NCBI GenBank assembly: GCA_021776345.1
Contig: JAJFGC010000089.1
Location: 1-34,047 of the forward strand
DNA length: 34,047 nt
Direction: 5' to 3'
DNA from: Hyphococcus sp.
GTDB lineage: Bacteria; Pseudomonadota; Alphaproteobacteria; Caulobacterales; Parvularculaceae
The stretch's first letter is position 1. Each line of letters opens with the position of its first letter. Below, piece after piece: positions 1 to 34,047 of this stretch. A program made the translations under genes and the position numbers. The notes under the pieces were generated by a model. The model saw only the letters and a program-made list of their open reading frames with translations. It made no database searches and was not told where the DNA came from.

Positions 1-2
1 CG

Positions 3-1385
3 AGCCTCAAACCGACGGTTGGAACACGCCCTCGACCGGCGCCAACCTCGCCTGCGCGTCCCGCAAAAATCGGCGGCTTCGCCATTGCCGCCGAAGCGGA
101 CACTCCGCCGCCGTTTTTCTTCGCCAGCGACATTGAGCGCGCGCAACGCGATACCACGCCGGCGCCCGTGCTTTATGCCAGTGATCTCAGCGAAGCGTTT
201 CGCGAAATCCGCATCCGCATCACCAAAGGCGAAAACTTTGTTGATGCCCTCAAACGCGCCGGGGTCAGCGCCAGCGACCGCAATGACGCCGCTTATGCTT
301 TCGGCAAGCACTATAATTTGCGGCGCCTCCGTCCGGGTCAGGAGTTTTTGCTGACGGTCGGGCAGCCGCAACAAACGCTGTATCAACTCGCCTCGGCGTC
401 TGGCAAAACCGACGCACGCCTGCTCGCGCTCGAATTTCGCGCGGACGCGGAAAACCGCATCTTCGTTCGCCGGGACCAGTCCGGCAAGCTTGCGGGCGAG
501 GCCGCGCCAATTGCGTTGACGACACGCATTCTCTCCGTCGCGGGGCGTATCGATGGCAGCCTTTATCTCTCGGCCAAAGCTTCCGGCGCACCGGACCAGA
601 TCATCGCTGACCTCGCAGACGCCTTCGCCTATGATGTTGATTTCCAGCGGGAAATCTTCGGCGGCGACGAATTTGAGGCGATCTTTGAGGCGCGTTATGA
701 CGATCAGGGCGATCTCGTTTCGACTGGCGACATCATCTACGCCCGGCTCAACTGGCGCGGACGCTCGAGGGAAAAAGGCTATTACCGATTTGCCGGGGCC
801 GACGATGGTCAACGCGGCGACTATTATGACGCGACCGGCCAGGGCGCCAAACGCCTCTTGATGAAAACACCGATTGACGGCGCGCGCCTTTCTTCCCGCT
901 TCGGGACCCGCAAACACCCGATCCTTGGCTATCGCCGCGCCCATAAGGGCGTGGATTTTGCCGCCCGGCGCGGCACGCCGATCAAAGCCGCAGGCGACGG
1001 CGTCGTTGAACGCGCCGACCGCTATGGCAGTTTCGGCAATTATATCCGTATACGTCATGCGAATGGCTACAAGACGGCTTATGCGCATCTGAAAGGCTTC
1101 CGCCGCGGCATTCGAAAAGGCAAGCGCGTGCGCCAGGGCGACATTATCGGCTATGTCGGCACCACGGGACGCTCAACCGGCCCGCATCTTCATTACGAAG
1201 TGCATCTCAAGGGCAATGCAGTGAATCCGCAAAAACTCAAAATCGCCACCGGCAAGCAGCTTCGCGGCGCTGAGCTTGATCGCTTCAAAATTCAACGCGA
1301 TCTCATCAACGCCATGCGCCTGCCGCCGGAAGAGCCGTCGCCATTACTGGCGAAAGACGACCGCGACGACCAAAGCGCGCTTTAG
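3..1385 (+). CDS. M23 family metallopeptidase (LytM/MepM-like murein hydrolase), 5' end outside window
   Basis: Zinc endopeptidase that probably cleaves peptidoglycan cross-links in the periplasm. The reading frame is open to the left edge of the window, so the N-terminus, including any signal or anchor, is missing. A GTG at 168 is an internal codon rather than a convincing start. The visible N-terminal half resembles the OapA/LysM-like regulatory part of MepM/YebA and Csd3 proteins. The C-terminal third is a complete LytM domain. Its zinc and catalytic motifs are HKGVD (His codon 942-944, Asp codon 954-956), the AYAHL histidine, and the HLH motif (codons 1185-1193). A low-complexity acidic tail follows. 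All catalytic residues are present, so an active enzyme is expected. The exact substrate bond is inferred from the family. Confidence 0.93.
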   Translation, partial: SLKPTVGTRPRPAPTSPARPAKIGGFAIAAEADTPPPFFFASDIERAQRDTTPAPVLYASDLSEAFREIRIRITKGENFVDALKRAGVSASDRNDAAYAFGKHYNLRRLRPGQEFLLTVGQPQQTLYQLASASGKTDARLLALEFRADAENRIFVRRDQSGKLAGEAAPIALTTRILSVAGRIDGSLYLSAKASGAPDQIIADLADAFAYDVDFQREIFGGDEFEAIFEARYDDQGDLVSTGDIIYARLNWRGRSREKGYYRFAGADDGQRGDYYDATGQGAKRLLMKTPIDGARLSSRFGTRKHPILGYRRAHKGVDFAARRGTPIKAAGDGVVERADRYGSFGNYIRIRHANGYKTAYAHLKGFRRGIRKGKRVRQGDIIGYVGTTGRSTGPHLHYEVHLKGNAVNPQKLKIATGKQLRGAELDRFKIQRDLINAMRLPPEEPSPLLAKDDRDDQSAL

Positions 1386-1482
1386 CCTGTTTTCGATTGC
1401 ATAAGACCTTGTATCAATCCTTTCTGTTTTTTTGACAGAAGGATCATAAGGCCGCGGGAAAGCTGTTCGATAACTTTTGACC

Positions 1483-1530
1483 GTCAAATGGGTGATTGGG
1501 CTGGGCACCCAATCACGGGCCCTATTTGAC
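1483..1530. promoter_or_regulatory. Nested inverted repeat (candidate operator or RNA hairpin)
   Basis: The inner arms GTGATTGGG (1492-1500) and CCCAATCAC (1508-1516) pair perfectly over 9 bp. The outer arms GTCAAAT (1483-1489) and ATTTGAC (1524-1530) pair perfectly over 7 bp. The right outer arm overlaps a TTGACA hexamer at 1526-1531, so a protein bound here could block a promoter. The function is inferred. Confidence 0.5.
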
Positions 1531-1558
1531 AATTCAGTCTCGCCATACGCCTTATAAT
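1526..1558 (+). promoter_or_regulatory. Candidate promoter with long spacer
   Basis: TTGACA at 1526-1531 and TATAAT at 1553-1558 are perfect sigma-70 hexamers, but the 21-nt spacer is well above the usual 16-18 nt. It would give a leader of about 200 nt before the gene at 1764. It may need an activator that untwists the spacer, or may be a chance pairing of hexamers. Confidence 0.35.
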
Positions 1559-1608
1559 GCACACGCCAAAGATGAAATGAGAAACAAAGTCCACAACCGA
1601 AAAGTGAT

Positions 1609-1630
1609 GATGTTGCGCGCGGCGCACCAT
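1609..1630. repeat. Intergenic palindrome, copy 1
   Basis: A 22-bp element whose left arm starts GATGTTGCGC and whose right arm ends GCGCACCATC, forming a near-perfect stem with one mismatch. It matches the element at 20136-20157 at 19 of 22 positions. Both copies lie in long non-coding stretches. Confidence 0.55.
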
Positions 1631-1763
1631 CTGAGAATAACTATTTGTCCGCAGCGCGGCGTTTGCTTCGCAAACGGTCGGCGCGAATAATGAAAGAATA
1701 CCCTCTCTGGGTTGTATTTTTCTAGCCCGATCAACCACGGCAACATGAAAGGCGGCACGCAAA

Positions 1764-2282
1764 GTGTTTAACATCAAAAAATGCGAGCTTCCGGCAGGCG
1801 CCTTCTTACAGCGCTACGCAGAAATGGAAGGGTGTTATACTGATTGTTATTGCGCCGACATTGATCGCGCCGTCAGCTTTTCAGAATTTGTCACTGCTTT
1901 TTATGTGACGCCGCTTTTTAAGCTGGAGCGTTTTGTGCTCAACCATCTGGGTTCGAAGCCATCGACTGATCGGCAAGCCCGTGAGTTAAGTGAAGCGCAA
2001 ATCGAACATTTTGCTGCATGGCGGGTTGAGCAGCGCGAGCCCAATCAGTTGCTTATGTGTGATTTGTCGGATCGGACACGGTCATGGTTTATGGCCGCCC
2101 CTCTTGCCGAGCAGGAAGAAAGTTCTACGCGGTTGTATTTTGGTTCCGCAGTTGTCCCACGCCCGGTAGTGAATGATGAAATGCCGACACTCGGGTTTAC
2201 GTTCCGCGTCTTGCTGGGTTTTCACAAACTCTATTCGCGAGCGCTGTTATCGACGGCGAAAGCTAAGCTTAGCCGCTCGTAA
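1764..2282 (+). CDS. Conserved hypothetical protein, 172 aa
   Basis: Soluble protein without a signal peptide or membrane segment, family not recognised. Visible features are two early cysteines in a YTDCYCAD stretch, a segment YVTPLFKLERFVLN that looks like an amphipathic helix, and a C-terminal beta-rich part around TRSWFMAA and TRLYFGSAVVP that resembles a small barrel or START-like pocket (weak inference). The start is GTG at 1764, preceded by an AAAGGCGG Shine-Dalgarno-like stretch about 9 nt upstream. The frame has a stop at 1746, so no longer start exists. It runs convergently toward the small gene at 2287 with only 4 bp between them. Its position between an M23 hydrolase and clpB does not reveal a role. 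Confidence 0.75.
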   Translation: MFNIKKCELPAGAFLQRYAEMEGCYTDCYCADIDRAVSFSEFVTAFYVTPLFKLERFVLNHLGSKPSTDRQARELSEAQIEHFAAWRVEQREPNQLLMCDLSDRTRSWFMAAPLAEQEESSTRLYFGSAVVPRPVVNDEMPTLGFTFRVLLGFHKLYSRALLSTAKAKLSRS

Positions 2283-2286
2283 ACGA

Positions 2287-2493
2287 TCAACCCTTGTTCG
2301 TTTCCGCCAGCACTTCCCTGATATAGGCGTCAATATCGAGATCGCCGGTGGCGCGGCCCTTGATCCGCTCTCTGACGCGAGACGGCAATACCGCCGGATC
2401 AATCGGCCCGCCAGCCTTGATCGTCGCGCGGATCAGCTCTTTGAGCGCTTCTTCACCAGCTTCCGGTTTCCAGTCCGATTTTTTATCCGTCAT
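2287..2493 (-). CDS. Conserved hypothetical small protein, 68 aa
   Basis: Short, highly charged soluble protein with predicted helices and no signal peptide. It begins MTDKKSDWKPEAGEEALKEL, and the rest reads like a small helical adaptor (segment DIDAYIREVLAETNKG at the C-terminus). A good AGGAG ribosome binding site lies about 8 nt upstream of the ATG, which supports it as a real gene. It sits just downstream of clpB on the same strand (135 bp gap), so it could share the heat-shock transcript unless a terminator I do not see intervenes. No function can be assigned. Confidence 0.72.
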   Translation of the reverse strand: MTDKKSDWKPEAGEEALKELIRATIKAGGPIDPAVLPSRVRERIKGRATGDLDIDAYIREVLAETNKG

Positions 2494-2628
2494 CGGAAAA
2501 ACTCCTGTCCCGTTACGTTCGCTTGTGAATTATAAAATAGTAAAATCCACCGACACCGCGTGCGAGAAAGAACAGCATCGCAATTCCGGCATCCACAATA
2601 TTCTAGACCAGCCAATTTAAAATGCCTC

Positions 2629-5292
2629 CTAATTCAACAGCGCGCCCGGCGGCGCTGCGTTGGGGTTGTCGCCGCCGACGGAAAAATAATCGCGGCCGCC
2701 GGCGGCCTCACCATTGATGGTGAGCCCGTTTTCATCCGCCGAGATGACTAGCGCATCGCCATCGCTGATCTTGCCAGCCAGCAGGAGTTCCGCCAATGGG
2801 TCCTGCAGTTTTTTCTGGATAACGCGACGCAACGGCCGGGCGCCATAGACCGGATCATAACCGGCATCGCCAAGCCAGCTGCGCGCCTTATCGTCGAGGC
2901 TGATCGTGATTTTACGGTCAGCGAGCAGGCCTGCCAAGCGCTTGATCTGGATATCGACAATTGCGTCCATATGCGCGCGGGCAAGACGGTGGAAAAGAAT
3001 GATTTCGTCGAGCCGGTTTAAAAATTCCGGACGGAATTTTGCCCGCACCGCGTCCATGACTTGTGGCCGCACGGCATCGCTATCTTCACCTTCCGGCTGG
3101 TTGGCGAGATGCTCGGCGCCAAGGTTCGAGGTCATGATAATCAGCGTGTTTTTAAAGTCGACCGTATGGCCCTGCCCGTCGGTCAGGCGGCCATCATCAA
3201 GCACTTGCAAGAGAACGTTGAAGACATCCGGATGCGCTTTCTCGATCTCGTCAAAGAGGACAACCTGATAAGGCCGCCGCCGGACGCGCTCGGTCAACAC
3301 GCCGCCTTCTTCATAACCGACATAGCCCGGAGGTGCGCCGATCAGCCGGGCAACGGAATGTTTCTCCATGAATTCCGACATGTCGATCCGCGCAATCGCG
3401 GTTTCATCATCAAACAGGTATTCGGCAAGCGCTTTCGTCAGCTCGGTCTTGCCAACGCCGGTGGGCCCCAGGAACAGGAACGATCCCATCGGCCGGTTCG
3501 GATCTTTCAGCCCCGCCCGCGCCCGCCGCACCGCGGAGGCAACCGCGGTCACCGCCTCATTCTGGCCGACAACGCGGCCCGCGAGCGCGGCTTCCATTTT
3601 CAACAGCTTCTCGCGTTCGCCTTCAAGCATCTTCTCAACCGGCACGCCGGTCCAGCGCGCGACAATGCTGGCGATGTTTTCGGTATCGACGACCTCTTTT
3701 ACGAGCGACTTTTTCTCACTCATCTCGTCCTGCAGGGCGTCGGCGTCGCTTAGTTGTTTTTCAAGTGCAGGGATTTCACCATATTTCAGTTCTGAAGCGC
3801 GGCCGAGATCGCCGCGGCGTTCCGCTTCGGCGAGTTGTTGGCGCGCATGATCAATACGCTCTTTGATTTTTGTCGCTGACGCCAGGCTGTCCTTCTCGGC
3901 GCGCCAAAGCGCGGTCAGCTCGGACGAGCGCTGCTCAAGGTTGCCAAGCTCTTCATCAAGCTTTTCAAGCCGGTCTTTCGACGCGGCGTCATCTTCCTTC
4001 TTCAGCGCTTCGCGCTCGATCTTCATCTGGATGATGCGCCGATCCAGCTCATCCAGTTCTTCGGGTTTGCTATCGACTTCCATGCGCAAGCGCGACGCGG
4101 CCTCATCGACAAGGTCAATCGCCTTGTCGGGCAAGAATCGATCGGTGATGTAACGGTGCGACAGTGTTGCGGCGGAGACAATGGCGCTGTCGGAAATCCG
4201 GACGCCGTGATGGAGTTCGTATTTTTCTTTAAGGCCGCGCAGGATCGAGATCGTATCCTCGACCGTCGGCTCATCGACAAAGATCGACTGGAAACGCCGC
4301 GCAAGCGCCGCGTCTTTCTCAACATATTTGCGATATTCATCGAGCGTCGTCGCGCCAACACAATGCAGGTCACCGCGCGCAAGCGCCGGCTTTAAGAGGT
4401 TCGACGCATCCATCGCGCCGTCGGATTTGCCGGCGCCGACCAGCGTGTGCATTTCGTCAATGAAAAGAATGATCTGACCATCCGCGTCCGTCACTTCCTG
4501 CAACACGGCCTTGAGACGCTCTTCAAATTCGCCGCGATATTTCGCGCCAGCGATAAGCGCGCCCATATCGAGGGCGAGCAGTGATTTATCTTTCAGGCTT
4601 TCCGGCACATCACCGTTGATAATGCGCAAGGCGAGACCTTCAGCGATGGCGGTTTTACCGACACCGGGTTCACCGATCAGCACCGGATTATTCTTTGTCC
4701 GGCGCGAGAGAACCTGCATCGTCCGGCGGATTTCTTCGTCGCGCCCGATCACAGGATCAAGCTTGCCGTCGCGTGCAGCCTCGGTGAGGTCGCGGGCATA
4801 GCGCTTCAGCGCATCATAGGCCTGCTCAGCGGAGGCTGTGTCCGCCGTGCGGCCTTTTCGGATGTCGTTGATAGCTTCGTTGAGCTTAACGGCGGTGACG
4901 CCCGCCTGCTTCAAAATTTTGGCCGTGCCAGCTTGCGTCTCAACAGCAAGCGCGGTCAACAAGCGCTCGGCGGTGACAAACTTGTCGCCCGCTTTTTTGC
5001 CGATCTCTTCAGCGGCCGCGAGCACCTTGGCTGTCGGCGCCGCCATATAAATCTGGCCATTGCCGCCCTCAACCGCTGGCAGCTTGCCGAGCGCCTCATC
5101 GGTCAGTTGCAACGCGACTTCGGGCTTGCCGCCAGCCGCGCGGATAAGGTTTGCCGCGAGACCTTCCTGGTCGTCGAGCAGCGCCTTTAAAATATGTTCG
5201 GGTGTGAATTGCTGATGGTTCTCGCGCAGGGCAATCGTCTGCGCGGCCTGGATCAGACCGCGGGCGCGGTCAGTGTAGTTCTCAAATTGCAT
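2629..5292 (-). CDS. clpB: ATP-dependent disaggregase ClpB
   Basis: Hexameric AAA+ chaperone that, with DnaK/DnaJ/GrpE, pulls proteins out of aggregates after heat stress. The protein is 887 aa from [13 protein letters not shown]. An in-frame ATG 57 nt further upstream is less likely because it adds residues foreign to the family and the chosen start has GAGG just upstream. Order: N-terminal Clp_N repeats (about 1-145), first AAA+ domain with Walker A GEPGVGKT (207-214) and Walker B ILFIDE (about 275), a coiled-coil middle domain rich in E/K/R (about 400-530) that distinguishes ClpB from ClpA/ClpC, then the second AAA+ domain with GPTGVGKT (609-616), and a D2-small C-terminus. Length and motifs are complete. 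It is preceded by a sigma-32-like promoter at 5360-5388. Confidence 0.98.
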
Positions 5293-5359
5293 ATCGACCT
5301 CGGTTGAGCGCCAAAAAGTTAACACGTCCCGACAAGCGGCAACGCACATTCTATCAAGG

Positions 5360-5388
5360 AAATGGGGACGAAATTGCCTATCGCAAGG
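5360..5388 (-). promoter_or_regulatory. Sigma-32 (RpoH) heat-shock promoter of clpB
   Basis: Read on the minus strand: CCTTGCG (-35), 14 nt, then CCCCATTT (-10). This closely fits the RpoH consensus CTTGAA...CCCCATnT. Transcription would start about 60 nt before the clpB start codon. No other strong promoter is visible between clpB and the terminator upstream of it. Confidence 0.78.
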
Positions 5389-5410
5389 CTGCTGGGCGAA
5401 ATTTTGGGCG

Positions 5411-5444
5411 CAAAAAAGCCCGGCGGGGCATCCCCGCCGGGCTT
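5411..5444 (-). terminator. Rho-independent terminator of the EF-hand gene
   Basis: A perfect 13-bp GC-rich stem (arms 5416-5428 and 5432-5444, loop 3 nt) followed on the minus strand by a run of six T (5411-5416, overlapping the stem base). It lies 23 nt after the stop of the gene ending at 5468 and insulates clpB from that gene. Confidence 0.9.
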
Positions 5445-5467
5445 GATAAAAGCGTTAAGATAGCGGC

Positions 5468-5806
5468 TTACTCGTCGCCGTCTTTTTTGCCGTGATGTTC
5501 TTTCATCTTGGCTTTCTTGGCTTCCATTTTGGCCTTGTGATGAGCCCTTGCTTCTTCAAGGGAGAGCTCGCCATCGTCGCCGAGCTCATGTTCGGCCCAT
5601 GATTTTTCAGCTTCTGCGCGCTTATAGGCCAGATACTCTTCGCCGCTGACAGTACCGCTGGCGTCGGTATCGATTGCCGCAAATTTTTCAGCCATTTTGG
5701 CTTCCCAATCATAGCCGCCTTTTTTGTCGCCGTGATGTTCGGCAAAGGCGGACGCCGCTGCAAAAGCGCTAACGCCGGCAATTAGAACGAATACAGATTT
5801 TCTCAT
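5468..5806 (-). CDS. Secreted EF-hand calcium-binding protein, 112 aa
   Basis: Small exported protein. A signal peptide covers about residues 1-22 (MRKSVFVLIAGVSAFAAASA, cleavage probably after AFA). A canonical EF-hand loop DTDASGTVSGEE spans residues 46-57 with Asp at positions 1 and 3, Ser at 5 and Glu at 12. A second, degenerate loop (LGDDGELSLEEA) follows. The mature protein starts with EHHGDKK and ends in a Lys/His-rich tail, so it may also bind transition metals (inference). A GGGAG ribosome binding site sits 9 nt upstream. It is a single-gene unit: a 180-bp gap separates it from thiG upstream and a strong terminator follows. A role in periplasmic calcium buffering or sensing is plausible but not shown. 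Confidence 0.9.
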   Translation of the reverse strand: MRKSVFVLIAGVSAFAAASAFAEHHGDKKGGYDWEAKMAEKFAAIDTDASGTVSGEEYLAYKRAEAEKSWAEHELGDDGELSLEEARAHHKAKMEAKKAKMKEHHGKKDGDE

Positions 5807-5986
5807 ATTTTTAGTCTCCCAAAATTTCCCTGAACGGGTCCACGAATGAACCGCATGCGCCGGAGAGACGCATACTGTCCAATTTTGCTAACATACAGCG
5901 GGGAGATTGGTTGACTTACGCTTTGGTTAATAGGCGTTAAGGATTGGTAAGGCGATGAGCCGAGTTTCTGGCGCGACGAAGCGAGT

Positions 5987-6757
5987 TTAAATCAACCCTG
6001 CCAGTGGGCTAGACGGATCAGCATAACGCTTTTTGCCCATGCGTCCGGCAAGGTAAGCCTCGCGTCCGGCGATCACCGCGTGTTTCATTGCGCTCGCCAT
6101 TAAGATCGGGTCTTTCGCTTCGGCGATCGCCGTGTTCATCAAGACGCCGTCACAGCCGAGTTCCATCGCCACTGTCGCATCCGATGCGGTGCCGACGCCC
6201 GCATCGACTATGACGGGCACGGAGGATTGCTCCACGATCAATCGGATATTGACCGGGTTCATGATGCCGAGCCCCGACCCGATCAGCGAGCCCAACGGCA
6301 TGATCGCACAGCATCCCGCATCTTCGAGTTTGCGCGCATAGACCGGATCATCGGAGCAATAGACCATCACCTCAAAGCCGTCGGCGATTAATAGCTTCGC
6401 CGCCCGCAATGTCTCTTCCATATCCGGGTAAAGCGTTTTCTGATCGGAGAGAACCTCGAGCTTAACGAGATCCCAACCGCCCGCCTCGCGCGCAAGGCGC
6501 AGCGTGCGGATCGCATCTTCCGCGGTGAAACAGCCAGCGGTGTTGGGCAGGTAAACATATTTTTCCGGATCGAGATAATCGACAAGCAAGGGCTTGTCCT
6601 TGTCGGTCAAATTCACCCGGCGCACCGCGACCGTGACCATTTCGGCGCCGGCGGCTTCAGCGGCAGCGGCGTTTTGCTCATAGCTCTCGTATTTCCCGGT
6701 GCCGATGATCAGGCGGGAGGACAATTTGCGGCCCGCAACTTCCAGAACGTTACTCAT
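5987..6757 (-). CDS. thiG: Thiazole synthase ThiG
   Basis: Builds the thiazole phosphate ring of thiamine from 1-deoxy-D-xylulose 5-phosphate, dehydroglycine and ThiS-thiocarboxylate in the cytoplasm. The 256-aa protein is full length for the family and is a TIM barrel. The Schiff-base lysine is K99 in WDLVKLEV. Glycine-rich phosphate-binding segments near [11 protein letters not shown] and the [11 protein letters not shown] motif are present. It starts immediately after the thiS stop codon with no gap, so the two are translationally coupled. The dehydroglycine donor is probably made by ThiO, encoded at 18138-19283. Confidence 0.97.
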
Positions 6758-6958
6758 TCACCCGCCTCCAACAAATTGTACGATCTCAATCCGATCGCCA
6801 TCGGCAAGCGCCGTCTCGCCATAAAGCGACTTCGGCACGATCTCGAGATTGCGCTCCACTGCGATTTTTTTCGGCTCAAGCTCCAACGCGATGAGGAGCC
6901 CGGCGACGCTGACCGGCTCTTCCAGTCGCTTTTCTTCACCATTGACGGTAATATGCAT
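6758..6958 (-). CDS. thiS: Sulfur carrier protein ThiS
   Basis: Ubiquitin-fold sulfur carrier of 66 aa. It ends in Gly-Gly-Gly, and the terminal glycine is expected to be adenylated by ThiF and converted to the thiocarboxylate that donates sulfur to ThiG. The sequence MHITVNGEEKRL at the start and the DGDRIEIVQFVGGG end match the family. It is the first gene of a thiS-thiG pair. thiC, thiE and thiF are not in the window. No TPP-riboswitch core is visible in the 138 bp between it and the divergent aroQ. Confidence 0.95.
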   Translation of the reverse strand: MHITVNGEEKRLEEPVSVAGLLIALELEPKKIAVERNLEIVPKSLYGETALADGDRIEIVQFVGGG

Positions 6959-7038
6959 TGAAATTCAGTCTGTTCCTTGTAATCAGCACTGTCTGACCGG
7001 CTCCAGATAATGGGACGGTAAGCAATTGCTGGTAGCTT

Positions 7039-7063
7039 GAGCGCTCTTCATATGTAAGCGCTC
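7039..7063. promoter_or_regulatory. Inverted repeat in the thiS/aroQ divergent region
   Basis: GAGCGCT (7039-7045) and AGCGCTC (7057-7063) flank an 11-nt spacer containing CATATG. The position between two divergent genes fits an operator, but no regulator is known to me for this motif. Confidence 0.35.
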
Positions 7064-7096
7064 TGGCCCTCGCAAGAAGACAGTAGTGGAAAGTTT

Positions 7097-7549
7097 ATGA
7101 CGGCGAAGACAGTTTTCATCCTCAACGGGCCAAATCTGAATCTGCTGGGCGCCCGCGAGCCTGAAATCTACGGCAGCGACACGCTGGCCGACATAGAAGC
7201 TGCGTCAAAGGTAAAAGCGGGCGAATTGGGGCTGTCGGTCGATTTCCGTCAGTCGAACAATGAGGGAACATTGATCGATTGGGTGCAGGAGGCCGACAAG
7301 CATGCCACAGGCCTGATTATCAATCCGGGCGGCTTCACCCATACTTCTATCGCTCTGCTGGATGCGCTGACAGCGGCATCACTGCCGAAAATCGAGCTGC
7401 ATCTATCGAACATTCACGCCCGTGAGGCGTTTCGACAAAAATCAATTACGGCCGGCGCGGCAAATGGGGTCATTATGGGGATTGGCGCGGCGGGCTACCC
7501 ATTGGCGCTTGAAGCGATTAAAAGTTTAATAGAAGGTCAAAAGCGCTAA
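7097..7549 (+). CDS. aroQ: Type II 3-dehydroquinate dehydratase
   Basis: Catalyses dehydration of 3-dehydroquinate to 3-dehydroshikimate in the shikimate pathway; type II enzymes are dodecamers. 150 aa, normal length. The N-terminal NGPNLNLLGAREPEIYG motif contains the catalytic Arg (R20) and Tyr (Y25). N76 lies in INPGG, H82 in GGFTHTSIAL and H102 in ELHLSNIHARE. All are conserved active-site positions. It leads an aroQ-accB-accC run (gaps of 52 and 40 bp), an arrangement common in alphaproteobacteria. Confidence 0.97.
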   Translation: MTAKTVFILNGPNLNLLGAREPEIYGSDTLADIEAASKVKAGELGLSVDFRQSNNEGTLIDWVQEADKHATGLIINPGGFTHTSIALLDALTAASLPKIELHLSNIHAREAFRQKSITAGAANGVIMGIGAAGYPLALEAIKSLIEGQKR

Positions 7550-7601
7550 CGGGCTGAGCGCAGCGCCAGGCTAACAGGGTAATAAGAAGAACGGAAAACG
7601 C

Positions 7602-8066
7602 ATGGGCGGACGAAACGGAAAAGACAATCATAATCTCGAATCTGCGTGGATTCGCGAGCTCGCCGGCATTCTCGAAGAAACCGGCCTCACCGAAATCGAA
7701 ATCGAAAAAGACGATGTTCGCTTGCGCGTCTCACGCCAGGGCGGCGTGTCGCAGATGGTCGCGGCGCCTGCACAAATAGCGCCAAGCGTACTGGCTCCTA
7801 CTGCGGCGCCCGCAGCCGCCAGCGACAATCATCCCGGCGCGGTCAAATCTCCCATGGTCGGCACCGCCTATCTCTCCGCGTCTCCCGGCGCGGCGCCCTT
7901 TATTAAAGAGGGCGGACAAGTCACCGAAGGTCAGACGGTGATGATCGTTGAGGCCATGAAAACCATGAACCCCATTGCCGCGCCGCGGTCGGGCACTGTC
8001 TCAAAAATTCTCGTCAGCGATTCGCAACCCGTTGAGTTTGACGAACCGCTCTGCATCATTGAATAA
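7602..8066 (+). CDS. accB: Acetyl-CoA carboxylase biotin carboxyl carrier protein
   Basis: Carries the biotin cofactor between biotin carboxylase and carboxyltransferase in the first step of fatty acid synthesis. 154 aa: an N-terminal helical part (about 1-50), an Ala/Pro-rich flexible linker (about 52-78), and the C-terminal biotinyl domain (about 80-154). The biotinylated lysine is K120 in [10 protein letters not shown]; the enterobacterial AMKMMN appears here as AMKTMN. The thumb-like segment characteristic of AccB is present ([12 protein letters not shown]). accC follows 40 bp downstream, consistent with one operon. Confidence 0.97.
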
Positions 8067-8106
8067 CGCGTCACTTTAAAAGTTGCGCCTTGCGAACGGA
8101 ACCTAA

Positions 8107-9453
8107 ATGTTCGAAAAAGTCCTGATTGCAAATCGCGGGGAGATCGCCCTTCGCATTCACCGCGCCTGCAAGGAACTTGGAATCGCCACCGTCGCCGTCC
8201 ATTCGACGGCAGACGCTAATGCAATGCATGTCCGCCTTGCCGATGAGAGCGTCTGCGTCGGACCGCCGGCGCCAAAAGACAGCTATCTAAATATCCCGGC
8301 GATTATCTCGGCGGCGGAAATTACCGGCGCGGACGCGATACATCCGGGTTATGGGTTCCTGTCGGAAAATGCGCGCTTTGCAGAAATCGTCGTCGCGCAC
8401 AACATTACGTTCATTGGTCCGCAGGCAGAGCATATCCGCGTGATGGGTGATAAAATCGCCGCCAAGGACGCGGTTGGCAAAGTCGGCATCCCACTGGTTC
8501 CGGGATCGGACGGGGAAGTCTGCTCAATCGCGGAGGCGCGCGCCGAAGCCGATAAAATCGGCTATCCGGTGCTGGTGAAAGCCGCCTCCGGCGGCGGCGG
8601 GCGCGGCATGAAACTCGCCAAAACCGCCAATGACCTCGAAGAAGCCGTTTCGACCGCCAAAGCGGAATCGAAAGCAGCGTTCGGTGATGATGCCGTGTAT
8701 CTTGAAAAATACCTCACCATTCCCCGCCATATCGAGATCCAGATCATCGCTGACGCCCATGGCAATGTCGTGCAGCTTGGTGAGCGTGACTGTTCGCTCC
8801 AGCGCCGCCACCAGAAAGTGCTCGAAGAAGCGCTCTCACCGGCGCTCACAAGCGAGGAGCGCATTAGGATTGGTGAAACTGTCCGCGCAGCGATCGAAAA
8901 GCTCGGCTATCTCGGCGCCGGCACGGTCGAGTTTCTTTATGAAAACGGCGAGTTTTATTTCATCGAAATGAACACGCGCCTGCAAGTGGAGCATCCAATT
9001 ACTGAGCAAGTCACTGATATCGACATCGTTCGCGAACAAATCTCAGTGGCGGCCGGCAACAAGCTCAGCTTTACCCAAGAGGACGTAAAATTTCGTGGCC
9101 ACGCCATCGAGTGCCGGGTCAACGCGGAAAATCCGCGAACCTTCCGCCCTTCCCCAGGCAAGATTACAGACTTTCATGCGCCGGGCGGGCCGGGCGTTCG
9201 TTTTGATAGCGCGGTCTATACCGGCTATACAATTCCGCCCTATTATGACTCAATGATCGGTAAGCTGATTGTCTTTGCCGATAACCGCGAGCTTTGTATT
9301 GCCCGACTGAAACGCAGCCTGGCGGAATTTGCGTTGGTCGGCGTTGAGACCACTGTGCCGCTCTTTATCGAGCTTGTTGAGGAGCCAGACTTTCTCGCGG
9401 GCGACTATAATATTCACTGGCTTGAAAAGTGGCTTGAAGAAAAATCTGAATAA
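8107..9453 (+). CDS. accC: Acetyl-CoA carboxylase biotin carboxylase subunit
   Basis: ATP-grasp enzyme that carboxylates biotin on AccB using bicarbonate and ATP. 448 aa, full length. It begins [20 protein letters not shown], the classic biotin carboxylase N-domain. The Gly-rich ATP loop GGGGRGMK, the [13 protein letters not shown] segment and the catalytic [14 protein letters not shown] motif are intact, followed by the C-terminal biotin carboxylase domain ([13 protein letters not shown]). The lone-subunit length and the upstream accB separate it from propionyl- or methylcrotonyl-CoA carboxylase alpha chains, which carry a fused biotinyl domain. Confidence 0.98.
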
Positions 9454-9462
9454 GCGCGCTGT

Positions 9463-10011
9463 TTACAGATCTCCGGACAATAATTCCGGCCGGTGCTGGG
9501 CCATCATTGAGCGAAGCTCGTCAATGCTGACCGACGTCAGAAATGTCTGTAATGGGACTGGTTTTCCGCAAGCTTGATCGGCCGGGTAGACAATCATTGT
9601 TTTGTTCACAACAGAAACCGCGCCGGCGTCTGCCCAGGAAATCGACCGCTTGCCAATAAACGTCAGGGATTGAACGCCCTTTTCATCCAATTTAATGGCG
9701 GCGCGCGACCGCACCGAAGTGGCGCCGCTCCAAAGCACGACCGCAAACAGAACCATGCCGCCTAATATTAATACGCCGCCCCATGCCCACGCAGGGCGAC
9801 GGTCAATTTCGAGCCAGCTCAATCGCGTGCCGTCGAGAAGCGAAAAATAAACATCGAGCCCTGTCGCGACCATGATAATCGCGAAAACGCCGGCGACACC
9901 AGAAAAGACGGCGCTTTTAGATCGGGAATAAGTAACGTTAAACCCGGTGGGTGTCGGCTGTATTGGCGTTGGCGCATTCCCGAATTCTTCAGATGAGCGC
10001 AAATTTGCCAT
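9463..10011 (-). CDS. Hypothetical membrane protein with PH-like C-terminus, 182 aa
   Basis: Family not recognised with certainty. A Pro/Thr-rich cytoplasmic N-terminus (1-30) precedes two membrane segments (about 34-57 and 74-96). A soluble C-terminal part follows whose pattern (AAIKLDEKGVQSLTFIGKRSISWADAGAVSVVNKTMIVYP) resembles the PH-like domains attached to small bacterial membrane proteins. It ends 9 bp from accC, convergently. Its start lies 49 bp from the start of the divergent aat. No function is assigned. Confidence 0.7.
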   Translation of the reverse strand: MANLRSSEEFGNAPTPIQPTPTGFNVTYSRSKSAVFSGVAGVFAIIMVATGLDVYFSLLDGTRLSWLEIDRRPAWAWGGVLILGGMVLFAVVLWSGATSVRSRAAIKLDEKGVQSLTFIGKRSISWADAGAVSVVNKTMIVYPADQACGKPVPLQTFLTSVSIDELRSMMAQHRPELLSGDL

Positions 10012-10060
10012 AGCCTCGCTTATTTGCGTCGATGCGGCAAATCGGGCGATACTCTATCTC

Positions 10061-10726
10061 ATGCCCAGGGATTCGGCACATTCGATTTCTATCGTCGAGC
10101 TCATGAAAGCCTATACGCTTGGCTATTTTCCGATGGCGCGCTCACGCAATGAAGCTGGCGTCGTCTGGATATTGCCCGATGAGCGCGGGGTGCTGCCGCT
10201 GGACGGCGCCGGGGCGCCAAAAAAGTTGCGGCGTTTTTTAAAAAAAGACCCGTTTGAAATTCGCATCAACACCGTATTTTCAGAGGTCATCCGCGCCTGC
10301 GCCGACGAGACGCCCGCCCGCCCCGACACCTGGATCAATGATGCGATCATCGAGGCCTATACGGAGCTTCATTTTATGGGGCTGGCCCACACGGTGGAGT
10401 GTTGGCGAGACGGCAATCTTGTCGGCGGTCTCTATGGCGTTCAGATCGGCGCCGCCTTTTGCGGCGAGAGCATGTTTTCACGCGAGACCAACGCCAGCAA
10501 AATCGCATTCCTGCATTTGATTGCAAGGCTAAAGCTTGGCGGCTTTCATTTTGTCGATGCTCAATTCACCAATGAACATTTAGAGCAGTTCGGCCTGATC
10601 AGCGTGCCGGATAGTGTCTATCAACGCATGCTCGCGAAAGCGCTTCGAGAGGAAGCGGATTTTCTCACCGCGCCTGATCAGCTATCGGCTAAGACGGTTT
10701 TGCAACTGATTACCCAGACATCATAG
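10061..10726 (+). CDS. aat: Leucyl/phenylalanyl-tRNA--protein transferase
   Basis: Transfers Leu or Phe from aminoacyl-tRNA to N-terminal Arg or Lys of proteins, marking them for ClpS/ClpAP degradation. 221 aa from ATG 10061. An upstream ATG at 9947 would add 38 unrelated residues and overlap the divergent gene, so I reject it. Family motifs: LMKAYTLGYFPMA near the N-terminus, PDERGVLPL, HTVECWRDGNLVGGLYGVQIGAAFCGESMFS, and FHFVDAQFTNEHLEQFG. No clear Shine-Dalgarno precedes the start. The 3' end overlaps the convergent DUF2155 gene by 49 bp. Confidence 0.94.
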   Translation: MPRDSAHSISIVELMKAYTLGYFPMARSRNEAGVVWILPDERGVLPLDGAGAPKKLRRFLKKDPFEIRINTVFSEVIRACADETPARPDTWINDAIIEAYTELHFMGLAHTVECWRDGNLVGGLYGVQIGAAFCGESMFSRETNASKIAFLHLIARLKLGGFHFVDAQFTNEHLEQFGLISVPDSVYQRMLAKALREEADFLTAPDQLSAKTVLQLITQTS

Positions 10727-11325
10727 ACCGGATGCTCCAAAGCGTTGAGCGCCGGGGTGGACGCGAACATCCAGCCGCGGAAAATATTGATGCCTTCTGC
10801 TTTTGGTCCGTCGATTACGTCTTGGGTTGGCAGCTGCGGCATACTCAGCTCCGGCGGTGGTAAAATTTCAGCGGTTTCCGGCTCTTTCAGCCCTTCAATT
10901 GGCAGGACGTCGAGGTCTGTTGTTTCGATTTCATCTTCGATGGGTTCCGCGATGGCAATTTTTAAGTCGCTTTGGCGGCTACCAAATTCCGTATCGAAAA
11001 TTTCGAGAAACGCCGTTGTTTCAGGAAACTCTTCCGGTGGGCGTTTGTCGCAAAAGCGCGGCTGAATTTCCAGCGATCCAAACCGTGCGATCTGGTGCAT
11101 ATCAATTTCAACATCGGTGTATCGCGCTGTAATCTTGTCAAGCGCGCGCAATGTCACTGAAACCGGCACTCGTTTTTCCGCTTCGATCACGCCGGCAAAC
11201 GGGTCATCAGCATTGCGGGACAGCCGGTCTAGCTCCCCAAGCTCATCCAACACCGGCGCATTTTCCTGCGCAATGGCCGGCGCGAACGCAAAACCCACCG
11301 CCGAAAGGGCAACCAGAAACCGCAT
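10678..11325 (-). CDS. DUF2155 domain-containing periplasmic protein
   Basis: Exported protein of unknown function. Signal peptide about residues 1-19 (MRFLVALSAVGFAFAPAIA). The DUF2155 core is recognised by VTLRALDKITARYTDVEI, FGSLEIQPRFCDKRPPEE and the C-terminal FRGWMFASTPALNALEHPVYDVWVISC. Between these lies an acidic, Pro/Glu-rich insertion of roughly 50 residues (about 125-175) that looks disordered. Its start codon overlaps the mlaD stop (TAATG), so translation is coupled. The tail overlaps aat by 49 bp on the other strand. The NDUFA12-mlaD-DUF2155 order is typical of alphaproteobacteria. Confidence 0.9.
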   Translation of the reverse strand: MRFLVALSAVGFAFAPAIAQENAPVLDELGELDRLSRNADDPFAGVIEAEKRVPVSVTLRALDKITARYTDVEIDMHQIARFGSLEIQPRFCDKRPPEEFPETTAFLEIFDTEFGSRQSDLKIAIAEPIEDEIETTDLDVLPIEGLKEPETAEILPPPELSMPQLPTQDVIDGPKAEGINIFRGWMFASTPALNALEHPVYDVWVISCKTVLADS

Positions 11326-11837
11326 TACAAATCTCCCAACGGATCGAGCTCGGTCTGACCGTTATTTGAATTACTCTTGCCGCCTTTATTTGATGACTGA
11401 TTGGTGAAGGCCTGAACCGCAAGGTTGAGGAGATCAACCGAACCGCGGGTGATTGTGATTTTTTCGCCATCGCGGAGCATTTCTTCCGAAGCGCCGGGCT
11501 CAATCGCGACGTACGCGCCGCCAAGAACGCCATCCGACGCGATCTTCGCAACCGAATCCTCCGGGATCGGAATATCGCGATCAATGGTCATCTCGAGATT
11601 GGCTTCGTATGTCGCAAGATCGATCTTATGGCCGGCGACCGTACCAATTTTGACGCCCGCAATGCGCACTTCAGATCCAACGGTAATCCCGTCGACACGA
11701 CCAAAGACGGCGTCGACCCGATATTTACTAGCACCGACATCCTGGCCGCTGACGCCGTAGGCATAGGCGAAGAAGGCGACCGCGACCGCGATCACAATGA
11801 GCCCTACAATCGATTCAAACACTCCCGCGCGAGACAT
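11325..11837 (-). CDS. mlaD: MlaD-type single MCE-domain lipid transport protein
   Basis: Inner-membrane-anchored periplasmic MCE protein. In E. coli, MlaD forms a hexameric ring on the MlaFE complex that passes phospholipid between the membranes. 170 aa: membrane anchor about 8-28, MCE domain about 35-115 (YRVDAVFGRVDGITVGSEV, AGVKIGTV, DGVLGGAYVAIEPG), and a short C-terminal helix plus a Gly/Ser/Asn-rich tail. The length matches canonical MlaD rather than long PqiB/LetB proteins. Its ABC partners are not adjacent here. The other MCE locus at 31.3-34 kb encodes its own MCE subunit. It lies 30 bp after the NDUFA12-like gene. Confidence 0.93.
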   Translation of the reverse strand: MSRAGVFESIVGLIVIAVAVAFFAYAYGVSGQDVGASKYRVDAVFGRVDGITVGSEVRIAGVKIGTVAGHKIDLATYEANLEMTIDRDIPIPEDSVAKIASDGVLGGAYVAIEPGASEEMLRDGEKITITRGSVDLLNLAVQAFTNQSSNKGGKSNSNNGQTELDPLGDL

Positions 11838-11867
11838 ATGCGGCTCCTCTTTTACTTTGTTTACGCG

Positions 11868-12278
11868 TTACGCTTCTTCCGGCGTCCACGCTTCGTAGTC
11901 ATCGTTGACATCAACTGGTCCGCCGGTGCGCGACAGACTGCCAGGCGGATGATAGGCGAGCGGCGTGCCTGTCATATTCGGCAGATGCTCTTTCTCCCAT
12001 GAACGGCGCAGCAATGGCGCCTCGGTCGGCGGCTCATCGAACGTATGATGCAACCAGCCGTGCCAGTCGGGGGTCACCCGCGAGGCTTCGGCGATACCGT
12101 GATAGACCACCCACCGGCGCGGGCGTTTATTGTCGCTGCCGGGAAGGCTTCCGTCTTTTTCCTCAAAATAGCGATTTCCCTGCTCGTCCTCGCCGACAAG
12201 CCGGGCGCCGCGACGCCAAAGCGTGAGGGAGGTCCCGAATGTGGTCGAATTCCACCAGGTAAATAGTCTCGAAATCAT
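11868..12278 (-). CDS. NADH:ubiquinone oxidoreductase subunit NDUFA12-like protein
   Basis: Accessory (17.2 kDa, NDUFA12 family) subunit of respiratory complex I, found in alphaproteobacteria and mitochondria. It is thought to stabilise the peripheral arm. 136 aa from [16 protein letters not shown], with AAGGGA 7 nt upstream; a longer start at 12386 adds non-family residues. Family motifs: [60 protein letters not shown]. It leads a unit with mlaD and the DUF2155 gene. The main nuo operon is not in the window. Confidence 0.95.
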
Positions 12279-12430
12279 CAAAATCCCTTGTCCCCGGGCC
12301 CAAGGATGGCGCGGCGTTGCGGCGCGCAATATGGCGCCCGCCGTCAATGTGAGCAATAGCTCCCCTATCGCGTCGTTGGTGATCATTTTTCGAATATTTG
12401 CGCTGAAAATGGTAGGCCCCGGGCTCAGCG

Positions 12431-12445
12431 CATACTATATGTATG
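12431..12445 (+). promoter_or_regulatory. Candidate NrdR-box-like inverted repeat upstream of nrdJ
   Basis: CATACTATATGTATG has inverted arms CATAC and GTATG around TATAT, partly matching the NrdR box (acaCwAtATaTwGtgt). It ends 23 nt before the nrdJ start. NrdR boxes usually occur in pairs and I do not see a second clear one. The TACTAT within it could equally be a -10 element. Confidence 0.4.
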
Positions 12446-12468
12446 GGTCAGCCTCAGAGACCCCGTTC

Positions 12469-15400
12469 ATGCGCATTAATCGCTATTTTTCAAAGGATTG
12501 GAAGTCGCCATATGGCGCGAGCCCGTTCCGGCGGGCCGATTCGGAGATTCGCACTTTTGCGGGTGAGATTATCTTCGAAATGCGCGATGTCGAGGTTCCG
12601 GGCGGCTGGAGCCAAACCGCGGTCGATATTACCGCGCAAAAATATCTGCGAAAAGCGGGCGTGCCAGCGGCAACAAGGAAGGTTCGCGAAAAGGGCGTTC
12701 CGGCTTTTCTACAACGCTCGATGCCGGATGTCGCGGCGCTGGCGAAGCTGCCCGCGGAAAAACGCTACGGACCGGAGACTTCCGCCAAGCAAGTATTCGA
12801 TCGGATGGCAGGCGCCTGGGCTTATTGGGGCTGGAAGGGCGGCTATTTCGAAAAGGAAGACGACGCTGAGGCTTTCATTGACGAAATGCGCGCCATGCTC
12901 GCCGCTCAAATCGCCGCGCCGAATTCTCCGCAATGGTTCAACACTGGTCTTCATTGGGCCTATGGAATCGATAGCGCGGGTCAGGGCCATTTTTACGTTG
13001 ATCACGAAACCAAAACGCTGACCGAATCCGAAAGCGCTTATGAGCGCCCGCAACCGCATGCCTGTTTTATTCAGTCAGTCGACGACAATCTCGCGGCCGA
13101 TGGCGGGGTGATGGATCTGTGGAAACGCGAAGCGCTCCTCTTTAAATATGGTTCCGGGACGGGCACCAACTTTTCAAATGTCAGAGGCGCTGGCGAGCCG
13201 CTTTCAAGCGGCGGTAAAAGCTCGGGGCTGATGAGCTTTTTGAAAGTTGGCGATGTTGCGGCCGGCGCGGTTAAGTCCGGCGGCACGACGCGGCGCGCAG
13301 CGAAGATGGTGATCGTCGATGCTGACCACCCGGACATCGAAGAGTTCATTCGCTGGAAAGCGCGGGAAGAAGAAAAAGTCGCCGCCCTCGTCGCCGGCTC
13401 ACGCATCTTGGCAAAACATCTCCCGCTTGTGCTGGAAGCATGCTGGGCGAGCGAAGATGATGAGACGCGGTTTGACCTGAAGGAAAACGCAACGCTTAAA
13501 CAAGCCGTGCGCGCGGCAAAGAAAGCCTTTGTCCCCGACGCCTCGATCAAGCGCGTGATCGATTATGGGCGCCAGGGATATCGCTCAATTGAGATCGACA
13601 TTTATGATCTCGACTGGGACGCAGAGGGTTACCGCACCGTCTCTGGCCAAAATTCCAACAATTCCGTGCGCATTACTGACGGGTTTTTAAAAGCCGTCTC
13701 GGACAATGACATTTGGGCGCTGAAACGCCGCACCGACGAAGCGCCCGTAAAAACTGTCAAGGCGCGCGAGCTTTGGGAAGAAATTTGCGCGACGGCCTGG
13801 GCATGCGCCGATCCGGGCGTTCAATTCCACGACACAATCAACGCCTGGCACACCTGCCCCGAAGGCGGCGAAATCCGCGCCTCCAATCCGTGCTCGGAAT
13901 ATATGTTTCTCGACGACACGGCCTGCAACCTCGCGTCACTGAACCTCGTCAAATTCAAAACTGAAAAAAGCTTTGACGCCGAGGCATTTGAGCATGCCTG
14001 CCGTCTATGGACATTAGCGCTTGAGATTTCGGTGATGATGGCGCAATACCCGTCCGCAGAAATTGCGCGGCGCTCTTATGATTATCGCACGCTTGGCCTT
14101 GGTTTTGCCAATCTTGGCGGTCTCTTGATGTCGTCGGGCATCGCTTATGACAGCGATGAAGGGCGCGCCATTGCTGCGGGCGTGTCGGCTTTGATGTCGG
14201 GCGCTGCTTATCGCGCGTCGGCGGAAATCGCGGGCGCCGTTGGCCCGTTTGAAAAATTCAAAGACAACCGCGATCCGCATTTGCGCGTCATGCGCAATCA
14301 CCGTCGCGCTGCTGTCGGCACGGCGCTTGCCGGAGACTTCGAAGGCTTGAACGCGGCGCCGTCGTTCTTTGATGAAAACGCCTGCCCATGGCCTGAGCTT
14401 GGCGAACGGGCGCAAACGGTTTGGAATGAAGCTTACGAGCTTGGCGCGATCAACGGCTTCCGTAACGCGCAAGTCTCGGTCGTTGCGCCAACAGGCACCA
14501 TTGGCCTCGTTATGGATTGCGACACGACGGGTGTTGAACCTGACTTCGCCCTTGTCAAATTCAAAAAGCTCGCTGGCGGCGGTAATCTGAAAATTATCAA
14601 CCAGGGTGTGCCAACCGCATTGGCGGCGCTTGGATACCAGAAAAAAGAAATCGACGATATTGTCGCTTATGCGCTCGGTCGCGGCACGCTCGAAGATGCG
14701 CCGGGCATCAACCTCGCTGAATTGCGCAATGAAGGCTTTGAAGACCGCCACATCAAAGCGCTTGAGGAAAGGCTCAAAACCTCCTTCGACCTGACTTATG
14801 CTTTCACACCGCAAGCGCTTGGCGAAGATTTCTACCTTAACATTTTAGGACTGCCGGAAATTCAGCTTGGCGACACCGGTTATGAAGTCTTACGAGATAT
14901 CGGCTTTTCCGATGAGGAAATTCACCAGGCCAATCTTTATTGCTGTGGGGCAATGACCGTTGAAGGCGCACCGCATCTGAAAGAAGAGCACTACGCCGTT
15001 TTCGATTGTGCGACGCCATGCGGCCGGATCGGTACGCGCTCGCTTCACGTTGACGCGCACCTGACCATGATGGCGTCGGTCCAACCGTTTATTTCCGGCG
15101 CGATTTCGAAGACGGTCAATCTTCCAGCGGATGCATCAATTGCTGATTGCAATCGCGCCTATATGCTTGCCTGGCAACTTGGGCTTAAGTCGATTGCGCT
15201 CTATCGCGACGGCTCAAAACTGTCACAACCCCTCGCTTCGATGTTACTTGCAAGCGACAGCGACGATGAAGATGATGATCTGGCGGAAACCCTTCGCGCT
15301 GCGCCGGCGGCGGAGAAATCAAAAATCGTCGCAGAGCGTATTGTCGAACGTATTATCGAGCGCACGCCGGGACGGCGCCGCCTGCCCGACCGGCGCAAGG

Positions 15401-16185
15401 GCTATATCCAGAAAGCAATTGTCGGCGGACACAAAGTTTATCTCCACACTGGCGAGTTTGATGATGGCGAACTCGGCGAAGTCTTTATCGACATGCACAA
15501 AGAGGGCGCCGCTTTCCGCTCCTTGATGAACAATTTCGCCATCGCAGTGTCGCTTGGCCTGCAATATGGCGTGCCGCTGGATGAATATGTTGATGCTTAT
15601 GTGTTCACCCGGTTTGATCCGTCCGGCCCGGTCAAAGGCAACGACCAAATCAAACATGCAACCTCAATCCTTGATTATATTTTCCGCGAACTCGCGATCT
15701 CCTATCTCGGCCGGTCCGACCTTGCGCATGTGAACCCCGACGAAAGCGCCGTCGATGCAATCGGGCGCGGGGTCAATGAGGAAAAAACACAAGAAGATGC
15801 GACGAAACTGATCTCGAAGGGCTTCAGTCGGTCAACGGTGACCGACAATCTCGTCATTTTGCGCGGCGGCGATTTTGATCGCTTACGCAATTCAGCCAAA
15901 GAAGATGACGCCGCCATTGATGTCGAGGCGGAAGAGATTGAAACGCAAACAGAAGTACGCGCCGAAAGCCCGCCTGAGATTGAGGCGCAGATCGCCAAGC
16001 TCGCCGACGCCGTTAACCAGAAAGCGCCGCGGGGCGTCCTCGCCACGCCGGGCGCCGCCAGGGATGAAGCGCGCATTAAAGGCTATGAGGGCGATGCCTG
16101 TCCTGATTGCGGACAGTTTACGCTGGTGCGCAACGGCGCCTGTCTCAAATGCGAAAGCTGCGGCGCCTCGACCGGTTGTTCTTAA
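12469..16185 (+). CDS. nrdJ: Adenosylcobalamin-dependent ribonucleotide reductase NrdJ (class II)
   Basis: Reduces ribonucleotides to deoxyribonucleotides using a cobalamin-derived radical, so it works with or without oxygen. 1238 aa from [16 protein letters not shown], the usual alphaproteobacterial start; upstream in-frame ATGs give unrelated residues. Key residues seen: C199 in PHACFIQSV, the NPCSE motif with C475 and E477 (active-site thiyl cysteine and acid), [32 protein letters not shown] and [20 protein letters not shown]. The C-terminal part (about 1000-1190) is the long extension of this family. The end holds a Cys-rich zinc-ribbon-like tail (CPDCG...CLKCESCG) with terminal redox cysteines (STGCS). 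A possible NrdR box lies upstream. Confidence 0.98.
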
Positions 16186-16319
16186 TCTTGCGTTAACGGA
16201 AATCAGCTCCAAGATAAGGCTTGACGTCCTGTCGCCGGACAATTTTCCGTTCATCCTTAATCCAACATTGACGTCCCCGGCGGAAACTGTCTCCCGAAGA
16301 AAACGGAGACTTTTCAGCG

Positions 16320-17153
16320 ATGAAACTTGTCGGGCTCATCATCGTTTTTATGATTTTAGTATTTTCCCTTGTGACAACGATCATTCCGGGGTCAAAGAGC
16401 TATCAACAAGAAAATCCTGTTTCTGCGATCGGCAAAGAACTCGCAAAAGTTGAGGACATCGCACCTGAGATCAGCAATGTGTTTGACCGGGTGGAAGTGT
16501 CCATTCCTTCTCTAACCGGCAAAAAAGAGGCCCTCGGCGAATACAAGGCATTGGCCGATCATACCGGCGCCGTCTTTTCCAATATGGACTTGCCCCACGC
16601 AAATTTTGCCAGTTCCTTTGTTGAGACAACCCAGTTTGACAGCGCCTTGCTCGACAGTGCGAACTTTGAAGGCGCCACTGGCGCCAACGTCAATTTCACG
16701 CAGGCGCGCATGGCGAAGTCAAATCTTTCAGCTTCGAGTTTTACCAAGAGCAATTTTTCCGGCGCTCAACTGCGCGACGCAACCGCCCGCGCCGGCAATT
16801 TTAACGGCGCCGTTTTCGTTGGCGCCGATCTATCTTTCGCGACATTCTCCGGATCGATCCTCCATAATGCTGTTCTGTCTGACATTTATGCCGCCGGTGC
16901 TATTTTTGTTGGCGCGGATTTGAGCGGCGCCGACTTTACCAAAGCGGACCTGACCGGCGTCAGATTTGAAAACGCAAATCTCAAAGGCGCAAAATTGGAT
17001 CAAGCGGATATGACGCTTTCAAACCTGGCTGGCGCCAATCTCCATGGAGCCGATCTTTCGGGGGCGCTGAACCTGACCGCCGCACAGCTTGGCGAAGCCT
17101 GCGCCAATGGCGATACAAAACTGCCCGAAGGCCTGGCCGCGACCCGCTGCTGA
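16320..17153 (+). CDS. Membrane-anchored pentapeptide-repeat protein, 277 aa
   Basis: One N-terminal membrane segment (residues 4-23, MKLVGLIIVFMILVFSLVTT) anchors the protein with the rest probably periplasmic. A short helical linker (about 30-75) is followed by tandem A(D/N)LXX-type pentapeptides from about 80 to 255 (for example ANFASS, ANFEGA, ADLSGADFTKADLTG, ANLHGADLSGA). These are expected to fold as a right-handed quadrilateral beta-helix. A C-terminal Cys pair (C260, C277) may form a disulfide. GGAG lies upstream of the ATG. The region before it contains two TTGACGTCC direct repeats. Function unknown; a structural or protein-binding role in the envelope is likely. Confidence 0.9.
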   Translation: MKLVGLIIVFMILVFSLVTTIIPGSKSYQQENPVSAIGKELAKVEDIAPEISNVFDRVEVSIPSLTGKKEALGEYKALADHTGAVFSNMDLPHANFASSFVETTQFDSALLDSANFEGATGANVNFTQARMAKSNLSASSFTKSNFSGAQLRDATARAGNFNGAVFVGADLSFATFSGSILHNAVLSDIYAAGAIFVGADLSGADFTKADLTGVRFENANLKGAKLDQADMTLSNLAGANLHGADLSGALNLTAAQLGEACANGDTKLPEGLAATRC

Positions 17154-17166
17154 TTATTCAATCATG

Positions 17167-18087
17167 TTAAAACTTATTGTCCTGGTTCTCGCGATCGCTT
17201 GCTAGCCGCGTGGGGTCAAGCGCCTGCAAGGCGGTCATGGCAAGTGCTGACAGCCGCGATGACGGCGCGAGGCCGGGCAACTGGTGGATGGCGGTTGCAA
17301 ACCTAGACGCATGAGAAATCTTTGCAGCCGGCAATGATGATGTTTCATTGAGACGCAGAGCGGCCATTTCGTTTACATTCATTGGAACACGACCGACAGG
17401 AGCGCCGCCCATTGGAACAGTACGCACCGCAGCAACTCTTGTCGCTGACGGCGCGGCTGGTTTTTGTTCAACCGCTTTGCCATCAACGCCCATGGACGCC
17501 GCGATCGAGGCGATCACCTCACCGACGGATTTTGCGCGGGCGCCATCATAAAATACCGGGCGGTTGGCGTCGGCGGCTTTCGGCAACAACGCCGCCGCTT
17601 TCACGCTCGAGGCGGCGCCAAGTAATTTCACCGCGCCTGCGGGGCCGAGAAAATGTGCGGTGTAGAGATCGGCGCTTGTCGCGCCACGTCCCAACCGGTT
17701 TTCCAGAAACGTCTTATTCTGATTGGAAAGTTCGCCCGCCAGTTTTGCCGAGGCGCCCGCATCGAAACGAAGGTTCAAAATCTCATCGCGTCGCGTTTCA
17801 TTCGCAACCGAAAACCGGCCATTTGCATCGCGGCGAATATCGGCCGCTTCGGCGCCTAACCCATGCTTGGCGCCATATTGTTTGACTGCCCCGAGCCAGG
17901 TTTGCTCAATAAACTGAAACAGCCCGGCTGCGCTTGATGTCTTCGCTTTTGCATCGGCGTCGAAGCTCGATTCGCGCGCCGCCATGGCTTTCAGAAAATC
18001 AAACCCGGCGCCGGTCGCATCGCTGGCGCGCTGGAGAGCGGTCGCAACTTTTTGCGGCGCTGAGAGGGAGGCAATTTCTGTCGGCAT
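17167..18087 (-). CDS. SLT-domain lytic transglycosylase, 306 aa
   Basis: Predicted peptidoglycan lytic transglycosylase. The catalytic glutamate is E39 in AMAARESSFDADAKA, followed by SSAAGLFQFIEQTW, the usual second SLT motif. The domain occupies roughly residues 10-180 and the rest is an Ala/Pro-rich region of low complexity. There is no signal peptide. Two ATGs lie close together: AAGGA is only 2 nt from the one at 18093 but 8 nt from the one at 18087, so I choose 18087. This architecture (N-terminal SLT, no signal) is seen in alphaproteobacterial proteins tied to flagellar or phage/GTA functions. A GTA-type holin gene lies about 1.2 kb upstream on the same strand, with thiO between. Confidence 0.87.
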   Translation of the reverse strand: MPTEIASLSAPQKVATALQRASDATGAGFDFLKAMAARESSFDADAKAKTSSAAGLFQFIEQTWLGAVKQYGAKHGLGAEAADIRRDANGRFSVANETRRDEILNLRFDAGASAKLAGELSNQNKTFLENRLGRGATSADLYTAHFLGPAGAVKLLGAASSVKAAALLPKAADANRPVFYDGARAKSVGEVIASIAASMGVDGKAVEQKPAAPSATRVAAVRTVPMGGAPVGRVPMNVNEMAALRLNETSSLPAAKISHASRFATAIHQLPGLAPSSRLSALAMTALQALDPTRLASDRENQDNKF

Positions 18088-18137
18088 GGGCATAATCCTT
18101 TTCGCCCCCATTTTGCCCCCGTTTCGTCAAGAAACCG

Positions 18138-19283
18138 CTAACCATGATGCGGCGCCTGTTTGTTACCAAAGCGATCCGGCCGAAAAGGTTTCAGATCTAT
18201 TACCGGCGTCTCGCCCAAAACCTCACCGGCCACCGCCTCAGCGCTTGCGGGCGCCAGCAGAACGCCATTTCGATAAGATCCGAGCGCAAGATAAACACCA
18301 TCAGGACCACGCAGATCTCGCCCAAGGATCGGCGCCTTGTCCGGCGTCGCGGGGCGCAAACCCGACCAGCGCTCAGTCTCTGGCCAGGACTGAGCTACAG
18401 GCACAAGCGCATGCGCTTTTTCTCTCAAGGCAATGATCGCCGCATCGTCAATTTCCTTGTCGTCGCAATTGGGGATTTCCGTGGCGCCGATGATCACCCG
18501 ACCCTCAGCCTTCGGGCAAAGATAAGCGCCGGGTCCGCGGATAACTCGGCGAAACGCCGCCTCAGGGCTGCGCACCGCCAGCGCTTCGCCCTTCACCGGG
18601 TAAACTGGCGGCGGCGGCAAATCCTCGATCACGCCCGCCGTCGCCGCAGCGCCGCTGGCGATCACCAGCTTTAGCGCCTCAATGGCCCGCCCATCCGAAA
18701 GGGTCAGTGCGTAGCGCCCGTTCTTGACTTGGGCGCTGACAAGACGCGCCGCCAACAAATGCCCGGCTTTTTTCTGGACGCTCGCCCGCAATGCGACGAG
18801 CGCTTTCCTTGCATCGACCTGGGCGTCATCTTCGGCATAAAACGCGGCCGAAACCCGTTCCGACAAGAAAGGCTCCATCATGCGGGCATCTTCGCCAGTC
18901 ATCAGCGCAACCGCAGCGCCGCGCTGTTGCAACACCGCGCAGCTATCGGCCAGGACCGCCGCCTGCGCCTCGGTGAAAGCAACGCCAAGAATGCCGTCCG
19001 CGCGGTAATCAATATCGAGGCCGGTTTCTTCTTCCAACGCCGCCGCAAAAGACGGCCATGTTTTTAGGCTGCGGATGCTCAGCTGATAAAGCGCTTCTGG
19101 ATTACCGGCGCCGTTCTCAAATGACGGCGCCAACATACCCGCCGCTGCATTCGTCGCCGGTGGTGTTTCGCCGCTCGCATCGACAATCGCGACGCGCGCA
19201 TGCTTTTCCGCCAGCGCCCGCGCAATCGACAGGCCGATAATGCCGCCGCCTATCACCGCTATGTCAAAACCGTCTAAGCTCAC
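18138..19283 (-). CDS. thiO: Glycine oxidase ThiO
   Basis: FAD-dependent oxidase that converts glycine to dehydroglycine (iminoacetate), the glycine-derived precursor used by ThiG. 381 aa. The dinucleotide-binding motif IAVIGGGIIGLS lies at the N-terminus, ATNAAAGMLAPSFE is the ThiO signature, and the C-terminal substrate/FAD segments SGLRPATPDKAPILG and GSYRNGVLLAPASA are present. It uses a GTG start with a weak ribosome binding site. It is separated from thiSG by 12 kb rather than lying in a thiCOSGE operon. Other DadA-type amino acid oxidases are possible, but the AAAGMLAP and LLAP motifs favour ThiO. Confidence 0.92.
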   Translation of the reverse strand: MSLDGFDIAVIGGGIIGLSIARALAEKHARVAIVDASGETPPATNAAAGMLAPSFENGAGNPEALYQLSIRSLKTWPSFAAALEEETGLDIDYRADGILGVAFTEAQAAVLADSCAVLQQRGAAVALMTGEDARMMEPFLSERVSAAFYAEDDAQVDARKALVALRASVQKKAGHLLAARLVSAQVKNGRYALTLSDGRAIEALKLVIASGAAATAGVIEDLPPPPVYPVKGEALAVRSPEAAFRRVIRGPGAYLCPKAEGRVIIGATEIPNCDDKEIDDAAIIALREKAHALVPVAQSWPETERWSGLRPATPDKAPILGRDLRGPDGVYLALGSYRNGVLLAPASAEAVAGEVLGETPVIDLKPFRPDRFGNKQAPHHG

Positions 19284-19337
19284 GCCTGTCTGCTCACGCC
19301 AAATCGCCTGGCAACGTCTTCCACTTGCCGAGAAAAT

Positions 19338-19922
19338 TCAACCGGCATACGGCGCCTCATTGGTATTTTCTTGTCCCTCGTCGCCCTTGTTTTTCGTCAG
19401 GCTCATGAGGCGGGTTTTTTCTTTCGAGCCGGCGGAGGATCCAAAAAAATAATTGACCACCGCCGCCGTCATGGTCGCCAGGGCGCCGAGCATGATCGAA
19501 AACTCCGTTTCGGCGCCGACCGGCAGTTTCTTCGTCACCATCACGCCTAGCACAACAAAAAACCCCAGGATAACCAACGCGCCGAGCGCCGAGGGCGTCC
19601 AGTCATTCATGGCGATCTGGCGCCCGCGGGCGTTGGCGCGGTCATCAGCATGAATACGCTCTTCCTCCAAAGACGCCTCACGCAAGGCAATCGCAAAACC
19701 CTGCTCGGCTTTTTTTAATGCAATCAGATGGTCAGGCAATGCGTTAATCAAAACTTCGCTTAGCGCCTCTTCGTCGGCGTCAGGCGCGCCGAAGATCGCT
19801 TTTGAGAGTTGCGCAACGGCGGCGCCGGCGAGCGGACCGCCAAGGGCGTGCGCAAGGCTCGGCGCCGTTTTCGCAATTGCACGTTTGATTTTACCGCGCG
19901 CGCGGCTTTCTGGTTTGGACAT
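19338..19922 (-). CDS. GTA-type 3TM holin family protein, 194 aa
   Basis: Resembles the 'holin of 3TMs, for gene-transfer release' family, whose founding role is lysis of Rhodobacter cells releasing gene transfer agent. Seen: a basic N-terminus, the conserved APSLAHALGGPLAGAAVAQLSKAIFG segment, a long charged helical middle (about 55-105, QGFAIALREASLEEERIHADD), NDWTPS, and two strong membrane helices (about 112-130 and 140-160). The tail is hydrophilic. No GTA structural genes are in the window, which fits Rhodobacter, where lysis genes lie apart from the main cluster. The gene is followed by thiO and then an SLT transglycosylase on the same strand, a possible lysis pair. Confidence 0.82.
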   Translation of the reverse strand: MSKPESRARGKIKRAIAKTAPSLAHALGGPLAGAAVAQLSKAIFGAPDADEEALSEVLINALPDHLIALKKAEQGFAIALREASLEEERIHADDRANARGRQIAMNDWTPSALGALVILGFFVVLGVMVTKKLPVGAETEFSIMLGALATMTAAVVNYFFGSSAGSKEKTRLMSLTKNKGDEGQENTNEAPYAG

Positions 19923-20135
19923 TGTTCAACCTCTATGTCGCAAAAATCTTGGGAAGACGCGCATCATAGTCGTTCGCGGGCGAAGCGTTCGTAACTTTTG
20001 GAATAGAACGGCTTTGCATTTAGACAGGGTCGGCGGGCGCTCTTTCGGTTTTGGGTTTTAAGACTGGAAACATCTAGCGTTTCGCTTGAGAACATCAGGC
20101 GAAACCACAGCAATGCAATCAACTCTTAAGGGTAA

Positions 20136-20157
20136 GATGGTGCGTCCGGCGCACCAT
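20136..20157. repeat. Intergenic palindrome, copy 2
   Basis: Arms ATGGTGCG and CGCACCAT flank a short loop. The 22-bp element is 19/22 identical to the copy at 1609-1630 and also lies in a long non-coding stretch. This suggests a dispersed repeat family or a binding site. Confidence 0.55.
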
Positions 20158-20203
20158 TATTCGGGCGCCGATTAATAATTTTTCATGTTCAAAAAACGGC
20201 GCC

Positions 20204-20227
20204 GCGGCTAAATAAGCCGCATGCGGC
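20204..20227 (+). promoter_or_regulatory. Overlapping, mutually exclusive hairpins in a leader
   Basis: The stem GCGGCT-AAATA-AGCCGC (20204-20220) shares its right arm with the perfect palindrome GCCGCATGCGGC (20216-20227), so only one can form at a time. Such overlap is typical of attenuator-like RNA switches, but no ligand or terminator is evident. Confidence 0.35.
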
Positions 20228-20338
20228 CTATTATTGTCGAAATTTCAATTTGCAATTAAAAGCGGATCAATCCACGGTTGCAAATCAGTGATTCGCTGCT
20301 CGTGAAAAGAGCAGCCTGGCAGAAACGGTCTTTACTTG

Positions 20339-21547
20339 ATGACTTTCATTGCGGCGGCGGCAATCCTCGCCGTCTCATTATGGATTCTGACGAAGGCCAG
20401 AGCGATGGACGCTGCATCGCGCGCACCAGCGTTGATGCTTGCGGTCGGCGCTGGCGTCTCCCTTATCTATCGAAGTGCGGGCGGGCCCTTCGCACCTGCG
20501 GAATGGGTCGCTGTTGGCGCGGACGTTTTACTGGCCGCGCTCGCCTTTGTTGCAGCGGCGCAATTCCGGATTTCCAAGCTTTCCAGCGTCTGCCCGGCGT
20601 CATTTCGCCTGACCATCGGCGGCGCCCCTCTCTTTTTAATCGTCTGCGGTCTTGGCGCCTTTATTCTGGTGCCGCATCTGACGCTTGGCGCGGCATTTCT
20701 TGTCGCCGGCGCTCTGACACTTAATGGCGCGGCGTTTGACCGGCGGGCGGTGGCGGATGCGCCAGCGCCGGCGGTTATCAAGGCGGCAGTCCGGCTCGAA
20801 AGCGCGGCGATCCTGGCCCTTGGCCTGCCCGTCGCCGTGTTGCTGGAAGCGGCGGCCACGGCCGCGCCGGAGGCCATGCCGGCAGTGACGCCTTTATATG
20901 AGTTCAGCGTCTCTGCTTTTGTCGCCTTTGCCGTTGGCGGCGGCTTAGGTCTTCTCGCAGCAATCGCCGGCAACAGGCTGAAGAGCATCAAGAAAAAGGC
21001 GCCTTTTGCAATCGCCGCCGGGATCATTGCAGCAAGTGCCGCCGCTCTCATTGGCGCCCACCCAGTGATCGCCGCCGCCGCCGCTGGCCTCCTTTGGGGC
21101 GAGCAGACAACGGCGCTTGTCACCACCCGCGTACGCCTTCGCCGCATCGTTGAGCGCGCAGTGGCGCCAACCGCTTATTTCGCCTTTGGCCTTCTATTGG
21201 CGCCGCGTCTGTTACAGGCTGACCTCCTGACGATTGTCTTTGCCCTCGCTGCCATCACGATCATGCGCGCGGGGCCCCGTATCGCGTCTCTCAACAAAAC
21301 CACTCTCGCCAAGGAGAGCCAGATGTTTCTCGCCTGGTTTGGCGGGGCGCCGGGCGCCGCCTCTGCGCTCTTCCTGATTTCCCTTTTCGATGCGCCGTCG
21401 ATTGTCGCCCAGGACGCGGTCTTAAGCGTTGGTGCGCTCGCCGTCGCGCTCGGGGTCATTGCCGCCCGCGCGACGTCGCGACCGCTCTTAAAATCGCTTC
21501 TGAAGCAAACCGCACTCGCCAAAAAACGCGCGCTCTTCACAAACTAA
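20339..21547 (+). CDS. Cation/proton antiporter-like membrane protein, 402 aa
   Basis: Polytopic inner-membrane protein with about 11-12 hydrophobic helices, resembling CPA1/NhaP-type exchangers. The end segment ESQMFLAWFGGAPGAASALFLISLF matches the usual E-x-x-F-x-x-W-F-G-x-x-G-x-x-S stretch. The acidic ion-binding motifs appear lost: where NhaP proteins have TDP and, after a glutamate-rich stretch, ND, this protein reads TLNGAAFDRR and RLESAAILALGLPVAVL. It may be a diverged transporter or non-transporting homologue. The start is ATG 20339; a TTG three bases upstream is possible and no strong RBS is visible. A hairpin-rich leader precedes it. Confidence 0.72.
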   Translation: MTFIAAAAILAVSLWILTKARAMDAASRAPALMLAVGAGVSLIYRSAGGPFAPAEWVAVGADVLLAALAFVAAAQFRISKLSSVCPASFRLTIGGAPLFLIVCGLGAFILVPHLTLGAAFLVAGALTLNGAAFDRRAVADAPAPAVIKAAVRLESAAILALGLPVAVLLEAAATAAPEAMPAVTPLYEFSVSAFVAFAVGGGLGLLAAIAGNRLKSIKKKAPFAIAAGIIAASAAALIGAHPVIAAAAAGLLWGEQTTALVTTRVRLRRIVERAVAPTAYFAFGLLLAPRLLQADLLTIVFALAAITIMRAGPRIASLNKTTLAKESQMFLAWFGGAPGAASALFLISLFDAPSIVAQDAVLSVGALAVALGVIAARATSRPLLKSLLKQTALAKKRALFTN

Positions 21548-21576
21548 TCGGAAGACGCAGGCAGGACGCTCGGCCT

Positions 21577-22299
21577 TTACACCCACTCAAATGTTTCAAG
21601 ATGCGCCCGCAAATGAAAAATCGTCGGGAATTTTTTCAGGATTAAATCCGAGCGCAAGCCGAGGCAGATATCTTTGATCGCTTGCGGCTGTTTGCGATAA
21701 TGCGTTCGCCCGCCAGTCAGATCATATAAAAGCCGGGCAATGGAGAGAATGTCCGCGCGGCGCTCTTCGCCGGGCGGGCGCCCCCAATCATGAAAATCGA
21801 TGGTGCGCAGGGAAAAGAAAACGCCGCGCTGCTCAACGAAAATATTGCCTGCATGCAAGTCGCCATGAAACTCACCGCGCGCATGAATTTCCTCGATGCC
21901 GCTGGTCAGATCATAAATCAGATGCAGCGCTTCGAAAACAGGCATGCGCTGACCACGATAGTTCTTTAGATAATCCTCGAGGATGGCGCCGTCGAAATAA
22001 TCGCTGATCAGGCAATAGACGAACTCATCGCCAATCCAGACCTCTTCGGCATGGTGGTAGTTGACGACAATGTCGCAGTCTTTCAGCTTGTCGAGCTTGC
22101 GGGCGTGGCGAACAAAGCGCTTTGCGTTGCTCTTGCGGCCCTTGAAATAAAGCTTCGCCGCCCTGGTCAGCCCTGTCGCCTTTTCCCGGATTTTGTAAAC
22201 CTCGCCCTCGGCGCCGCCGCCGACCCGTTCAAGGATTTCATATTTCCAGGTCAGCCGGTCGCCGCGGGAAAGGCCGAAAGAGGTGCGGGTCGTTGTCAC
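21577..22299 (-). CDS. Small Ser/Thr-type protein kinase, 240 aa
   Basis: Cytoplasmic kinase-fold protein consisting of little more than a catalytic domain. Glycine-rich loop GGGAEGEV (27-34), VAIK-type lysine K49 in AAKLY, catalytic loop HGDLHAGN (145-152, Asp147, Asn152), and metal-binding D168 in DFHDWG, where the usual DFG glycine is His. HGDLH in place of HRDLK is common in atypical bacterial and aminoglycoside/choline-kinase-like families. The essential Lys, Asp and Asn residues remain, so activity is plausible. Its start overlaps the stop of the preceding small exported-protein gene (ATGA), which implies coupled translation. The substrate is unknown. Confidence 0.87.
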   Translation of the reverse strand: MTTTRTSFGLSRGDRLTWKYEILERVGGGAEGEVYKIREKATGLTRAAKLYFKGRKSNAKRFVRHARKLDKLKDCDIVVNYHHAEEVWIGDEFVYCLISDYFDGAILEDYLKNYRGQRMPVFEALHLIYDLTSGIEEIHARGEFHGDLHAGNIFVEQRGVFFSLRTIDFHDWGRPPGEERRADILSIARLLYDLTGGRTHYRKQPQAIKDICLGLRSDLILKKFPTIFHLRAHLETFEWV

Positions 22300-22550
22300 A
22301 GCTTCTCACTAGAACACTTCAGACCGATTTTGGCGCCTGTTACGAGCGCTCTGACTACATCATCTCTGTTAGGGGTGTCGTCAGGTATCGGCTCATCACT
22401 TAGGCCGCAAAGCCATAGGTCTTCTTTTTCGTTTAGGCACACGCAAATATCAAGCGTCGCATCGTCAGCGGCGCCCACAGACTGATCAGCTTTTGATGAA
22501 ACACATACTGATATGCAAGCAAGCAGAGTTAGACCGATGAACCATTTCAT
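22296..22550 (-). CDS. Small exported Cys-rich protein, 84 aa
   Basis: Unrecognised. Hydrophobic N-terminal signal sequence (about 1-20, MKWFIGLTLLACISVCVS), then a short mature part with four cysteines (the pair CVC, then WLCG, and a C-terminal KCSS) that could form two disulfides. The LLAC stretch also slightly resembles a lipobox (Cys12). It lies 9 bp after the interrupted isovaleryl-CoA dehydrogenase gene and overlaps the kinase gene by 4 bp, so it is probably co-transcribed with both. The tight coupling to the kinase suggests, but does not show, a common pathway. Confidence 0.62.
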   Translation of the reverse strand: MKWFIGLTLLACISVCVSSKADQSVGAADDATLDICVCLNEKEDLWLCGLSDEPIPDDTPNRDDVVRALVTGAKIGLKCSSEKL

Positions 22551-22559
22551 GCGAGCAGC

Positions 22560-23732
22560 TTACCCTGTCTTCGCAAACAACTCCCGACCGATCAGCATGC
22601 GGCGAACTTCCGAGGTGCCAGCGCCGATCTCGTAGAGTTTGGCGTCACGCAAGAGCCGCCCTGTCGGGTAGTCGTTGATATAGCCATTGCCGCCGAGCAG
22701 CTGGATTGCGTCAAGCGCCACCTGGGTCGCTTTTTCCGCCGCATAAAGAATGCAGCCCGCCGCGTCTTGTCTCGTGGTCTCGCCGCGGTCGCAGGCTTTG
22801 GCGACCTGATAGACATAGGATTTGCAGGCATTGGTCGTCGTGTACATATCCGCGAGCTTGCCCTGCACCAGCTGGAAGGTGCCGATCGGTTTGCCGAACT
22901 GCTCACGCTCATGGATATATGGGAGCACGACATCGAGACAAGCCTGCATGATGCCAAGCGATCCGGCGGCGAGGACCGTGCGCTCATAATCCAGACCCGA
23001 CATCAGGACGCGCACGCCGTCGCCGATCTCGCCGAGGATATTTTCTTCCGGCACTTCGCAATCTTCAAATACCAGCTCGCCGGTGTCCGATCCGCGCATG
23101 CCAAGCTAGTCGAGCTTTTGTGCGGTTGAATACCCTTTGTATCCTTTTTCGACGATAAAGGCGGTGATGCCGCGCGAGCCCGCCTCCGGATCGGTTTTGG
23201 CGTAAGCCACGACCGTGTCCGCATCCGGCCCGTTGGTAATCCACATTTTGTTTCCGTTCAGAATATAACGATCGCCTTTTTTCTGTGCACGGAGCTTCAT
23301 GCTGACAACATCGGACCCGGCGCCGGGCTCGGACATCGCGAGCGCGCCAAGATGTTCGCCGGAGATGAGCTTGGGCAGATATTTTTCTTTCTGCGCCTTG
23401 TTGCCGTTGAGATTAAGCTGGTTGACACAAAGGTTTGAGTGCGCGCCATAAGAAAGACCAACCGCGCCTGACCCCCGGGAGATTTCCTCCATCACCACGC
23501 AATGAGCAACATAGCCGAGGCCTGTGCCGCCAAACTCTTCATCGGCGGTGATGCCCAGCAGCCCAAGCTCGCCTAGTTCCGGCCAGAGATCGCGGGGGAA
23601 CTTGTTGGTTTCGTCGATTTCCGCAGCACGGGGGCTGAGCTTATCCTCGACCCAGCGCGCCACCATATCGCGCATCTCCTCGATCATCGGATCGAGGTCA
23701 AATTTCATAAAGGCTTGTGAATTGGACCGCAT
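22560..23732 (-). pseudogene. ivd: Isovaleryl-CoA dehydrogenase interrupted by one in-frame amber codon
   Basis: Flavoprotein of leucine breakdown that oxidises isovaleryl-CoA to 3-methylcrotonyl-CoA. Two ORFs (23106-23732 and 22560-23099) lie in the same frame and together make a normal 390-residue acyl-CoA dehydrogenase. The break is a TAG at 23106-23108 between QKLD and LGMRGS, where the family has a lysine (KLDKLGMRGS). One A-to-T change in AAG explains it. The N-part has the FAD/substrate motifs ([38 protein letters not shown]). The C-part keeps the catalytic glutamate in LDYERTVLA and [26 protein letters not shown] ribosome binding site precedes the 23732 start. Alternatives: sequencing error or amber readthrough. 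It heads the row with the exported-protein and kinase genes. Confidence 0.9.
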
Positions 23733-23781
23733 GGGTACGTTCCCCGTTACGTCAAAAAATTGCTGTTACGCGAATGAAATA

Positions 23782-23809
23782 CGCCCCCCTGAGGGGCGCT
23801 GCAAGCGCC
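23782..23809 (-). terminator. Candidate terminator after the ion channel gene
   Basis: Two overlapping stems, CGCCCC/GGGGCG (23782-23787, 23793-23798) and GGCGCT/AGCGCC (23795-23800, 23804-23809), lie just beyond the channel stop. On the minus strand the downstream sequence is TATTTCATTC, a poor T-run. On the plus strand GCATTTTT follows. The call is therefore tentative. Confidence 0.4.
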
Positions 23810-23817
23810 GCATTTTT

Positions 23818-24723
23818 CTAGCGCCGCTCACCCAGATTTCGGGCAATTTCGGCGATATCGCGCTTCAACTCGGCAATATCATCGCTTAACGCCTTTTGGT
23901 TAGCGACCAGATCATCAAGCCATGGGTCTGAGTCTTCCTCCACCACCCGCACGACGATCGCGACAAAGAGGTTCAGCATGGTGAAAGTGGCGATCAGGAC
24001 AAAGGTCAGGAAGAAAACCCAGGATCGCTCATGTGTCTCGGCGACCTGGCGCGCGATATCGGGCCAGCCCTCAAGGGTCATGACCTGAAAGAGCGTATAC
24101 ATCGCGGTGAAGACATTGCCGAAACGCTCAGGGTGTTCAGTCCCATAAAGCGTCGCGGCAATCACCGCGAAGACATAAATAATCAGCGCCAGCACAACGC
24201 CGACCGAGGCGATGCCGGGGATTGAATCAAGCAGCGCCGAAACCACAACCCGCATCCGCGGGATCACCGTGATCACGCGCAAAACCCGCAACACCCGGAA
24301 CGCCCTCAACGCGGCAAGACCGCTGGTCGCCGCGAGGAGTGAAATCACGACAATCAGGAAATCAAAGATGTTCCAGCCTTTTTTGAAATACTCGCCGCGC
24401 TCGGCGAAGATGCGCAGAATAATTTCCCCCACAAAGGCATAGATGATCACCTCATCCACCATCGACAGCTCCGGGCCCATCGCCGCCTTAACGTCAGGGA
24501 AGGTCTCGGCGCCGAGAATAACCGCGTTAACAATGATCAGAACGAGAACACCCACCTGAAAAGGCGCGCTCTCCACTAACTTGCGGATTGTGTCACCGGC
24601 TGTCGCCACTGGCCTTATGGTCCTTTGTGCCCGGATGGTGTGGAAAAATCTGGCTAAAGGGATTCTGCGCTGGAATGAACGCGTCAGTTTTCCCCGCTCC
24701 TTCGCACATTGCCAAAAAAACAC
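23818..24723 (-). CDS. BacNaV-type voltage-gated cation channel, 301 aa
   Basis: One-domain, six-helix ion channel that would assemble as a homotetramer in the inner membrane. S1 to S3 lie at about 55-130. S4 carries Arg at every third position (R140, R143, R146, R149, then R156 and R158). The pore helix and filter FQVMTLEGWPDIAR put E218 at the position of the selectivity-filter glutamate. S6 is at about 235-260, followed by an acidic neck and a coiled coil (about 270-298) typical of tetrameric BacNaV channels. NaChBac has TLESW where this has TLEGWPD, so ion preference (Na versus Ca) cannot be read off. The true start may be GTG at 24609 (263 aa), which would clear the divergent gene. Confidence 0.9.
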   Translation of the reverse strand: MFFWQCAKERGKLTRSFQRRIPLARFFHTIRAQRTIRPVATAGDTIRKLVESAPFQVGVLVLIIVNAVILGAETFPDVKAAMGPELSMVDEVIIYAFVGEIILRIFAERGEYFKKGWNIFDFLIVVISLLAATSGLAALRAFRVLRVLRVITVIPRMRVVVSALLDSIPGIASVGVVLALIIYVFAVIAATLYGTEHPERFGNVFTAMYTLFQVMTLEGWPDIARQVAETHERSWVFFLTFVLIATFTMLNLFVAIVVRVVEEDSDPWLDDLVANQKALSDDIAELKRDIAEIARNLGERR

Positions 24724-24780
24724 CTGCCTCAGGGGCGGCTGTTAACGTCTAATCGTTTGGCGGGGCGGCGAAAATCCGCT

Positions 24781-27231
24781 ATGCGAATGTCTTTCGGCCA
24801 GCGGAGTGAAGGCTTGAGCGACGAGCGCGACGACAATAATGCGTCTGGGGAGAGCCCGGCGGGCGATCCCGAGGGTGCTGGGGAGGGCGCGCCGCGCATG
24901 CGTTTTAAGGGCATTGTCGAGGCTGAAGGCGCCGCCCCTGCCGCTGCGGACGAGAATTTCGGCATTGCCGTTATCGGCCATGATGAACGCCGCTGGAACG
25001 CGATGAGCCGCCAAGTATGGCAGGCGTCACGCCTGACCGCGCTGTTCGTATTCTTCTCCTTCATTGTCGGCATGCCGCTCGGCAATTATTTCGCACATTT
25101 ACAACTTAACGATGGCGCCGCCGCCGGCTGGAACCCCCTCAGCGCTTTCGGATTTGAAACTCTTCTCTTTGCTTTTGTTGTGCCGGTGCTCGTCTTGCTG
25201 ATCGGCTATGCGTTGTCGCGCATGGCGACGATGCTCAATGCAGCTGAATCGATCGCCGCTGCAGCGCAACAGATGACAACGCCGGACCTCACCGCCGCCC
25301 GCAATGTTGACAGTGTTGGCGAGGTTGTGCGCGGTCACATGATGGCGCTCAATGAAGGGCTCGACGGCGCGCTTGGAAGACTGGCAAGCGTCGAGGCGAT
25401 GATCCGCGATCATGTTGCAGCAATTGAACTCGCCGGCGATGCGATTGAACATAAAGCGACCGGCGCGGTTGAACGGGTCGCCGATGAACGCTCGCGGTTG
25501 ATGGACCTGACCGAAAGTCTTAATGCGCATGCGGACAGCTTCGCGGCAGCCATCGCCGAAAAGGCGAAAGTCAGTATTGAATCGCTAAATTCGGCAGATA
25601 CGATTTCGACCCGGGTTGAAAAAGAATTTGACGACCGGCTTGGCCGATTGGAAGAGGCCGCCGCCCGCGCGCTATCGAGCTTTGAATCCTTACGCGATGC
25701 GCTGCGCGAAACTGACGAGACCATGCGTAGCGGCGTCCAGTCCATAGACATCGCGGCGGATAAAACGCTTGAGGCAACGCAAAAAGCAAAAGCAGCATCC
25801 GATGCCGCCGCTGAGTCAGCGGCGCGCAACGCCGCTAATATTGCCGCCTCCACCAGCCATGCCTCAGCGCAGGCGAAACAAGCCGCCGACAACGCTATTC
25901 AGGCCTCGAGAGAAGAAGCCGAACGCATTGCACAAGCCGCGATCGATGTTGCGACCGAAGAAACTTCAAAAGTTCAGGACGCCGCCGCCAGGGCGCTCGG
26001 CGACATGTCAGAGGCGACCAGGGAAGCCATCAAGGCCGCCCGCCAAGACGCGGATAAGGCGACCAAGGCCGCTGAAGACGTTTCCGAGGCGGCGCGCAAA
26101 ACCAGTGAAGCAGCGAAGGCCGCGTCTCAAGATGTTGCAACCGCCAGCGAACAGGCGCGTCAGACCTCCGACGAAGCAATCAAATATGCCGAAACAGCGG
26201 CTGGCCATATTGATGAGCGCAATAAGGCCCTCGCCGAGGCGCGCGCCGCCCTCGAGAAAGAAAATGCGCGGCTTGAAAACCTGATCGAGGAACAACGCAA
26301 CCGCGCCGATCGCCTGGCCGACGCCATCTCTTCGCAAACCGACCGCCTCAGCAAACTTGCCGAAGCGCAGCTTCGCGAACAGGAAGCCTCCGCCCGCCTC
26401 GTCGAGGCGCAAAACGACATGCAGGCCCGCGCCGCAAGAGAAGCGGAAGAAAAAGCGAAGGCTGAACAAGCTGCGAAGGAAAAAGGGAAAACCCTTGAAG
26501 CGGAACGCAAAGCTCAGGCAAGAGCCGAAGCAGAGGCTGCGAAGGAAACTGCGGACGCAGAACGAAAAAATGCGCAGCGCGAAAAAGCGCGCAACGACGA
26601 AGAACTCAAGCTGACAGCCAAGAACAAACAAACCAATGTCTCTAACGGCGCCGCACGACTTGAAGAACTGGCGCGCGATATCGCCGAGCGCCGTCCCCGC
26701 AATGCCAAAAAAAGCAAAGAGCCGCCGGTTGAAAAATCCGCCAAATCCGCAACCGACAAACGCTCAAAAGGCGACTTGTCATGGCGCGAAATTCTCGACG
26801 CCGCCGATGATGCCGAGCCATTGGAGCTTGGCAATGCAGCGAAAAAATCAACCAGCGACGCGCGCGATGACGCGGCGGAAGCCATTCGCATTATTTCCGG
26901 CTTGCAGGAATTTACCTTTGAGCTTGAAACCCGGCTTTATGGCGATCCTCCGCCGGCATTGCAGGAGCGGTATGATCGCGGCGACCGCAATGTTTTTGCC
27001 AATCGGCTTCTTCGGCTGAATGAGGCTGACGTAAAACGCCGAATACGGAATGAATCCGCAAAAGACCGCAAGTTTGAAGGCGGTGTTCACGGCTTTCTTC
27101 AGAATTTCGAAAAACTGCTCGAAGACGCAACCACATCGGAAACAGCAGACGAGGAGCTTGAAGAATATTTAAGCTCCCCGCTTGGCCGGGTTTATCTCCT
27201 GATTGGCGCAACGGTCGGGTATTTCGCCTGA
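24781..27231 (+). CDS. Two-TM inner-membrane coiled-coil protein, TipN-like (candidate)
   Basis: 816 aa from ATG 24781. Layout: an acidic Gly/Pro-rich cytoplasmic N-terminus (1-70), two membrane helices (about 85-103 and 125-145), then a very long Ala/Glu/Lys/Arg-rich coiled coil (about 160-640). A Lys-rich linker with KSKEPPVEKSAKSATDK follows, and then a distinct C-terminal globular region (about 670-816) containing SWREILDAADDAEPLEL, IISGLQEFTFELETRLYG, GDRNVFANRLLRLNEADVKRRI and SSPLGRVYLLIGATVGYF. Two N-terminal membrane helices plus a large coiled coil is the architecture of the Caulobacter birth-scar polarity marker TipN. I did not align them, so the name stays tentative. It is divergent from the channel gene and convergent with nhaA. 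Confidence 0.82.
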   Translation: MRMSFGQRSEGLSDERDDNNASGESPAGDPEGAGEGAPRMRFKGIVEAEGAAPAAADENFGIAVIGHDERRWNAMSRQVWQASRLTALFVFFSFIVGMPLGNYFAHLQLNDGAAAGWNPLSAFGFETLLFAFVVPVLVLLIGYALSRMATMLNAAESIAAAAQQMTTPDLTAARNVDSVGEVVRGHMMALNEGLDGALGRLASVEAMIRDHVAAIELAGDAIEHKATGAVERVADERSRLMDLTESLNAHADSFAAAIAEKAKVSIESLNSADTISTRVEKEFDDRLGRLEEAAARALSSFESLRDALRETDETMRSGVQSIDIAADKTLEATQKAKAASDAAAESAARNAANIAASTSHASAQAKQAADNAIQASREEAERIAQAAIDVATEETSKVQDAAARALGDMSEATREAIKAARQDADKATKAAEDVSEAARKTSEAAKAASQDVATASEQARQTSDEAIKYAETAAGHIDERNKALAEARAALEKENARLENLIEEQRNRADRLADAISSQTDRLSKLAEAQLREQEASARLVEAQNDMQARAAREAEEKAKAEQAAKEKGKTLEAERKAQARAEAEAAKETADAERKNAQREKARNDEELKLTAKNKQTNVSNGAARLEELARDIAERRPRNAKKSKEPPVEKSAKSATDKRSKGDLSWREILDAADDAEPLELGNAAKKSTSDARDDAAEAIRIISGLQEFTFELETRLYGDPPPALQERYDRGDRNVFANRLLRLNEADVKRRIRNESAKDRKFEGGVHGFLQNFEKLLEDATTSETADEELEEYLSSPLGRVYLLIGATVGYFA

Positions 27232-27273
27232 CGTCACCAAATTCCGGCGCCCGTAATTTTTAACATCGGAGTG

Positions 27274-28503
27274 TTATGCCGGATCAGCGACAGTGCCGCC
27301 TGGGCTTATGACGATTGACGTCGCCGCTTGTGGTTTTTTCGCACCGACACTGCGCAGGACAAAGTATCCGACAAGGCCTGAGGCAATCGAGCCCGTCAGG
27401 ACGCCGAGACGGACGTCGTTGAGCATCTCAGCTGAGTCAAAGGCTAAGCCGCCGATAAACAGGCTCATGGTAAAGCCGACACCGGTCAGACACGCCACGC
27501 CGTACATATGGCGCCAGCCAAGCCCTTCCGGCAGTTTCGCAAGGCCTGACGTCACCGCGAGATACGACAACCCGAAGACACCGACTTGCTTGCCGACAAA
27601 CAAACCGAGTGCAATGCCGAGCGGCACGGGCGCGATCAGGGATGCAAACGAGACGCCCTCAAATGACACTCCGGCATTGGCGAAGGCGAAGATCGGCAAG
27701 ACGAGGAAGGCGACCCAAGGGTGCAGATCATGTTCCACGCGATGGAGCGGGCATTGGGTTTTTCCGGCTCGGCCTGTCATCGGTATTGTCAGCGCCGTCA
27801 GGACGCCGGCAAGCGTTGCGTGAACGCCTGATTTGAGCACACAGACCCATATCACCGCGCCAATCAGCACATAGGGCGTTATCTTTGTCACGCCGAGCCG
27901 ATTGAGCGTGATGAGCCCGGCAAAACCAACCAGCGCAAGACCAAGCGCCGTTAGCGACAAGTCGGCTGTATAGAATAAGGCTATAACCAAGATTGCGCCA
28001 AGGTCGTCAATGATGGCGACCGCCAGCAGGAATATCTTCAGGCTAACCGGCGCACGCGCACCAAGAAGCGCCAGAATACCAAGTGCAAATGCAATATCTG
28101 TCGCCGCCGGGATCGCCCAGCCGCTAATCGTTTCCGGGTTTGAAAAGTTGAGCGATGCATAAATCAGTGCCGGTACGGCCATGCCGCCGATTGCGGCAAA
28201 AATCGGCAACGCTGCTTTGTCAAGGGTGGATAATTCACCTTCCAGAACTTCGCGTTTGATCTCCAAACCAACAAGGAAGAAGAAGATCGCCATCAACCCG
28301 TCATTGATCCACAATAAGAGCGGCTTGGCGATTTCCAGCGCGCCGATCTGTATGGCTACCGGGGTCGATAACAAGGCGCCGTAATACTCGCTTAAAAACG
28401 TATTATTGGCAAACAGCGCCAACAAGGCAGCGATCATCAAGATGATCCCCGCTGATGCTTCCAGCCTTAGAAAGTCCTGAATTTTTGCAACAATCTGCGC
28501 CAT
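27274..28503 (-). CDS. nhaA: Na+/H+ antiporter NhaA
   Basis: Electrogenic antiporter that exports Na+ (or Li+) in exchange for 2 H+ for sodium and pH homeostasis. 409 aa with about 12 membrane helices. Family hallmarks: LLLWINDGLMAIFFFLVGLEIKRE, the ATDIAFALGIL segment (equivalent of Asp133), the AIIDDLGAI pair of aspartates (Asp163/Asp164), GVHATLAGVLTAL, and GKQVGVFG with the equivalent of Lys300. The key acidic residues are present, in contrast to the antiporter-like protein at 20339. Two palindromes sit in the 5' leader. It is convergent with the coiled-coil gene. Confidence 0.97.
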   Translation of the reverse strand: MAQIVAKIQDFLRLEASAGIILMIAALLALFANNTFLSEYYGALLSTPVAIQIGALEIAKPLLLWINDGLMAIFFFLVGLEIKREVLEGELSTLDKAALPIFAAIGGMAVPALIYASLNFSNPETISGWAIPAATDIAFALGILALLGARAPVSLKIFLLAVAIIDDLGAILVIALFYTADLSLTALGLALVGFAGLITLNRLGVTKITPYVLIGAVIWVCVLKSGVHATLAGVLTALTIPMTGRAGKTQCPLHRVEHDLHPWVAFLVLPIFAFANAGVSFEGVSFASLIAPVPLGIALGLFVGKQVGVFGLSYLAVTSGLAKLPEGLGWRHMYGVACLTGVGFTMSLFIGGLAFDSAEMLNDVRLGVLTGSIASGLVGYFVLRSVGAKKPQAATSIVISPGGTVADPA

Positions 28504-28531
28504 ATTAAACTCTGTATCTCATAATTGGTTG

Positions 28532-28555
28532 AAGCCTGATGCTGTCATCAGGCTT
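28532..28555 (-). promoter_or_regulatory. Perfect hairpin in the nhaA leader
   Basis: AAGCCTGATG (28532-28541) and CATCAGGCTT (28546-28555) form a perfect 10-bp stem with a 4-nt loop, 29 nt upstream of the nhaA start codon. No T-run follows on either strand, so a plain terminator is unlikely. It could be an RNA switch or stability element. Confidence 0.5.
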
Positions 28556-28562
28556 AGGGCGC

Positions 28563-28576
28563 GTCGCTATAGCGAC
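28563..28576. promoter_or_regulatory. Perfect palindrome upstream of nhaA
   Basis: GTCGCTATAGCGAC is a 14-bp perfect palindrome just upstream of the leader hairpin. It may be an operator for a dimeric regulator or a second RNA stem. Confidence 0.4.
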
Positions 28577-28619
28577 ATTAAGCATCGAAATTTGGGGCGG
28601 CCCGGCACCGATCTGCGAT

Positions 28620-29051
28620 TTACGCGGCAGATGAGCGGGCTGTTTCCCAATAGGTCACCTTGTTCAGCGATTCACGCAGGCTGTGCTCAAACTGACCAAA
28701 TTCTTTTGCGGCGCCATGAAACGCGAACCGACAAAGCACCCTTCGGTCGCCATCGTCGCCTCTAAATGCGGCGGTTATATCCACAAGCTCAAACGGGCCC
28801 CAATCGGAAACCATTTCGATGCAATCTCGAAGGGTTGCGTTATCAGCGTTCCATTTCGCCACGAGATCAAGCGTTACCTGATCGTTGGCCTGAACCGCTT
28901 CATTGTTTTCACGACCTTGTTTGGCGTTCATGGTAACGCTTGTGCGTTTCGCTTCACGACGATAATGCGCAAGCCGGTCCAGGATTTTCTGGTTACGCGA
29001 AAGCGCATAATTGCCGCTGACGTTAAAATCGCTGGGTGTTGAATCAAACAT
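28620..29051 (-). CDS. Hypothetical protein, 143 aa
   Basis: Soluble, no signal peptide or membrane segment, family not recognised. The N-terminal half is polar and Asn/Gln-rich (MFDSTPSDFNVSGNYALSRN, then RENNEAVQANDQ). The C-terminal half has an alternating pattern (WGPFELVDITAAFRGDDGDRRVLCRFAFHGAAKEF) that suggests a small mixed alpha/beta fold. AGGGA sits about 9 nt before the ATG. It is divergent from the LysR-type regulator gene, whose GTG start is 116 bp away, the usual arrangement for a LysR target (inference). It lies upstream of nhaA on the same strand. Confidence 0.68.
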   Translation of the reverse strand: MFDSTPSDFNVSGNYALSRNQKILDRLAHYRREAKRTSVTMNAKQGRENNEAVQANDQVTLDLVAKWNADNATLRDCIEMVSDWGPFELVDITAAFRGDDGDRRVLCRFAFHGAAKEFGQFEHSLRESLNKVTYWETARSSAA

Positions 29052-29094
29052 ACTACGCGTCCCTGGCTATCTCGACGGTCGATGTAGCGGACAA

Positions 29095-29124
29095 TTGACG
29101 CTTGGAAAACCGGATCAGTATATA
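29095..29124 (+). promoter_or_regulatory. Sigma-70-type promoter of the LysR gene
   Basis: TTGACG (29095-29100), 18 nt, then TATATA (29119-29124) within an AT-rich stretch. This predicts a start near 29131 and a leader of about 37 nt before the GTG at 29168, which is preceded by GAGGAG. Confidence 0.65.
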
Positions 29125-29167
29125 TATTGTAATCGTAATTTCCTATCAAAGTTCTGAGGAGCCGCCC

Positions 29168-30088
29168 GTGAGCGTCACTTTGAAACAGTTGCAGTGCCTG
29201 CTTGCCGTTGCCGAAAAACGCCATTTCCGCAGGGCGGCGGAGCATATCGGCATCAGCCAGCCCTCGTTAAGCGCGCAGATACAAAACCTTGAAGAAGCGC
29301 TCGGCGTCCGCCTGGTCGAACGAAGCCGCTCCGGCGTCGCCATCTCCCCGCTCGGGCGAGATGTCGTTCAGCGCGCCAGGCGCATCGCCGACGAGACGCA
29401 AGGCATCGTGGATTTCGCCGCTGGTGCGCAAACCGGCCTTGTCGGCACGATAAGGCTCGGCTCCAAACCAACGCTCGGCCCCTATTTGTTACCGCATGTT
29501 GTCGCTGCGCTTCATCGCCGGCACAAGGATCTTAGTCTTTATGTCCGGGAAAGCGCGCCGCGCGATCTCGAATATGAACTAGCCAATGGGCTTCACGATG
29601 TCGTTTTGACACAGCTTCCAGCGACCAGCGCCGAGCATGTTGCCGAGCCGCTGTTTCGCGAACCCTTATATCTGGCGTTTGCCGTTGATCACCCCCTGGC
29701 AAAGCAAGAAACGCTGTCCGTCAAATCCTTAAAGGATTTGGACATCCTGTCGCTCAGCCCTGAATATCATCTCCACGATCAGATCAACGCCCTTTGCGAA
29801 AATTACGGCGCACATCTTTTGCGTGATTATGAGGGCACAAGCCTTGATGCCTTGCGGCAAATGGTTGGTATGGGGATGGGCGTCAGCTTCCTGCCGGCGC
29901 TTTATGTACATTCGGAAATCTCCGCGCGCAGTGAGGTCATCGTCAAGCCGTTAAAAGGTCGCTCGATCAACCGGCCGGTAGGGTTAATATGGCGAAAAAG
30001 CGCTGGCCGCGCGCAATCCTATCGAAAAATCGCCGACATCATCCGCGATGTCGTGCGACGGAAATTCAAAGACCTGATCATTGATTAG
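29168..30088 (+). CDS. OxyR-like LysR-family transcriptional regulator lacking the peroxidatic Cys
   Basis: 306 aa from GTG 29168, chosen because GAGGAG lies just upstream; a longer ATG start at 29102 precedes this RBS and lies inside the predicted -35/-10 spacer. N-terminal winged helix-turn-helix (about 1-62, FRRAAEHIGISQPSLSAQIQNLEEALGVRLVERS), then an inducer-binding domain (about 90-300) with OxyR-like sequence around SLDALRQMVGMGMGVSFLPAL. In E. coli OxyR the redox pair is C199 and C208 in GHCLRDQAMGFC. Here the aligned segment YHLHDQINALC has His201 in place of the first and keeps the second as Cys210, with the same 9-residue spacing. It may sense something else, or use one thiol. It is divergent from the gene at 28620 and has GATAGGA-type motifs around it. 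Confidence 0.9.
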   Translation: MSVTLKQLQCLLAVAEKRHFRRAAEHIGISQPSLSAQIQNLEEALGVRLVERSRSGVAISPLGRDVVQRARRIADETQGIVDFAAGAQTGLVGTIRLGSKPTLGPYLLPHVVAALHRRHKDLSLYVRESAPRDLEYELANGLHDVVLTQLPATSAEHVAEPLFREPLYLAFAVDHPLAKQETLSVKSLKDLDILSLSPEYHLHDQINALCENYGAHLLRDYEGTSLDALRQMVGMGMGVSFLPALYVHSEISARSEVIVKPLKGRSINRPVGLIWRKSAGRAQSYRKIADIIRDVVRRKFKDLIID

Positions 30089-30096
30089 AAATACCA

Positions 30097-30115
30097 TTCG
30101 ATAGGATTTTTCTAT
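30097..30115. promoter_or_regulatory. OxyR/LysR-type site candidate (ATAG-N7-CTAT)
   Basis: ATAG, seven bases, CTAT (30101-30115) matches one half of the OxyR consensus ATAGntnnnanCTAT in its outer tetrads. TTCGATAGGATT (30097-30108) is also a perfect 12-bp inverted copy of AATCCTATCGAA at 30015-30026 inside the regulator gene. It lies about 90 bp before the micro-ORF at 30204. Confidence 0.45.
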
Positions 30116-30203
30116 TAAATCTTCACTTGTGAAAAGATTGTTCTTTTCCGTTCAGCGCCCATTTTGTTGTCAACGGAAGACAAAACAGACAGGAGAAAAA
30201 AAA

Positions 30204-30281
30204 TTGATCCGCGCGGCCAGTATCCGTGCAATCGGAACCCTCATCATAGGCTACGTAGCAGCTTTGAGCGCATTGCTTTAA
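30204..30281 (+). CDS. Putative 25-aa hydrophobic small protein
   Basis: Short ORF with a TTG start at 30204 and an excellent AGGAG ribosome binding site 8 nt upstream. The peptide has two basic residues near the N-terminus (MIRAASIRAIG) and then a hydrophobic stretch (TLIIGYVAALSALL) that could span or dip into the membrane. A strong Rho-independent terminator follows 37 nt later, so it sits in its own short transcript between the LysR gene and the next gene. The flanking signals are the main evidence. It could alternatively be a leader peptide or part of a small RNA. Confidence 0.5.
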   Translation: MIRAASIRAIGTLIIGYVAALSALL

Positions 30282-30317
30282 CCCTCAAGCCCCCCCGCTA
30301 ATAGGAATGCTAAATTG

Positions 30318-30362
30318 ACGGCCCTGCCAACCGCCCCAAGGTTTAAAGGCAGGGCCGTTTTT
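30318..30362 (+). terminator. Rho-independent terminator after the micro-ORF
   Basis: Perfect 11-bp GC-rich stem (ACGGCCCTGCC, 30318-30328; GGCAGGGCCGT, 30348-30358), 19-nt loop, followed by TTTTT on the plus strand. The short plus-strand unit it ends contains only the micro-ORF, plus the upstream LysR gene if that reads through. Confidence 0.88.
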
Positions 30363-30452
30363 ATGTTAGGAACGCTTGGCGTCTTCCGCCTATTTCTTAT
30401 GACCCGCCGGATGATCTGAATGATTTGAGTCGTTAAGCCGCAATATCGCTTA

Positions 30453-31112
30453 CTATTGCTGACCCATTTGATTCATCAGGTCCTGCACATTGATCCCATT
30501 AGATAGATCAGGCCCTTCCGTAATCGGCACGGTCTGATAGAGCGCATAATTCGCATCATCGCCGCCATCACCGATAGAGACGCTTGTCGCCGTCTGCGTC
30601 ATTCCCATAAAACTTTGCTCTAGCATCAACCCGCCATCTGTCATGCACACAGTTCCCATCATCGAGGAGTTGTAAACGGAGCACTGCGTGTTTGCGATCA
30701 TTTTCGTCTGACCTGTCGCCGTCATGGCCATTGCGTCCATGAACGCCGCCGTCATATCCTCCGATGACGAATCATCAAGTGCGTCAACAATGCCTTGATA
30801 AAATGGATTTTTTGTCTTTGTGCCGGAGTTGGTTGAAAGGTCGATGGCGTATATCCATTCGCCAATTGTAATTGTGTGCTGGTTTTGCGTTTGCGTTATG
30901 CCTGCGAAGCCGATTTCCGTATTTTGAATTTCATATTGTTCATACGCATGGTCACGGTGGCAATGCGTGATTGTCCCATTCATCATTTGACCACTCGATT
31001 CATAAAAGACGCACGCCGCTTCTGTTGGGTGCAGCCTTGGCGTTTTATCAGCTTGCGCCGCCGGTGCAGCAACCAACAACGCAGATATCGCGAATAACAA
31101 CTTAGTTTGCAT
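30453..31112 (-). CDS. Hypothetical secreted protein, 219 aa
   Basis: Signal peptide about residues 1-21 (MQTKLLFAISALLVAAPAAQA, cleavage probably after AQA). The mature protein is polar, rich in Met, Thr, Gln and Ser. It has two cysteines near the N-terminus (EAACVFYE and THCHRDH) and two in the middle (NTQCSVYN, GTVCMTDG) that may pair. The Gln/Thr-rich stretch ITQTQNQHTITIG looks beta-forming. No family recognised. GGGGAG lies 7 nt before the ATG and a weak promoter is visible at 31175-31203, so it appears to be a single-gene unit. Probably periplasmic. Confidence 0.78.
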   Translation of the reverse strand: MQTKLLFAISALLVAAPAAQADKTPRLHPTEAACVFYESSGQMMNGTITHCHRDHAYEQYEIQNTEIGFAGITQTQNQHTITIGEWIYAIDLSTNSGTKTKNPFYQGIVDALDDSSSEDMTAAFMDAMAMTATGQTKMIANTQCSVYNSSMMGTVCMTDGGLMLEQSFMGMTQTATSVSIGDGGDDANYALYQTVPITEGPDLSNGINVQDLMNQMGQQ

Positions 31113-31174
31113 TTCAAAACTCCCCTATCCATAAATTTCCACTGCATGCCAAATGGAATGGCCAGCAGATGAAC

Positions 31175-31203
31175 TGTATAAAGACTATTTGATAGCCGTT
31201 GAA
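31175..31203 (-). promoter_or_regulatory. Weak promoter candidate for the secreted-protein gene
   Basis: On the minus strand TTCAAC, 17 nt, TATACA. The spacing is good but the hexamers are only partial matches. It predicts a leader of about 55 nt. Confidence 0.35.
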
Positions 31204-31307
31204 TAATAATGGATACGCAACAGAGTCGCGAGCACGATGTTATACAGAATTTTCGCGGGGGCAATTACAGGCGGAAAAGCGGGTCAAGTCAGCCAATTAG
31301 CCTACAT

Positions 31308-31931
31308 CTAAGCGCCAAGCGCAGAGACATGTTCGCCTTCTTCGAAGGTCCAATTGACGAGTTCCATAATCGCGCTGTCAAAAGCCGCGTCGAAAGCAGC
31401 GATCACATCATCAGCCTTGTCACTAGCTGCTGCTTGCGTCGCATCGAACTTCCGGGCAGCAAAGATTTTTCCCCTACCATCGGTCAGACGGCCATAAATT
31501 GAAACGACAATACTGGACTCTCCTCCGCGCACATTGAGCTGCATCTTCCGGATATCCGTTTGCAGAACAAACTCCCCAATAGGAATAGCGCCGCGATCGC
31601 CGACAGAAAGGATGCGCGCTGAATCTTCAAAACTTTGAATAAGCGCAGTCTGGAAGAGACGCGGCGCACGGTCGGCCCACTCAGCGCCCGCATAATATTG
31701 CAGCTTGCCCGGTTGGGTCGAGACCGCGATCTTTGTTGTATCAAAGGCCCGTGTCGTGCGCGGATCGTCAACTACCAATGACCACCCGACCGTATCGCCG
31801 GCCTCGACATCGCCATTGACGGCGTTAATTTCATATCGCGGTTTTGCCGGCGCCGTTTCTGGCAGTAGTGATACACAACCGGACGTCACGATGAGAGCGG
31901 TACAAAAGATTGTGCGAGCGATAAATTTCAT
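31308..31931 (-). CDS. MCE-associated lipoprotein (ABC-type transport auxiliary, PqiC/ABC_trans_aux-like)
   Basis: Outer-membrane or periplasmic lipoprotein. Signal with lipobox VTSGC (Cys19) predicts lipid attachment. The mature domain has the auxiliary-lipoprotein pattern: PRYEINAV early, WSLVVDDPRTTRAFDTTKIAV, YYAGAEWADRAPRLFQTALIQSFEDS and FVLQTDIRKMQLNV. In the PqiC/LptE-like family this component links an MCE protein to the outer membrane. It is the last gene of the MCE operon, 2 bp after the MCE gene, and no terminator is obvious downstream. Length (207 aa) is normal. Confidence 0.9.
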   Translation of the reverse strand: MKFIARTIFCTALIVTSGCVSLLPETAPAKPRYEINAVNGDVEAGDTVGWSLVVDDPRTTRAFDTTKIAVSTQPGKLQYYAGAEWADRAPRLFQTALIQSFEDSARILSVGDRGAIPIGEFVLQTDIRKMQLNVRGGESSIVVSIYGRLTDGRGKIFAARKFDATQAAASDKADDVIAAFDAAFDSAIMELVNWTFEEGEHVSALGA

Positions 31932-31933
31932 TG

Positions 31934-32854
31934 TTATTCCTCCGCCTCATATTCAGGCGCGTTCTCACCCAGAAAGTAAGCTTGCGGGTCGCGGTCGATC
32001 TCGCGCAGCATATAGTCGAGCGTGCGCATCATGCGGCGCGCATCTGCAAGCGCCGGCGCTACTTGTCCAAGCCCCTGATCGGCGAAGATGCGCAAAGACG
32101 CGCGATTTTCATCGACAACACCCCGCAGATCAGCAACCAAAGCACGCGACTCCACGAGCAAGGCTTCAGCGTCCTTGACCGCTTCGGGGGCGTCATTTTC
32201 CATAATTTGCTGCAGGCCCGTCGCCGCTGCATCAAGCTTGCTGGTAACTTCTGCAAGGTCAGCCGTGATCTTGTTGATATTGTTCAGTGTTGCGACAATT
32301 TCGTCTTCGTTATCGGCAAAAGCGCCAGTTAGTGTTTCTACATTGGTAATGATGTCACCGACGCCGGCGATATTTTCATCTGACAACAACCGTTGCGCCT
32401 GTGCCAGAACATCGCCCGAGCCTTCAAGAAAAGCGCCGAGACCTGACATATCCGCCGGAATTTGCGGCACCCGGTCATCGCTGATTTCCTTTAACAGCGG
32501 CGCATCGGCGCTGCCGCCCACCAGCTGAATGATCGTCAGGCCGGTAAAACCAACCGGTTCCAGCTCGGCCGTCGTATCTTCTTTGACTGGCGTATCCTTT
32601 TCGACCCGAACGCGAGCAATAACGATCGACGGATTATCAGGGTCGATTTTTAGCGTATCAACTTCGCCTTTTTGAATACCGTTAAACCGAACGGCGGCGC
32701 CAACCGAAAGACCAGAGACACGTTCGGTGAAAATAATGTCGTACTCGTCATATTCGCGCTGACTTTGCCCAAGCCAAAGGATGAACAAAAACGCAAACGC
32801 CACGGCGCTCAAGACTATCGCGCCGATCAGTACATAATGAGCCCGCGTTTCCAT
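31934..32854 (-). CDS. MCE family lipid-transport protein (MlaD-like with coiled-coil tail), 306 aa
   Basis: Periplasmic substrate-handling subunit anchored by one N-terminal membrane helix (about 7-29). The MCE domain covers about 38-115 (DIIFTERVSGLSVGAAVRFNGI, GEVDTLKIDPDNP, EPVGFTGLTIIQLVGG), followed by a long helical part (about 145-275) with regular Leu/Ala spacing that would form a tube or coiled coil. This is the long Mce-type architecture rather than the short MlaD at 11325. Its partners are encoded in the same operon (permease, ATPase upstream, lipoprotein downstream). Probably moves phospholipids or other hydrophobic molecules between membranes. Confidence 0.93.
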   Translation of the reverse strand: METRAHYVLIGAIVLSAVAFAFLFILWLGQSQREYDEYDIIFTERVSGLSVGAAVRFNGIQKGEVDTLKIDPDNPSIVIARVRVEKDTPVKEDTTAELEPVGFTGLTIIQLVGGSADAPLLKEISDDRVPQIPADMSGLGAFLEGSGDVLAQAQRLLSDENIAGVGDIITNVETLTGAFADNEDEIVATLNNINKITADLAEVTSKLDAAATGLQQIMENDAPEAVKDAEALLVESRALVADLRGVVDENRASLRIFADQGLGQVAPALADARRMMRTLDYMLREIDRDPQAYFLGENAPEYEAEE

Positions 32855-32888
32855 GATTAACTATTCACCATCCCCGGCGATATTGCCG

Positions 32889-33677
32889 TCAGACCGCTTT
32901 AGCGGCCAGTGCAGCGCGGCCACGGGGACCGGCAAAATATTCCTTGATCCACGGATGATCAGCCTGGCGAACTTCATCAAGCGGTCCGCAAGCGATGACG
33001 TGGCGCTCAGCAAGGACCGCCACCCGGTCACAGGCTGCATGAAGCGTATCAAGATCATGGGTTACCATAAACACTGTTAACCCTAAGGATTCCTTGAGAT
33101 TTACAATCAGATCGTCAAATTTTGCCGCGCCAATGGGGTCCAGGCCTGCCGTCGGCTCATCGAGAAAAACCAATTCAGGATCAAGGGCTAAAGCCCGTGC
33201 GAGCCCTGCACGCTTTTTCATGCCGCCTGACAACTCGGACGGGTATTTGGAGCCGGCTTCTGCCGGCAAGCCCACCATGGAAATCTTTAACGCCGCCATG
33301 TCCTTTGCAAGCTCCCCCTCGACGTTGAGATGCTCGCGCAATGGCGCCATTACATTTTGCGCAACCGTTAACGAAGAGAAAAGCGCACCGCCCTGAAACA
33401 GAACGCCCCATCGGCGTTCAACCGACAAACGCTCTCGTTCATTCGCCTCATAAAAATCCTCGCCAAAAATTTTGACCGTGCCGGCGGAAGGTCGCTTCAG
33501 GCCGATAATCGCGCGCATCAATACGGACTTACCAGTGCCGGAGCCCCCAACCACGCCGATAATTTCACCCTCGCGCACATCGAGATCGAGATTGTCGTGA
33601 ACGATAAAATCATCGAATTGAGTGCGAAGGCCACGCACCTCAATCACATTGCGTTCATTGTCATTGCCGGTTGTCAA
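32889..33677 (-). CDS. MCE/Mla-type ABC transporter ATP-binding protein
   Basis: MlaF-like ATPase powering the MCE lipid transporter. 262 aa. Walker A GGSGTGKS near residue 40, Q-loop FQGGALF, ABC signature LSGGMKKRAGLARALAL, Walker B LVFLDEP, D-loop TAGLDPI, and H-loop MVTHDLDTLHA. The MlaF-type segment FGEDFYEANERERLSVERRWG lies between Walker A and the Q-loop. The start overlaps the permease stop by 4 bp (ATGA) and the MCE gene follows after 34 bp, so the set is one operon. Confidence 0.95.
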   Translation of the reverse strand: MTTGNDNERNVIEVRGLRTQFDDFIVHDNLDLDVREGEIIGVVGGSGTGKSVLMRAIIGLKRPSAGTVKIFGEDFYEANERERLSVERRWGVLFQGGALFSSLTVAQNVMAPLREHLNVEGELAKDMAALKISMVGLPAEAGSKYPSELSGGMKKRAGLARALALDPELVFLDEPTAGLDPIGAAKFDDLIVNLKESLGLTVFMVTHDLDTLHAACDRVAVLAERHVIACGPLDEVRQADHPWIKEYFAGPRGRAALAAKAV

Positions 33678-34047
33678 AAATCAATCTCCAGGAAAAACAT
33701 CGCAAAGAATGCGTCAATAACAATCACAAGGAACAAGGCTTGGACAACGGAAAGCGTCGTACGCTGACCAAGGGACTCGGCGCTGCCTTCCACTTCCATG
33801 CCCTGGAAGCAACCGATCACGGCAATAACAAAAGCAAAGAACGGCGCCTTGATCATCCCCGCCCAAAAATGGTTCATGATAATGGTTTCCTGGAACCGCG
33901 CCATGAACAGGGCGAGCGATATATCCATCGCAAAGGCGGCAACGAGCGCGCCGCCGATCAGACCCATAATATCGGCAAGAAATGCGATGGCCGGCAGCAT
34001 GATCACCAGCGCGATCACGCGCGGCAGCACCAGCGCTTCCATTGGCT
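33674..34047 (-). CDS. MlaE-type permease, N-terminal part outside window
   Basis: C-terminal part of the membrane permease of the MCE transporter. The frame is open to the right edge of the window, so the start and the first helices are missing. Visible: EALVLPRVIALVIMLPAIAFLADIMGLIGGALVAA, the family's conserved pre-helix and helix, then FWAGMIKAPFFAFVIAVIGCFQGMEVEGSAESLGQRTT, the MlaE signature loop, and a last helix. It is the first gene seen in the operon and overlaps the ATPase gene by 4 bp. Assignment to MlaE rather than PqiA-type is based on these motifs. Confidence 0.94.
   Translation of the reverse strand, partial: PMEALVLPRVIALVIMLPAIAFLADIMGLIGGALVAAFAMDISLALFMARFQETIIMNHFWAGMIKAPFFAFVIAVIGCFQGMEVEGSAESLGQRTTLSVVQALFLVIVIDAFFAMFFLEIDF

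Follow-up and report, generated by a model that had tools for sequence, protein, structure and literature searches.

Nonsense alleles that arise by a single substitution, and consensus errors in draft genomes, are of a general and known kind. Among bacterial stop codons given a new meaning, the reassignments known before the screen reported in PMC8629427 were all of UGA, according to an excerpt of that report. Isovaleryl-CoA dehydrogenase (IVD) belongs to the acyl-CoA dehydrogenase superfamily, and an excerpt of PMC12369846 gives residue E286 of the human enzyme (precursor numbering) as the catalytic base. Here we describe an IVD gene (ivd) in which one base of a draft genome makes this conserved catabolic enzyme appear broken. 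We consider it highly probable (about 0.9) that the locus is an ordinary IVD gene struck by a lone nonsense substitution, with no special decoding involved.

An IVD gene with one inner stop

The window, that is, the whole stretch of DNA analysed (34,047 nucleotides), is the complete contig 281 of a Parvularculaceae draft genome, labelled G000, which was taken for a metagenome-assembled genome (3.64 Mb, 293 contigs, 96.7% complete, 3.1% contamination). The ivd gene occupies 22560..23732 on the minus strand, which the earlier note had not named, and comprises 390 codons, from an ATG at 23732 to a TAA at 22562-22560. The earlier note had claimed a single in-frame amber codon, and this was borne out: the sole inner stop is a TAG at 23108-23106, codon 209, within KLD*LGMRGS, and the halves on its two sides share one reading frame. 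The uninterrupted frame by which an IVD gene would be recognized is thus broken at codon 209. The open 5' part (23106..23732, minus strand) encodes 208 residues, which span the N-terminal domain and the greater part of the middle one, and ends in the TAG (23106..23108). The in-frame 3' part (22560..23105, minus strand) holds the remainder of the middle domain and the C-terminal domain; its first ATG, in frame, is codon 212 (23099).

With the stop read as X, all three Pfam acyl-CoA dehydrogenase domains (PF02771, PF02770 and PF00441) scored above cut-off, as an N-terminal (residues 18-126), a middle (130-225) and a C-terminal domain (237-385). Codon 209 falls inside the middle domain and not at a domain boundary. 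Among solved relatives of the product, the five best distinct sequences are all named isovaleryl-CoA dehydrogenase (563-653 bits, against 319 bits for the next), the best being 4kto, 4o5m and 1ivh. Glu250 of the product, encoded 3' of the TAG, pairs in the alignment with 1ivh residue 254, numbered 286 in 8sgr, the position of the human catalytic base. No NCBIfam model reached its cut-off, either for the product (23 families listed) or for an intact relative, L011 (22 listed). Judged by its frame translation, domains and solved relatives, the gene is an isovaleryl-CoA dehydrogenase, a known enzyme. The closest named locus is that of 'Marinicaulis sp.' OFTM65 (89% identity); taxonomy places Marinicaulis under Hyphococcus, Parvularculaceae, Alphaproteobacteria.

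Downstream of ivd, an ORF of 84 amino acids without a Pfam match (22296..22550, minus strand) follows after a gap of 9 bp (22551-22559), exactly as had been noted earlier, and overlaps by 4 bp a protein-kinase-like ORF (21577..22299, minus strand). Upstream lies an ion-channel ORF (Ion_trans; 23818..24723, minus strand). Within flanks of up to 1.5 kb at 26 other loci of the genus, the ion channel was found near ivd in 10, the kinase in 5 and the 84-residue ORF in 1; these counts bear on the possible polar effects on downstream genes that the earlier note had raised. The flanking genes agree with those of several relatives, and a misjoined contig is not indicated. Further upstream, an 840-residue ORF on the plus strand (24709-27231) has no Pfam match; several genomes have a relative of it next to the ion channel and ivd (in L069, 59% identity over residues 28-840).

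Codon 209 and constraint among relatives

We compared codon 209 across 106 further loci that share 72-91% identity with the window gene, made up of those from genomes of the genus plus the best 80 from named genomes. One (L034) ends before this codon; the other 105 all encode lysine (92 AAG, 13 AAA) and none shares the TAG. L012 and L069 have the same ivd sequence, so that at most 104 of the 105 are distinct, duplicates having been sought among 28 sequences. Three distant paralogues (35-39% identity), kept outside this count, also have lysine here. The TAG is one base away from AAG, the commonest codon of the relatives. Both the placement of the stop at a conserved lysine and its explanation by one nonsense substitution, as first proposed from the sequence, are supported.

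Inner stops are rare in this enzyme. A scan of the family found 52 IVD matches (E up to 1e-150) in 50 of 62 genomes, with an inner stop in G000 only. An even draw from the class, scored for at most six candidates per genome, gave 142 matches in 141 of 289 genomes, of which three were flagged for a stop. Two of these, both TGA, are not broken genes: one stop precedes the start and the other is the terminator. The two scans combined, which have G000 in common, thus contain one true inner stop in 193 IVD-like matches, which come from 190 genomes, and the lone inner stop is more than a chance observation. Stop flags were also raised on distant acyl-CoA dehydrogenase matches of other genomes.

The search for a second ivd that the earlier note had proposed turned up no other strong match: with E up to 1e-150 G000 has just one, and the next best among those listed are 36% identical. 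Elsewhere, G022 carries two full IVD genes (L015 and L037), each 87% identical to the window gene, and G009 has a full copy (91%) together with a C-terminal fragment that lies at the end of a contig (contig 306:2-304) and, over residues 290-390, is 95% identical to the window gene.

Apart from the TAG, ivd is constrained as a working gene normally is. In 27 sequences of the genus (L034 being partial), G000 has one private change, the TAG, at positions that do not vary among the remaining members, each of which has 0 to 5 such changes. With the TAG masked, comparison of ivd with 26 relatives showed mainly synonymous differences and gave dN of 0.063-0.141 and dS of 1.05-2.37, the latter near saturation. 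Twelve three-way comparisons, masked in the same way, assigned 47-80 synonymous and 6-17 nonsynonymous private changes to G000, and 38-79 and 3-13, respectively, to its sisters. An old pseudogene is rejected by the private-change and dN/dS comparisons, which reveal neither relaxed constraint nor further lesions. Since constraint is intact apart from the TAG, the lesion must be of very recent origin, an artefact or a codon that is decoded. These are the options that the earlier note had left side by side; the first two are jointly retained below, whereas readthrough is judged improbable. A decoded TAG, too, would leave a gene as clean as this one, and this counts against the explanation that we prefer.

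A young null allele or a wrong base

If a lone nonsense substitution is the whole explanation, the TAG would work as a normal stop and yield a product of 208 residues. As predicted from sequence, this piece would end inside the middle domain, ahead of the catalytic glutamate and of the whole C-terminal domain, and with these parts missing it would be expected to have no enzyme activity. The substitution may be a real null allele of very recent origin that is fixed or frequent in the population sampled, or a wrong consensus base in the draft assembly, produced by low coverage or mixed strains. Each falls just short of an even chance; the two are about equally probable, and the evidence does not part them.

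A real null allele is consistent with the distance of one base between the TAG and the relatives' commonest codon, and with the state of the leucine pathway in the family. No IVD match at E up to 1e-150 was found in 12 of 62 family genomes (G004, G020, G027, G029, G034, G037-G042 and G049), including all six genomes of genus g3. Completeness is only 76-84% in three of the twelve (G004, G027 and G029), two of which, G004 and G027, contain pieces of IVD. G020, of the same genus as G000, is an assembly of about 10 contigs with 98% completeness and lacks a match at this threshold, its best IVD match among those listed being 39% identical. Because these 12 genomes, G020 and genus g3 among them, are without a match, IVD is, by this reckoning, dispensable in the family.

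A carboxyltransferase has been kept in both G000 and G020 (83% and 81% identity, respectively, to the query from L070). It is likely mccB, because the L070 copy, not far from ivd, adjoins a biotin-carboxylase ORF, and the G000 copy is followed by an enoyl-CoA hydratase ORF. Pfam assigned these G000 ORFs carboxyltransferase and enoyl-CoA hydratase domains only, no NCBIfam model scored above cut-off for the carboxyltransferase, and both ORFs are open in G000. Stop flags were raised on carboxyltransferase matches in G020, G013, G010 and G001. The retention of a likely mccB in G020 without IVD favours a tolerated null allele, and a different acyl-CoA dehydrogenase may serve the leucine pathway of G020. 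If the base is real, ivd would represent a very young loss of one step of the leucine pathway, in a family of which several members are without the gene.

What tells against a real allele is an oddity elsewhere in G000 that casts doubt on single bases of the assembly. The sole tRNA-Cys found in this genome (contig 3, 23811-23884; L059, L155) has the anticodon ACA, whereas all 25 full-length copies from 24 other genomes of the genus have GCA, one weaker match (L181, 84%) being left out of the comparison. Two bases of the G000 copy, one of them belonging to the anticodon, are private changes at places where none of the 25 varies. ARAGORN agrees on seven of the tRNA-Cys loci, the flanks of the G000 locus match those of relatives (on both sides in G001, for example), and a pattern search for an ACA tRNA-Cys in 62 family genomes found it in G000 only. 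Nineteen genes of the window use TGC 42 times and TGT 20 times for cysteine. Transfer RNAs with A34 efficiently read only U-ended codons unless A34 is converted to inosine, as stated in an excerpt of PMC8266599. The ACA anticodon could reflect base errors, an unassembled second copy of the gene or a real A34 tRNA-Cys; the private changes hint at wrong bases in the G000 consensus.

A wrong base at codon 209 would be an artefact of consensus calling or of a mixed population in a fragmented draft, in keeping with the 293 contigs and 3.1% contamination of G000, with the tRNA-Cys and with the lack of decay elsewhere in ivd. Of all single changes to 19 window genes, 2120 of 66987 (3.2%) create a stop, so that an assumed error rate of 1 in 100,000 bases over an assumed 3.2 Mb of coding DNA would give about one false nonsense codon per genome. 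Against this, the error rate of G000 is not plainly high: no inner stop occurs in 67 of its domain matches, comprising 21 to the TonB receptor domain (PF00593), 31 to the ABC ATPase (PF00005) and 15 to the acyl-CoA dehydrogenase C-domain (PF00441). Five of the 67 score under the family cut-off, and the 67 include the C-domain of ivd, itself 3' of the TAG.

Possible decoding of the TAG and comparison with known systems

The suggestion that the stop is tolerated by readthrough fared poorly. We looked for the amber-suppressor tRNA that the earlier note had named as a check, and no tRNA with a CUA anticodon is among the 36 found in G000. The complete relative G001 has 39, and tRNA-Asp, tRNA-Ile(GAT) and tRNA-Ala(TGC) are missing from the 36, so the G000 set is incomplete. 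TAG terminates 7 of the 23 window ORFs taken as genes. Together with the clean domain matches, these findings give no sign of recoding or suppression at codon 209.

Readthrough or suppression of the TAG in living cells, with some full-length enzyme as its product, is accordingly very improbable. The normal constraint on the remainder of ivd and the incomplete tRNA set would fit such decoding; the terminator use of TAG, the want of a CUA tRNA among those found, the domain scans without another inner stop and the absence of this TAG from all relatives tell against it, as does the restriction to UGA of the earlier-known bacterial reassignments cited above from an excerpt. A fuller version, to which we give very little weight, holds that a near-cognate or unassembled suppressor tRNA decodes the TAG, that readthrough sets a low level of leucine breakdown and that the ACA tRNA-Cys is a second oddity of the same genome. 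Least probable of all is a two-part gene restarted at the ATG of codon 212, its two pieces working together: this in-frame ATG lies three codons past the TAG, but the break is inside the middle domain, the arrangement was not seen in the other genomes of the 190, and by eye no ribosome-binding site is evident.

The lone nonsense substitution can be set beside three known systems. The window gene resembles IVD of the acyl-CoA dehydrogenase superfamily (4kto, 4o5m, 1ivh) in its full-length match, its three Pfam domains and its glutamate at the human catalytic position, and differs in the inner TAG. With stop-codon reassignment and amber suppression in bacteria it shares a stop codon where a sense codon is conserved; unlike those systems, it is a single case, with no CUA tRNA among those found and with TAG still in use as a terminator. 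Such a case can be told from recoding by checking the codons of relatives, the tRNA set, how the stop is used elsewhere and further genes of the genome in question. With single-substitution nonsense alleles and draft consensus errors the gene has in common one stop, an otherwise intact frame and intact orthologues, and nothing in ivd departs from that kind.
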